Shown here: positions 1-64,000 of the stretch, in pieces
Numbering within the stretch: position 1 is the stretch's first letter
How the letters are laid out: every line of letters starts with the position of its first letter
Program-made: the position numbers and the translations under genes
Assembly (NCBI GenBank): GCA_918026815.1
Contig: CAKJVC010000089.1
Span: 124,001 to 188,000 of the forward strand
Length of the DNA: 64,000 bases
Origin: Chalara sp. BL73
Taxonomy: Eukaryota; Ascomycota; Leotiomycetes; Helotiales
Direction of reading: 5' to 3'
The notes under the pieces: model-generated
Databases searched by the model: none
Told to the model about the DNA's origin: nothing
The model's input: the letters and a program-made list of their open reading frames with translations, nothing else

Positions 1-123
1 TCTACACGGTCTGAAAAACTATTTAAGCGGCAGGCAAGTCCTCTCTGGATTCGTGTTTAATGCTCTTGTTAAACACATCCGCTTTCTGTCCCCAACACCG
101 GCTATCTCCCTGAATACGCCGCA

Positions 124-530
124 ATGCGTTCCGTGTATCTTCTTGCTCTCTTTCCATTTACCGCCATCGCCGCACTCAATGGCCACTGCAGTGGTACTGC
201 GACTGGCAGCTATTTAACACATGGCATCTGTGTTAGCACAAGTACTTGCAATTCCTACAGTGGCTCATACATTTCCGGCGGCTGCCCCTCCGACGCCTCC
301 AACATAAGGTGCTGTGTGATTGGGTTGGCGGGTTCGATAAGCACGAACCCTTGTGGTGGTTCGTCCTTTTGTACATGGACTACGTTTGACTGCTCTGGTG
401 ACTTTGAGCCTGGTAAGTTGTTTCATTGCTTAACTACCATCTTGTTGATTATGAACATGGGGCTGAGGTATTGCTACTTATAGGACACTGCCCTGGAAGG
501 AGCAACTACCAGTGCTGCCTAAATAATTGA
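124..530 (+). CDS. Small secreted cysteine-rich protein, two exons
   Basis: The sequence shows an ATG followed by a signal peptide (MRSVYLLALFPFTAIAA) and a Cys-rich mature part. A 71-nt intron (413-483, GTAAGT...TAG) splits a Gly codon. Splicing replaces an unlikely hydrophobic tail with a second copy of a motif already present once: CPSDASNIRCC and CPGRSNYQCC. The spliced protein is about 111 residues. The repeated CP-x-x-x-N-x-x-CC pattern is seen in secreted fungal Cys-rich modules attached to cell-wall hydrolases. Here no catalytic domain follows, so it may be a free-standing binding module or effector-like protein; that is inference. The reading frame is intact. Confidence 0.72.
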
Positions 531-853
531 TGGGTCAAGGGCTATCTTTGGGGACGTGTGAAACTGGAGAGTGGAGAGAAATCTGCTAGAGTGATGATTG
601 AAAGGTTTCTGAAAAGTTGATAGTCTTATGTCCGTCTCCTTCTGAGCCTGAGAGCCAGACTTAGTTGAGAGCTTTTTTCCAGAGCTCCACCTCTTCTCCT
701 TAGTTTAGTATTTTCGTATTGAAGCACCTACAACCCGCCTTTCCAGGCTCATAGGACCGTGTTCGTGACACCAGCAGAAGGCTTACAGCCACTCGAAGGC
801 TTAAATGTGGGCCCATAACCCCCTAGTAGACTACGCCATCTAGTGGGTTACAA

Positions 854-1460
854 CCAGGCTAGAAAATTCCTTGGCAAATCGCTAAGGAACGCTCAAGCCT
901 GGCTCAATTCTTTGTGCAACCATTTGAAGCCTGGGTGAACTTAAGCGAAAGACCAAATGTAGTTAGAATTATGCTTGGCATATTCTCAATATAGGCTTAG
1001 CGTGTGAAAGATTATATATTGTAATATGCAGAGCATATCCTGGCATATATTTTGACTGAAAGACTATTATAATAAGCAGAACAGTTAGCATATTCTCAGC
1101 ATATGTTTAGTATATGTTTAGTATATGTTTAGTATATATTTAGTATATGCTAACTATATACTTTATAAAAACTTCTATTTACACTAAGCTTATTTATTTA
1201 TTTAATTACAAATTTACTTGCAGTAGTTTTTATAGTCGAGTCAATTAAACAACGCAGAAGTACAAAGTTGTAACGCTTCATTTCAAAGTTCAAAAGTTAT
1301 ATTGTACGCGTCGCTATGAAAAACGCGAAGCACGTTTTCTTAGCGTGGCTTATTTTATGCTTGGGATATGCCGGGGTGAGATTTCTAGCCTGGCTGAGCT
1401 CTTAAAGCTAAGATTTCTGGCCTGGGCCAAGTTTTTTTGCCAAGGAATTTTCTAGCCTGG
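854..1460. repeat. 607-bp unit bounded by a perfect 24-bp inverted repeat
   Basis: Positions 854-877 and 1437-1460 are perfect reverse complements (ends CCAGGCTAGAAAATTCC and GGAATTTTCTAGCCTGG). The 559 bp between them are AT-rich and non-coding. Just inside and outside the right arm the string CCTGGGCCAAGTTTTTT occurs twice. This fits a MITE-like non-autonomous element; no target-site duplication is visible, so the class is open. Confidence 0.45.
1083..1150. repeat. Short tandem of ATGTTTAGTAT
   Basis: About five imperfect 11-bp units (ATGTTTAGTAT, ATATTTAGTAT) lie in tandem within the AT-rich interior of the 607-bp unit. This is a simple minisatellite with no evident function. Confidence 0.6.
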
Positions 1461-1632
1461 GCCAAGTTTTTTCTAGCCTAGCCCAACTGGAACCCGCTCT
1501 AAACAGACAACACCTCGGCGCTTGATGATGCCGATTAGCTCTACAATCGTAGACGGCACAAGTCGGTCCCTTTGTTCCCGATGATGAACATGTAGACGAG
1601 TCTTTGCAGGGCCTGTGAATGAATGCGCAGGA

Positions 1633-3268
1633 ATGGCTGGTAAAGATGATGGACGGGCTGGCGATGATGTGATGGTCAAGCCTGTCAACCTTAGTGAGCA
1701 CGCAGCAAATACTCCTATTTTGTTTCGGTAGCACTAACGACTGACTTTGCAGAATCCTTCTCCCACAATAGCCCGACTCATGTCCACAATGTACGACAGC
1801 AGCAGATTCTGGTGGAAAGGATTATTGAAAGACGGGAGGCCACTCCAAGTGGGGACTCAGCTGTTGGATCCGGCGCCTCCTTCACACCACAAAAGACAAC
1901 TCAGCTTTCACAACACCACAGTTCTGTCCAGGATCATCCTATCGAAACTCAAGACCCCACCAAAGCTGCAAGCTCAAGGGCCACAACCGCACAACAAGGC
2001 GGAACATCAATTCCCGTGATCACTCGGTCCCCTCTTAACACTTCTGGGCCACTGCTCAAGGGAAAATACAAATACCAGGACAAGGAGGATTGGGCAAGTG
2101 AATTAACCTTACAGTTCGAGGGACTATTGCAGATTGGAAGACTAAATGACCTTGGTCGATCGCGAGTACGAGCTAATTCTCCATCAACTCGAGAACGTAC
2201 TTTGTCGTCTAATTTTAAAGCATCAGCGTCTTCCTCTCTCAACCCACCACAATCACTACGCTATCAAAGACCGACATCGAGTGACCCTTGGGCAAATTTC
2301 GTAACGATGCGTAAGAAAGAGGAGTTGCGCCGAATTAAGATCCCTTCACCACCTTCGGATGCTCAGTCGCAGAAGTTCCGAAATCTCTTGATAAATTTAT
2401 CTTTAACACCGACCAAGTATGAGAACCCAGGTTTTCTCGATGAGGCACTCCAAGTCATTCAATTAGATAGGATATATGGGGAAGCAGAGGAGGAGTCCCA
2501 AGTGCTGCAGGCACAAGCTGAGAGTATGGGTGATGGCCGCAAGCCGGAATGGGGATACCAGGACTGCGTTATTCGCGCATTACTGAGGTATGTATCATTG
2601 TTGACAATTTATCAGAATGAGTCTGACTCTGGAACAGATGGTTTAAACGATCTTTCTTTTCTTGGGTCAACAACCCTCCATGCCCAGTCTGCTTCTCACC
2701 AACTACTGCTCAAGGAATGACACCTCCCACGCAAGAAGAAACTGCGCATGGTGCGCTTCGAGTCGAGCTATACCAGTGTTCTGCCGCAAACTGTGGAACG
2801 TATGAACGATTCCCACGATATGGGGATGTATGGCGGTTGCTACAGACTCGAAAAGGCAGATGTGGCGAATGGGCCAACTGCTTCAGCATGTTGTGTCGCG
2901 CGGTAGGAAGTCGAGTAAGATGGGTATGGAACGCAGAAGCTCACGTATGGACCGGGGCGTACTCAGAAATGCAGAAACGATGGATCCATGTAGATGCGTG
3001 TGAGGAGTCTTGGGACAACCCGCGGCTGTATACCGAAAAACGGGACAAGCCGATGTCATATTGCATTGCCTTCTCCACCGATGGCGCAACAGATGTCACT
3101 CGACGATACGTTCGAAAAAGCGAGCATGAAAAGCTGAGGAATCGGTGCCCAGAAGATGTCATGCTTTATATCGCGAATGAGATTCGAAGCCTTCGACGAT
3201 TAAATATGCCCAAGGTTGAGCGATTTCGACTCGAGAAGGAGGATGCTGCCGAAGAGAAGGAGCTCTGA
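1633..3268 (+). CDS. PNG1: Peptide:N-glycanase (transglutaminase-like), PNG1
   Basis: This is the cytosolic deglycosylating enzyme that removes N-glycans from misfolded glycoproteins in ERAD. Introns at 1694-1752 and 2588-2637 join three exons into about 508 residues. The second restores the conserved [18 protein letters not shown] block across the splice. The Zn site is CPVC (314-317) plus C346/C351. The catalytic triad is Cys374 ([10 protein letters not shown]), His401 (AHVW) and Asp418 (HVDACEE), spaced 27 and 17 residues as in yeast Png1. The N-terminal 120 residues are low-complexity; the start at 1633 is the least certain part. Near the triad the usual EDHVW reads EAHVW. The frame ends at a TGA where family members often continue with Arg, so the C-terminus may be cut by a CGA-to-TGA change. 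Confidence 0.9.
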
Positions 3269-3370
3269 GCCTATATCATAGCATCAAATAACTCCATCAA
3301 ATGTCAGCTGTTAGAGAGGCAAAAAGAATTAGAGGAAGAGAAGGTTTATGACCGCGTCTCATTAATTTCT

Positions 3371-5754
3371 GTGTATGATTCGAAGAAGCTTCCCCTTTCA
3401 CTTCCGCGTCCACTAAAGGATGGTGAGCTATGTATTAAGTGTAGAACTATCCGTTTTGGCACTCCCTTCGGATTTGCGCGTTTGACCCTAGAGTCATCTG
3501 AGGATGAAAGCAGAGTCCAAAAACATCTCAGTATGGAAGACCTCGAGGAGTCTGCTGTTGATGGTTGCCCATGTTGTCAAATGATTTACCAAACCGTCAT
3601 GGAGAAAGCATCCTTTCGCTACTCTTTCCATCGTGTTAGGGCACAACGGGAAGAATTCAAAATGCTGGCAAAGGCGGACCCTATCAAAATGGATAAATAT
3701 TTGTTTAGAAAGGGCAGAAAACCATTAGCAGATGCTTCGTCAATAATCAGGCTTGACGGCATCGGATCGGACTTCATCTACCAAATGCCACTCGAAGGGA
3801 TGAATGAAGGAAAGTATTTAAGCACAAATTTTGAATTCTTTAGACAGAGAGGCAAGTCTTCAGGGAAATATGAATCGCAGGGCGAGTTTGACTTTTAATT
3901 TTAGATTTACCACTACCATTCGCGGAGGCGGATATCATTGAACAGAGAGAGCTTCAAGAGCGGCCGGACAGCGATCTGAGTTATGAAATTGTTTCATCTT
4001 GGATCCGAAAGTGCGTGAATAGTCACCGCAATTGCCGTCAAATTTATTCCAGCGTGCCTACACGGTTATTGAATATTTCCGGAAGCGACCCATTTTTAGA
4101 GGACGATGTTATCCCAGGAACACGATATACTGCACTGAGTCATTGTTGGGGCACAAGACCTACCTTAACGACTACGATATCAACCTTGGCGGAAAGGCGC
4201 CAAAGGATTGAGATAGCCGAAGTTCCTAAGACCTTTTCAGATGCGATTGAAATTTCAAAGAGATTGGGGTTTCATTACCTATGGATTGATTCTCTGTGTA
4301 TCATCCAGGACTCTATACAAGAGTACATCACTCATTTAACACAACTCTATCAGCTAGTTCACTGACGCTTTCATAGTTGGCTCGAAGAATCTGTGAAAAT
4401 GCTCGATTACTATCGAAATGCATGCCTCACTATATCGGCCCTTGATTCGCCTGACAGTCACAATGGAATACTAAATTCTAGGGACCTCTCTCAATCCGTT
4501 GAGCTCTCTTCAGAAATGAATCTATTCCTGCGGGTACGCCTGCCAGAACAACGCGAAGTAATACAGAATTCCTTGCTCAATAGTCGTGCTTGGGTACTCC
4601 AAGAGCGTTTGCTTTCCACCCGTATACTTCACTACAGCAAGAATGAAATGTTCTGGGAATGCCGGACATGCACGGCACGAGAGGGTAGTATTGCAGAAAA
4701 AGCGGCCGCGATCGACCCAGACTCAGTCATTCGTTCTGAAGGAGATGACTTTAAACGAATCCTTACGAGTATCTCGAATCTCGCGAGCGATACTCAAACA
4801 TCAAAAGCTATGTTCACTTGGTACCGAATCGTGAGACATTACTCGAGGAAAGCTTTGACAAGGAGCTCTGACAGGTTGCCTGCAATCGCGGGCATAGCAT
4901 ATGCGATCCAGGAAATTACTGGGTATATGTATCTCGCTGGAATCTGGAAGCAGGACCTCAAGGGTCTGCTTTGGTTTAGTGACGCTGCCCTGATCTTTGA
5001 TAATCGATATCAAGGTCCGAGCTGGTCATGGGCAAGTCACAGCCATCTCCCTGTTTCCTTGCATTTTGGTTCAGAGAAACAAGTCTCCTCTGCAAAAGAC
5101 GCCGAAATTATAGATACTAACATTGAAAGTATTGGATCGAAATTCGGTCAAGTCTCCCATGACTACATCAAGCTCAAAGCTTTCACCACTCCACTTTGCT
5201 ACCAACATAGCCGTTACAAGCACCGACTTGATAATAAACCATGGTCATTAGATGGTTACCGTTGTCACCGGGGTCTAGATATGGACCTAATCATGAGCCC
5301 TAGCCATGGATTTGGAAAGGGGTATTTAGATGCAGTTGATCAAGAACTTCTTGAAGCTGATCGTGAGATTGTGACCATTGATGACCCGACTAAAGGCGTA
5401 GAGATGAGTCTACAGCGAAATTTTGAAGATGCCCAATCTGGATTCACTAAACTGGGGCAGAGAATAAAAGGTTCCAGTATCCCAAATCGCCAGTATCACC
5501 CTCACCGTCGAATGAAGATGTGCCTGGCTATATGGATGTCAAAGTGGCTTGGAGAGGCGGATTCATATATTGGAGGGTATGTGAACGATTTGAAAGGTCA
5601 ATCAAGTATGGTTGGACAGATATTGTATTGCCTGTTGGTTGTAGAAGATATGGACAAGCCAGGAACGTGGCGGAGGATTGGGGTTGCCAAGGCACCGATA
5701 GAATACATTAAAGGTTGCAAATGGTCGGAGAAATTGGAGATAACTTTGGTGTAG
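3371..5754 (+). CDS. HET-domain (heterokaryon incompatibility) protein, start unresolved
   Basis: HET proteins act in fungal non-self recognition and can trigger programmed cell death. Three exons join exactly. A probable GC-AG intron at 3852-3904 (AG|GCAAGT...TTTTAG) brings LPLPFAEADII into frame. A GT-AG intron at 4323-4376 (GTACAT...CTGAC...TAG) restores CIIQDSIQDWLEESVKM. Hallmarks follow in order: YTALSHCWG, FSDAIEISKRLGFHYLWIDS, the YYRNACLTISAL block, SRAWVLQERLLSTRILHYS, LPAIAGIA, GLLWF and PSWSWAS. An N-terminal CIKCRTI...GCPCC Cys cluster precedes the domain. No in-frame ATG precedes residue 55 or so. The frame runs upstream, in phase with PNG1, to that gene's TGA, so the true start is missing or lies in an unseen exon. 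After splicing no internal stop remains. Confidence 0.8.
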
Positions 5755-5989
5755 CACACCGTTAGCAGATGAATGGATTCCAGGTTTGTAAAACTATGGC
5801 CTATTTTCATTCGTGCAACTTCCCTTCAGTATTTAGGAAGATTGTGCATGAGGAATCTGTACGCCTAAACAGAAACGCTCTGCCGCAATATATCACGTAC
5901 TTACATGACTTTAATACCTGCCAAACTAAACGCTACAAATACAATATTTAACTAGATTAAGGCTTAATAACTTCTGATGGTATATATTC

Positions 5990-6480
5990 AAAAAGGAAGT
6001 CGCAAGATAAAAAAATCAGCAGTGAAAAACTCTAGATCGAAGATTAACCTTGTGGACCTTGCCCACATGATTCTTGAAATGCATGACGTTAAGAACCATG
6101 CCCTCAGCCTTGCATACCGGATAGTGGCAGATCACCCGCTATTCAGCAGGCACCTTGCACAAATGAATATTCTCAACCTGGTCTTACATGTGTGACACGT
6201 GTTGAAAGGTGCGCGTTCGTTGCTCGTATGGAAGCCGCTCGTTTCCGATGCAAAGGGTATATAGGGTTTTCTTACAGATGATAGGGAAGTCGTCAGGCGG
6301 AAGGAAAGGATCGGAAGCTGAAGATTTTCTCTTGACTAAATCTTTGGAGGCAGAAGCAAATCGCGGCTTGCGAGCTTGAAACTCCTGTCGAGAGGCGAGC
6401 GTGGCCACGAGGTTGATGGCAGAGGCTCTTCGAGTGCTGATGGTTTAAGTACTTTGAGTAAGCCATGTTCATAATTTCTC
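5990..6480 (-). pseudogene. C2H2 zinc-finger tail of a DUF3435/FluG-type protein, broken
   Basis: On the minus strand the frame reads CKKTLYTLCIGNERLPYEQ, then FQHVSHM-stop-DQVENIHL, then the finger CHYPVC...HFKNHVGKVH. This order (Cys pair, 'HM.DHVENVHL', C2H2 finger) is the C-terminal tail of fungal DUF3435/FluG-domain proteins. Two stops interrupt it: TAA where the family has Trp, and TAG where it usually has Gln. It differs from the tail of the neighbouring recombinase relic, so it is probably debris of a second member. Confidence 0.6.
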
Positions 6481-6639
6481 ATGCCTTGACTAGTTAAAAC
6501 GTGCCAGCGAACTCCGCATGGCGTCGAACTAAATCAAGAATAAACCAGAAAAGCCCCGCCTCACTTGTAATCGTGATCCAGTTCTCATGCTTGCCCCTTT
6601 CCAATCGAAGATAACCAAGACACACAATAGCTCCGAAGT

Positions 6640-9100
6640 CTAGGTGATCGATCTCTGAGCAGGAACCCGTGAGACGGTTCCATGAAACCTTTCTGCATGA
6701 GTCAGCAGCTCTGCTCGGTTCTTTAACTTGTCGCCGCAAATGTGACAATCAATATGCATCCATTCTTGCAACTTGCTTACATGCTTCCTCAGAAAGTGTC
6801 TACTCAAAGAACCCGCGGTTGCATATAAGGCAACTCTTTCGCGCATTGTCAAAAACGGGTTTCCAAGACAAACGAAGCATTTTGTTGGCCTTTTTTCTCC
6901 TTTAATCGATCGTATCGCTTGGCTTAACGCATTGGGCGCTTCGGCTTTGAGGGCTAGTAAGCTTTTATTTTTTACCGGACGTCCACGCTGGATACAACGA
7001 GAAGCAGGCCTTTCTTCCACGCCGCAGTACGCTGTAATCGCATTGACTGCTGCGATCCTCCGTTAATACTCGTTTTCTAGAAACGTTTTAGGCAGCGTTA
7101 AAATAGCATTTATTAAAAAAAGATGTTCGAGCGTTATCTGATTTGATTGGTTTAATGCGTTTCGCGTGTTTTTGTCGACTACTTTTCTAGCTAACTGCCG
7201 CTCGCTATCGATCACGAGCTGCTTTTTCTTGAAACGTTTCACGAAGTCAACTAGAAGCAGCTTTCGCTGCCGCTGCTTCTTACTCTGAAAGCGACGGCGA
7301 GCTTTCTGATATTTTTTTTTTTTTACAGGATTTTTTCGAGTGCTTAACAGTTTCGTGATGCGACATTGCAATTTCACAATGCATAACAGCTTATTAACGA
7401 ACGCAGATTGCTTAAAAGTCAATTTCCGTGGCCGACGAAAATCGATCGAACAGCTTATTAAACATGCAAACCTTATTAGCTCTCGCTGAAGCGCTTAGCT
7501 ACGGTAAATGTTTTGAACATTAACGTTGATATTCCGATCGAAGTAGTGTTTTAAAAACGTGTCGATGCTAAAATGCTGCAGAATGAAGTTCTGGACGGAG
7601 TCGCTAACATCAGCTATGCAAAATTCCGTGATTAGTTAAAAGTCGATAAGTCTGGAAAGTAATTACTTACGGCTCTCGTTCAGCGCTTTGGCGTTCTTAT
7701 CGCGAAGAACATATAGCTTCGTTACTTGCGCAAAGCTTGTAATTTAGCCACTTATTTTTATCCGATAGCGGACCGAATCAAAAGACAGCTGCAATTGTAG
7801 TGCTAAACAAACGCTATAAACGGCTTGTATAGCTTAGCAAAATACAAAATCGTCGCTTAGTACATTTTTGAGCGAGAGCTGTTGTTTATTTATTCTTTTA
7901 AAAACATTCAAACTATACAACTTTTCCGGAGAAACAATACTAGAAGATTTAAATGCTTGAACTTTGAAAAGCATGCTAAGCAGAAATGTGTAAAAGCTAA
8001 GCACTAAAGTCGAGTTGTAAATGATCTCCGGGATCTTAAACTTATTGCTACAAAACACTTAGCTTACACGCTAAAATGAAAAGCAAACAAGACGTACGCA
8101 TTTTTTATGCTTAGAAATCTTTTAGTAAACTTAGCCGTTAGCTCGATAAAAAGTCGTGGCCGAAAGTTGTTGTAATCCCGGATTAAAGTCAATTTGAAGT
8201 GTCGGTAGCGAAGTTAGACTAAAGCTTTTGGCCGGTTACCGGTAATGCCCGCAAACTGGCAAAAAAAAATCAACTGAATCCGAAGCTAGCTAAGCTAGAA
8301 AGTTATTTCTTTTGTGGACAGAAGCACGCGAGCATATTCGGCAAGATTCTCGATATACATAGTAACATTTTCCCGCTTGGTGTTGTCGAGCTTCTTTTTT
8401 ATAGCAACAACGTTAAAAACCTAAAATCCGTTAGCAAGAAGTTACACAATAAAAGTCGTCCAAAAGCTACGGGGCATCTTACATTTTGACTTTGGACTTG
8501 AACTAGGCCATCGATTTTCTTGCTAGTTTCGAGCCGATATACTATAAAGTACTATTTCTAGAATGTTTCGAACGAGCTTGTATGCTTAATTCCAGGACGT
8601 TTCCGTCTATTTTTGCTTCGTCGTTAATCGCAAACTTAGCATAAAAGTCTGTAAAAAAAGTTGGCCGAGACTTTTTGAAAGCATTGAACTGGTTGCTGTC
8701 CGATAAAAGTACAGTACTTAAATGCAAGCTAATGTTAGCAGAACTTTCGTAGCAGAGTCGGTCTACATTTTGACATATACTGATTATAATAGTCTTTGAC
8801 CCAATCAAGGCGGTTTTGCGTTTTAGGGCTATAACGCTTCTGCCGGAGTCGTTCTACATCGAGGTTGGCCGATGCGGCAAAGTAGTATTCTGGTGGGTGT
8901 CGTACTTCATCATCAAAGAGATCGGCGTTGTCGTCAGTATTACTGTCAACCTCCTCCAGAGGGCCTTCTGAATCGGTATCGCTTGCCGTGTCCACCTCAT
9001 TGTCGCTGCTGTCAAATAAGCTGTCCGTGTCGGAGTCGCTCGTGCTGTCAGACTCGTTGTCGATAGACGGGTAATCGTCACCATATGGAGGCTGGTGCAT
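6640..9100 (-). pseudogene. DUF3435/FluG tyrosine recombinase (Starship-captain superfamily), RIP-decayed
   Basis: The minus strand starts at ATG 9100 (MHQPPYGDDYPS), with an acidic Ser/Asp tract and then RHPPEYYFAASANLDVERLR and KRYSPKTQNRLDW, typical of the DUF3435 N-terminus. Downstream islands include PEIIYNSTLVLS...SMLFKVQAF (8058-7834), the basic QLVIDSERQLARKVVD...LEHLFLINAILTLP block (7422-7063), and a tail with CFVCLGNP, GSLSRHFLRKHV and HIDCHICGDKL...HAERFHGTVSR. Stops and frameshifts break it; the frame continues through TAA near 7063 (LENEY-stop-RRIAAVNAI). The family are site-specific tyrosine recombinases; members that move Starship elements are called captains. Too much core sequence is lost to read the catalytic residues. 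The AT-rich inverted repeat starts immediately 5' of its ATG. Confidence 0.82.
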
Positions 9101-9102
9101 TA

Positions 9103-11769
9103 TTATACAATAAGTCTGAGCACGGCGGTTTTGGCCTGCCAAAACGGGGGTTTGGGACGCTGTTTTATGCCCCCTTAACCACTCGCTTAGCCTGCCCAGA
9201 CCCCCGAGGCTCTCATGTGACTCCTTCGCTTGACGGGTCCTAACTTGCACAAATTGACACTTTTTCTAATTAATAATAGAAATTCGAGACAGTAAATAAG
9301 CTGTTCTACTTTGCATGCTGTATATAGCATTACTAAGACTTTAACTTGTTAACAATATCGACAAGATCTAGCGTGTTATTATTAGAAAAAGTATATTAAA
9401 GCAACTTTACAATATCGAGTCGCCAGAATGCATATAGATTAAACAATGTAAACTATTGTAACGTACAATAATTGAGTGATTTTCCGTTTTAAAATTCTAC
9501 AATTATATCCTTTATTTCAACTTCGTTAATTATGTTAAGTAGTGCTACTTTGTTGTGAATCGGTTCAACAAAAATGTCGAAATCCACTTTTTTTTTTTTG
9601 AGTAATTTTGTTTTAGCTATCGTTTTTTCTATTCTTTTTTGAAAAAATCTCTTTTTTGACTGCTACTCTTTTTCGTTGTTGTTTAGAATAGTAACTTGAC
9701 ATCTCGTTAAAAAAGTAGCGTTAAGCGTTAAAATTACTTTCTCGAAGTTATTTCTATTTATTTTTTCGATCAATTTCTGAATAAAAATTGTAAAACTTAT
9801 TCTTTAAAAGTTTCTTTTATTTTATTGCTCTAGTGTGCGAAGTGGTTCAAATGTAACAATATATAGTAATGTTTGCACTTGAACTTCCGTTTGCGCTATA
9901 GTAATTGTAGCATTTCTGGAGTTTTGGTTAGTTATGCTGTTTGTTTCCGAAGCTGTAAATACAATTTGCTCACGAATCTTTTTTACAGTGTTTTTGCTGA
10001 TGTCGGTACAAGCTGAAAAAAATAAAAAGTAGTAATTTGCATCCTGAATTTCAGAATGTTTAGTTACTAAGTTAAAAACTAAAAGCTCGCGAAAAGTTTG
10101 CAAAGAAAGTTTTTCAACTTGTTGTTTTATAAAAGTAATATTAAATAGTAATAAAAAGCTCTCGTTATCGGTTCCGTTAGTTGCTATTATAAGTGCTGTA
10201 AAAGCTTTAAACTTTTAGCTTGCAACTATTATTTGACCGTTTTCGATAGTTTTTGACACAGCAGCTTTATAATTCTTTTGCTGCGGCCTTGATGTAAAAC
10301 TTTCGATAGCATAATCGTTAAGTTTTAGCACCGAAGCATAGTTCGGATTTTGTTTCTTTTTTTTTTTTGGAGAAAAATAGTTCAGCATAACTTGATTTGC
10401 TTGCGTATTCTTTTTAAAACGTGTTAATACTTTTAAAAAAAGCGTTTTACTATTAACATAGCTTTGTTTTTTGTTAAAATTGACTAATATAATACAAATA
10501 GTTAAATTACCGATTCAGTTCTGCTTAAGCTTAAGTTTGATAGATATGCATATATAGTATTGTTGTAAGCATACCGATTTTGCTTCCAAAATAGCTGTTT
10601 CAGTAGTTCGATAATCTTAGTAACTATTAGCGTGTTTAAGTTAACGAGTCGTTATTTATTTTTTTTACTTTTTTTTATTTTTTGGAAGTTCAAAACTAAA
10701 GTCGACTTTTTAGCTTCTGTTTGTTTTCCAAAAAGATTTTTTATTGATAAGCTGCTTAACAAATCTTTTAGCTATTTCACTTAAACCCCGTTAAACATAA
10801 AATTCTTTCTAAAAAAATAGCTCGGATCCGGAATAGCTACTACGTGTTGTGTATAATTTTTTTTAAGCACGACAAGTATTCAGAAATAAAAATTCAACTT
10901 TAGCCGAAGCGCGTTGGAAACCAAGTTGCTTATACAGTACTGCGATTAACGGGATTTTAGTGATCGGCACTAATAACTTCTTTAAGTGTTTAAGCAATGC
11001 TATAATGTAAGCGTTATAAAAAGACAGATTTTTAATAATTCTTTTATATTTTAAAGAAACATAAGAAATTTAAACTCGGCTCGCAAGCGCTTTTTATACT
11101 TTTCGGGTGTTTAAGTCAACGATACAAAGTTTGCTTTACTATTTTAAATACCGTGATTTGCTGCTATACTCAGCACAGCTTCAGCAGCGAAAAGCAAAAA
11201 TGAACTAACATTATAAACTATTTTTTGCTTGCAGCTTGCTTTATCGCCACGCTGCAGTTGCGCTTATTTATGCTATTATCGGTAACTAATCCCGACAGTG
11301 CATGCATATTTTGCTAAAATAGTAGAATCGAACCGCCGAAACGCAGTATTCAAACACTTAGTGTTTGGATTATACGGTATTACTGTAAGGATTTCTATTG
11401 CTTTTCTATCTGTAAATAAAAGCTCTTTGTCTGATTGCTCAGTTTAAACTTACAGTACGGAAAAGTTGGCATGCTAATATAGCTAACGGACGAATAAAAG
11501 AAGCTTTACTTCGAAGCATTTTCTTCAAGCGCAGTTGAATCCTTGAACTATTAATAGAATTATCTTCGGTGTCACATTAATAGCTTCCGGTCGAAAGCTT
11601 TGGAACATAAGGGCTTGTGGCTGTCAAGTTATAAAAAAAACGTTTTTCCCATTTCATGCTTTTCTATTCTTTACACTATTCAACATTTCTGTTTCCATTA
11701 CACTCACTTTTAATCATGAATTCAATTTCAGCTGCCGAAGAGAGCTAATACGAGCTTGACTACTCTTCT
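9103..11769. repeat. 2.67-kb inverted repeat, left copy
   Basis: This block is the reverse complement of 54451-57116, by eye around 95% identical with mostly transition differences. Its recombinase-proximal 140 bp are GC-richer and contain the near-palindrome GTTTTGGCCTGCCAAAAC; the rest is extremely AT-rich. A decayed minus-strand frame around 10103-9450 encodes an unrecognised protein (ends TEVQVQTLLYIV; further on DFDIFVEP, LLNIINEV). The other end falls inside the first 18 codons of the gene at 11716. No terminal inverted repeats or target duplication mark it as a self-contained transposon. Confidence 0.85.
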
Positions 11770-12618
11770 GAATATGACCCTCCACCACCATATGTCTACT
11801 TCCTAGGGCACATTGGCTCTTCTTTGTTCAAATTTCCACCACAAGTGAACGCAATTCTGGCTGGCAAAACCTCCTACCGCTATCTTCATTCTTGCGAGAA
11901 TGTCTATCGCCTCATGAAAACAGCGCAGCGACATAGATCAAAGCTTGCGTTATTGCCATCAATCAAAAAGTTACTCAAGAATACGTTTAGCCCCCGTCTG
12001 GAACTACGAGTGGTCGGCCGTATGTCTCTTCCTGCTGCCGTTATCCACAATATTGTTACACCACCATATCATTTTACAAAGATGGCAATATCTATATTCC
12101 AAGGCAGATTTGAAAGAAAGAGGGCGGAGAACGATATTCTGGACGAGATTATGGAAAGCCTCTTTCTGAGTCTGGAAGCAATTTTAATACTTGTTACAAG
12201 ACTCGGTCTCGAAACACATGAGGTTGTGGAGCGTAAGCTCTTTAATGGTAGAGGCTATATGTATTTGGCGCTCGCAAGACTTCTGGAAGCCTATGGATCG
12301 CGGTTTGCACATTCTGGAACGGTTTATTTTGCAGCGCAGAAAAGGTTGCCAAAAGAACATTGCTCCGGTTTAGCGCGGCTCTATTTCGACCAAATTCACA
12401 ACTTGAAAGAGAATTTTATGTTTGTCGGCCTGGTCCTAGTAGGCAACTTCTCAAATGATTCCATGGTTTTTGAACGCTGGATCTGCAGAGTATTGCCTGC
12501 TTTAGAGGAATCTTTTATAGACACAAATAAGGATTTTCTCTTCGCCTATATTTTGCAAAAATTACGCCATATTCGGGATGAGATGCCGAGACTAGTGCTT
12601 ATGAGACACAAAATTTAA
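11716..12618 (+). pseudogene. Unrecognised 300-residue protein with one early stop
   Basis: The frame opens at ATG 11716 (MNSISAAEES), meets TAA at 11746, then stays open to 12618. The right inverted-repeat copy has CAA (Gln) at the same codon, so TAA is a C-to-T loss in this copy. The protein is helical and basic with hydrophobic stretches (SLFLSLEAILILVTRLGL, FMFVGLVLVGNF). I recognise no family. Apart from the stop the gene is open, so decay is recent or limited. The first 18 codons belong to the inverted repeat; the right copy diverges after YSS. Confidence 0.55.
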
Positions 12619-13516
12619 AGGTATCTGGATGTTTGTACATTTCGGATTAGTTCTACTAATATCATTTTGATCCAATTGTTAGAGCGAATGCCGGTTAAGG
12701 CCCGGAAAGGTTTACCGTGTAAATAGAAGGTTTTACGTCGGAATAGCGACTGATTTTTATGTTTTAAATATTCAGTATCAAATAAAGGCGAGTTACAGTG
12801 CTTCATTCCAAGCTATTTTAGAGTGCCGAATAGGCTTGTGTTTTGTTGATGCTTCTGTCGAGTCACAATTGATTATTCAATATCTGTGACTTACACGTGG
12901 CTACAGTGTCCCTTTCGCCCAAATCTCATTAAGACCCTCCAACGTTATCTTTAATATGTCGTGGAAGGTAAATCTACCTAAACTAAAGATCTATGTTATA
13001 TTGTATTAATACTGTTTCGCCAGGTGTAAGTGATACTTACTATTTGCTCTTTCACGGTAGCTACGATTCGAATCAAGAGATTAATATATAACGCAGCTTA
13101 AGTTCCAAGGAGCGCTTTGTTTAGAACGAGCAGTAACCGCGTGCTTCTTTTTCATGTTACCACTTTCTTCTATTACTTCACCTTTATTTACAGTGTTGGC
13201 TAAGCATACAAGAAGGCACGTGGAATTCCATTATTTCTGTGAAAAAACGACAGGTAGCCCTGCGGCCAAATAACAAACTTAATCTCGACTAACTGACAAT
13301 AAATACCTTAAATCCCCCGATCGATCTCGCGGCTCTGTCTCCTAAGAATTCAGCAGCTAATCTGTCGGTTCTCTCTCTTTTCGGTAAGCCTGTGTAAAGC
13401 GCATTCACAATCTAACTTTCACTACCATTTCTTTTAGCCAACCTTTTGCTTTTACGGCGATTTAACAGCGCTCTCTCTTTTTTCAGCTTTTCCTGATATG
13501 CCTTTTTTCCCTGAAA
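12619..13516. other. No gene seen
   Basis: Moderately AT-rich sequence with scattered stops in all frames; nothing supported. Confidence 0.4.
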
Positions 13517-14310
13517 CTATTTCAGACACTGATTGAACACTTCAAGATGGTTTACTACTATCCTTTTTTCGAATTTCTTTTCAATGTGTGCCCAGCAGGC
13601 TTTTGTGTCGGCCCACCGTATCAAGAAGTCCAAGAACTCAATTGTGATTTTGAGTCGTTCGGCAGGCGGCCATAAACATCGGCATGCACTGTCATCGTCG
13701 TTACGTATTTGGTAAAGATGTCTAATGATTTTTGCTGTTTTCGTTGGTGGTTCAAAATTCTGTTTCATGAAAGCCTTTAACTTTTTAGATAGTATATTAT
13801 CGGAAACCTCAAGTTGGTAATACTCGATATGGCCGACATTGCAAATAATTTGCTTGGTTGCTGATAATGCTGTACCAGGGAGGAGTTTGCAGCTGATAAT
13901 AAATTCAGGTGCTCCAGGTAGTGTTGGTATAACCAAATGCCAGATTTGAGAAAGCTTCTTGAGGACATTCAAATCAATGATGACATGTTGCTCTTCCGAT
14001 TTGATTCCATAAACAACACGAGATCTGTCTTGTAGTGTGAAAGTGCACTCAGGTTTAGTAGATTCCTGGTGATTCTGGTATTCTTTGGGTATCAACCTGT
14101 GGAGGTATTTCGACGAATTGGTAGAAAAGACTACGTTTGTACTGCTAATAAGGTCCATTGCGTGTTGGTGGTATGCAGTAATGGGTTCCAAATCTTGGTA
14201 GCCTGAGTATATGCGGTGAATTTGGGGTATCGCAAGTAAGGATCGTAGAAAAATAAATGATAAAGTGCGAGATTTGAGGGCTACGGAGTCAACTATATAT
14301 AAAGATCAAC
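13517..14310 (-). CDS. Unrecognised hypothetical protein, start uncertain
   Basis: A minus-strand frame is open from about 14310 to 13517 (some 260 codons). The first in-frame Met is near 14158 (MDLISSTNVVF), which would give about 213 residues. The protein is mixed alpha/beta with no membrane segment; features include DRSRVVYGIKSEEQHVIID, two Cys in the middle and a Trp-rich C-terminal part (FLDFLIRWADTKACWAHIEK). Unlike its surroundings it has no stop, which argues for selection or late arrival. The lack of an early ATG suggests an unseen 5' exon. No family recognised. Confidence 0.4.
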
Positions 14311-15393
14311 GCGCAGCAATTAGGCTCCTGCAGAGGTATTTCCTGGTTCATCTGAGCAACTAGCGCTTCCACCGCCACTCCGGAGCTTTAGAAAGGTCGA
14401 GGCGTGACGTGCTTCTGGAAATTGTTTGCCGTAGGCATATCTTGGCGGGAAAGCGTGCTGAAATTAGCGGCAACAGTCAGGGGTTGAGGCTTGATCCGCT
14501 TCGTGAAGACTTGACAGTTATAAAAAAGCGGTAACAGAACTGTAAATGACCGAAAGTTAGTTGTTCTTTAACACAACTGCAGCTTCACCGCATTTCGTTC
14601 TCGGTTGGAGAATGGTTTCTTCTGGTTGAAGATTGTTTCTGAGCCGCTATTAATAGAAATGGTTCAGTTTGCCTTGTTCTATTCGAACTATGGTTATTAG
14701 CATCCATCTGCAATACCTGTCGATACCTTGAGACGTCGTCAGCATGAGTTAGCTGGGCAATAGTGTGCCTATTCGCGTGGGCCACATTTCAGCTCCGTCC
14801 TATGTTGCATCTATAGCTAGGCTTTCTTGCAGCTGTTCCCTGAAAGCAAAATACCTCGAACTAACTATGCATATGCTGACAGGTTCTTATACAAGCCTCT
14901 ATCTTTGTCTGTGCTTCGTTATACTCGTATTCATTCCAATGAAAGACGCCCTACTGTCAAGCTTAATCCTTTATCTTGTTCGACTGAGTTACTTTGTTCG
15001 ATCTGTACAAAGAACAAAAGCTATCTAGTTATTATGTGCAACGACACCAGCGATTATTTACCAGAACATATCATTTGCTTCTTTTAAAAAAATGTGATAA
15101 CAGTTATGTATGTAAACATTGAATCGAGAAAGCAATCAGTTTTGATCTTAGTGGGGCCACACAAAGAACATGGGAAGCCCGCAAAGCGGAGAAGAAAAGC
15201 TGAGGCGCTCCCTTGTAACTGAGAAGAGGGCCCGAGCTATATATACAAGACGAACAAACATAAGCAGGATAAACATACTGATCGAAGTAGACGATAAAGG
15301 AATTTTCATTTAATAACTGTATCACTGCATATATAAGTCACGCGCTGGTTATTTTCAGGATTTTATAGGCCCGGATGTTACTATGCAATAGTT
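14311..15393. other. No gene supported
   Basis: Only short frames without domain content; nothing recognised. Confidence 0.4.
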
Positions 15394-16143
15394 GGCACAA
15401 GAATAGAGCTGGCACAAGTATAGTGTTGGTAATAATGCAAAGTTTGTACCAAAGAAATTTTAGCACTAAGCATTGGGCATTTTTCTAGATCATGTGTTAT
15501 AGTTTGTACTAACAAGCTTTTAGTACAATTAACTTATTAGTGCTATTAACTTGCTGGTGGTATGAAGTTGAAAGTACAACTTCTTTTCTTGCACTAGGAT
15601 ATTGTTTGTACAAGAAAATGTTAGTACAAACAAAACTTTAGTGCAAAAGAATCATTAGCACCAGCATATTGATGGTACTAATTGCTTTTTAGTGCTAGCC
15701 GATGTTTTGTGCTAGTTTTAAATTTGTACAAACAATACTTTTGTCCAAACAGGGTTCTTGTGCAAGTTTAATATAAGCACTAATATTCTTTTGGCACTTC
15801 AAATTTTCTGGTACTAATAATATCTTGGTACAAAAGAATAAGTCATACTTTTAACTTGTTGGTACTAGTAATTTATGGGTACTAGAGGCTTTTTGGTACA
15901 AATAATATTGTAGTACGAAAAGTATTAAAGTACAAATTATAAAGGAATACAAATTTGAAGTGGGTACAAATTAGAGGTGAGTACAAATTAGAAGTAAGTG
16001 CTAGGAATATATTGGTACTATATTGTTACAAACAGTGGACCGCTATGCTTTTTCTGTTGTGCTTTTATCTTTATGGTACCAGTAATTTGAAAGTACTAAC
16101 AAAAATTTAGTGCAAACAATACTCTAGCACTAAAGTTGTCAGC
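15394..16143. repeat. Degenerate 17-bp satellite array, about 44 units in phase
   Basis: A four-base core recurs at 17-bp steps: for example 15446, 15463, 15506, 15523, 15540, 15574, 15591, 15608, 15641, 15658, 15675, 15692, 15709, 15726, and then nearly every 17 bp to 16015, resuming at 16076, 16093, 16110 and 16127. The core is GTAC, GTGC or GCAC, often preceded by TTG or TTA and followed by WAA. The remaining bases of each unit vary freely. The three core forms are what GCGC would become by transitions at its central CpG. There are no unique spacers or conserved palindromic repeats, so it is a decayed satellite, not CRISPR. Confidence 0.85.
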
Positions 16144-17360
16144 AAATCAAGCAGTAGTTATTACTATCAGAATAATGCACCCCTCAAACTCGAAGAGCGG
16201 ACAATCTATTTTTCACATGATGTCCAGGAAATAACTGGGGCATGACTCATTCGCCGCTTCATTTAGGCTAACACAATTGTTGATCACTAGCCACTGGTAA
16301 CCCTCAAAACTTGGCGGTCAAAAATTCGTTCCCTACTCTTAGCCACTACTAGGATCAACACAACCACCGAGAGGCAGGAACGGGGATCTTATGCATAGCG
16401 CTGTTTATAGGTTATTTTACGTAGACACATTCTATTTCAGGTTATCCCCTCACTATTTAGATGGTTGCATTTTAATGATCTCCCGAACGGACTGTTCAAG
16501 AGATCACTCTTTGTTGCACGCGGAATTCTTGACTGGCTAAGCTTTTTAAGCCCAGCACCAGAGATGTACTTTTTTGCAGAACTAGAGGTACCTTGCCGCA
16601 CTCAAGAAAACAAAGCCTTCTATATCCCTCTCCACCGACCAAGCTTGGAAAGTTGCTATACAGCCCAAGGTAGCGCCCCCCCCCTTTTTTTTTTTTTTTT
16701 TTAGCACACTTCGACTAAGTAGTTCGATAGTTTTTTATAATTGCTTTTATAGTTTTTGACATTGTTGCTCACTCGCTCAAACAAATATAAAATCAGTAGC
16801 GGCGCATATCCGACTTTACAAACTCGTAATAAGTAATAATATAATACTTTAGCTAGGCTGTTTTCCCCTGTGATTACTGAGCAATCAGGCCGATGGATCC
16901 TCCGATCCTTTTTCAATTCAAAATGTGATTATTTAAAGAGATTGACTAGGTTCGTGCTTAAGTGCTGGTATTATGCACTTAGCTCTATAATAAAGTATAT
17001 GGTAAAATGTTGACAATGCTTGCTACTACAGCTATATAAGAAATCAGGTTCGGATAGTCCTATTTTTTCGCAGCATCAGTGCTTTTATTTGCTGTCTTTG
17101 CAATTTCCGAAATGCGGTGCTAAACAAATGATATACAATTGTAAGGGTGTTCACATATAATAGAAGACCTATTTATAATAGGTGAGTTTCAAATTCTAGA
17201 GTCTACATACAAGACGTAGCACCGCAAATCAATAGCAGTAATTGCATGTGCGTTTAAAGAAAGTTGAATTAGATTACCAGACATAACCAGCTCCTAATCT
17301 CCTCCAAAATGAATAGCGCATATTTTGGCACGAACTCCTAGTGCAAAAATAATCGGATAA
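16144..17360. other. Non-coding; C/T homopolymer run
   Basis: A C-run followed by about 19 T lies near 16677-16702. A frame at 16465-16704 ends in that run and has no recognisable domain, so it is not called as a gene. Confidence 0.4.
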
Positions 17361-17801
17361 CTAGTGCTTGGAAATTGGCGAAGGCTGCTCAGCTTCAGGG
17401 CGAATTGAAATATCCGGTACTCTTGTCCTTTCGTTCGTAGCTACGAGCTCGCGATTTGTAGAGCGCTGAGAGGAGCATTTGCCAGCAAGTCCAAGTGCGA
17501 ACATCGTGATAAGTGCATTTTTTGCTACTTTTCGGATGGATACTGGCCTGGCATTCTGGGTATTGAGACGACATTCTATAGCAATTAATGACGAACATAT
17601 AGAAATTGGGAGAAGCCTACTTTTTTGGTATTCGCGGAGGAAGACGTAAATGTATATAATGTTTAGAACAAGGACAATTCTAATAATAATAACACTTATA
17701 ATTCCTGATCTTCTTTTGAGTCTATTCGACTTTTTGCGGGCTGAAGAATAAGCTTTGCGGGAAGCATTGCGGGAAACTAGAAGTACTCCTGCAAGTGACA
17801 T
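17361..17801 (-). CDS. Unrecognised small protein with one membrane segment
   Basis: An ATG-started 146-codon frame on the minus strand. A basic N-terminus (SARKKSNRLKRRSG) is followed by a hydrophobic helix (IISVIIIRIVLVLNIIYIYV), then a second weakly hydrophobic stretch and a polar Pro/Glu C-terminus. This suits a type II or tail-less membrane protein. No family is recognised and no neighbour gives context. It could be a chance open frame; the absence of stops over 441 bp of AT-rich DNA is the only support. Confidence 0.3.
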   Translation of the reverse strand: MSLAGVLLVSRNASRKAYSSARKKSNRLKRRSGIISVIIIRIVLVLNIIYIYVFLREYQKSRLLPISICSSLIAIECRLNTQNARPVSIRKVAKNALITMFALGLAGKCSSQRSTNRELVATNERTRVPDISIRPEAEQPSPISKH

Positions 17802-17899
17802 TATGCTTTCGAAGCGTGGCTATTGTCGACAAAACAAGAAGAATGCGAGTGTGTTCAATTGATGAAAAAAGAACAGGTTTTTTACAATGTCACCTTGCG

Positions 17900-18070
17900 A
17901 GTATTTACCACTATATTAGTGGTGCATGGTAACCTAGAAAGTGATGGGCATCAGCATTTATTTTAGTGGTAATGACTATATGACTGCACATCTCAAGGAT
18001 TAAAAGGAAAAATCATCCTGATCCACTTTTGGGGCGTTTTAGTGGTGATCACCACTTTGTATGCTAGGAT
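17900..18070. repeat. Cluster of ACCACT/AGTGGT inverted motifs
   Basis: ACCACTATATTAGTGGT near 17910, TTTTAGTGGT near 17964, and TTTTAGTGGTGATCACCACTTT near 18039 give several facing copies of ACCACT/AGTGGT within 170 bp. The style resembles the TACCACC cluster beside the MULE transposase at 61 kb, so this may be the terminal region of a lost relative. No transposase is adjacent. Confidence 0.3.
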
Positions 18071-18425
18071 AAAGGTGGAGTTTGTGGGGGGCTTATCTGG
18101 GATCATTCAGTAGCTATTCCCGCAAGTGGGTCGTTCATTCACCATCAACTTAAGGCAGGGTTCAACTACTGTTCAGGCTACTTGTCAAGGATACGAAAAT
18201 GGCAGGATAACTGCGCAGTTACGTTATACCGATAAAACGGGAGCCGGTGTTCTCGATTTGTATTTTATTGCTATATATGTAAGATGAAATTAAGGTCATT
18301 TCAAGTATATAACCGCCTAGAAATCGGAACTAACAAAAGGAAAAAAAAAGCAAAGTTGAGTCGCTAAATCCTGCCAATAACAACCTAGGATCGGGGAACA
18401 TTAATCGCACCAGGCGTTTTTCCCT

Positions 18426-18866
18426 ATGGCGAAAATATCGAAGGAAAGAAATAGCCCTGGTAAGAACAGTGTAGGCTGCGTATTGTGCATGTAAGCTTTA
18501 TTTGATTCCTATTTCTTATCAAAACCCTGAGCGATCGCCAATCAAATCTATAGTCAGAACGGAATCAAATGCAACGAAATGCTTCCTGCTTGCCAGCGTT
18601 GTCAACAAAATAGGCTAGTGTGTGCTGGACTTTTGGAACAAGCGGCGGCTGCTTTACGAAAGCCTTCCCGCCGGGACGTTTTTTCGCCAGCGTTATTATG
18701 TTTAAAAACACCCGACCAAGACAATTGCCGACCATTTCTTGAGCTTCTAGCCGGCCCGGAGCACCATGTTGGATGTGGTAATAAGTGTCGATCTGAAAGC
18801 TGTATCTGTGAAAGACCAACGGCTGGGTCTGGGGGGGAACTCTGGCGCCAGGTTGACTATGCATAG
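18426..18866 (+). CDS. Short Zn(II)2Cys6 zinc-cluster protein
   Basis: Splicing a 63-nt intron (18491-18553, GTAAGC...CTATAG) joins MAKISKERNSPGKNSVGCVLC to a second exon. The joint sequence has six Cys spaced C-x2-C-x6-C-x6-C-x2-C-x6-C, the exact zinc-cluster spacing of fungal binuclear-cluster transcription factors. The intron sits between Cys2 and Cys3. The cluster is unusual in keeping only one Lys (IK-C) and lacking the usual basic Arg/Lys run. The protein is about 125 residues, against 500-900 for usual family members, with no middle homology region; a second group of Cys lies at its end (CGNKCRSESCICE). It is either truncated or a DNA-binding module alone. Confidence 0.6.
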
Positions 18867-19059
18867 AAGCTTTAATGTATGTTTAATTCTAGAATCTTTG
18901 CAAGCAGAACGCGGCTATCTAGATTTTGAGGGTTGAGTATAACCTGTGTGACTCAACCAGCTTTCATTTTTCCTTGACCTGCTTTATTATTCTGTATAAT
19001 AATTATACCTGATTATTTAAATTTTCACTACACTTCACTTTCCGAATAAGAATAAGCCA

Positions 19060-19894
19060 ACTTTTACACCGCTTAAAAAAGGCCAAAGCCTTTTTAGTTC
19101 GTTTATCGGTAGAAAGCGATAAGATTTACCCCGAGCTCACCAAGCCGAAAACACCTGAGAAAGTGCGACAAATTTTGAGGATATTTCTTAAAAGCCCGTG
19201 GGATGATTATAGTTATGTTCGGGCTTTAGGTCAATCTATGCTAGCACGACATAATTTGTTTTTCGAGCTTGTCAATCTTCAAGAAATACCGAGCTTTATC
19301 GTTTTTAGTGAAACCCCAATTATTCCTCGCATTCAACATTCTAATATTGCTGCTATTTACGATATATATTCCTACGATAACAACACATATCTTGCTACGG
19401 AATATGTTTATGTGCTATTCACTCAATTAAAGATTCAGGAATATGAATTAGAAGAACGAGAAATCGCTACAATAATTGCGGAGGTAATTGATCCTGTATA
19501 TTATTCTGCCGTAACTCACGGATATAGGTGGTAAAAGGAGTAACTTTCATGTTTTTTCTAAAGCTATTTTGCAAAGATCTTTTCTATAAAGATATTCGGT
19601 TGTCTTTGGACGGGGAAGTAAAATTTGGTTGGTTATTTTTTTACTTTAGTCAAGATTAAAGCTTATGCGTTTGTTACAGTGTTAAATACTCAAAACATAA
19701 AGCATAATAATCTGTATGAAAGCCTTAAGATTTCACAGGCTTTATTGGATTTCCCAATTTTAGCGGAGGCTATGGAAGAAATGATACTTTCTCGCTATCA
19801 TCTTACTTTTGAACATGAACGATGGTTTAAAGAAGCGCTCGACTTTTTATTATGTACTGTGGAACAATCATTTGAGAATCTGGTAAATGTATAG
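19060..19894 (+). pseudogene. Protein-kinase-like fragment, decayed
   Basis: The best block (19163-19534) reads FFELVNLQEIPSFIVF, then IQHSNIAAIYDIYSYDNNTY and LATEYVYVLFTQLKIQEYEL. This matches the N-lobe pattern 'h.NI..i.d.y...n..yl.tEy' seen in fungal kinase-like proteins. A C-terminal block at 19625-19894 ends with LTFEHERWFKEALDFLLCTV. Stops and frame changes separate them, and the catalytic HRD and DFG motifs are not visible. I infer a dead kinase-like gene of the kind common in fungal accessory regions. Confidence 0.45.
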
Positions 19895-21373
19895 GACTCT
19901 CTGCGTGCTATGTTATAGATGAAAGGCTAATGGAAGTAGCATTTATTTTTGAAGCAAGCCGTATCTCTAAAACGGTTGATTCCGCGTATTCGGTTTGCTT
20001 ACGAGGCTTTGATTGAGTTTTCGGGTTTCTTTACCGAAAGGGAGCAAAGTGTTGATTTTAATTTTGTTACTTCAATTTCAACTTAAAGGTGACACGGAAT
20101 GATGATATTGCTTCTTGGGTTAGAGTTATTTAATATACGGATATGATTTGCACAGCCTTAGTTATACCTGGAGCTCTATAAAATACTTGATTCCACACGA
20201 TTTGATGACAGTGACGTCAGAGTCCCATAACCTTAAATTTTTGATGTTCGTAGCGATCACTTACAGTACTGTAACAACATGAATATCTTTAATGAACAAT
20301 GTCGCCGCGGCTTAATTTCAAGGACTTATATGTGACGGACTGCGAAGTAAGCCACTCGCAAGCTTAGATAAACAATACGTGATTCTGCAATACTCGGCGC
20401 TTTAGTCGGAGGTTTTAATGGCACTTTCGAGTTTCACATGCACCTTAAACATAGTCTGACGCTAATTGTGCTATCCTAGTGTAGATACTATTTATTTGCA
20501 GTTCTTAGTATTTTGTCCTGTCTACTGCCCAGTTCCATTCAATAGTGCGACAAATAAATGCCAGTAAAGAATAATGAAAGACTGCTAGGGTATCTATAAG
20601 TCCTGAGTAACCCTAATTATCGAAGTGACGAGGGAAAACGTTATTCGGAACAGGGTACGTAGAGTCCTGTTAATACGAATTAATATCAATACTAGATTAA
20701 AAGAACGGGTAAGCTTACGAGTTCTGGCTTCGATGGCCACCAGGAATCATCTTCAATAGATCGATATGTGGTAATGCGACCTCTTCTACGAATGAATAAC
20801 GCTATTTCAAGCCTAGGGAATCTTCCCAACTCGTGAGCTTTTTTGATCAAGGTAGTTTTTCGCCTTAAAGCCTTCTTCTGTGTTTTTTTGCCCGTTGCTA
20901 TCGTTGCACGGTTAGATGCAAATCTATGCGGAAAATAGGGCTAACAATGGGAATTTATAGTTGAAGTTCGAGAAGGTCGTTTCTTGACCTCCAAGTTATG
21001 ATAGCACCAGTGGCCACGACGTACAACTATCAAAAAGCGACCCTTGCAGAATTTATCATTTATATTACATAAACTCCGGCAGCAATTGAAGCAATTACTT
21101 GACGAAATTATTTGTTATGATGGATCAAGGTAACCATACGACCGACCTAAAGCTGATAGTTGTTCAACGACCTATGACCCGGTGACCCACTTATAGTAAT
21201 GACAAGTTGATAGTAGATGAGCGACCCACCTGTGGTGATGACAAGTTGATGGTGGATAAACGACCCGCCTGTGATATAGCTTGGATGCAACTACTCTACC
21301 AATCCGATATAGAAAGCAAAATCGACTTGGTCGAGTTCCAATCTTTGATTTTCATACAAAATCTTGATATACA
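19895..21373. other. No gene; dispersed repeat at its right end
   Basis: Stops in all frames. The last 300 bp contain one copy of the dispersed repeat (21080-21321) directly before the gene at 21374. Confidence 0.4.
21080..21321 (+). repeat. Dispersed repeat, copy 1
   Basis: It matches 48026-48245 in the same orientation. Both start near CAGCAATTGA and end at CCAATCCGATATAGAAAGC, and both contain two or three tandem units of about 39 bp with GACAAGTTGATRGT and GCGACCCACC. It ends 52 bp before the ATG at 21374. The other copy also precedes a gene (the chitinase relic). Confidence 0.7.
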
Positions 21374-22217
21374 ATGATGCACAATCAATATCGCGCGGCC
21401 ATGGTAGGCAAAAACGATACCTACGGGAACGCCCGGGAGAATACTCAAGATCCTAAATGGTGGGCAAAACAACAGATCCTACGAATAGAAGCACTATCTG
21501 AAGAAAATGTGCTTTTTGAATTACAAAACATTATGGAAGGACACAAGTACTCGTGGTATAGGATTAACGATTTGCTTCAAGCCCGCTTTGAGGATGGTAC
21601 CCTTAAATTTACACTCCAAGATGGAGATATTTTGTTCGAATGGAATAACCTCTGCGACGAAAAGCGAACATGGGCGAAAACGGGACGGTTTTCTGTTGAT
21701 AATTCAGACTTTAATAAGAACTGCTTAATCAATTTCACGATATTACTATTTCAAGCAGGGCTTTCAGTTGAAGGTGTGTCAATTAAAGGCCGCTATTGAA
21801 TGAGCTAACAGAACAGGACTACTTCTCGTTGCTGCAAATATGGACCGGCCCGATGTTTTACCAAAGGAGCTTTGGGTAAGGCCGAAAGATCATGAGAGTT
21901 CCAGCAATTATCAAACCCTCAGCTATGTAGCTGAGGTAGGAACTTTATTCTCAGACCCCGACGATAGTGAATATGTTGATAAAGACGACGACGCGGAAAT
22001 ACATGGTATGAAATGTACACATGTGATATTTTTAGAGTTTAACCAAACGATAGGTGAAGAAGATACTCAAGATGAATTTACACTAACTACCGATGGGTCT
22101 GGCCTCGAGGAGAGCGAGACTTCTAGTGATGGCAGCTATTATTTGGATTATAGGGAGATAGAAGGTGTGGGAATCAATATCATGGATGTTAACAGCGAAG
22201 ATGAATACTTCGACTAG
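21374..22217 (+). CDS. Intact orphan gene, two exons, acidic C-terminus
   Basis: A 43-nt intron (21774-21816, GTGTGT...GCTAAC...CAG) joins two frames into one 266-residue protein: the first part ends LSVEG and continues LLLVAANMDRPDV. The N-terminal half is mixed (KWWAKQQILRIEALSEENV, KYSWYRINDLLQARFEDGT). The C-terminal half is strongly acidic (DPDDSEYVDKDDDAEIHG, then many Glu/Asp). No stops, good start context and an exact splice argue for a functional gene. No family recognised. It sits between a dispersed repeat and a dead EST1-like gene, so it has escaped the decay around it. Confidence 0.62.
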
Positions 22218-22380
22218 GGCTTTGACTTTCAAACCGGCTACATTTTGCAATTATTGCTAGTGTAGGCGGGGCTTTTTAATTATAACTTTAAAACCTATGC
22301 AAAATATTTTTAAAAACGAAATCCTTCAAGTATATATAGCAGCCCGTGAGTTGAAGTTTGGCCTTAACTAAACTGCTATT

Positions 22381-24161
22381 TTACTTTTTTCTGTCTCCGT
22401 CTATATTACATTCGTCATTGATGGTTTGTTGTGCGGTCTGTGTAGTTGATGACACAGAGCTCTGTGTCGGCGCTAGCACATAAAACTCTGAAGTTTCACG
22501 ATCGTACTGGAGCTTTCCGTCGGGAGTGATAGTCCGGTAAGCGATCCACGTTATACGTTTTTTCCGTTGAGCGGCCATAGAAGGACGCTTTTTATACTTT
22601 TTATTTTCGTCGAATTTTCTTTGAGCAAACCAAGTTTCGGGGAAATAGCTGCTTGCCCATAACAAACCTCGCAAGGCGAAGTCTTCGGGTAACGGCCTTG
22701 AGTGATTTTTTTCTGGTACAGAGAAAGTGTCGTTAATAATGCTTCCGTTAATCGCGTTTAAGAACCTCTTTAACTTTTTATATGGGAAGTCCGCTTCAAG
22801 AAGCTTTATCGCTGCCGGATAGCGTGATATCTAAAGTATAAATACCAATGTGCAATGAATATATGGCAGGACATTCGGATCGCCAATACGACTCAACATC
22901 ATTTCGAAAGTTGAATTGCTAAATTGCGTAGCTTTTTTAAAAGAGATCCATAAAGATGGATTACTAGCTCTTTGGCCAGCTTGGCCAGGAGTTATAGCTT
23001 TCATGAGCAAATTTTCATGTTTAGCCCACCTAAGTATTGCAATACTGTTAGTCATTGAAATGTAGCACTCCTGCTTCACGAACTTTCGAGAACTTTTGCC
23101 GATTTGAGTGTTAAGTAAACCAAGAAACTCTGAAGCAACTTTGTCGAATTTATCCAAGTCATTATTTGTGTATAAAAAGGTTTGGGCTTTTATAAATGCC
23201 GCGCTAAGCGGAGTAAATAGATTCTGATTCTGATTATTGTTCGATAGTACAAGTTGAAACAATGTCAGAAGTGATTTTTTAGCTGCGGGATATGGCGATG
23301 CAACACAAAGTGACTTCGAGTAGTAGAATAATTGCTGAAAAGCATCCGGCCACGCCAAGATAGCAAGATGACTAGCTAACGATTAGATTTAGAAAGTAAA
23401 AAAAGGGTGGGGGTAGAGGGGTTGAGGTATAATGGTTTACACAGCACCTCGATGGGTATAAGGTTGATAAAAGAACAACTCACTGATATAGGCGGCCGGT
23501 TGTGGGCGCTTTATCAGACGCTTTAGAGTACTAATGCCGTGAAACTCTAACCCAGGTTTTTTCGTCTTTTTTATCATGGGGTTCGATAGCCATCCGAAAC
23601 CGAGCAAGATCACCAAGACACTCAATCCAAACATTTTCAAGTTCGGGTATGGTGTCATAAAACAAAGCTACACTCGAATATGCAAAATATACGAAAGCTA
23701 GCAAATGTTCGAGCGAAGCTGGTAATCGATTTCTAAAGAGCTCTAAAAGAGAACTGTGGGAACAGCTGAGAGTTAGCTAGTTTGGACTCGGAATGTTTTT
23801 TTTCGTGCTCTTAGATATATCAGAGTTTTAAGAAATTAGGAAGCGCCTACTGTATTCTATAATGCTACATACGTGCTGGCATAGCATATGTTGACACAAG
23901 CTGCTATAAATCTGGATGTGCTGAAGCATGTTTGGAAGTATAGGAAAAGAAGTGGTAATGCTTATTAAGCAACTTGCGATGCGCGACAATAAGTGTTTGC
24001 CAATGCTTATAGTTCGACTGAGGTGCATGAGCTGGGCTAAAAGTGACTTGATTATTGGCCACTTCAATACAAAATGCTTCAGCTTCTATAAGGCTTGCAT
24101 AAATGTTTTGGATCTTGGTAACGACTTGCTTTCGTGAGCTTCGACGAGTTTTAGGCTGCAT
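22381..24161 (-). pseudogene. EST1/SMG7-like (telomerase/NMD-related) protein, RIP-decayed
   Basis: On the minus strand, N-terminal Est1-type sequence (IYASLIEAEAFCIEV, HKHWQTLIVAHRKLL-like) is followed by ELENVWIECLGDLARFRMAI and SKASDKAPTTGRLYQ. Then comes the DNA/RNA-binding-domain block (AWPDAFQQLFYYSKSLC, YPAAKKSLLTLF) and the C-terminal RGLLWASSYFPETWF and RKKRITWIAYRTI. This order is that of the Est1/SMG7-like proteins expanded in Pezizomycotina. Stops replace conserved Trp at ARM-stop-H and SRH-stop-Y (TGG to TAG), with frameshifts elsewhere. A likely intron lies after GRLYQ. Confidence 0.72.
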
Positions 24162-25030
24162 AATTATGTTATACGTCTCCGGACTTTGTACTATTACTAG
24201 ATGTACATTAGTTAATGTATTGCGTGAAATAAATCACGGCCACTGACTGATGATATTGACTTGTACCGGGAATAGACTGGTGGTTAAATATAATGTGCTC
24301 GTACTTAACAAAAGTGTAGATACGAGAAAAGGGAAAGTCGTGCTTTATATAACAGCTAACAGTTCGCAATTTGGGAACTGCGGATTGTTACTAAAGTTAG
24401 GCAACACGATATGTATAGACTATGGAATGCCGCCTCAGTCTTTCTGGCTTACTACACTAGAAGTTTGACTAGGCTTTAAGCTTGCTGGGTCTATTTTCGA
24501 GACTGTATGCCGAATTTAGAGGCCACGTTATGCATGTTCAAGTCTGCCTGAGCAACTAGTCAGAGAAATCTGCGATTCTAGTGTGCGAAACTATTTCGCG
24601 GCTGGATAACCAGATCGATCTCCATGTTCTTTTTTCTTGCTTATTCCCAAGTAATTACGTTTATATAAAATTGCTTAAAGTTTATTTTATTCATTTACTC
24701 TGCGTTTTTTTTTTTAATTCCGTATAATATATCGGCGCCGCTTTAAGCTAGAAGAACTAACTGCAGGCCGGGGACTTCGAGAGATGCTTAATTTAGCACA
24801 AAATAACGAAAAATGAATAATGCTAACGTAACTATTCTTTATATCAAACGCTGCCTTTTGCTTCGCGTGCGGCTCACAGTATTGATGCTCCGTTTTTTTA
24901 GTGATGGCTGAGCAGGTCTGTTGCGATAACGTTGGAACTCGCAAGTACAAGCTAATGCGTCTGGTGGCTTATTTCTGCTCCGATAATCCGACAACCCAAA
25001 TTTCGCTCCAAGTTTCTGCCGCTTGATGAA
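24162..25030. other. No gene seen
   Basis: AT-rich with scattered short frames; nothing recognised. Confidence 0.4.
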
Positions 25031-28000
25031 CTATTCCATTGGTTGCGGAAACCCGCTGATGCTTCGACTGAAGAGTCTATTGAACACTAGCTGGACGTTG
25101 ACCCGACTGGAAGGATGACGTATATGAAACTTTACTTGTTTTTGAAAGCGCCCACACAGCTTACAAATGTCATTCAAGCCGAGCACTCCTAAAGACGTAT
25201 CCTGATGCACAAATTGTGCGTGTGGGTGACTGGCGATGATGCTATGCACAAGGGCACGGCTGTCTGGACTTCGGCAGAAAATCAAACCAGAACATGCGTA
25301 CTGCCTTCTATCCAAAGCTAACGGACCGCTAAGCTCGAAGAAAAACGACACGGCCTTGAAAGCTCTAGCAATGCTTTCTATATCGCCCAGGTTGTGGCGA
25401 ATCTGATCATAAAGATACTGTATTTTGTCAACATTATCAAGATTTGGTTCCTGGTCTGTAAGCAGCAAGTTGAGGCGGAAGTGTTGTTTTCTTGCATCCT
25501 TATCTAGCCTATGCCAATGATCCTCCCAACTGAGCTGGCCATTAAGTGACAATGACTCTATCGAAGCTCGGTAAACGCGCGCTAGGGGGCCGTCTTGTAA
25601 TAGGTTTCGAACGTTGCCGGCCACCGGCGACAGAAGCTTTTGTTGAAAGCTTGTTCCGATGGAAAGAACCAGGTCGCAACTTACATCTTTCTATATCCGC
25701 CGAATCTGACGCAAGCCAGTCCGGGTGGGGTTGGTGCACTTGAGTGCACCGTTTTGGAATGTGCCAAAAGAATCGAGGTACTTTGGCTCGAAATAACTAA
25801 GTTCACATTAGCCCAAACTTTAACTGCTACCATAGTTCGAGCACTTACGTAGGAGCGGCGGTGGTACATCTTGCGCTGCCTACTATTAGTGATTGATAAT
25901 ACAACGAAGCAAGAAACTTACGCCTCCTATAGCAGTATCTCATCCGCCGCCTTTTTGGCGCGGAGGTGTTTGTAGCCTGGTGTGTTAGTTTCGAACAGAT
26001 ATGGAACAGGTCGGTCACATACTCGAATCTCCGCCACGCGTGTCGTCACTATTGTAGTTCGAGAACAAACACAATGTAGCATCTGATATCGTTGTTGCGG
26101 TAACCGCAAATTTCATTCCAGATGGCCGCAATTGGGACGAACTAAACAAACGCTCTGATCCAAATGCTTTTTTCAGAGATTCTTCTAGCACAGAAGCATC
26201 GTATTTACTATCAGAAAAGTAAAGAGTGAAAAGAAACTTAATTACAGCACAAATCGAATATCGAAACCTTTTTTTTGGTGGAAAGATGATTTTTGCGAAT
26301 TTACGGAAAAACGCAAGACACTGCTTTGGGTCCCAGTTCTTTCCGAACAGTCCAATTACCGCAACACTACTTATTGGCTGTCAGCAATCGCATTACTATA
26401 ATTTGCAGCTATTTCTTACCTGAACTTGTTCCGATCCCATAATCGAAGTGATGTTGAACGGCATATTGTTGGCCTAACGCTTGTTGAAGCGCTTCGATGA
26501 AGGCAAGCGAGACAATGCCCCTAATTCCGCCACTATCTATGCTTACTAATCTTACTCGGCAGGTTGGCGGTAGAAACTTTGCCTGGAAATTGACTATTTT
26601 CTGACAACGAGGGCAGGCACTGAGGTTATACTAGTACTCCAATCTTTTCGTCGGCTTGCCAAATATAGCGATGCAGATATCGCAAATCGTATCACTACAC
26701 TCTAAATCGTGTTCCGAATTCCTTTGGAGACAAACAAGACAGAGGGTGGTATGGTTTAGCAGCGACCAAAAATTCCGATTTTGCTTTAGGCTTTGCTGAT
26801 GAAGTGTAGCAGCGGACTGTCTGTCGTACTTCAGATGTGAAAACATTGATATGATGTGCGCCTCGATATCAGCACAGATCATGTCGGTATCCAGCTTTTG
26901 AGCCACCGCGTAGTTGCGCAGTCCTAAAATGCATAATTGGCGATACAAAGTACGAAAGACTTCTGAAGGATTGAACACTTCTTTTGATTAGCTTGGCTTT
27001 ATTTCAATTTAACGCGAGAACTCACAGTGCATATCAGGAGGGAAACTATCAAAAACGATTGCCGACGCAATAAATTCCCAAATAATAGTGGTAGGAAGAC
27101 TATGTTGGGCACACAACGTTATAAACTTGGCTAAGTTCTGCTGAAAGCTTGGAGAGACTGGGAGTTCTTTTTTTGAGCATCGAATAAAATCAAACGTTTG
27201 CAGCGGCGAGTTGACAAATTGAAGAAGTGCCGCGTCAAAAAATGTGGCGATATGCGTTATGGAGAAGAGGGCGTGGGAGTTCATCCGTTCATTGCGCATT
27301 ATTTGCGTTTTATGTTGTATTGTTTCCGCCAGCTTTTCGTAATAACTCCAGGCGAAGAGCCGACCGATGCCCAAAATGTTGACTACACGCAGCGATAAGA
27401 ACAGATGCAGAAAATTGGGATCAGTAACGACCCGGAGCCGAAAGCGCAAGGCTTCGGCGTCGAATTTATTTCCAGGAATGCTCGTAACAACAAGCAAGCG
27501 GGGCCGAACCGTGCTCGGGAGACTTGATGCAGAACTAATTGCCGTTTATGTTGCTATTATATCTACTACTTGATTAAGACCGCCACAGTTCTGAGAAAAA
27601 ATACAACAGACATTAATAAACAAAAATAATAGCTTGGCCAAGACGCGATTAGCCAGGTCTCGCTGCCGTGGACCATTTTTGTCCAGCCACGCTACCGTAT
27701 GATTTTTGGTTTCGTGGCAGGCATTCTTCTTTCCTCTCAATTTCGCTTGAGTATAGTCAGGACCGCTCTCTGCGAGGAGGATCGGATATTCATTGTCGAC
27801 AGTGGCTGAATGGACGCTTATATTTGCAATGCCGTATTTTGGGCAGGCCGAGACGGTGTTGCCAGGGAACAAAGATCGCATAATACGGCCTTTCCACCGT
27901 TTGCCTATAAAGTAAAGGAAACTTGGACGCTGCTTTACCGGATCTGGGAGCGAGGATGAGATATAATGGAGCCGGTTTGTATATTGTAGCTCGATGTCGA

Positions 28001-28124
28001 TTTCGCTCTCGTGCGTACGGAGCCAGTACTGGTGAGGACATGATCCCATTATGAATAGTAACAATGACCAAGACAAGTTTGCTTTTCCCTTTGAATGTTG
28101 CAGTGTGAAAGCTATGATCTCCAC
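25031..28124 (-). pseudogene. Large patatin-like phospholipase (PLP), decayed
   Basis: Reading the minus strand: HQYWLRTHESEIDIELQY, RLHYISSSLPDPVKQRPSF and FIGKRWKGRIMRSLFPGN, then TSIPGNKFDAEALRFRL and a RING-like Cys stretch CLVCLQRNSEHDLEC...CDICIAIFGKPTK. Next comes the patatin core VRLVSIDSGGIRGIVSLAF with the oxyanion glycines, and the nucleophile elbow GIGTSSG followed by an intron. Then PVPYLFETNTPGYKHL and the C-terminal LARVYRASIESLSLNGQLSWEDHW. These domains in this order mark a fungal patatin-like protein with an N-terminal extension. Decay includes TAG for Trp in 'ILL-stop-EA' and Arg-to-Gln changes. PLPs are a reported cargo class of Starship elements. Confidence 0.8.
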
Positions 28125-29182
28125 TACTTAAATACGGATTGTAAAATGTAGAAAATTGCCGACCCTAGTTGAGGTGGTTGGAGGCGCAGTTGTAGCCAGC
28201 CGAACTTTGAGGGTGACATAAATGTTATGTATCCTTCACTTTTCTGAGGTCAAAAAGGTGATCATTGATCAACGATGAGCAAGGATAAAGTGGGGCTTGA
28301 CTAAGCGAGAAGGGAAAAGGGGTCACCGATTAAGCGAACAAAAAAATGTGTCTTCGCGTGACGTTCGCGAAAGCATTAGATTATAGGCTTGGCTAATACA
28401 GAACTTCAAAAGCAGTTTTCAGACACAGCAAACTTGAAGGTTGCTATTTGGATCGGTGGGCTTTACGATGCTATAAATCCCTAATCAATGAATGGCCGTT
28501 TTTTACTATTCTTTCTGAACTCGTCGCCGTATTTAAAATCTGATCGCTGACGTGCTTCTGATAGCTTGTATACAGAAGAGGGTCAGATCGATTGGGCGGT
28601 GCACTTCGAGTTGGAGCAAGATGAGTCTTTTGGGTGCGGGAAACATGCGAGAGCAAGCAGCTCCACTTGCTTCGAAGTTTTGATTCATTTATCCGCCTTT
28701 CCGCTCTTTCGGTCTGTTTCTTTTTGATAAGCCGCATTGCTGTAGCTGTTAAACCAGATTCTTTTGGAGATCGAGGTGCTCGTACCTGGGGAGGACCGAA
28801 GTAGGTAAACAAGTTAGTGTGATATGTTGTGTTGAAACAGAACTTATAATGTTGACGATTTCAGGTTAATGTATCCACGGAAGCTGAGGCTCTCAATTAT
28901 GCGGTTCATGTTTAGACCAACTATTTTGTAGTGGCTACTATTTTCGCTTAGGCAAGCAGGTTTCTGATGGCTTGACTAATGGTCCTTTATTTAAACCGCA
29001 TATAAATCGCGCTACCTTTTGCTTATTTTGTTCGGGAGACGAACGCATTATTGACACTTTCGAAACTTGAAGCATGACGCAGGTGTGTATTTTTAGCGCC
29101 AGAAAAGGCGAAATATCAATCTAATAAGCACTAGGGACAGCTAGACACTTCCGATAAAAATGACGAATCACAAACAGTTGCA
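28125..29182. other. No gene supported
   Basis: A 113-codon minus-strand frame at 28812-28471 lacks an ATG and any recognisable domain; otherwise stops throughout. Confidence 0.4.
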
Positions 29183-29644
29183 ATGGAAATACCCAATTGG
29201 CAAGATCGTGCTAAAATTGCAGAGGAGGAGCTGTCAACGGAACGTACGAGGTTCGCGCAACAGGCCCGCAGGAACCGGCGTCTTCAAGGCCAAATCCAAG
29301 AATTTACGGAAGCGCTAGGACAATCTGTGCATGATTGTGGCGTTTTGAGGTACTACTTCCAGCTTGTCTCGAACTCGAATATGGCTTTCTCCGAAGAACT
29401 TCAAAAGGCAAAATACATGATTCAGACTTTAGAAGCTGTTATTCAGATGCTTTTTATGTCTTTAAAAGCAATTGATAGCGCAGGTTCTATCGGTGGCGCT
29501 CAATCCACCGAAACTGCAGAGTTATCGAGCAGCGCAACGATGCTAGGCAGCACAGAGGTATTGAGCAGTGTCGACTCACCTACGTGTACGGAGACTTTGG
29601 ATTGTATGGATTCGGAAAATTGTGCAGAACATGCTACCAGGTAA
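29183..29644 (+). CDS. Intact coiled-coil orphan protein
   Basis: ATG-started, 153 residues, no stops. Residues 5-95 are helical with heptad-like spacing (AKIAEEELSTERTRFAQQAR, RRLQGQIQEFTEAL, ELQKAKYMIQTLEAVIQMLF). The C-terminal 50 residues are Ser/Thr/Glu-rich. No family is recognised. Composition resembles the coiled-coil gene at 42667-42218, so the two may belong to one group of small accessory genes. It lies between a dead patatin gene and the intact 30885 gene. Confidence 0.5.
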   Translation: MEIPNWQDRAKIAEEELSTERTRFAQQARRNRRLQGQIQEFTEALGQSVHDCGVLRYYFQLVSNSNMAFSEELQKAKYMIQTLEAVIQMLFMSLKAIDSAGSIGGAQSTETAELSSSATMLGSTEVLSSVDSPTCTETLDCMDSENCAEHATR

Positions 29645-30884
29645 TGCAAACATGGTTGCGGCGGTAGTTTAGGTCACCCGTAACTAGTCTAAGAAATCAT
29701 TCAATTGTTATATCTGCCCCAAAGTTCACGCGCGTATTGAGGCGCAGCAGTTGCCAGTATTTTCGCTTTGCTTACAAAGAGACACGACAGAAAAGTGCAC
29801 GCCACGTTGGAGAAACGGAGCAAAGCGGAGATTGGTGTGTGATCCGGTCTTCTTAAACGGAATGATGTTTCCTCGGTACATATGGGCCGGCGCATAAGCA
29901 GTAGTGATTGTTGGTTTAATTCAGCCCATGTGGGCAAAGTATGCAGGCTGCGCTCTTAAAGCATTAATCCGCAAATGATAAAGCTCAAATGGGTGCTTCG
30001 CAGAATGATGCCCGTAAAAATTTTTTTCATCCTTGCCGCTATGTCGTATTGAGCTCACGTTCCTTGCTCGTTTTATTATTTCTGAGTCAGGGAAAGAAGC
30101 TTCAAAACCAGCTATTGCTATTATAGTTGGTTTGTGATCGTAATTAGTTGCGTTGTATCTCTTGTAGCTCTATTCTGGTAGCTCTTTGAGGAAATAACGT
30201 CAAGGATCTTTTTAGATTTTCTCTCACGGCCGCCCGCCGAATTGACTAGCCAAGCGCGGAGACTCAGCTGATCCCACAAAAGGGAACGCTTGTTTTAACA
30301 TGTACTTGGACCCCTAGTCGTTTCCATTGATATGCTTTACTATTGGAGGATTACTGCTGAAAATGGAAATGCGCAGATAGGAAGCGCGGCGACAGGGACC
30401 AAGCAGCTCCGATTCCCGGCCAATCTCTCACGGAAAAAGTATAAATATGTGACTTCTACCTACAGCTCTAGAAGTCAAAATTTTCTGTTCACTTTTGTTC
30501 ACGTTTATTTGCTTACATTTAAACTTTGTTTTTGATATAGAGACTCTGTCCAGGTTCCTTTGTTAAGATACCGCTCGACGAGTATTGTTAGTGATATGCC
30601 TTTTACATCCACGTCGAGCATTTCAACTAGATCACACTTTCTACAACAGCCAGAACTTGCCTTACCAAAAACTGTCACTATGGGCCAGGGAGAGCCCTAA
30701 CCAGAGTCCAGCCCGGAGAGGATTATAGAGGTACCTTTTCGCAAACAACCCATGTTCAATATCGAAATACTGATTTTTTTTTTGTAACATTTAGCTCTAT
30801 TCTTTGCGATGCAAGCTGCAAATAGGGCTTTTGGCGAAAGGTAAACAGCCAAAAATAGACGATATGGCAGAAATGTCTTAATAT
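29645..30884. other. No gene supported
   Basis: Short frames only. The final 60 bp before 30885 hold an AT-rich stretch suitable as a promoter. Confidence 0.4.
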
Positions 30885-31923
30885 ATGGAGCGATTGGAAG
30901 AGATCGACACCTCGTCGTCAAGCGTTCTCGATGCTACAAATATCGCCAAGGTTCTGAGGAATATTAGCAGGCTGGAAAATATTCTAAGGAATGATGAGTT
31001 CTTATTAAAGACCCGGGCAACGAACTTAGGGAAAAAGTGGAATGGAAGCCAGGATCACAGAGGCTCCGCCCAATTACTGGGCGTGCAGCAAATCGATCAA
31101 CGTTGCTTTAACGACAACGAAGCTTCCGAATCCGCTAATTCTTCAACTTTACAGACAGAAATAGTCGATTCGATAGAGGAATCTTTATGGGAGCTGGGTG
31201 CGAAATCAGGGCCGCTCTGTGTACCAGATAGTACTCAGACTAGTGTTACCTCAGAAAAGCCTCCGGCTTTCAGGTTCTCAACCTATACGGCACTACTACC
31301 GTCAGAGGTATCAGACTATTTATCACGGAGAGACACCAGTGAGTTCTGATTATTATTACTTATAAGCGAATTAACATGTCGATGCAGATCCTAATCAAAG
31401 ATCGCCCGTTGCCGTTTTTACTAAGAGGGCCTGCTGGAAGACTGAATCTGCACAGCCAGCTCCCAGGAAGCGGAAGCTGGCTAGTATGATTAGTGAAGGG
31501 ACAGATCCAGACCCGGACTTAAGTGTGATTGAGGAAGAGATATCTCTGGATTCAGACTCAAGTGTTTGTAAGTGAAGCATACCCGACTCAAAGCCACGAA
31601 ACTCACCCGGGCCAGTAGCGGAATGCATTAAAAACAACACGCCAAAGCGCCGGCGCAGGCAAAGGACTTCGCTTCGGGAGCACTTTAACAACGAGATGGG
31701 ATGGATGACTAGTTTCCAACAAAGGATAAACTTGATGCTTGAGGAGGAAGAAAAGAAATTAGAAGCAGCTAGGCAAAAGAGCATGAGGCTGCGTGACGAG
31801 TGCAAAGCAGAACGGAGGTCGATCGGGGAAAATATTCGTAAGCTAACCGCGATGAATGAGGATCTTGTTGCCTGGGGAGCTATAGATGAGAAGGTCACAA
31901 ATGAATGGACGCGCTCGACTTGA
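30885..31923 (+). CDS. Intact three-exon orphan gene with C-terminal coiled coil
   Basis: Two introns splice exactly: 31339-31387 (GTGAGT...CAG, 49 nt) and 31568-31615 (GTAAGTG...CAG, 48 nt), giving 313 residues without a stop. The N-terminus MERLEEIDTSSSSVLDATN leads into a helical, Ser/Glu-rich region. The middle is basic then acidic (APRKRKLASMI, DPDPDLSVIEEE). The C-terminal 90 residues start with a basic patch (TPKRRRRQRTSLREHF) and form a long coiled coil (RINLMLEEEEKKLEAARQKS, DECKAERRSIGENIRKL). A nuclear, dimerising protein is plausible, but I recognise no family. Its stop lies 30 bp before the left terminal repeat of the NLR unit. Confidence 0.68.
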
Positions 31924-31952
31924 GATATGGTCGTTTTACATAGGCCGAAAAT

Positions 31953-32377
31953 ATAACGTCCCTCCCTGCGTGCCGAGAAACCCTGCGAGCCGAGAAAAGC
32001 GATAGGTACTTTGACTTTAAGCATCTCAAACTCCACACCAGCTTATAAGTCCATAAAAATAAAACATCAGTAGCATTACACAGCTATTTATTAGCAATCT
32101 GACACTTTCCGAAGAAAATTTTGTATTCGCATCGTCGCTTTTTCGCCTGATTTATAAGAAGCCCTCATTTAGGCTTTAGTACGAGCTTTTTGCCACAGCT
32201 ATACTGGCAAGCTCTTATTATCCCTTACACGTCCTAAAAGTTCTTATTTAAGCTTCAGATCTATATTTTTTTGTCCGAGACCCTTATAAGCTTTGTGGCT
32301 GCTGTAGCGCGCAAATATACGCAAGATCGCTACTTGGTTCGGTACTTCTGATCGACGGAACTAACGATTCTCGGCTA
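31953..32377 (+). repeat. Left 425-bp terminal inverted repeat
   Basis: Starts ATAACGTCCCTCCCTGCGTG and ends ACGATTCTCGGCTA. It is the mate of 36326-36750 and is non-coding. Confidence 0.85.
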
Positions 32378-32916
32378 AATAGGACTGACTCCGGTGGAAT
32401 AGCAGCCGCACAAAGCAGAAGCAGGCACGTGACCGTTTATTGAGCTTCTGAAGAAAACGCTGCACTCCGCAGTCCCGTTGCTGAGTTACGCTCCACATGA
32501 CTACATTTTACTACATCTCAATGCTAATTTAAGAAATGTCAGCCTAAAGCTTAAAGCTAGAAAATCGAACATAGTAAAAGTGGAAGCTCGACACTAAATA
32601 GATAATCGAAGATAGATTCTGGGTCCGAGATTTCTTTTTCTATTACTTAATTCTCAGATTTCTTTAGCTTTTTTCTTAGCAACAAGAATACATTATTGTT
32701 AATCAAGATTAACTTCGCCGGTGAGCCTGAGCGACTGGGCCGGTTTTGCGCGCTTCCAGTGATGTACGACGATGCTATTACCGCGAGGCTGCCGCTTAGC
32801 TGAGTGCGCCAGCCTCAACCCGACATGAAGTCTTCACTCTTCGCATCTAGGCCAACTCGACGGCTTAACTACTACCGAGAACCCTTTTTCCCGCGATCCT
32901 CGAACCTAGTCGAATA

Positions 32917-35900
32917 ATGCGCTTGCTACAGTACAACAACGATAGCGATTTCAGCCTGACCGAGTTTCTTGAAAGCGATATACTTGAGTATGCTATACTC
33001 TCGCACACATAGAAACAGGATAATAGCAAGGAAGTCACATATGCGGAAGTGATGAGCGAGACTGGCCAGGACAAGGAAGGTTTTAAGAAGATTAGGTTTT
33101 GTGGAGAACAAGCTAAACAAAATAGTCTGCTATACTTTTGGGTTGATACTTGTTGCATCAACAAGCAAAACAAGGCCGAACTCAGGCATTCTATTAACTC
33201 TATGTTCCGTTAGTATCGCAGTGCAAGTCGATGTTATGTTTATTTGTCGGATGTTTCGACAAGGAAGCGAAAAACAAGCGATCTGTCGTTAGAGCATACT
33301 TGGAAATTGAGCTTTCGAGAGAGCAGATAGTTCATTCGAGGCTGGACACTCCAAGAGTTTCTTGCTTTAGCTTCGGTGGAGTTTTTTTTTTTCGAGAGCA
33401 AGCGACTTAGTGACAAGAGCTCTTTCTAGAAACAAATCTGCAAAGCAACAAACATTTCTTTTTTTGCGCTCCAAGAAGAATCTTTATCTCAATTTCACAT
33501 CGATGAGCGAATGCGGTGGATAGAACATCGAGAAACGGGGCAAGAGGAAGATAAAGCGTATTCATTGCTGAGCATTTTCGGTGTTTTTATAGCTCTTACT
33601 TATGGCGAAAGAGTAGCGAAAGCGTTCGATCGGCTGTAGAATAAATTTCGCGAAGTACAGAAATGTATGCAAGACTTACGGCTTACCGACCCCCGCTTTG
33701 ACAAGGAACGTATCGAGGCCACTAAAAGTGGCTTACTAAAAGAAGCTTACCGATAAGTGATAGAAACCTCCGACTTTCAACAATGGCGTACTAGCCAACA
33801 CAATCGGTTACTGTAGATCAAAAGCGACCCTGGAAAAGGCAAGACAATGTTGCTTTGCGGTATTGCCGATAAACTACAGAATTCGTTAGCTAAGTCTGCA
33901 CTTTTGTCGTACTTTTTTTGCCAGGCTACAGATTCCCGGATTAACCGCGCTACAACCGTGCTACGAGGTCTGATTTATTTGCTAGTCGACTAACAGCTAT
34001 TTTTCGTTTCGCATGTGCAAACGAGCTACGATAAAGCTGGCAAGGCGCTTTTTGAAGATGCGAATGCCTGGGTTGCTTTGACCAAGATTTTCTCTGGCAT
34101 TTTACAAGATACAAATCTAGATAATACTTATTTGATTGTCGATGCGCTCGATGAGTGCGTAGTTGACCTGCCAAAATTATTAGATTTCATCGCGCAGATT
34201 TCATTTGTATCTACTCGTGTTAAATAGGTAGTTTCTAGCCGCAACTGGCCAGAAATTGAGAAGACGCTCGACACTGCAATGCAGAAGCGAACGCTATGTC
34301 TCGAGCTGAATGCAGATTCCGTTTTTACTGCCGTTGCGACTTTTATTCAAACTAAAGTTCACGATTTAAGAAAGAAGAACAAATATAAGAGCGAAACACG
34401 AAACGTTATCCAGCAACATTTTTCGCTGAACGCACATAGTACTTTTCTTTGGGTGGCTTTAGTTTGCCAGGAGCTGTCGAATCTTTCAGGATAGAAAGCT
34501 GTCCAGAAGTTGAAAGCATTGCCACCTGGACTCGATGCACTTTACTAGCGGATGCTGGATTAAATTATAGCGTCAAAAAATTCTGAGCTCTGTATGAGTG
34601 TACTGGCTGTCGTATCGACTGTGTATCGGCCCATTACAGTTGACGAGCTAGTGACTTTGGTGAATATGCTTAATGGAGTTGATAGTGAATATAAAGCTTT
34701 AGCAAAAATCATAGGTTACTGCAGATCTTTTTTCGCAATTCGAGAACGTACGATTTTTTTTGTGCACTAGTTAGCAAAGGACTTTCTAATTAAAAAGGCA
34801 TTTCAAGAACTACTTCTCTTCAGAGCACAAGACGTGCATAACAGCATTTTTTCTCGATCACTGCAAGTTATGTCTATGACACTACGGCGTGATATTTATA
34901 ATCTAAGGGCTCCCGGAATCTCTATCGACTAAGTAGAACCGCCCGATCCTGATTCTTTCGCTACAGTGCGGTACTCCTGTCTTTACTGGGTAGATTATTT
35001 CCTCGAATGTCAAACAAGAGAAAACACAATCAAAGACTTTAAGGGCCTCGGCCCGGTTTACAGTTTTTTCCGCTAGTACTTTTTGTATTGGCTTGAGGCG
35101 ATGAGCCTGTTGAAAAGCGTGTCAGAAAGCGTAGTTATGATTCGGAAGCTCGAGGATTTTCAGGTACGTTTTTGTGTAGTCTCGTCGTTGTCAGATTATT
35201 CTAATGTGAACAAGTTTGATAAAAGTCCTAATTTGCGTCCGTTTATACAAGATGCAACGCGGTTTGCCGTATCCAGCCGATCAATTATTGAACAGGCGCC
35301 TTTTCAAGCATATTGTTCGGCTCTGGTTTTCGCCCCAGAAAAAAGCATTGTTCGAGAAACGTTCGAGGAATGTATTCCATTTTGGATCCAGAAAAAGCCT
35401 AGAGTAGAAACATATTGGAATGCGATGCTACAAACACTCGAGGGTCATACGGATACGGTCACTTTAGTGGCCGTTTTTCTTAACGGCAAGCAGATCGTGT
35501 CTGGGTCTGACGATATGACGGTCCGGCGCTGGGACGCGGTTACAGGCCAGCTGCTGCTGCCCGCCCTCGAGGGCCATACGGATAGGGTCACTTCAGTGGC
35601 CTTTTCTCCCGACGGCCAGCAGATCGTGTCTGGGTCTGACGATAGAACGGTCCGGCGCTGGAACGCGGTTACAGGCCAGCAGCTGCTGCCCGCCCTCGAG
35701 GGCCATACGGATAAAGTTACTTCAGTGGCTTTCTTTCCCGACGGCCAGCAGATCGTGTCTGGGTCTGACGATAGAACGGTCCGGCGCTGGGACGCGGTTA
35801 CAGGCCAGCAGCTGCTGCTCGCCCTCGAGGGCCATACGGATAGAGTCACTTTAGTGGCCTTTTTTTTTGACGGCCAGCACTTTCCTACTTTACACGTGTC

Positions 35901-36060
35901 CGAATACTGGCTAACAAATGGTACTACTAAACTGCTCTGGCTACTTACTAGTTATCGACCTGTTTGTGAAGCTGTCTATGACAGGAGTATTGTTTTAAGA
36001 CATTCGACAAAGAAATTATTATTTCTTCAGATTCAACAAAAGTTAAAACAAGTAATATAA
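32917..36060 (+). pseudogene. HET-NACHT-WD40 NLR (HET-D/HET-E type), RIP-decayed
   Basis: The frame starts at ATG 32917 with the HET-domain opening MRLLQYNNDSDFSLTEF and YAILSHT-stop, followed by FWVDTCCINKQNKAEL and RGWTLQEFLA. A NACHT NTPase follows: P-loop SDPGKGKTMLL near 33823-33850 (first Gly replaced by Ser) and Walker B TYLIVDALDEC near 34128. Four WD40 units and the family C-terminus (FPTLHVSEYWLTNGTTKLLWL) end it at 36060. In living fungi such proteins sense non-self through variable WD repeats and drive incompatibility death. At least ten in-frame stops, mostly TAG/TAA at Trp/Gln positions, show it is dead, yet the frame is otherwise kept. Confidence 0.85.
35437..35880 (+). repeat. 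Four near-identical 129-bp WD40 units
   Basis: Units start at 35437, 35566, 35695 and 35824, each CTCGAGGGYCATACGGATA. Each encodes 43 residues (LEGHTD...GQQIVSGSDD...VRRWDAVTGQ). The last is truncated after DGQH. The units are GC-rich and differ at few codons, while the rest of the gene is AT-shifted. Differences cluster at TVTL/RVTS, AVFL/AFSP, M/R and WD/WN. Confidence 0.9.
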
Positions 36061-36325
36061 AAAGTAATAGTTGTCAGTGGAACATGTATAAAGCTCTCGA
36101 TATAATATCTCTTTTTCGTTTTTCTTCTACTTTATAGAAGGTCCTAGAAGAGGCTAAAAATTTATAGTAGTTTAATGATTACAGTACTCCTTACTTCTAG
36201 AATCTTCTATAAAATGTTGATTATATGCAGAGCTAATAATAACGTTCGCATAATAAATAAGTCACGCGACACGTAACTTAGGGATGGATTAATTGCTTTG
36301 CGGGAAGTGCGGGGTTAGTCTCTGC

Positions 36326-36750
36326 TAGCCGAGAATCGTTAGTTCCGTCGATCAGAAGTACTTGAACCGCGTGGCGACTATACAACTGTTTCGCGTTATA
36401 GTAGCTACAAAGCTTATAAAGGTTTCGGACAAAAAAATATAAATCTGAGGCTTAGATAAGAACTTTTAAAACGTGTAAGAAATAATAAAAGCTTACTAGT
36501 ATAACTGTGGCAGAAAACTCGTACTAAAGCCTAAATAGAGGCTTCTTATAAATCAGGTGAAAAAGTGACAATGCGAAAACAAAATTTTGTTCAGAAAGTG
36601 TCAAATTGCTAATAAATAGCTGTGTAATGCTACTGATCTTTTACTTTTGTAGACTTATAAGCTGATGTGGAGTTGAGAATGCGTAAAGTCAAAGTACCTC
36701 ATATTTTTCTCGGCACGCAGGGTTTCTCGGCACGCAGGGAGGGACGTTAT
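36326..36750 (-). repeat. Right 425-bp terminal inverted repeat
   Basis: Inverted mate of 31953-32377; outer tip reads GAGGGACGTTAT at 36739-36750. Non-coding. Confidence 0.85.
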
Positions 36751-37289
36751 CGAGGTTCTTTTCCGTATCGTAATTCAGAGGATGCTAGAAAACACACACA
36801 ATCGATTTCAATTTGTGAAGAAAGAAAAGCTGTTGGCCTGATACCTGGAATATGCATATCTGAAGGCCCTGGCTGGGCGAATAGCCGGCCGCTACTGCGC
36901 AAATAAAGAATTGGTCATGCTAGTAAGCTTGACGGTTATTGTACGTTCGTACTTGTGTTGTTATAAGACGCAAAACTTAGAGCAAAAAAGAGATCTTATT
37001 GTATTTATATACAGGTAGGATCTCAGCAGTGGGATAAAAATACCGAAGCCAATGAAAATTTCAATCTATTTTCGTACTTATTGAGAGAGGCAATGAAGGA
37101 AAAAAAAAAAGGAAACAACAACTAAGAACGAAAAAAAGCAAAGGCGGAGTAGCGAGACATGTGTTGAACAAGTCTCATTATTTCAAATTGGAAGTTCGCC
37201 TGTTTATTGGTTAGCCAGTAGCTGGTGAAAGAGTTTCAATATCTCTGGTACCTTGTCTACGCTAGCTGTACCTGGAATGATCCTTATTT
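36751..37289. other. No gene seen
   Basis: Non-coding sequence between the NLR unit and the 3' end of the J-domain gene. Confidence 0.4.
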
Positions 37290-39129
37290 CTACATCTGTG
37301 CCAGCATGAGCTTGTTGAGCATAGCCCTAAGTTCTGCCATTTCATTTTTCATTACCGTCATTTCAGTCATATCGGTGGTTGATGTTGAGGGAGTCTTTTT
37401 ATGCTTGGAAACAATATTCCGCCTTCCGAAGCCTGACTTGGGAGATACATTATTCATAGTCCTTCTGGGGGTCGGTTGTGATCGCTCTGGCACGAAAATA
37501 CTTTCTGTCTCTGAAGGATTCTCATCCTTCACATCATCGGTGGTAAGTAGTCTCGCGCTTTGCATGCGAAGACGTCTTTTGGTTGGTGACTCGATTGTCA
37601 GGGATCTCGGCGGTCTCCATTCTAAGGGCTGAAATTTCCATGTAGGCACTCGGCCATTTTGTTTCTTACATTGCTGTATCTCATAGTCCGCGTCAGTCTT
37701 TCCAAGCACCCCCCGTAGAGCCGTTCTGCTGAGCACGTGCTCTCCATCTTTGAACATGACCAGGGCATACCCATTAGGGAAGCGCGGCTCGTTCGAAGAC
37801 CTCGTGTTGAAGGGGTTTAAGGCAAAGTCAATCACCTTGATGAAATATGGCAAATCGTCTTCGCTGTAGCGCTCTTCGGAATAGCGAGCATCAATGATCT
37901 GATCTGCTGGTAAGCTCAGATAGCCATTTTAAGCCCTGCGCCCTATCGAAGCCCCGGACATGATTTCAATCAGGTTCGTTTCTACATCTTTAACAATAAA
38001 TCGATATCCATAGACATACTTGATTTTTTCAGGGACCCCATTAACCATTTGACGGATAGTGCGTTCTAAGGGAAGCATTGCTATGATCTGATCTCCGGTT
38101 AAAGTGTAGCCAGGCTTCCATTCCACAACGGTCTCCTCTGGTTTCGGGTTGTTTCCCAGACCGCTCATTAGGGTATCGCCATTTCCAGGAGAGCCGCCAT
38201 TTCCATTTTCGATCTTGTTCAAAAAGTCCTTGAAGCACCAATTATCGTTGTACCCATTTTCCTTAATAGTAGTCGCAAGACCATCGTTGAGCCTCTTGAG
38301 TTTTTCCTTTGCATCCACATCCTGCGGATTGTTGTTTAACCTATCCAGAAACGGCTTTGCTAAACCACCATTGCTTTCGAAAATAGTATATTGAATCTGA
38401 AATCTAAATATCTCTTTCCTTTCTAACTTGTCGTTTATGTTTTGGATCTTGATTTCATTATTAAACTCCTCTATTTTCTGCTTAGCTTTCTTCTTATCCT
38501 CTTTCGTTATAAAGGGGTTTTCAAGCAGCGCCTTGATAAATGGCGTCGCTTTTCTGTAGATCTCCCTGATTTCCCTGTTTGGGTTAGGGATGTATTGAGG
38601 ATTTGCGGTTCCGGACTCGTCATCCGAAGGCGCTGTATCACTTTCGTCTCCTTCATCGAAGGCATTCTCAGCGAACTCTTCACCATACTGCGCCTTGACA
38701 TCGACAACAGGCTCCTTGTAGTTTTCCCTGTCTGTACGATTATAATTCGCTCGTTTCTCTGGGTCACCCAGAATGTGGTAAGCAGTCCCGATTCCTGCAC
38801 CTAAAGTTAGAAACATAGGCTATAATCGACGTGATCGGCTTACGAGTAAAGGCTTTCACAGCTTCTGGATGTTGGTTCCTGTCTGGGTGCATCAACAGTG
38901 AAAGTTTTCTATATTGTTTCTTGATTTGCTTCTCTTCGCAGGCTCTCTCCAGCTCCAGAATACCGTAGAGATCACGCCCATCCCTTGTATTAATGTTATG
39001 CATTCTTTTAATTGTTTTAGCCGAGTTTGGGCCTCTCGCATTTTTCCTGTCTTTGCCGACTTCATTATCCAGATCATCCGACTCGTATTCTTTCCTAGTT
39101 TGAGCGCTCACCGCACCAAAAGATGCCAT
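37290..39129 (-). pseudogene. J-domain (DnaJ/Hsp40-like) protein with a single internal stop
   Basis: From ATG 39129, exon 1 carries the J domain: DLYGILELERACEEKQIKKQ, then MHPDRN with the HPD motif needed to stimulate Hsp70. A 43-nt intron (38801-38843) joins it to GTAYHILGDPEKRANYN, helix IV of the J domain. A long acidic then helical region follows. The frame stops at TAA (37929) after SIGRRA, giving 385 residues. The same frame then stays open for about 210 more codons to 37290, starting NGYLSLPADQIIDARY and ending in a coiled coil (MKNEMAELRAMLNKLMLAQ). The two halves share a related module (GYTLTGDQIIA / GYLSLPADQIID). So TAA probably replaced CAA; the 385-residue product may still be made. 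Confidence 0.72.
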
Positions 39130-39286
39130 TTTCGATCGACGTTGATGAATATTAAAGTTTTTTTTGGGAAATATGATGCAAAATCGTCCATATAGAGCTT
39201 GAACAAACTACAAAGATAGAAATCTTCAGATGGTGAAAATATATAACCGAGCAGCTAGATGCATTATAGGCTTTGGCCACGACCTA

Positions 39287-39555
39287 TGCAACCAGATATT
39301 GATGGCTTATGCCACCGCCTATACGTGATGGTCCTAATCATCGAGCAACCAGATAATTGATGGCTTATGCCACCGCCTGTACGTGACGGTCCTAATCGTC
39401 GAGCAACCAGATAATTGATGGCTTATGCCACCGCCTATATATGATGGTTCTAATCATCGTGCAACCAGATAATTGATGGCTTATGCCACCGCCTATACAT
39501 GATGGTTCAAATCATCAAGCAGCCAGATAATTGATGGCTTATGCTACAACCCGTA
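39287..39555. repeat. 58-bp tandem repeat, about 4.6 copies
   Basis: Units begin CCAGATAATTGATGGCTTAT and contain GCCACCGCCT, with transition differences between copies. The array ends within the start of the next open frame. No function evident. Confidence 0.85.
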
Positions 39556-39673
39556 CTCGAGAGTCCACGGGTCCTTTTCTTCCCGTCGATATTCTATCAC
39601 CTTCAGAATCTTCGCAGTATTTTATTCTCAAAAATTAAAGGCTACCTTAACAGCGGCATGAAAGTTATCCGAA

Positions 39674-40054
39674 ATGTCACGATGCTTCAAAGAGAGCAAG
39701 ATAATGTATCTAATTATTATGGGATTCGCGGCGATCTTCACTATATGTCAGTTCAGATTCGTAGACAGGTTGGGAACGGCTCTATTGCTAATACGCAAAT
39801 CACTTAGTTTTCCATCTCAAACGATTGCCAATGTCGTTGACAAGGAAGTTCAAGACTTGGTATACACGCTGATGATCGAGCACACTTCTGTATTGCTATC
39901 AGGCCTCCTGATAGATACCATGCGTCAGCTAACACAACCTGTTCGTACCATTACACCTAGCACAAGTTCCAGCTTCGCACTGTGTACTAAGCTGCCCATG
40001 ATTGCTTTTATCGGCCTACTTGCCGCTTTGTTGTTTCCTCAGCTCTCTGGATAA
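39674..40054 (+). CDS. Doubtful small membrane-protein frame
   Basis: ATG-started 126 codons with two or three hydrophobic stretches (IMYLIIMGFAAIFTICQF near the start, MIAFIGLLAALLFPQL at the end) separated by a Ser/Thr segment. No family recognised; it follows directly on the 58-bp tandem array. It may be a fragment of a membrane protein or chance. Confidence 0.25.
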   Translation: MSRCFKESKIMYLIIMGFAAIFTICQFRFVDRLGTALLLIRKSLSFPSQTIANVVDKEVQDLVYTLMIEHTSVLLSGLLIDTMRQLTQPVRTITPSTSSSFALCTKLPMIAFIGLLAALLFPQLSG

Positions 40055-41796
40055 AGGGCTGGGTTTAGTTGAGGGGGGCTATCGTTAAGCATGGGTTAGA
40101 ACTATTCAGTTGTTTTTCAGTGTAGGCAAAACAATCCATTTAAGGATTATATACAATTTGTCAAAAAAGATATCACCCATTCAACTATTTCTAACTATAG
40201 CACTCTCCACCGCCAGTTTTAAAATATTCATGCATATGACCCCGTCCTAGCTATCCGGTTGAACTTTCTCTTGTTAAAACTTCCAGCTCAGGTTTAGTGG
40301 CCCGGGATTGTTTATCCTGAGTGTAGTCAAGCCAGATAACCTTTCCGAAAGCTTGCTAGGGGACTCGGACGCGTCCGTAATAGCTTGAGGCACACTTTTT
40401 TCTTCCTTAGACTCTCTTTCGAAGTCTGCTGGTGTTTTACAATACGCTAATGCGCTTTGCTTTGAGAGGTCAGATAATGTATTAAATCCATGAGGCCTAT
40501 TCTACTTACAACTTCCTCTTGGGTTGGCTATGCCGTTATGTTCGTGAAGGTGTGGAACTTTCCTTTTCTTTTAAAAACGACTAATAATTCCGCCTCGGAC
40601 CCAATGCAGATTTTGTAGCCTTTTTTGAAATAGTTGTTTCTTCTTTTTCGATATTGTTTCGACTTGGAACGCTTATCTATGGTTATGTTTGTTTTGATGG
40701 CTATAAGCTTAGAGAGTGAAGAGGTGTGGTTGGCATTTGTAATAATAAGTGATGCTCAATCTTTAAATGTGTTTGGAGATGGCCGGTCAATGATCGCGTG
40801 AACGACCGGTGGATCCATTGAATCATCGGTGAATGGTTAGGTCCTCAGTATTTTGATGGTTGTGATCAGGGCCGTAACGACTCAGTGCAAAGTTTGTTCA
40901 TGAATCTGCACGATGATCTTTTTGTGATACTGGCTCGTCGTTAGCTCTATCGTTGCGTGTGAGCCACTTCTTTTAGAACACTTCGAAAAAGTTGGATTTG
41001 ATCAGGGTCAGATTATGGCTCCAGAAGAGCCATTGGTTTCACTCAACAGCTGCTAAATTTCTTTTTCGGTTTGTGTAGACAGAGCCACGGCCGACAACGC
41101 GGAGAATGAATCATCCATTTTTGCGTAAGACGCGCAGGGGCCATTGACCTGAAAGTGGATGCCGAAACGATCCACTGTTTTCCCAGGCTACTGATGACAC
41201 TTCAAGTATGTTTAGAATAGATGTCTTTTTGAGTTGTCCAACTTCCGTAGTTAGCTTAGTATATCTGTTAAGGACTTGAAATCAGGTGAGGAGATGTGCA
41301 GATCTGACCAGAGTTTTTGGCAACTATAGTTATCGCGCTATAATTGTGGCTAGCAGCTCAAGTTAAGAAATGGTGTTGACGCCGTACGTCAATTTAGCGT
41401 TGATTTTCCCATTAATCCCGGTACCTTGGTTAGTGGTTTTTCGGAGGGAACCCCGCGGAGTAATACCTTTGCTTTTCTCGCACAAGCCAGAAATGGGCTG
41501 CGACTTACTTGGCGGGGAAGACCCTAATGTGAGTAGTTCACCGAGTATTGGTGGGGAGTGCGCGCAGGCCATCTAATTAATCATCCAAAAAATTCGACTT
41601 ACAGGTTGTCACCTCCGTTAACAATGTCTGCCAAAATTTGATCAGCGCCACATCGGAAGGAACAACCGGTGCATATTCTTTTTGACAAAATTAATATAAA
41701 ACCTTAGAATAAATTATTGTAACACTCTTTGACATCAGATCACCTAGAATACCATTTGTTTATTTCATACAGTCATTGCTTATATTCCTCGCAACA
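40055..41796. other. No gene supported
   Basis: A minus-strand stretch near 41200-41020 (SYAKMDDSFSALSAVALSTQ) hints at an eroded coiled-coil gene but is broken by stops; the rest shows nothing. Confidence 0.35.
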
Positions 41797-42144
41797 ATGA
41801 CGTGGCGTTGGTATTGCTGTGCATGCGACACTTCTCAAACCGTGCGTGAGGAACCCGAAGACTCCATATGCATGATTCCTAAATGTGGCCATCCCAGATG
41901 TGGTGGTTGCAGCACCTACTGGGTCGAATACAGATTCGCGGCAGGCAGTCATCTTGACCCACACCCGGGTACAGAAAAGAGCCTTAGGTATGTAAAAAAG
42001 CCCAAAATTTAGATTGGCTTTGCTAACATAATTAGCGGTGTCTCAAAGCGCTCCCCAATTGCTGAGACGGTGATGCTATTAGTCAGGTTTCAACCTTGTG
42101 CGGAGTACGGTGTAGAAGGCATACATGAAGATGGAATAGAATAG
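41797..42144 (+). CDS. Intact small Cys-rich (zinc-binding type) protein, two exons
   Basis: ATG 41797 starts MTWRWYCCACDTSQTV. A 48-nt intron (41988-42035, GTATGT...GCTAAC...TAG) splits a Ser codon and the second exon ends at 42144, giving 99 residues. Cysteines follow C-C-x-C...C-x4-C-x5-C-x2-C with His/Tyr between (CMIPKCGHPRCGGCSTYW). This resembles small fungal zinc-ribbon-like proteins of the W-x-C-x2-C...C-x2-C-x-H-x2-C-x2-C kind. Probably nuclear or cytosolic (no signal peptide); function unknown. No stops, exact splice. Confidence 0.6.
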
Positions 42145-42217
42145 GAGACCGAAAGGAAGTGCAGAACTTTAAAATTGAACCACTTTTAACCACATGAATC
42201 TACATGATAGATCAAAC

Positions 42218-42667
42218 TCAGCCACCTTCATTTTCCCCCGTATTACAGTTTATCCCCCAGAAATCCATCCAAGCCTTTTTTGCCCGAGCTTCCTTTTGAG
42301 TGGAGTTTTCCAGCGCATCTCGTAGCTGAATGATAAGGTCATCCAAAGAATTGATGTCATGGTTAATATAGTACGCGAGAAAGAGCTTCTGAGAAATGTT
42401 ATACACGGCTTCCCGTAGCCACTGCAGGTTCTCAAACCTTTGCCGATAAAAATTAATTTCCTGACGTTGGTGTCTTAATTCTTTAGTGAACTTTTCAATT
42501 CGAGCCGACAGATTTAAGGGCGGTCTTTGCTTTGCCAGCTGGAGCCGCTGAGGAGACAGTTCAAGTATCGATGTTGATCTATTATGCAAATGGATCTGAT
42601 GATCAAGCTGGTTGATATTTGGTTTCTTTGAGCGAGCAAGCGGTGCGGCACGATGTGTTCCTGACAT
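42218..42667 (-). CDS. Intact coiled-coil orphan protein
   Basis: ATG at 42667 gives 149 residues (MSGTHRAAPLARSKKPNIN). A polar N-terminus is followed by a coiled coil (SARIEKFTKELRHQRQEINF, RQRFENLQWLREAVYNI) and a second helix pair (DDLIIQLRDALENSTQKEA), ending in MDFWGINCN. The 'RIE.LT.E...LRQEI.YY...R..L' pattern and a terminal 'WGI' recur in small fungal proteins of unknown role often found in accessory regions. No decay is visible. Convergent with the 41797 gene, 74 bp apart. Confidence 0.55.
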   Translation of the reverse strand: MSGTHRAAPLARSKKPNINQLDHQIHLHNRSTSILELSPQRLQLAKQRPPLNLSARIEKFTKELRHQRQEINFYRQRFENLQWLREAVYNISQKLFLAYYINHDINSLDDLIIQLRDALENSTQKEARAKKAWMDFWGINCNTGENEGG

Positions 42668-43079
42668 TGGTTTGAGAACTACTCGAAACTCGCAACGAGG
42701 AATACACTCCGGAGCCAAATTGTGTCATGATATACTAGAAGCAGTCGCTTCTCCTATTACACAATGGAGGCCAGCTGAATGTTGATAATGTGACTATAAA
42801 CTGGGATAACTGGATACAGGTCATTCCATGCGCTGCTGGTGGTACACATGATTTAATGCTATATAAAATTTTCAAGCTATAATAGACGCAAAGATGATTT
42901 CTTGAAAAAAAAAATTATCTCCAAAAAACGTAAAATGGATTCTAGAGTGACTCTTTTCCCGCAGCTTTCGCGTACTTAGTCCCCTGATCTATCCCGCTTC
43001 GCGATCTATTTTTGAATTTGCATGTGTAAATGCGAGCTTGTCGAGAAGGCAGGAGCTGCGCTTGTTAATCTAGTAGGAT

Positions 43080-43590
43080 CTAGCTATGATTGATAATTCG
43101 CTGTATAGAGTGAGATTGCCGTCCAACAGTAGTTGACGCGTCGCATTCGGCTGGGCTTATCGTGCTTTGGGATATTTGCATTGGGAAACTATTGAGGTCG
43201 GGAGTTCTTTGACTATTCTCAATAGCAGCAATCTTATGAGTAAGGCTTTTCGCCACTTCGGCGTTTCGGAAAGCTTTTTTGTAAATACGGTCGAGAAGAT
43301 TAACGGTTTCTCGGTGTTTCTATATTTCTGAAGAAAGTGCTTCTTGACAGGCCCGATGTTGCGCCCGCTCATTATTCAGTGCTTCCAAACTAGAGGCTCG
43401 AGACTTCTCGCACTCTGCAAGTGCGAGTTGACTTTGATAAGCAGTCATTTGCGCTTCGTAAAGATTTCTTTCTAGCTTCCGAGCATAGTTTTCCGCTGCT
43501 ACTATCTTCGCATAGCAATCACGAAGGAAGCCCAACGACGACTTTCCAATGTAGGCCTCGCTAGGGCCTGTGTTTTCCTGGAAGTGTTCA
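43080..43590 (-). pseudogene. Coiled-coil protein with one stop, start unresolved
   Basis: The minus-strand frame reads AKIVAAENYARKLERNLYEA, QMTAYQSQLALAECEKS, QEALSSEI-stop-KHRETVN and LLDRIYKKAFRNAEVAKSL, then stops at 43080. The TAG at about 43320 replaces what was probably Gln. The frame is open upstream to about 43592, with no ATG. A nearby ATG (MSQQAYLVSTYL near 43650) is one base out of frame. It is another member of the small coiled-coil set, slightly decayed. Confidence 0.4.
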
Positions 43591-44434
43591 GTCGCTGCTT
43601 TTATCTAAAATTCAGGTAAGTGCTTACGAGATAGGCTTGCTGAGACATTGAAAAACGTATGCGTTTACTGGCTGAAATGAGAAAAAAGTGATAGGCAGTC
43701 GCGAATACTGGAAGAAAAATGCTACTTATATATGCCAGACATGACCGAAGACCAAACGTTTCAGAAAGCCACACTGCCGTGAGTGATTATTCCTTTGCAC
43801 AAAGTGGGGCTTAGGTCGACCATTTATAACTTGCGGGCAATGATAGGAACATCTACGATCAAGTTTATTTAGCCAACGGGTTAAAGACGTAAACTAACAA
43901 GATCTAAAAATAGGAGTCCTGATTTCATTTGATATATTGACTGAATCTGCATCTTAGCCGCTAAATCTCTTTCTTTCACCGGCACTCTTTATTCTGGCAA
44001 GACTTGGCTGGATTCCTGAAGATACTTTAGATACAGTTGCAATAAGCGTTTATCTTTGCTTGAGCACTTTATCTTTGGTATAGCGTCCCCTAGCGTAGAA
44101 GGCCACGGGAGCGGCGAGAGGATGTTTCCGCAAAGCATAATTGCTCGAGGATCAGTTGCGTGTTGTCGCGCTTCTGCAAGCAAAGGATGAGCTGGCACAA
44201 CGATGCGTAATTGAGGCTATTCAATTATTAGCTTCTAAGAAAAGAACGACTGATAGGATCATTTCGACTTTAGTCTGCCGAAGCCTTTTAGCCGATTCTA
44301 CTGGTTGCGCCGGTTTTACACGATCAGCCGCTTTCGTTGTTAGCTTGACAGTATATAGGATGGTTGCTACAAACAACTCAATGTTTTTCGACGTGTTGGG
44401 CTTTTCGAAAATCTCATAATACTTATAATTACGA
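43591..44434. other. No gene supported
   Basis: Overlapping short frames on both strands without domain content. Confidence 0.35.
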
Positions 44435-44659
44435 TCAGCTCGCAGCGAGATAAATAGGCGAAGTACACCAACGTTTCATTTGACTTGCTATACCTAATTC
44501 TCTTAGTTTCGTTCTGACAGCAAGGAGCGACTTTCTCCGTGAGTTGCCTTTGTTGAATTCAGTAGCAACACCGTTAACCGTGGCATACGGATAGCGAAGT
44601 CGAGTAGTAACGAGAAAATCGAGCTTCGCTTTAGTCCAGGGTCGCTTTTTTTCAGACAT
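44435..44659 (-). CDS. Small basic protein, possible helix-turn-helix
   Basis: ATG 44659 starts MSEKKRPWTKAKLDFLVTTR, followed by PYATVNGVATEFNKGNSRR and LLAVRTKLRELGI; 74 residues in total. The layout (Trp near the start, three predicted helices, basic third helix) suggests a Myb/homeodomain-like DNA-binding fold; this is inference from pattern only. It is short and may be an exon of a longer, lost gene. Confidence 0.35.
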   Translation of the reverse strand: MSEKKRPWTKAKLDFLVTTRLRYPYATVNGVATEFNKGNSRRKSLLAVRTKLRELGIASQMKRWCTSPIYLAAS

Positions 44660-45034
44660 TGCTATCGAAAAGTGGCCGGGACTTGCGGGACGTGTGAAGA
44701 GTAAAGAAGAAATTTAGGAAACAGAAAAATGCAAGAAGGCACCTGGAAGAAAGATTAAATGAGACAAGAAAACTAGTATATTCATGGACGAAGGATCGCC
44801 CAGCGCTTGCAAGACTCCCTTGTTAGCTCGTTCTATTTTTATTTTATTTTTCAATGTAACCTAAAACTATGTGCACTAAAAGCGGTATAGATATGTTTGC
44901 ATCTAATGGCAAACAGACTATTATAGTTCAGATAGGACCACTTTTTAGCGAGTTGGTTTTCGGAGTGGCTTGTACATTTTATAAGTATCACCGTCACGAC
45001 GCTTTTACAACGTATCAGGACAGAACGAGGAGCC

Positions 45035-45687
45035 ATGGATAATTCCAATAAAAACAGATTTGTATTCGATGCTCGCAACAAAATGCTCGCTTCGCTTGAC
45101 AGTTATATGTCCGGGTTTGACCTTTGGGACCCAACAATTTTTTCAGAATTGGACTTGCAGTATTTAAGGAACTCGAGCATTGAGAACAGACTCGCGGATC
45201 CTCAAGACATTCAGGAGCTCGCCGCAAGTGCCCAAAAGCCGCTACCGAGTTTGGCCAACCAGGATCTTACTGTTGAGTCCGACCGGAATCTTACTACTTA
45301 GCACGCTTACGCTGTGTTGCATTTCGAGGAGCCAAATATCAGTACAAATAGATTTCAGAGGAAGCATGTGCTTCAAGGAGACAATATACACATTGAGAAT
45401 GAAGCGCTCGCTCACATGTTACATAATATGAAGCTGTAAGTTACTTTCTCTTAAGCCAGACTAACCAGACTAACATGTCTAGGGAGCTGAGCGCTGTGAA
45501 AGAGGATTTGAGGCAAGCAAATTTAAAGCTGATAACAGTGAATAATAACCACAAGAAGCTTGTGATATGGACCGTTAACATGAACAGCGGTTTGAATGCT
45601 ATTTCTAAATGGCTTTCAGAAAACGTGGAAGCAGATGTTGTGATTCTGGAAGATGTAAGCTTGTCTGTGGACAACAACTCATTCTAG
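45035..45687 (+). pseudogene. Coiled-coil protein, two exons, single nonsense codon
   Basis: ATG 45035 (MDNSNKNRFVFDARNKML). The frame meets TAG at 45299-45301, then continues as HAYAVLHFEEPNISTNRFQ. A 47-nt intron (45436-45482, GTAAGT...CTAAC...TAG) leads into ELSAVKEDLRQANLKLITV, ending at 45687. With the stop read as a lost Gln codon the length is about 201 residues. The C-terminal half is a coiled coil. Everything but that one TAG is intact, so loss is recent, or the 88-residue product is used. No family recognised. Confidence 0.5.
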
Positions 45688-47351
45688 CATGCTGGATAAA
45701 GAATGGGTTTATTGTTGTTCCTAATAGAATGAAATTGCATTTTGACTTGAACGCAGTTGCTTTATTATGTGACGACTAAGCGATGTAATAGTTGCCGGCT
45801 ACACTCGGTGAATCAACATTCGTTTATTTCCCGCGCGGCTGGCAAGTGGACCTGCCACGCCGAACGCGGCAGGCTCTTGCTTCATTTTTCCGACCCGACA
45901 GCTTGGATCAGCTGCTTATTAGAAGCATATTGCGATTAGCGACGCAGTTCCTTGCATATAGTCTTAGCGGTTCATCAATGTTTTGGTCGCTCCATCAGCA
46001 AATAACGTAGGTAGTTCTCGGGATATACTCGGTCAGAGAGGCCATTTTACAGAGTTAACAAGAGGATCCTCTAAGATTCCCAACTATAAGAAATAACTTT
46101 GTCAATAAAGCGTTTTGAGAAATTTATCGAAGTTCTGCTAGCTACCCAAAGATAGCAAATTTATTATTTATGTTAACCGCGGTTGTCATTAAATACTTGC
46201 ATGTATATCATGAAAGCTCATTATCGAGGAAGCTCAGGTCGTCAATGGTTGTGATCAACGCTTCGCCAAACTCGGCAAAGGCAATTGCACCGCGCGTATA
46301 GGCCCGGAAAAGATTGCCGTTTTGAAGATGTTATGTAATAGATGTTTCGACCCGAGTGTTTAGCACTTTTGACCTATGTCCGTAGGATTCAATAGTCGCT
46401 GGTATGCTCGTATTAGTCCCGACCGTTTGGTTCCCTCCCCCTACTATAGCCCTGGCGTCGTCATGATGCTTAATAATTCGCGAGTTTTCACGACTATGCA
46501 AGTTTTTTCAGCGTTGCATTTTCTCGGTCATCCCGTACGGATATATCGTCGGCCAAAACTGAACGAGCTAAGGAAGATCGCCATTTTCCTTTTAATATTG
46601 CTAGCCTTGGCTATTGATAATCAAGCACCCTACTCTTATATTAAATGTCTCGCCCCACTTTGCTGGTCCACGCTTTCGGTAAAGTGCAAAGTGCAAGAGC
46701 AATGACCATTATTATCATCCAAGCCTATATCAACAATCACTCGCCAGCGCTTCTACAGAACTTTGTCTCTCAAACTTGCACAACATGAAATGTTCATATA
46801 GTAAAAGCTGAAATCGGTGTCACTTCGAACATTCTTAGTGCTCATTGATTTTATATTTGCTCCCCATGCTCAACATGTCTTAGCTGTCACAAACCCTCCA
46901 AATAGCTCGGTAGATAGTAGTATACTGCCAGGCGGTGAGCTTGGTGGGGCAAAATCATGTGACCGACCCAATAGTTAAATTATAACATAGGCGACTTATT
47001 ATTTTCTGCTTCGGTCTAAGAGAAAGCGATGCCATTCAGAGCTGCATTGCTAGAAGGTCTATAGAAATAGTGCCAGTGCTTTGGTAGAAGTTTAATCACA
47101 CGCAATAAGAATAAAGGTAGAACTAATGCTATTTACACTTTAGAACAGCTTATAAAATTATTATAATGTATATACAACTTTACTTATTGCCTTGATACTT
47201 ATATAATTGTTAAAATCACTCACGCTATCGACTTCGTGAATATAGTATTCACTTTCGCGATTTTAAAACTTTGCCAGAAAGTAAGAGGTCTTTGTTTTTT
47301 GTCTTTGTTTTTGTTTCGCGGGAGTTGCTATAAACTATACGACCAATCGGG
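45688..47351. other. No recognised gene
   Basis: A 109-codon ATG frame at 46376-46705 (contains PDRLVPSPYYSPGVVMML) has no recognisable domain. The remainder is AT-rich. Confidence 0.3.
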
Positions 47352-47440
47352 TTCAACTATCTTTATATGCTGAAGACCTGGTATTTCTGTTTTGCAACAA
47401 TCAAAAAATCCATATTGACACTGCTGTGTTTATGACGTAA
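47352..47440 (+). pseudogene. Possible LINE reverse-transcriptase scrap
   Basis: One frame reads LSLYAEDLVFLFCNNQKIHI, close to the Y-A-D-D box and following residues of fungal Tad-like LINE reverse transcriptases, with Glu for the first Asp. Only about 30 codons survive, and no flanking domains are seen. Confidence 0.3.
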
Positions 47441-48025
47441 TAGATAGTATTCCTCATGGACGCTATATTTATACTCTTTTTGAGTCACCTAGGCTTATAA
47501 TCGCAATTGGGCTGGATGGTTGGAATGGCTTATATTCTTGCTGATATCAAGGTTAGAGCTGAAATTGAGAACTATTCTATTAGCATACCCAGAGTTTTTA
47601 ATGGTTTTTCAAATACGTATAGAAATTCTTGAACTTGGAATCTGGCGTTTGAAAGTCGAGGTTATGATTGAAAAAATCTTGGAGAACTTTTTCCGCTTTC
47701 TAAAATAACTTAGTTCGGCATTATCACCGATACATAGAGCTTACTGTTTCAGATAAGCTTTTCTTATATATCGTTGGCCTGGTCGGAATCACATCTGGAG
47801 CTAGCGTTGTATTCTCGCTTAAGACGGTTTGTGTCGTACTGTTCTAACATTTAGCATATGCTAGTGTAAAAAATTCTCGACAACTCACGAGTAGCTCGCG
47901 TCATTATAGAATACTTTCATTGCAACGAAATATTACTAAGACACTGTAATAAGTTAAGGATCGAGAAAGAGCTCGAAAGTTATATAATTTTATAGTTAGT
48001 GCTTAGCCTCTGCACGGATTGTTAA

Positions 48026-48245
48026 GCAGCAATTGACATAATTACCCGACGAACTACCTGCCGTGTTATAAATAACAGCTGAGTGGATTAAGGTAACATA
48101 TAGTAGTCGACCCAAAGTTGATAGTAGTTGAACTACCTGTCACATAAGGCCCGCTTGTAGTAATGACATGTTGATGGTTGGATGAGCGACCCACCCGTTA
48201 TAGGGTTGCATGCAACTACTTTCCAATCCGATATAGAAAGCAAAA
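48026..48245 (+). repeat. Dispersed repeat, copy 2
   Basis: Same-orientation relative of 21080-21321 (shared GATGAGCGACCCACC, CCAATCCGATATAGAAAGC), one tandem unit shorter. It lies 270 bp before the chitinase relic. Confidence 0.7.
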
Positions 48246-48516
48246 CTAGAAGCGTATAGTGTTTTTTAAGTTGTTTTTAAGGAGAAAAGCTTCAGCTTGC
48301 GTGACTTATTCGGAAAGGAAGCAGTACATTCTTCGCATCTTCTTTGTCCGCGAAATGACCTCGCGGTGGTAACAGCCAATATACAGGTGGCCATTAAAAT
48401 CCGAAAGGGGATATTATTAAAGCATTTTTAAAATGAATAAGTGACGATTCATGCCTAAATATACTAAACTTTTAAAAAAAAAAAAAAATTTTTTGCGATT
48501 AGAACTTGAGATAGAA

Positions 48517-50288
48517 ATGTTCTGGACAAACATTATTGTTCTGCTTTCAACAGTAGCTGGCTGTGCTAAATCTTCCACAAACGCCCTTCATAATAATCAC
48601 GCTTATCGTTCTGTAGCATACTATGTTAACTGGTATTGTACATTTCTGTCTTTTGCAATAACTTCTAACCATATCAAAAAGGGCAATCTATAATAAAAAG
48701 TTCAAACCATATAGCTTTCCGGCAAATAACTTAACGCATGTCATTTACGCTTTTGCTAATATCTCACCTGAAACTAGCGAAGTGTTAGTATTTTGCTTCG
48801 AATTTTCATTAAAATGTTATTTAATATTGCGTAAATAAATATCTATCCGATAAATGGGCCGATACCGAAATCAACTTAACGGAGGATTAAACTACTGAAA
48901 CCGGAAACAATGTTTATAGTTGCCTAGAGCAACTTTTCAGCTTAAAAAGGACCTATCGACAGCTGAAAGTCCTTCTTTTTATAAGGAGTGCAAGCTACTT
49001 TTCGAACTTTGCAAACCCAGTTTCTACAAGTTCCGGTCGGTCAACATTCGTTTTGACCGCGATATCTCTTGTGAAAAATCTTGGGCTAGATGGCTTGGAT
49101 ATCAACTGGGAAAATATAACCACCGACAAAGAAGCCCAGGACATAGTTCTGCTTCTGAAAGCGCTTCGCGACGGCCTCGATACGTACGGAAACTCACTCA
49201 GCGCGCCATATCATTTCACGCTTACTGTGGCGAGTCCTGCCGACGCATTTCACTATCGTTTGGTCGATATGGACCAATATCTTGATTTCTGGAACCTGAT
49301 AGCATACAACTACGCTGGATCTTGGAGTCAGGCTAGTAGTGATCAAGCTAACCTTTTCCGCTCCTCCAGCAACTCTGCTAGCACTCCATTTGACACGGAA
49401 ACCATTATTTATTACTATAGCTCTCATAGGATTGCCAACGACAAAATCGTACTAGGTATACCGTTATATAGTCGATCTTTCGAGAATACTACTGGCCCTG
49501 GAGCGCCATGCAATAGCGTGAGCAACGGGACTGGTGTTTATGATGTCAAAGACTTGCCGTTGGCAGGAGCAATAGTATATTATAGCAATATGACTGCATC
49601 GAGCTACAGTTACGATGCTGCGAAGAAACAGCTCATTAGCTATGACAATTCTATGGTAGCCAAGCAGAAAGCACACTGGATCAAACAGATGGGCTTAGGA
49701 AGTGCCATGTAGTAGGAAAGCAGTTCTGATGAGCTAAGGGACCAGAGTCTGATTTGGCAAGTGGCAGAAGTATTAGATAGTGACAATAAAGTTGGTCTTG
49801 AACGTTTGTTCAATCAATTAGCTTTCCCGGACTCCACCTACAACAACATTCGCGCAGGGATGCTAATATCCACTCAGTCAAATTCTTCTACAGGTTATAC
49901 TTCTATGCTAGATCTATTACTATCGACTTTTACCCTGAAGTCAACAAGAGTAATTACTGTTATTTGCGGAACTGATTCTAATACCCTATTCTCCACGGCC
50001 TTGCCCACCACGGTCTTATTCTCTAGATTTAATACTACAACATCATTAAGTACAGAAGTTCGGATAACTGTCAGTAGGGATTTTATCGAAATATTAACCG
50101 TGCTTGCATTTACTACCACAACAACATCAACTACAGTGGTTCTTGCCAAACCACTTATTCCTACAGTAACCGTCGGTAAAGGTATCTTAACCGTCACCGT
50201 TGCTGGCTTTTCAAGTATAATAGTTGACGAAACTGGGCTTGGACTCGACAAGCAATTGGATTGCCTTTCTAAGCTTTGTTTACTGTAA
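48517..50288 (+). pseudogene. GH18 chitinase, RIP-decayed
   Basis: ATG 48517 opens a signal peptide (MFWTNIIVLLSTVAGCA). RSVAYYVNW is completed by a 49-nt intron (48633-48681), then AIYNKKFKPYSF and NLTHVIYAFANISPET. The catalytic strand reads LGLDGLDINWENI: the DxxDxDxE motif with its third Asp now Asn (codon 49104-49106, GAC to AAC), while the acid Glu (49110-49112) remains. The barrel continues with FWNLIAYNYAGSWS and DKIVLGIPLYSRSF. At 49710-49715 'GSAM-stop-stop-ES' replaces the family's GGAMWWE, both Trp codons having become TAG. The SxGG strand is also lost. A Thr/Val-rich C-terminal tail follows. Secreted chitin hydrolase in origin, now dead. Confidence 0.82.
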
Positions 50289-50645
50289 TCTAGCACACTG
50301 TATACGAATGTGCTTATAACTTACTACCTTTCTATCGTTTCACTTTATATTCACCTTTATTTAGCTTACATAGTTTCGAGATTAATTCCAAAACACTATC
50401 GATAACTATTTTGGCAGTGTAATTTTTCCAAGTATAGCTGTTCACTTATTTAATAATACCATCCAAATCCTCCCTCAGAGCTTATGTGCCGCGTCACCGC
50501 CAGCATGAAAATGATGGTTATCCATTTGCACTGCCTGTGGATATGCCCCACCGATCTTAGTTGCCTACACTATAAAGGGCCATCCGGAACCGCATTCTCT
50601 TTTTTCTTGAAAGTCATCACTTCTTGGTGAAATCCATTAGAAAGA

Positions 50646-52155
50646 ATGCGGAAATTCCAGACCTTTGTAGCTTTTGCTGTAGTAGCAAAAGCGATGAATG
50701 TTGAACATTTACCCACCTGCGCTGTAAAATACTTTTTCCAATGTTTTTGTCGTTAATAAACTAATTAGAAAAGCCCATTGTATGGCTGAAGAAAGACCTT
50801 TCTTGCCTGAAATGCCATTAATTGAGATATATTGCAAAAACAAGCGCCTTCGCCATGATCTCGAACTGTGTGTAAGTAAAGCCTGCACAGTTAAAGAGTT
50901 TTTAAGTAAGTTTCCTATCAGAATTTTGGTATGTTTCTAACTTTGCCAGCTGCAAAAAACATTTCCCAAACAATGTGTAATGTACCACAAAGGGATAGAA
51001 CCAACCATGTTATGGTTATCGCAGTTGTTGGAGCTTTTCTGGCTTTGGTGTTCGGGATTTTGCGTTTCTTGTCACGGATAAAAAGTCGACAACCTGGAAT
51101 GGATGACTGGGCTATAATTGCAGCCATGGTATTTATGCTTATACCTAAAGTGTATACTGTTATATTGACCCTCTAATTAAGGGTTTATGATTCCGCTATC
51201 TGTTATGGCTATTTACCGTACGTTGAGTATTTTTACACATGCAAATAACATGTCAAAAACTTACACTTGGGCGAAATAGTTGCACGTCACGGACTTGGAA
51301 AGGATATTTGGACAATACCATTTTGCAAACGTTTCGAATATTCTGCGGGTAAGTGTTAGAGCAAATTAGTGTATTGACTAATAGTTGCAGATATACTATT
51401 TTGACGAAATACTATATCTTGGAAGTCTAATAATGGCACGGCTGTTAATGCTCTGCCTTTATTTTCGACTATTTTTTCGAAAAGGAGTTAAGTATATTGT
51501 TTATGTACTTATAGCAATCAATGTGCTCTCCGGCATGGCGTTTATATTTGCTTCGATATTCCAATGCATCCCGGTGCATGCTGCTTGGACACGATGGGAT
51601 GGCACAGTCCGGGCTAAATGTATCAACGTAAATGCCGTCGGATGGGCGAGCGCTGCTATCAATATTATTTTAGATGCCGTTATTATCGTTCTCCCGTTTC
51701 CGGAGCTCATAAAGCTCATGATTTCTTGGGAGCAGAAGATCAATATAATCATCATGTTTAGTCTTGGATCACTGTAAGTATTCTACCCACTATCCGATGC
51801 ATATATATTAAACTCAATAACAGGATTACTATCGTTAGCATACTGCGACTTAACTCACTTGTCAAATTTGCAAATACTCATAATATAACATGTAAAGCTG
51901 CTCAAATTTGCTATTTAGCAGAGACTAACCACAAATATAGGGGACTATGTCCCTGTAGGGTATTGGAGCACTATCGAGGTCTATGTTAGCGTGATCTGCG
52001 CATGTTTACCAACGCTACTCTCCCTGTTTCGGAGAAGAGCTTCATCTACATCTCGATTGAACAACTTACCACAGCCAGTTCCTCCAAGGCCCAGTATACG
52101 AAAGAATCGCAATTCGGACTTTATTCCACTGGTAGAAGTGGCTAACATGCGTTAG
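50646..52155 (+). pseudogene. CFEM-domain PTH11-like receptor, damaged
   Basis: ATG 50646 gives a signal peptide and LPTCAVK, the start of a Cys-rich CFEM domain. After a damaged stretch, YCKNKRLRHDLELCVSKACT resumes it. An intron near 50905-50949 leads to NISQTMCNVPQRDRTNH and the seven-helix part: VMVIAVVGAFLALVFGIL, GLGKDIWTIPF, then after an intron YYFDEILYLGSL, AAINIILDAVIIVLP and ILRLNSLVKF. Final introns join DYVPVGYWSTIEVYVSVICA to 52155. Such receptors sit in the plasma membrane and sense surface cues. Faults are stops in the first CFEM half and an extra T in the 'PF' codons near 51330. The 3' half splices cleanly. Confidence 0.75.
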
Positions 52156-52338
52156 CATTAGCTTGATTGGTCCAGTTATCACAATTCGCAACACATCAAG
52201 CACATCACGCGGGCTTGAGGGTTGCACAGAGTAAAGAGATACCTAGCTCAAAAAGCCCTCCATTCACAATTCCAGAGATATCCAGCTGGTAGTCAGCTGG
52301 AGGTATTATGGTTGTTAAATGAATGTTGGATATTAGTT

Positions 52339-53199
52339 TTATCGGCTGACATGGTTGTACGGTTTATTCTTATAATATCTATTTAATTTTGCCGGCCAAC
52401 TCTGATAAATTTTCCGACAGCTCTGGCAACGATTTAATTTCGTCCCAAGTGGTGATCTCCAATATAATTTGCTGTTCAGCAACCGCAAGCTGCCATCCAA
52501 ACCAATCAACATAATCTGTTCTAATGTCCTCGAGACTTTGCAAAGGAAATCTCTCTTGTATGTTACTAGATACTCTACCAAGCAGTCAAACGCCCCATTG
52601 TTCAGTTTATGAACACTGCTGTTTCTGATGCTTAAGTCGCCTGTTGGCAAAAGCGATAGAGATAGCCATGAGGTCGCGTTTGCTAACGCCAGCCATCGCT
52701 TTCCAGAAGAATATCTCTGTTCTAGATCGCGATAGCGTCTATCCCACTCCTGATTTCCTGGATGCTTGTTTGTTGTCTTGCGTAGATCAGGATAAGCTTC
52801 TGCCATGATCGATTTGTATACGAGTGTCTTTATCTTGACGTTTCGATCCTGTCGTTCAGCCTTTAGTCGAGTGTTCACTAATCCCGCAAACGTAGCGAGA
52901 AGATATCGTTCGTGAATTGACAAGCAATGTGACTTATTATCCCATTGATCAAGCAGTCTGGTTAAGTTGCTTAATTTAGAAGTCGGGGGCACCGTGGTAG
53001 GCAAGCGCAACTGTTCGATTGTAGTTTCGGTTACGTTATTGACAATGCGCGATAGTAACAAGCATGATGATCGTCTTCGACAAACTGCTAGATTCCGATT
53101 TCTGCGAAATTGTGAAAGAGGTGCAAAATAAGGATCCAGTAAAAAATACAGCCGTGCTAATATTAATGTAGAAAATAATCGATTTCCAGAATAATACAA
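52339..53199 (-). CDS. Unrecognised basic protein, start uncertain
   Basis: A 286-codon minus-strand frame, open but without an ATG near its start; the first in-frame Met (MAEAYPDLRK) lies near 52805. Content: a hydrophobic N-terminal part (FSTLILARLYFLLDPYF), many Arg, RYLLATFAGLVNTRL, WDRRYRDLEQRYSSGKRW, then a Cys pair CQSCRKIYQSW at the end. The length without stops in a decayed region argues for a real gene with a missing 5' exon. No family recognised. Confidence 0.4.
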   Translation of the reverse strand: MYYSGNRLFSTLILARLYFLLDPYFAPLSQFRRNRNLAVCRRRSSCLLLSRIVNNVTETTIEQLRLPTTVPPTSKLSNLTRLLDQWDNKSHCLSIHERYLLATFAGLVNTRLKAERQDRNVKIKTLVYKSIMAEAYPDLRKTTNKHPGNQEWDRRYRDLEQRYSSGKRWLALANATSWLSLSLLPTGDLSIRNSSVHKLNNGAFDCLVEYLVTYKRDFLCKVSRTLEQIMLIGLDGSLRLLNSKLYWRSPLGTKLNRCQSCRKIYQSWPAKLNRYYKNKPYNHVSR

Positions 53200-53327
53200 T
53201 AACTTGGATTTGTTTTGTTGCTATTTTATTATGCATCGGCGTTCACAAGCTTTCGAAGCGCTCTTACAACAGTCATGCTAATACTAAGGATTTCGCGATT
53301 TACAAACATGCTGAAAAAGCTAGGATT

Positions 53328-53657
53328 ATGATTGGATATCCTTTTACGATAAACATGAGCGCTTATGTTGGGGTGTTGTTTCCTAAAGAAATTACAGGTC
53401 ACCTTTCTCTATTTGCCGCAAGAGCTCTTACTAACGAGCTCGCTTCCAATTTTATTGGTTCCGAATTAACAGTACAAGTGACCGGTAGCGAAGGATTCTT
53501 GCCTTTGGAATTGCGGATTACGGAGTTCAAACCTAAATCTGTAAATTTTTATGTTCTAATTATTAAGGTATGCGACAACCAGCTGGTTCGACAGTTTCGC
53601 TTTGCAATGCTTTTAGCCTTGCAGCTAAAGGAGTTTAACAGAGCAGCAAAGAGTTGA
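53328..53657 (+). CDS. Unrecognised short frame
   Basis: 109 codons (IGYPFTINMSAYVGVLFPKE, LTVQVTGSEGFLPLELRITE). Composition looks protein-like, but there is no family match or splice context. Probably an exon of a dead gene together with the next fragment. Confidence 0.3.
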   Translation: MIGYPFTINMSAYVGVLFPKEITGHLSLFAARALTNELASNFIGSELTVQVTGSEGFLPLELRITEFKPKSVNFYVLIIKVCDNQLVRQFRFAMLLALQLKEFNRAAKS

Positions 53658-53809
53658 GGAAAGCAACTGGCCCAAATGATCCAGAACGAAAGGAGCTTAT
53701 TAAAAGGGAAAATGAGTGGAGTTTCAGACAAGATAGCTATTGTTATTTTTCGATATTATGACTTAACTCGTATGTCAAGAAGTGTAAGAATTAAAAGAAC
53801 TTTTTAAAA

Positions 53810-54359
53810 GTTTAAGGATCATGCTAATCGCAAGCAGAACATTGTGGCCAAGGCACTTAATCTTCTCGCTACCAATATTGCGATAGACAAAGTCCTCAAG
53901 TTTACTCTCGATAGTCAAAAATTGATCGGTAAAAGTGCTGGCGGCTCAAATTTTCTTAAATTCGATAGCGGAACTATACATAAGCTGTTGAATCGCTAAT
54001 TCAAGACTCTTTTCAACGAGTTTTTAATTTCTGAGACGCATGCGATCTTAGAGGAATTAGAAACATATATGAAGGACGATAAAAAATCTTGGGCATCTAT
54101 TTTTTGTGTCACCTGTCTTTTATGTATATGTTGTGAAGAAACACAACTTGCTATCGACCTGAGTAGCATAGAGGATATGGGTAATCATTTTTATGCTAGT
54201 CACTTAGTGGAAAACTTTGGCAACAACATTATAGATAAGGTTTGTAGTAGCTCATGGCCGTGGCCAGAACCGGGTTGCGCGAATCTTGTGCGAGATATTC
54301 GGCAAATTATTTTGGATAAAAGTAAGCATACTGAATTATTGAAAATTCTACGGCACTAA
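53810..54359 (+). pseudogene. Fragment of an unrecognised fungal protein
   Basis: One frame runs NIVAKALNLLATNIAIDKVL, IGKSAGGSNFLKFDSG, HKLLNR-stop-FKTLFNEFLI, DDKKSWASIFCVTCLLCICC and EETQLAI, ending NLVRDIRQIILDKSKH. The 'KSWA.IFCV..LLCIC.E..Q.AID' pattern recurs in fungal proteins related to C-terminal parts of Zn-cluster regulators; this is a recollection of pattern, not a firm family. One TAA interrupts it near 54000. Confidence 0.4.
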
Positions 54360-54450
54360 TAGCTCTGTAGGCGAACAAATCCATAGTCTTGCGAGATCTC
54401 AACATGCGGAAGCCTCTAGAAGCTTGGCTGATCACCGACTTTTTAGAGTT

Positions 54451-57116
54451 AGAAGAGTAGTCAAGCTCGTATTGGCTCTCCTCGGCAGCTGAAATTGAAT
54501 TCATGATTAAAAGTGAGTGTAATGGAAACAGAAGTGTTGAATGGTGTAAAGAATAGAAAAGCATGAAATGGGAAAAATGTTCTTTTTATAACTTGACAGC
54601 TACAGGCCCTTATGTTCCAGAGCCTTCGACCGGAAGCTATTGATGTGATACCGAAAATAATTCCATCAATAGTTCAAGGATTCAACTGCGCTTAAAGAAA
54701 ATGCTTCGAAGTGAAGCTCCCTTTATTCGTCCGTTAGTTATATTAGCATGCTAACTTTTCTGTACTGTAGGTTCAAACTAAACAATCAAACAAAGAGCTT
54801 CTATTTACAGATAAAGAAACAATAGAAATCTTTACTGTAATACCGTATAATCCAAACACCAAGTTTCTGAATGCTGCGTTTCGGCGGTTTTATTTTACTA
54901 TCTTAGCAAAACATGCATACTTTATCGAGATCAGTTACCGATAATAGTATAAATGAGCGCAACTACAGCGTAGTAATAAAGCAAGCCGCAAGCAAAGAAT
55001 AGCTCAGAATGTTAGTTCATTTTTGCTTTTCGCTGCTGAAGCTGTGCTGAGTATAGCAGCAGATTACAGTATTTGAAATAGTAAAGCAGACTTTGTATCG
55101 TTAACTCAAACACCCGAAAAGTATAAAAAGTGCTTGCGAGCCGAGTTTAAATATTTTATGTTTTCTTAAAATATAAAAGAATTATTATAGATTTGTTTTT
55201 TTATAACGCTTACATTATAGCATCGCTTAAACACTCAAAGAAGTTATTAGTGTCGATTACTAAAATCTCGTTAATCGCAGTACTGTATAAGCAACTTGGT
55301 TTTTAACGCGCTTCGGCGAAAGTTGAATTTTTATTTCTGAATGCTTGTCGTGCTTAAAGAAAATTATATACAACACGTAGTAGCTATTCCGGATCCGAGC
55401 TACTTCTTTGGAAAAAATTTTATGTTTAACAGAGTTTAAGTAAAATAGCTGAAAGATTTGTTGAGCAGCTTATTAACAGAAAATCTTTTTAAAGAACAAA
55501 CAAAAGCTGGAAAGTCGATTTTAGTCTTGAACTTCTAAAAAATAAGAAAAAGTAAAAAAAATAAATAACGACCCGCTAACTTAAACACGCTAATAGTTAC
55601 TAGGATTATCGAGCTACTGAAACAGCTATTTTAGAAGCAAAATCGGTATGCTTACAACAATACTACATATGCATATCTATTAAAATTAAGCCCAAGCGGA
55701 ACTGAATCGGTAATTTAACCATTTGTATTATATTAGTCAATTTTAACAGAAAACAGAGCTATGTTGATAGTAGAACGCTTTTTTTAAAAGTATTAACACG
55801 TCTTAAAAGAAATACGCGAGCAAATCAAGTTATGCCGAACTATTTTTCTTTAAAAAAAAAAAAGAAACAAAATCCGAACTATGCTTCGGTGCTAAAGCTT
55901 AACGATTATGCTATCGAAAGTCTTACATCAAAGCCGCAGCAAAAGAATTATAAAGCTGCCGTGTTAAAAACTATCGAAAGCGGTCAAATAATAGTTGCAA
56001 GCTAAAAGTTTAGAGCTTTTACAGTACTTATAATAGCAACTAACGGAACCGATAACGGGAGCTTTTTATTACTATCTGATATTACTTTTATAAAACAACA
56101 AGTTAAGAAACTTTTTTCGCAAACTTTTCGCGAGCTTTTAGTTTTCAACTTAGTAACTAAACATTCTGAAATTCAGAATACAAGTTACTACTTTTTATTT
56201 TTTTCAGCCTGTACCGACATTAGCGAAAACATTGTAAAAAAGATTCGTAAGCAAATTGTACTTACAGCTTCGGAAGCAAACAGTATAGCTAACTAAAACT
56301 CCAGAAATGCTACAATTACTATAGCGCAAACGGAAGTTCAAGTGCAAACATTACTATATGTTGTTATATTCGAACTACTCCGCACACTGAAGCAATAAAA
56401 TGAAAGAAACTTTCAAAGAATAAGTTTTACAATTTTTATTTAGAAATTGATCGAAAGAATAAGTAAAAGTGACTTCGAAAAAGTAATTTTAACGCTTGAC
56501 GCTACTTTTTTAACGAGATGTTAAGTTACTATTTTAAACAACAACGAAAAAAAGTAGCAGTCAAAAAAAAGATTTTTTCAGAAAAAAATAAAAAAAACGA
56601 TAGCTAAAGCAAAATTACTTAAAAAAAAAGAAGTAGATTTCGACATTTTTGTTGAACCGATTCACAACAAAGTAGCACTACTTAACATGATTAACGAAGT
56701 TAAAATGAAGAATATAATTGTAGAATTTTAGAACGGAGAATCACTCAATTATTGTACGTTACAATAGCTTACATTGTTCAATTTATATACACTTTGGCGA
56801 CCCGACATTGTAAAGTTGCTTTAATATACTTTTTCTAATAATAACACACCAGATCTTGTCGATGTTGTTGACAAGTTAAAGTCTTAGTGATGCTATATAC
56901 AGCATGCAAAGTGGAACAGCTTATTTACTGTCCCGAATTTTTATCATTGATTAAAGAAAGTGTCAATTTGTGCAAGTTAGGACCCGTCAAGCGAAGGAGT
57001 CACATGAGAGCCTCGGGGGTCTGGGCAGGCTAAGCGAGTGGTTAAGGGGGCATAAAACAACGTCCCAAACCCCCCGTTTTGGCAGGCCAAAACCGCCGTG
57101 CTCAGACTTATTGTAA
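54451..57116. repeat. 2.67-kb inverted repeat, right copy
   Basis: Reverse complement of 9103-11769. Its left end contains the first 18 codons of the gene at 11716 on the minus strand (ATG at 54504, with CAA where the left copy has TAA). Its right end stops exactly where the recombinase ATG begins in the left copy, and no recombinase follows here. The decayed unknown frame (HSEIQNTSYYFLFFSACTDI) runs on the plus strand near 56160. Confidence 0.85.
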
Positions 57117-57394
57117 AATAAAATACGATAAGGCTGAGTACCGCACGCTTCCAGTGCGCTCTCATTGGCAAGTCATGACCTACGAAAGTGCAGTAAATTT
57201 AAAAATAGGGTCTGGCGTGACATGGTCACAAGGCTTGAAAGCCCCGCCTTTCAGCCTCACCAAAGCAATGTGTGGCGCTTCATCGTAAGTGCTATGGAAG
57301 GAATGCCCAACAATGACTTCCGGGACAATCTTGTAAATCCGTGTCTTGTTTTTAATCAATTCAATTACTGGAGCGGCGCACGAGCTCTGAACCT

Positions 57395-57802
57395 ATGAGC
57401 AGAACTTCCGTCTCTGATTTGCCTGAGCGATATCTTCCTTGGTCGTGGACCGTCACCCCCATATCATCTACCTCGTTCTGTCCAAGTCCTGCTAAAGTTT
57501 TGGGAACTTTTGCTATCATCAACATACTCGTTAGTCTTATCGGGTTAATATTTGGGCATCGGTTCATCATCAACAAGCTTTCCTGTGGCTACTTTGGAAC
57601 CCCCCACAGTAGAGCATGGAAATACAGTTGGACCTGGTCAATCGCATTGCAATTAGGAGCTAACGCCCTTATCGCCTATCTTATCAGGCGTACCCCGGGA
57701 TACAAAAACAGTGCTTCAGTTGGGATCTTGACGTTATTGAAGTTCTCGAGCCAAGGAGCCGCCTTTCCTAATTCGTACTCCTGGCAACTCCTAAGCCAAT
57801 GA
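57395..57802 (+). CDS. Fungal polytopic membrane protein, probably 3'-truncated
   Basis: ATG-started 135 codons: LPERYLPWSWTVTPISSTSF, CPSPAKVLGTFAIINILVSL, GHRFIINKLSCGYFG and LGANALIAYLIRRTPGY. This is the N-terminal part of a family of uncharacterised multi-pass fungal proteins with two helices here. The last 25 residues do not look like the family's third helix, so the 3' part is lost or altered. It lies 550 bp upstream of an intact membrane-protein gene on the same strand. Confidence 0.5.
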   Translation: MSRTSVSDLPERYLPWSWTVTPISSTSFCPSPAKVLGTFAIINILVSLIGLIFGHRFIINKLSCGYFGTPHSRAWKYSWTWSIALQLGANALIAYLIRRTPGYKNSASVGILTLLKFSSQGAAFPNSYSWQLLSQ

Positions 57803-58358
57803 GAGAGCCGTATGGCCTGTGCGGGATAAGTTCTTCTATTTAGGTAAAGTGAATGGATGCACGTGACAATAGCTCGAGTATAGGAAGGAACAGCCTGCTG
57901 AGTTATTAATGTGGGCAAGCGCTTTCCGCCTCAGAATCGGGGTGAATCTGCCTTTGGCTTTGGGCTGGCAGGCTGGCAGCCTCACGTAGTGACGTGGATA
58001 TACAGATCGTAAACTTTCTTCTTCGTGCCACCAGCGATTGAGCGGTGACTGCAATGCATCGAGATGCTTCAATATAATACTCGGGCGGTGATGTAACTTC
58101 CACCCAGGCTGCTCAACCTTTCAGTCGATTTTCTCAAAAACTAACCGAGGATGAAAGAACAACCTGCTACTATAGCAGGGCGAAAACTCGAAATGCTCTC
58201 GAGTTCTCCCATTTAATGTTGGCGTTCGTGGCTTGCAGCGCTGCCACCACCAGCTGAATCCGCACATTTGTGAGTGTGTTGGGCTCCAAGGCTGGCAGTG
58301 GCAACTTTGAGAGCTCTTATATTCTCGACCTCCATACGAAACATTACTTGCAGTAAGA

Positions 58359-60330
58359 ATGGCTTCCTGCTCGTACGACTGTTCCGAGACTCCCAGCGAA
58401 CTGAGACCATATGCGGATGTGTCCGGGATTGGGGTATGAGAAGCGTGCCTTCAACAAAAGATAAGGAGTCTCTAACAGCATCGCAGGTTGTCGTCAGCTT
58501 CGTTGCGACGGGCTGGCTTGTCGTTCTCACTCTTATCGGTTACTATGTATTCGCCTTCCAGCCAGAGCTCGACCCATACAGAAAGGACGGTTCGCAGAGT
58601 GCTATGTATGCCAAGCCAAATCCCATCGACGAATTCTTTCTACACTCTATCACTCGAAAGTTTCGACGGCAGAGATCAGGTGCAGATAGAACCCTGAAGC
58701 GCTCGCGCTTTGAAGTGTCGTTCAACAAAGTAAGAGGGGCTTTTCATGTCGCTAAGTGCACAGCCAAACATGTATTGATTCTTTTCAGTGTGTGCTTATA
58801 ATGAGCGATTTGCAACTAGTGACAGGTATCGCAATACTGGTCAGTGGTTATTCTCTACTACGTTGCGGTATCTCGGCATACCACTGGATGCTCTTGGTCA
58901 ATCTCGCCTGGTTCTCTAGCATCACTCATTTGACCGCTCTGACATTTTTACGAAACTACCTGTTCAACCACCCTGCAGAACGCCTGTGGAGACTGATCCT
59001 CATGTTCATATTCTTAGCAATGCTCATAGTTGCACTGATACCTACCGGAAATTTTAATTGGCTTGGCCAGGGCTATGGCATAGAAGACTTCTCGCCACCA
59101 GCGTGGCCCAATTCATACGCTGTGTGCTATTTTGTCGTTCCAGAAGATAGGGCTTCATATACGAGTAACTATGGAGGAATGGTGGTTTCAATATTGCTCC
59201 TGCTATTTGGCTTTGCTACTCGCGTTTTCAAACTCCATAGAACACTATGTTCTCCTGTGGTCCGCTGTCGAACCACTCTCAGCTGCTGGTACCGAACGAA
59301 TCTCTTGAAAAGCTATAGATTTTTCGGGCCTGATGTTAATCACTTCAACTGGAAAAAGACATTAATATACCGGCCAGCTGTTGCGCTTTTTCTATTGTTG
59401 AGGCTCTATTTGGACACCTTTTCGTCGACGGTGTCTGAGGTAAGGATCTATCTCCTGACAGGCTTGTTAGAAAGGCTCATTAACGGAACTTGGGGAAGGT
59501 CTACTGGCTTATAGTGTCGATTATTTGGGGTTCGATACGTCTATTTGGAGCTCGAGGCACAGTTTCTGACGCCGATAATGACGAATGGACATTTGGGCAA
59601 ATACTACCCGTCGTTCTACTTGCCTCTCCGCTAATCTCTATGTTCGAAAGCTTATATCCAGGTAACTAAGTCCCTTTCACCGGAAGACTTGAGAGGTTTC
59701 TTCAAGTAAGCACCAGTAGCTAATACATGGAAAGTCGACAATCAGACTGAGCAATTTAGCTGTCCAGAGATTGACCAAGTCGAAGACGCTGGCCCCGCAA
59801 GTCTTCCTCTATCACAAGCAACTCCATTCCAGTCGGATGAGCCAGCGCTGAACATCGACACCTTAGAGGGGTTGGACAGGGATTATTACAAAGATGTCTT
59901 TTGGTTTAAAGACGTGATATTTCTCATGGTCTTCAACATTAATTTTTTCGTTTGCATAGGTCTATGGTACGCAGCGTCAGGTGTCAACATTATTATGGCC
60001 TTCACAAGCTTCCTCTTATGGATTCTGCTTTGCCCTACATTTGCGCTATGGTTCTACATCCTTGTTGTATTGAATAATGCCAAACGGAAGTCTTCATCCT
60101 TTATCTTTGGCCATTGGAGGGTCAGACGCACTATATTTTGCCTACTCCTTGCTATATTCGTTTCCGGGGGCATTTGGTACGACCAGACAAACGAAGATGT
60201 TTCCAGCAGCGGTGTAGCAGCTCAACCAGTTGCTGGATTAGGATTTCGCAATGGTATGGTTATGGCAGCTTTGGTAGGCGTTTACATAAGTATCTCTTTG
60301 ACTGCTGAGTTTCTGCACCGACTTGATTAA
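58359..60330 (+). CDS. Intact five-exon polytopic membrane protein
   Basis: ATG 58359 (MASCSYDCSETPSELRPYAD). Four introns splice in frame: 58434-58486, 58730-58788, 59440-59498 and 59662-59716, giving about 581 residues with no stop. Junctions restore conserved blocks: GIG|VVVSFVATGWLVVLTL, SFNK|CVLIMSDLQLVTGIA, TVSE|VYWLIVSIIWGS. About eight hydrophobic helices are visible, including VTGIAILVSGYSLL, LILMFIFLAMLIVALIP and FLMVFNINFFVCIGLWY, with a hydrophilic loop between the fifth and later helices. It belongs to a widespread but uncharacterised family of fungal plasma- or endo-membrane proteins. Undecayed, so the RIP island probably ends before it. Confidence 0.78.
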
Positions 60331-61046
60331 TAGACTGTAATTCCTTGGATCAGTTATAATACCAGCTTCCAATGTCATGTTGGATATTGGTATATCATCG
60401 GTTGGGAGTAGGCAATAGAGAGGAGTTCGTGTGCAGGATTCAGATTAAATGGGTTATGGTGGGCTATGCTATATCGGAGACGTCAGCGCTTGCTCAATCG
60501 CAGATTTTAGAGATTAATTTGTGTAGACTTAGCTTCGAGCGTCGAATCTGCCACCCAATATCTCGAACTTGGGCTGATCTAGTCTCGAGGCAACCCGCGA
60601 TTCGAGGGCCAGGCATGAGCAAAGCAAGATAAAGTGGCACCAGGCACCACGCGTACCAGAGTGGTAGATGACCAGGTAGTTATGTTTTCGCTTAATAAAA
60701 AACATACCTGGTAAGGCAAATGTATTACTTACTGGTCTATAACTAGTCGATAACAAACTATTAATGGAATTGAGGCTGCCGCATCAGAACCGAACGTTTG
60801 GATTTTGGCGCTCCGGACGAGCGAACAAATGACGACTACAGTTGAATTAAAGCAGGCGGATCCATTGGGTAATACAGTAGTGTGCTGCTCCGACGGGCCT
60901 CGTTTACTCGAGACTGGGGAGTTGGAGGGTTTGTGTGAAGAACTGGGCTTTTGAGGTCCAAAAAGGAAGCTCTTTAGGTGATAACCTGTCAACATTTTCG
61001 ATTTCTCCTATGTTGAGATAACGAGTAACCTTAAATAAACGGCAAA
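60331..61046. other. No gene seen
   Basis: Intergenic; short frames only. Confidence 0.4.
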
Positions 61047-61240
61047 TATCAGAGATACCACCTAAAAGTCGATTAATATCACACATACCACCTTTTTTGT
61101 ATCACTCTATCAGGGATACCACCTATTTTAAATTGTGGTATCTCTGATACACACATGCAAAACAGTGGTATTTCTGATATAATACTGTAAACCACCTTAA
61201 TATCACCACTTTGCGTGGATATATCAGAAATACTGCTGAT
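61047..61240. repeat. Clustered TATCAGRGATACCACC motifs in both orientations
   Basis: Direct copies at 61047-61063 and 61108-61124, reversed copies at 61135-61149 and 61165-61179 (GTGGTATYTCTGATA), and a degenerate copy at 61222-61240. They lie just upstream of the transposase. This suits the terminal region and transposase-binding sites of the MULE, or its promoter. Confidence 0.55.
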
Positions 61241-61322
61241 TTATGCCAAGGCGAGCTACTGCACCTGACGCACAAAAGCTTCGATTTTGATAATTTGTCT
61301 TTTTTCCTTTAATATCTCGATC

Positions 61323-64000
61323 ATGGCGCTCCAAATAGATGACTCTTTCGATAATATAGATCAAGCTAAATTAGCTATCAAAACCTTTGTTGCGAACGCT
61401 CTCGAATCGTGGAAAGCTACTCATTCCGACAAGAAAAGGTTCAATATTGTGTGCAAGTCTCGAACCTGTAGCTTCAGAATCAGAGCGTCAGATTCTAAAA
61501 AGAAAGGAGTAACAATTACGCATCTGAAACCTCATACTTGTGGCCCGGCAAGGCATTTCAAAGCTGTAAACACCAAAAGGTTGGAATATTTAGTGCCTCA
61601 CCACCGTGCGTCGATTCTTGATAACCCTAAAATCACTCCAAAACAATTGATTTCGAATGAACGGTTGCACTATTATAATCATATCAACTACCTTCAGGCG
61701 TTCCGTGTAAAAGAAGCTGTACTAAAAGAGCTATACGGCGATGAATCCTCTTCTTTTGCTCTTTTTCCTGCGTACCTAGAGCGATTCAAGGCTGCTAGTC
61801 GACACAATTATGGAGTGCTCAAAACTGGAGATGATAGCGAATTCCAAGCTGTCTTTTTTGCGCCAAAAGCAACTCGTATGGGCAGCCGAGCGTTGCGCCA
61901 ATTCTATGCTCTCGATGGTACTCATACGAAGTCTCGATATAGAATGATTTTGTTGATTTGCTGTGGAATCGACGCTAACGACCACGTTGTTCCTTCAGCT
62001 TGGGCGTTAGTACCTATTGAGGATGAAATATGGTGGAAGTGGTTTTTACAGCACTTAAAAGCTGCTTTCCCTCATACTGCTTTCGAGCGATTTACTTTTA
62101 TTTCTGATCGCGAAAAGGGTATGGCCAACGCTCTTGCAAAAGTTTTTCCTGACGCGTATCATCTTCATTGTTGCCAGCACTTGGCCGACAACATACAGCA
62201 AAGATTTGGTAATAAAGTCAGGCCGTTATTCTGGAAAGTTGCACGTGCGAAATCGGAGGATAAACTGAAAAAAGAGCTTTTGAATTTGAAGAAAGTTAGC
62301 GTGCCTGCTTTCGAATATCTTGTCAAAATCGACCCCAAATTGTGGACTAGAGTAGGCAAGCTGTACCCTGCGTACGGCCATGATACCTCTAATATTGTCG
62401 AATCGATCAATTCGGTTTGGGATGTTTATCGACAATTGCCTCCTCTTCAGCTTGTATGGCATGATATAACGACCTTGCGGCAAATACGCAAAATAAGGTA
62501 ATAAAATATGATAATTGATCAAATTGCAAATTGCAAATCGAAATCATTAAATTAATAACTTAGTACTTTTAACTTTTCTGGGCCCCTTGACTTTCCTGGC
62601 CATCGACGTTCCTGGCCCTCGACGTTCCTGGCGCCCTCGACGTTCCTGGCATCCTCGACTTTCTTGGCTCTCGACTTTTCTGGCGCTCTCGACTTTCCTG
62701 GCTTTCGACGTTCCTGGCTTTCGACGTTCCTGGCGCTTTCGACTTAAAAACAAAGCTGTATTCGTTTTTTATTGTAGAAGTAAAAGAAAAATACAAACAC
62801 AAATACTTGTAAATACTTTAAAAAAGGCAAATATGCCAAGACAGTCCCTTGCGTAGCAAATTTTTTCACTTTTTTTGTTTTTTTTAAATGCAAACAAAAC
62901 AAGCTTTAAAAAATCGACAGCGCCAGAAAAATCGAAAAAGCTAGGAACGTCGAAAGCCAGAAACGTCGAGAGCTAGAAACGTCGAGAGCCAGAAACGTCG
63001 AGAGCCAGGAACGTCGAAAGCCAGGAAAGTCGAGAGCGCCAGAAAGTCGAGAGCCAAGAAAGTCGAGGATGCCAGGAACGTCGAGGGCGCCAGGAACGTC
63101 GAGGGCCAGGAACGTCGATGGCCAGGAAAGTCAAGGGGCCCAGAAAAGTTAAAAGTACTAAGTTATTAATTGAATGATTTCGATTTGCGAATTGCAATTT
63201 GATCAATTATTATATTTGATTACCCTATTTTGCGTTGTTGCACGTTGGTCGTTATGTCATGCCATACGACATACCAATGGCCAAATTCAAAGCTCGTTTT
63301 CAGTCTTCTCGTCGATATCGAGTTTATCCTACAGATGAAAGCTTAGCGCAAGTTGAGGATCCAGATACAGGGCATTTATGGGAAGTTGATTTAGAAAAAA
63401 GAAAAGTGCGAATGTACAGACTATTGGGAATATCAGTCGCCTTGCGCGCATGCAATTGCAGTTGCGCGCTTCCATGAAAAAGGATCCTATTAACTACTTT
63501 TTAGAGAACTATACAAAAGAGTGGCACCGAAAGACTTACTACTCGAAGCTGAAGCCAATATCGATCGCAGACCTTCCTCGAGATGAATCAATTAAGCCTC
63601 CTCATTTTCGCAAACAAGCTGGTCGACCCAAAACGAAAAAGAATACGCAAAGGCAACTGGAATCGGAAGCAAATTCGCTGTGGCAATTGCCTTAACTGGG
63701 GCCATAATCGTCGGCGTTGTACGAGCCAACCTGTATTGAACGGCCGTCGAGCACGTGCATACGAGTGGTTGCGAGAGGTAGAAAGTCAAGAAAGCGATGA
63801 AGAGAGTGACGAAGAGGGTGACGAAGAGGGTGACGAAGAGGGTGATGAAGAGAGCGACGAGAAAGCTTTAGAATGGAGTGACGAAGAGGCCGAACGCCTC
63901 GATATAGAGCTGGGCCTTGCAAAGGAGGAAGAAGTTGTAGAAGAGATAGAAGATCATATTACTGTCGATTTCGATATGGATCAGGAGCTACGTGATAGCG
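61323..64000 (+). pseudogene. Mutator-like (MULE) transposase, interrupted and frameshifted; runs off the window
   Basis: ATG 61323 (MALQIDDSFDNIDQAKLAI) opens a FAR1-type zinc region (CKSRTCSFRI...HTC). The DDE core follows: ALDGTHTKSRYRMIL (D1), FISDREKGMANALAKVF (D2), HLHCCQH and DTSNIVESIN (E). An 814-bp fold-back insertion at 62454 cuts it. Beyond lies MAKFKARFQSSRRYRVYP, a SWIM finger (CECTDYWEYQSPCAH), a zinc knuckle (CGNCLNWGHNRRRC) and a Glu/Asp-rich repeat tail. Three one-base shifts break the 3' half, near 63400, 63480 and 63640, all in A-rich runs. It is a cut-and-paste DNA transposase, now dead. The DDE half shows no RIP-type stops. Confidence 0.88.
62454..63267. mobile_element. 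814-bp fold-back element inserted in the MULE
   Basis: Outer arms match as inverted repeats from GTATGGCATGAYATAACGAC inwards for about 290 bp each (left to about 62745, right from about 62950), leaving a 200-bp A/T-rich loop. The inner parts of the arms are packed with 12-17 bp subrepeats of CGACGTTCCTGGC/CGACTTTCCTGGC. No coding capacity. Non-autonomous; the ends do not show a clear target duplication. Confidence 0.75.

Follow-up and report, generated by a model that had tools for sequence, protein, structure and literature searches.

A probable receptor-carrying, non-autonomous Fot1/pogo-type element in the helotialean fungus Chalara sp. BL73

The window (the whole stretch of DNA that was analysed, 64,000 nucleotides) comprises positions 124,001 to 188,000 of contig CAKJVC010000089.1 of Chalara sp. 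BL73 (GCA_918026815.1), labelled C83 here. It contains an element, E1, a non-autonomous copy without a transposase, bounded by two inverted arms (Table 1). Both the 425 bp arms and the doubled tip motifs claimed in the earlier note were recovered: the arms were aligned over 424 columns with 58 mismatches, 46 of these being transitions, and the paired 17-mers were 94% alike at the left tip and 100% at the right. Within the window, pairing was obtained between 31953-32314 and 36389-36750 (362 nt, 87%) and between 32342-32393 and 36310-36361. When the arm was used as a query against its own genome, 45 matches were returned; a chance inverted repeat is therefore ruled out by the alignment together with these matches. 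The limits 31953..36750 given previously hold for the inverted arms, but the element proper lies one base further inwards on each side, its TA dinucleotides being located at 31954-31955 and 36748-36749. Scanning the window for tRNA genes gave no hit.

Table 1. Positions of E1 and its parts in the window.
Feature	Position	Strand	Remark
Whole non-autonomous element E1, TA to TA, 4796 bp	31954..36749	.	second copy E2 92.6% identical
Left terminus of E1: TA, ACGTCCCT, two 17-bp direct repeats (Fot1/pogo-type TIR core)	31954..31997	+	
Right terminus of E1, structure as at left	36706..36749	-	
Left 425-bp arm, A-type end	31953..32377	+	
Right 425-bp arm, A-type end	36326..36750	-	
HET region of the pseudogene	32818..33636	+	55% identical in tblastn to the HET ORF at a different tipped locus, L035
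NACHT (NPHP3_N) region, 99.8 bits, 3 internal stops	33757..34242	+	G000:C83:157757-158242
WD40 repeat array, 129-nt units, 3.4 copies	35437..35879	+	
HET-NACHT-WD40 pseudogene frame, 975 codons, 15 in-frame stops (11 TAG, 4 TAA)	32953..35877	+	

Within what was scanned, a HET-NACHT-WD40 pseudogene was the sole cargo recognised in E1. The view that exactly one such gene lies between the arms was confirmed by homology as far as the number is concerned, but the gene is interrupted throughout by in-frame stops; it has been inactivated, with mutation of a RIP-like kind.

The tip pattern was found at 99 sites in the genome (50 forward, 49 reverse; reversed control 0), and a second end block at 83 sites (control 0). 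Two end types, A and B, occur in the family; both ends of E1 are of type A, in which it departs from the transposase copies described below. Members span 4-9 kb, many are without a recognisable transposase, and some possess inverted arms of ~425 bp, which are an extended form of a ~48-bp Fot1/pogo-type terminus; E5 carries a single 17-bp unit per end. The TA was present at the tip in 31 of 32 ends of the 16 elements read (the exception being the left end of C2), which is no blind test, because TA opens the search pattern, though with mismatches tolerated. Tip pairs at C108:17918, C165:176213, C7:1302858, C175:244588 and C130:108946 were left out of the reading. Mutator/MULE elements have long TIRs and a target-site duplication of ~9 bp; membership in this group is ruled out, the bases adjoining the TA differing between the two sides of the elements. 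The 17-mer agreed at 7 of 9 core positions with the CENP-B box core; 100 of 20000 shuffles did equally well, and the resemblance was not used as evidence.

Two members were found as whole units at two sites each. The second copy of E1, E2 (G000:C165:203699-210359), has both boundaries of E1, the 1-kb flanks are without mutual similarity, and transitions account for 329 of the 345 mismatches. E3 and E7 (contigs C100 and C165) each measure 6190 bp; their blastn match covers 1116-7309 of locus L038, as against element limits of 1119-7308, so that homology stops within 3 bp of the ends, and no similarity of the flanks was detected at E 1e-3, the left flank of E7 being compared over 133 bp only. 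The reading frames of E3 and E7 look coding-competent, and their differences are concentrated in the WD repeats (103 of 129 substitutions). These copies bear directly on the suggestion that two independent MITE insertions came to flank a resident NLR gene by chance, with no unit having moved. Such an origin would be consistent with tip-bearing pairs as short as 239 and 251 bp, with lone arms at C83:90366 and C165:189821 (9.9 kb of sequence read without meeting a partner tip), and with the two type A ends of E1. The earlier note had held that arms occurring on their own, together with an arm-free receptor gene, would speak for chance; both were indeed encountered (the short pairs just mentioned, and an arm-free NLR paralogue at C67:236516, which matches E3 over NACHT-WD40 at 75% on the DNA level, none of four tipped HET parts matching there). 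Chance flanking is nevertheless ruled out by the E1/E2 and E3/E7 units, which share boundaries in unlike flanks, and the enclosure of a NACHT gene by 7 of 21 tip pairs (0.3 expected) also stands against it; we give it almost no credence.

DDE_1 transposases were found inside the same tips. C52 encodes both HTH_Tnp_Tc5 and DDE_1, as does C65 with an HTH slightly under the cut-off; DDE_1 also occurs within the family tips at C66 and C5. C52 and C66 have complete tip pairs and stops in DDE_1; C65 and C5 have open transposase frames, with one end known for each. In the genome tip searches, no intact transposase was found within a complete tip pair. Relative to the tips, DDE_1 was placed inside in 9 cases and outside in 0 within 4 kb, and inside in 11 and outside in 2 within 7 kb. 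Transposase remnants adjoin a HET gene in E11 and ankyrin repeats in E5.

Alternatively, the unit copies might owe nothing to a transposase and stem from segmental duplications or from end repeats that recombined. Tipped loci do duplicate: the left flank of E5 is present on both C59 and C67, and tips are repeated at C4/C5 and C92. Complete tip pairs lacking an intact transposase fit this origin as well, as does the search for empty target sites, in which none was found for 10 elements in their own genome (joined 99-100-bp flanks as query, 40 of 185 candidates scored); the queries hit their own flanks, the C67 duplicate of the E5 left flank and a repeat within E11's left flank, besides giving two weak matches. 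The act of insertion is accordingly deduced and not proved. The abrupt end of E3/E7 homology, with TA at both ends, and the existence of DDE_1 transposases with the same tips tell against duplication, which is considered improbable. Taken together, the two pairs of unit copies in unlike flanks, the TA ends and the same-tipped transposases elsewhere uphold the proposal that a receptor of the incompatibility type is carried by a small DNA transposon.

Other NLRs were likewise found between such ends. Beside the 7 tip pairs enclosing a NACHT gene, 2 such genes occurred in flanks of twice the length; within 7 kb of 142 tips, NACHT was located inside in 23 cases and outside in 5 (one-sided sign test, 0.00046). 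C63, C130:202752 and C60:191215 were picked for reading on a prior NACHT match; the enrichment figures rest on the tip searches instead. HET was not clearly enriched inside the tips among the best 150 of 766 candidates (8 versus 4 outside within 7 kb, 5 versus 4 within 4 kb). A gene could be identified in 8 A/B-ended members (2 with a transposase, 6 with a receptor/HET gene, one being a copy of another), and in every one of them it points from the B end towards the A end. The leader at the B end of the transposase member on C52 has a counterpart in E3 (66% over 314 columns, E 4e-35) and likewise in C63, E6 and E11. Two diverged NACHT lineages (20-24% identity) are carried. When 74 sequences were grouped (5 from this genome, plus 69 drawn from the first 70 of 120 matches, P0012 excluded), E3/E7, C63 and C60:191215 fell apart within one lineage, each lying with proteins from other sources; a single origin of the carried NLRs is unsupported, given the two lineages and this scatter. 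Non-receptor cargo was recognised in C121 (HIUase/homeodomain and 2EXR), and C2 holds ORFs without assigned identity that run from A to B.

Transposition may be real and the link to receptors a by-product, numerous NLRs in transposon-rich regions being often swept up and retained. This is compatible with the preferred explanation and denies only a preference for receptors. The many candidates at first look (308 NPHP3_N, 766 HET), the non-receptor cargo and the HET counts are in keeping with it; the NACHT asymmetry at the same tips, and the presence of two diverged lineages with a common orientation and leader end, weigh on the other side. Asymmetry, orientation and leader argue for true carriage, but they are no argument against a passive capture bias, and we put the by-product account at only a little short of an even chance.

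Comparison was made with known systems. Fungal Fot1/pogo-type Tc1/mariner elements such as Trem of Paracoccidioides have a TIR of 42-49 bp, a TA target site and an HTH/CENP-B plus DDE transposase, and a 17-bp internal direct repeat is stated for the TremA TIR (PMC2836289). The present family resembles this group in its TA, its short TIR with a 17-bp internal repeat and its HTH plus DDE_1 transposases; it differs from Trem-type elements in its length of 4-9 kb, in the receptor genes that many members hold instead of a recognisable transposase, and in the ~425-bp arms of some. Plant Pack-TYPE elements (Pack-Mariner) are non-autonomous, with host DNA inside the TIRs of an autonomous family and, for the Mariner type, a TA (PMC8903248). 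Non-autonomy, autonomous-family TIRs and a captured host gene are shared with these, whereas the host here is a fungus and the cargo includes complete multi-domain receptor genes, open in frame and oriented like the transposase. As to a donor gene outside the elements, the C67:236516 paralogue gave the match to E3 over NACHT-WD40 and none to the four tipped HET parts. In Pseudocercospora, a hAT transposon captured and amplified histone H3, the copies being RIP-inactivated (PMC6710886); that case concerns another superfamily and one housekeeping gene, whereas receptors of more than one lineage are carried here and some copies are without signs of RIP. Starships are giant multi-gene fungal elements, grouped by their tyrosine recombinase, that also carry NLR genes (PMC12134995, PMC9815663). 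Both are fungal mobile elements with NLR cargo, but Starship membership is contradicted by the 4796 bp of E1 between TIRs, the one pseudogene recognised in what was scanned of it and the 4-9 kb of its family, in line with the earlier view of a carrier distinct from Starship transport. The Podospora HNWD family shows the HET-NACHT-WD40 layout and includes RIP-inactivated pseudogenes, and its WD repeats are alike and under diversification (PMC1805685). The tipped receptors, whose role in incompatibility is putative, resemble it in domain layout, similar WD repeats and RIP-like pseudogenes: HET, NACHT and WD40 with highly similar WD repeats were found in E3 and C130 (repeat units), and HET in C63 and C60:191215, E1 being decayed. 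In the part of the account used, HNWD genes are not described as TIR-element cargo, and one pseudogene lies directly after a transposon relic (PMC1805685).

E1 is very probably a non-autonomous, receptor-carrying member of a Fot1/pogo-type family (Tc1/mariner superfamily) in this helotialean fungus. The ends, the TA, the unit copies at two sites for two members, the same-tipped transposases and the excess of NACHT inside over outside were observed directly, as were the gene orientation common to A/B-ended members, their homologous leader end and the carriage of more than one NLR lineage plus other genes. Same-ended members would supply a transposase, equipped with DDE_1 and an HTH of the Tc5/CENP-B type, that would bind the paired 17-bp repeats, excise the unit and insert it at TA; members with cargo would be mobilised in trans. 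In A/B-ended members, a receptor gene would have taken the place of the transposase region; in A/A-ended ones such as E1, capture would have come about through duplication of an end or through insertions close to one another. RIP-like mutation has inactivated E1 and its sister E2; open frames survive in other members, which differ in the WD repeats. Tentatively, and with the balance somewhat against the whole of it, the family may repeatedly have swapped its transposase gene for same-orientation receptor genes behind its own leader end, possibly used as promoter, transposition and WD-repeat turnover yielding a dispersed mobile receptor repertoire from which RIP removes some copies.

That transposons can carry cargo and that Starships can carry NLRs is already known; no published report was found in which small Fot1/pogo elements repeatedly carry NLRs. 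For the spread of fungal NLR/HET repertoires and their divergence between strains, Starships are the known vehicle. A receptor vehicle of this kind predicts empty TA sites, transcripts starting in the transposon end and new incompatibility specificities at new loci. If true, a cut-and-paste vehicle of a few kb would create small-scale differences between strains in how many receptors they have, where these lie and which repeats they contain.

The inverted arms of 425 bp that the earlier note had described at window positions 31953–36750 are real, and the doubled 17-mers at their tips are present. When the genome of the isolate (58.66 Mb, 199 contigs; contigs and the elements on them are designated C2, C52 etc., and the window is C83:124001–188000) was searched with the arm, 45 places were matched. 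A conserved LETM1 ORF (L042) is closest to one of Cadophora sp. (94%), and the host is accordingly taken to be helotialean. Long arms are confined to some members of a family of elements that share a conserved end (tip) of the Fot1/pogo type: a 30-base tip pattern was found at 99 sites (reversed-pattern control: 0) and a second conserved block at 83 sites (control: 0). TA was present at the tip in 31 of 32 ends from the 16 elements read (exception: left end of C2), a count that is not a blind test because the tip pattern itself starts with TA. The common terminus of approximately 48 bp contains two 17-bp repeats (one in E5) and resembles that of fungal Tc1/mariner elements, for which inverted repeats of 42–49 bp and, in TremA, a 17-bp internal repeat are described (PMC2836289).

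The window element (E1) had been proposed as a DNA-transposon-like carrier of one HET-NACHT-WD40 gene. HET, NACHT and WD40 parts were indeed recognised by homology, and they share a single frame; this frame of 975 codons contains 15 stops, every one TAG or TAA. Alignment with the sister copy E2, which has two extra stretches (1291 and 707 columns), gave 345 mismatches, 329 of them transitions, with C/T changes followed by T or A (or their complement) predominating. The TpA/ApT ratio was 1.13 in E1 and 0.91 and 0.82 in its two 10-kb flanks. Because of the stops, the transition excess with its context and the TpA/ApT ratio, E1 is read as inactivated in a RIP-like manner; the domains stand, and the gene is therefore a pseudogene.

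Elements of the family, their cargo, and other features observed
Feature	Location	Length	Content
E1	window 31954–36749 (TA at 31954 to TA at 36749)	4796 bp	HET-NACHT-WD40 (by domain or homology)
E2 (sister of E1)	C165:203699–210359		HET-NACHT-WD40 (by domain or homology)
E3	C100:57118–63307	6190 bp	HET-NACHT-WD40 (by domain or homology)
E7	C165:145033–151222	6190 bp	HET-NACHT-WD40 (by domain or homology)
E6, C63, C60:191215, C130			HET-NACHT-WD40 (by domain or homology)
E4			TPR repeats, DUF7779, NB-ARC match slightly under cut-off
E10, E11			HET
E5			ankyrin
C52			transposase, ADH
C66			transposase
C121	L054 2005–2685		transthyretin/HIUase and homeodomain matches in a single ORF; second ORF of the 2EXR family
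C2			ORFs, no gene identified
Recurring paired right tips	C92:118000–128085	9.2 kb apart	between them, a protein related to the E4 TPR protein
Short repeat (example)	C67:211389–211875		match to E11 left flank
ORF	window 61287–62501		MULE transposase and MuDR DNA-binding domains
ORF	window 4393–5754	453 aa	weak C-terminal HET match under curated cut-off
Tandem array	window 39288–39544		58-bp unit × 4.4
Tandem units	window 62572–63146		two stretches of 16-bp units, opposite orientation

Double right tips also occur at C60:535 kb, C4, C5 and C165:178 kb. A second, short repeat family is represented by 20 matches (94–100%) of the E11 left flank; two of these matches form an inverted pair approximately 487 bp long. 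The end of this repeat adjoins the E11 insertion site, and for some copies an NLR or HET match is no more than a few kb away.

Further NLRs and transposases were found inside the same tips. NACHT is carried by eight of the 16 members read, three of which had been selected for a known NACHT hit, so the fair test of enrichment is the one based on tips. HET and NACHT (NPHP3_N) candidates were abundant at first look, and 150 of each were scored. A NACHT match lay inside 7 of 21 innermost tip pairs of 1–12 kb (two of the seven being the copies E3 and E7), against 0.3 expected from the 150 matches scored, of 308 candidates, across the genome; the pair flanks of double length held two, one belonging to the gene of a neighbouring element. 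Within 7 kb of 142 tips, NACHT was found 23 times inside and 5 times outside (one-sided sign test, 0.00046, which is optimistic, since tips that belong to the same element or to loci that are duplicates of each other do not count as independent). HET matches (best 150 of 766 candidates) showed no clear excess inside over outside (8 versus 4).

At nine tips a DDE_1 transposase match (141 of 155 used) lay within 4 kb on the inner side, and at no tip on the outer side; within 7 kb the numbers of tips were 11 and 2, respectively, some tips being double or in duplicated loci (C4/C5). HTH_Tnp_Tc5 and DDE_1 were identified in C52 (L043), DDE_1 with an HTH match slightly under the curated cut-off in C65 (L048), and DDE_1 in C66 (L044) and C5 (L047); identity between the proteins of C52 and C65 is 75%. 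C52 and C66 have full tip pairs, yet stops within DDE_1; C65 and C5 have open transposase frames, with one end known only. Transposase remnants lie next to the HET gene in E11 and next to the ankyrin repeats in E5. We infer that the receptor members are mobilised by a transposase of the C52/C65 type.

By their subterminal sequence, the ends of 15 elements formed three groups (19, 8 and 3 ends), the group of 8 being designated type B and the other two type A (the 3 assigned by eye). One A and one B end are present in the transposase members C52 and C66 and in E3, C63, C130, E6, E11 and C2, and likewise in E7, as judged by its sequence. Transcription runs from B to A in 8 of 8 A/B members with an identified gene, a count that takes in both transposase members as well as the copy E7, and in 5 of 5 when copies and transposases are left out; C2, whose ORFs have no gene assignment and run the opposite way, was not counted. 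Similarity to the leader at the B end of C52 continues past the 48-bp terminus in E3 (66%, 314 columns, E 4e−35), C63 (62%, 364 columns), E6 (60%, 332 columns) and E11 (60%, 338 columns). Given the common orientation and the homologous leader, the simplest reading would be that cargo in the A/B members occupies the former place of the transposase, behind the transposon's own leader. Two A-like ends are found in E1, E2, E4, E5, E10, C60:191215 and C121. These members may have arisen when an end was duplicated, or when adjacent insertions were mobilised together, as has been proposed for Pack-TYPE elements (PMC8903248).

The carried NACHT ORFs belong to two lineages with 20–24% mutual identity (E3/C63/C60:191215 and E6/C130), neither of which gave a blastp match to E4. 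E3/E7, C63 and C60:191215 were placed in separate groups of a tree that also included proteins from other sources; the best named matches of the E3 ORF are from Pseudogymnoascus, Trichoglossum and Hyaloscypha. The paralogue C67:236516 had no tip within the 9 kb read, and none of the four HET parts taken from tipped elements had a match in it. Because of the two lineages, the separate groups and the untipped paralogue, either the capture of receptors or the loss of ends happened repeatedly.

Fungal DNA transposons with host genes, reportedly including transduplication in Pyrenophora, and NLRs borne by Starships are already known. Histone H3 is carried by a fungal hAT transposon (PMC6710886), and Starships carry NLRs (PMC9815663; PMC12134995). 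A survey of how NLRs are organised in Sordariales has "transposable" and "transposon" once each (PMC12258605). Among the literature matches listed (titles and abstract starts, no preprints and few subscription journals), no paper placed NLRs in Tc1/mariner-type elements.

Two pairs of whole-unit copies were found. E3 and E7 are 97.6% identical by blastn over L038 1116–7309 (element limits there: 1119–7308), with the outer 120 bp identical at either end and no flank similarity at E 1e−3 (133 bp of the E7 left flank compared); E1 and E2 show no flank similarity over 1 kb. For the joined flanks of ten elements no empty site was found in the genome (40 of 185 candidates scored), so insertion and excision of units are inferred.

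E3 and E7 retain the same three long pieces of a single frame (313, 547 and 717 aa), across all of which a Cadophora HET-domain protein (partial record) aligns in one frame; the two breaks look like introns. Within the WD exon lie 103 of the 129 substitutions between the copies, with 40 silent and 53 residue-changing codons. Four positions of the 42-residue WD unit account for 38 of the 53 residue changes; by our arithmetic they are 6, 9, 19 and 25, the four most variable among E3's own repeats. In the HNWD genes of Podospora, WD repeats are described as diversifying at interaction-surface positions (PMC1805685). From the differences in the WD exon it follows that two copies of one element carry different repeat sets.
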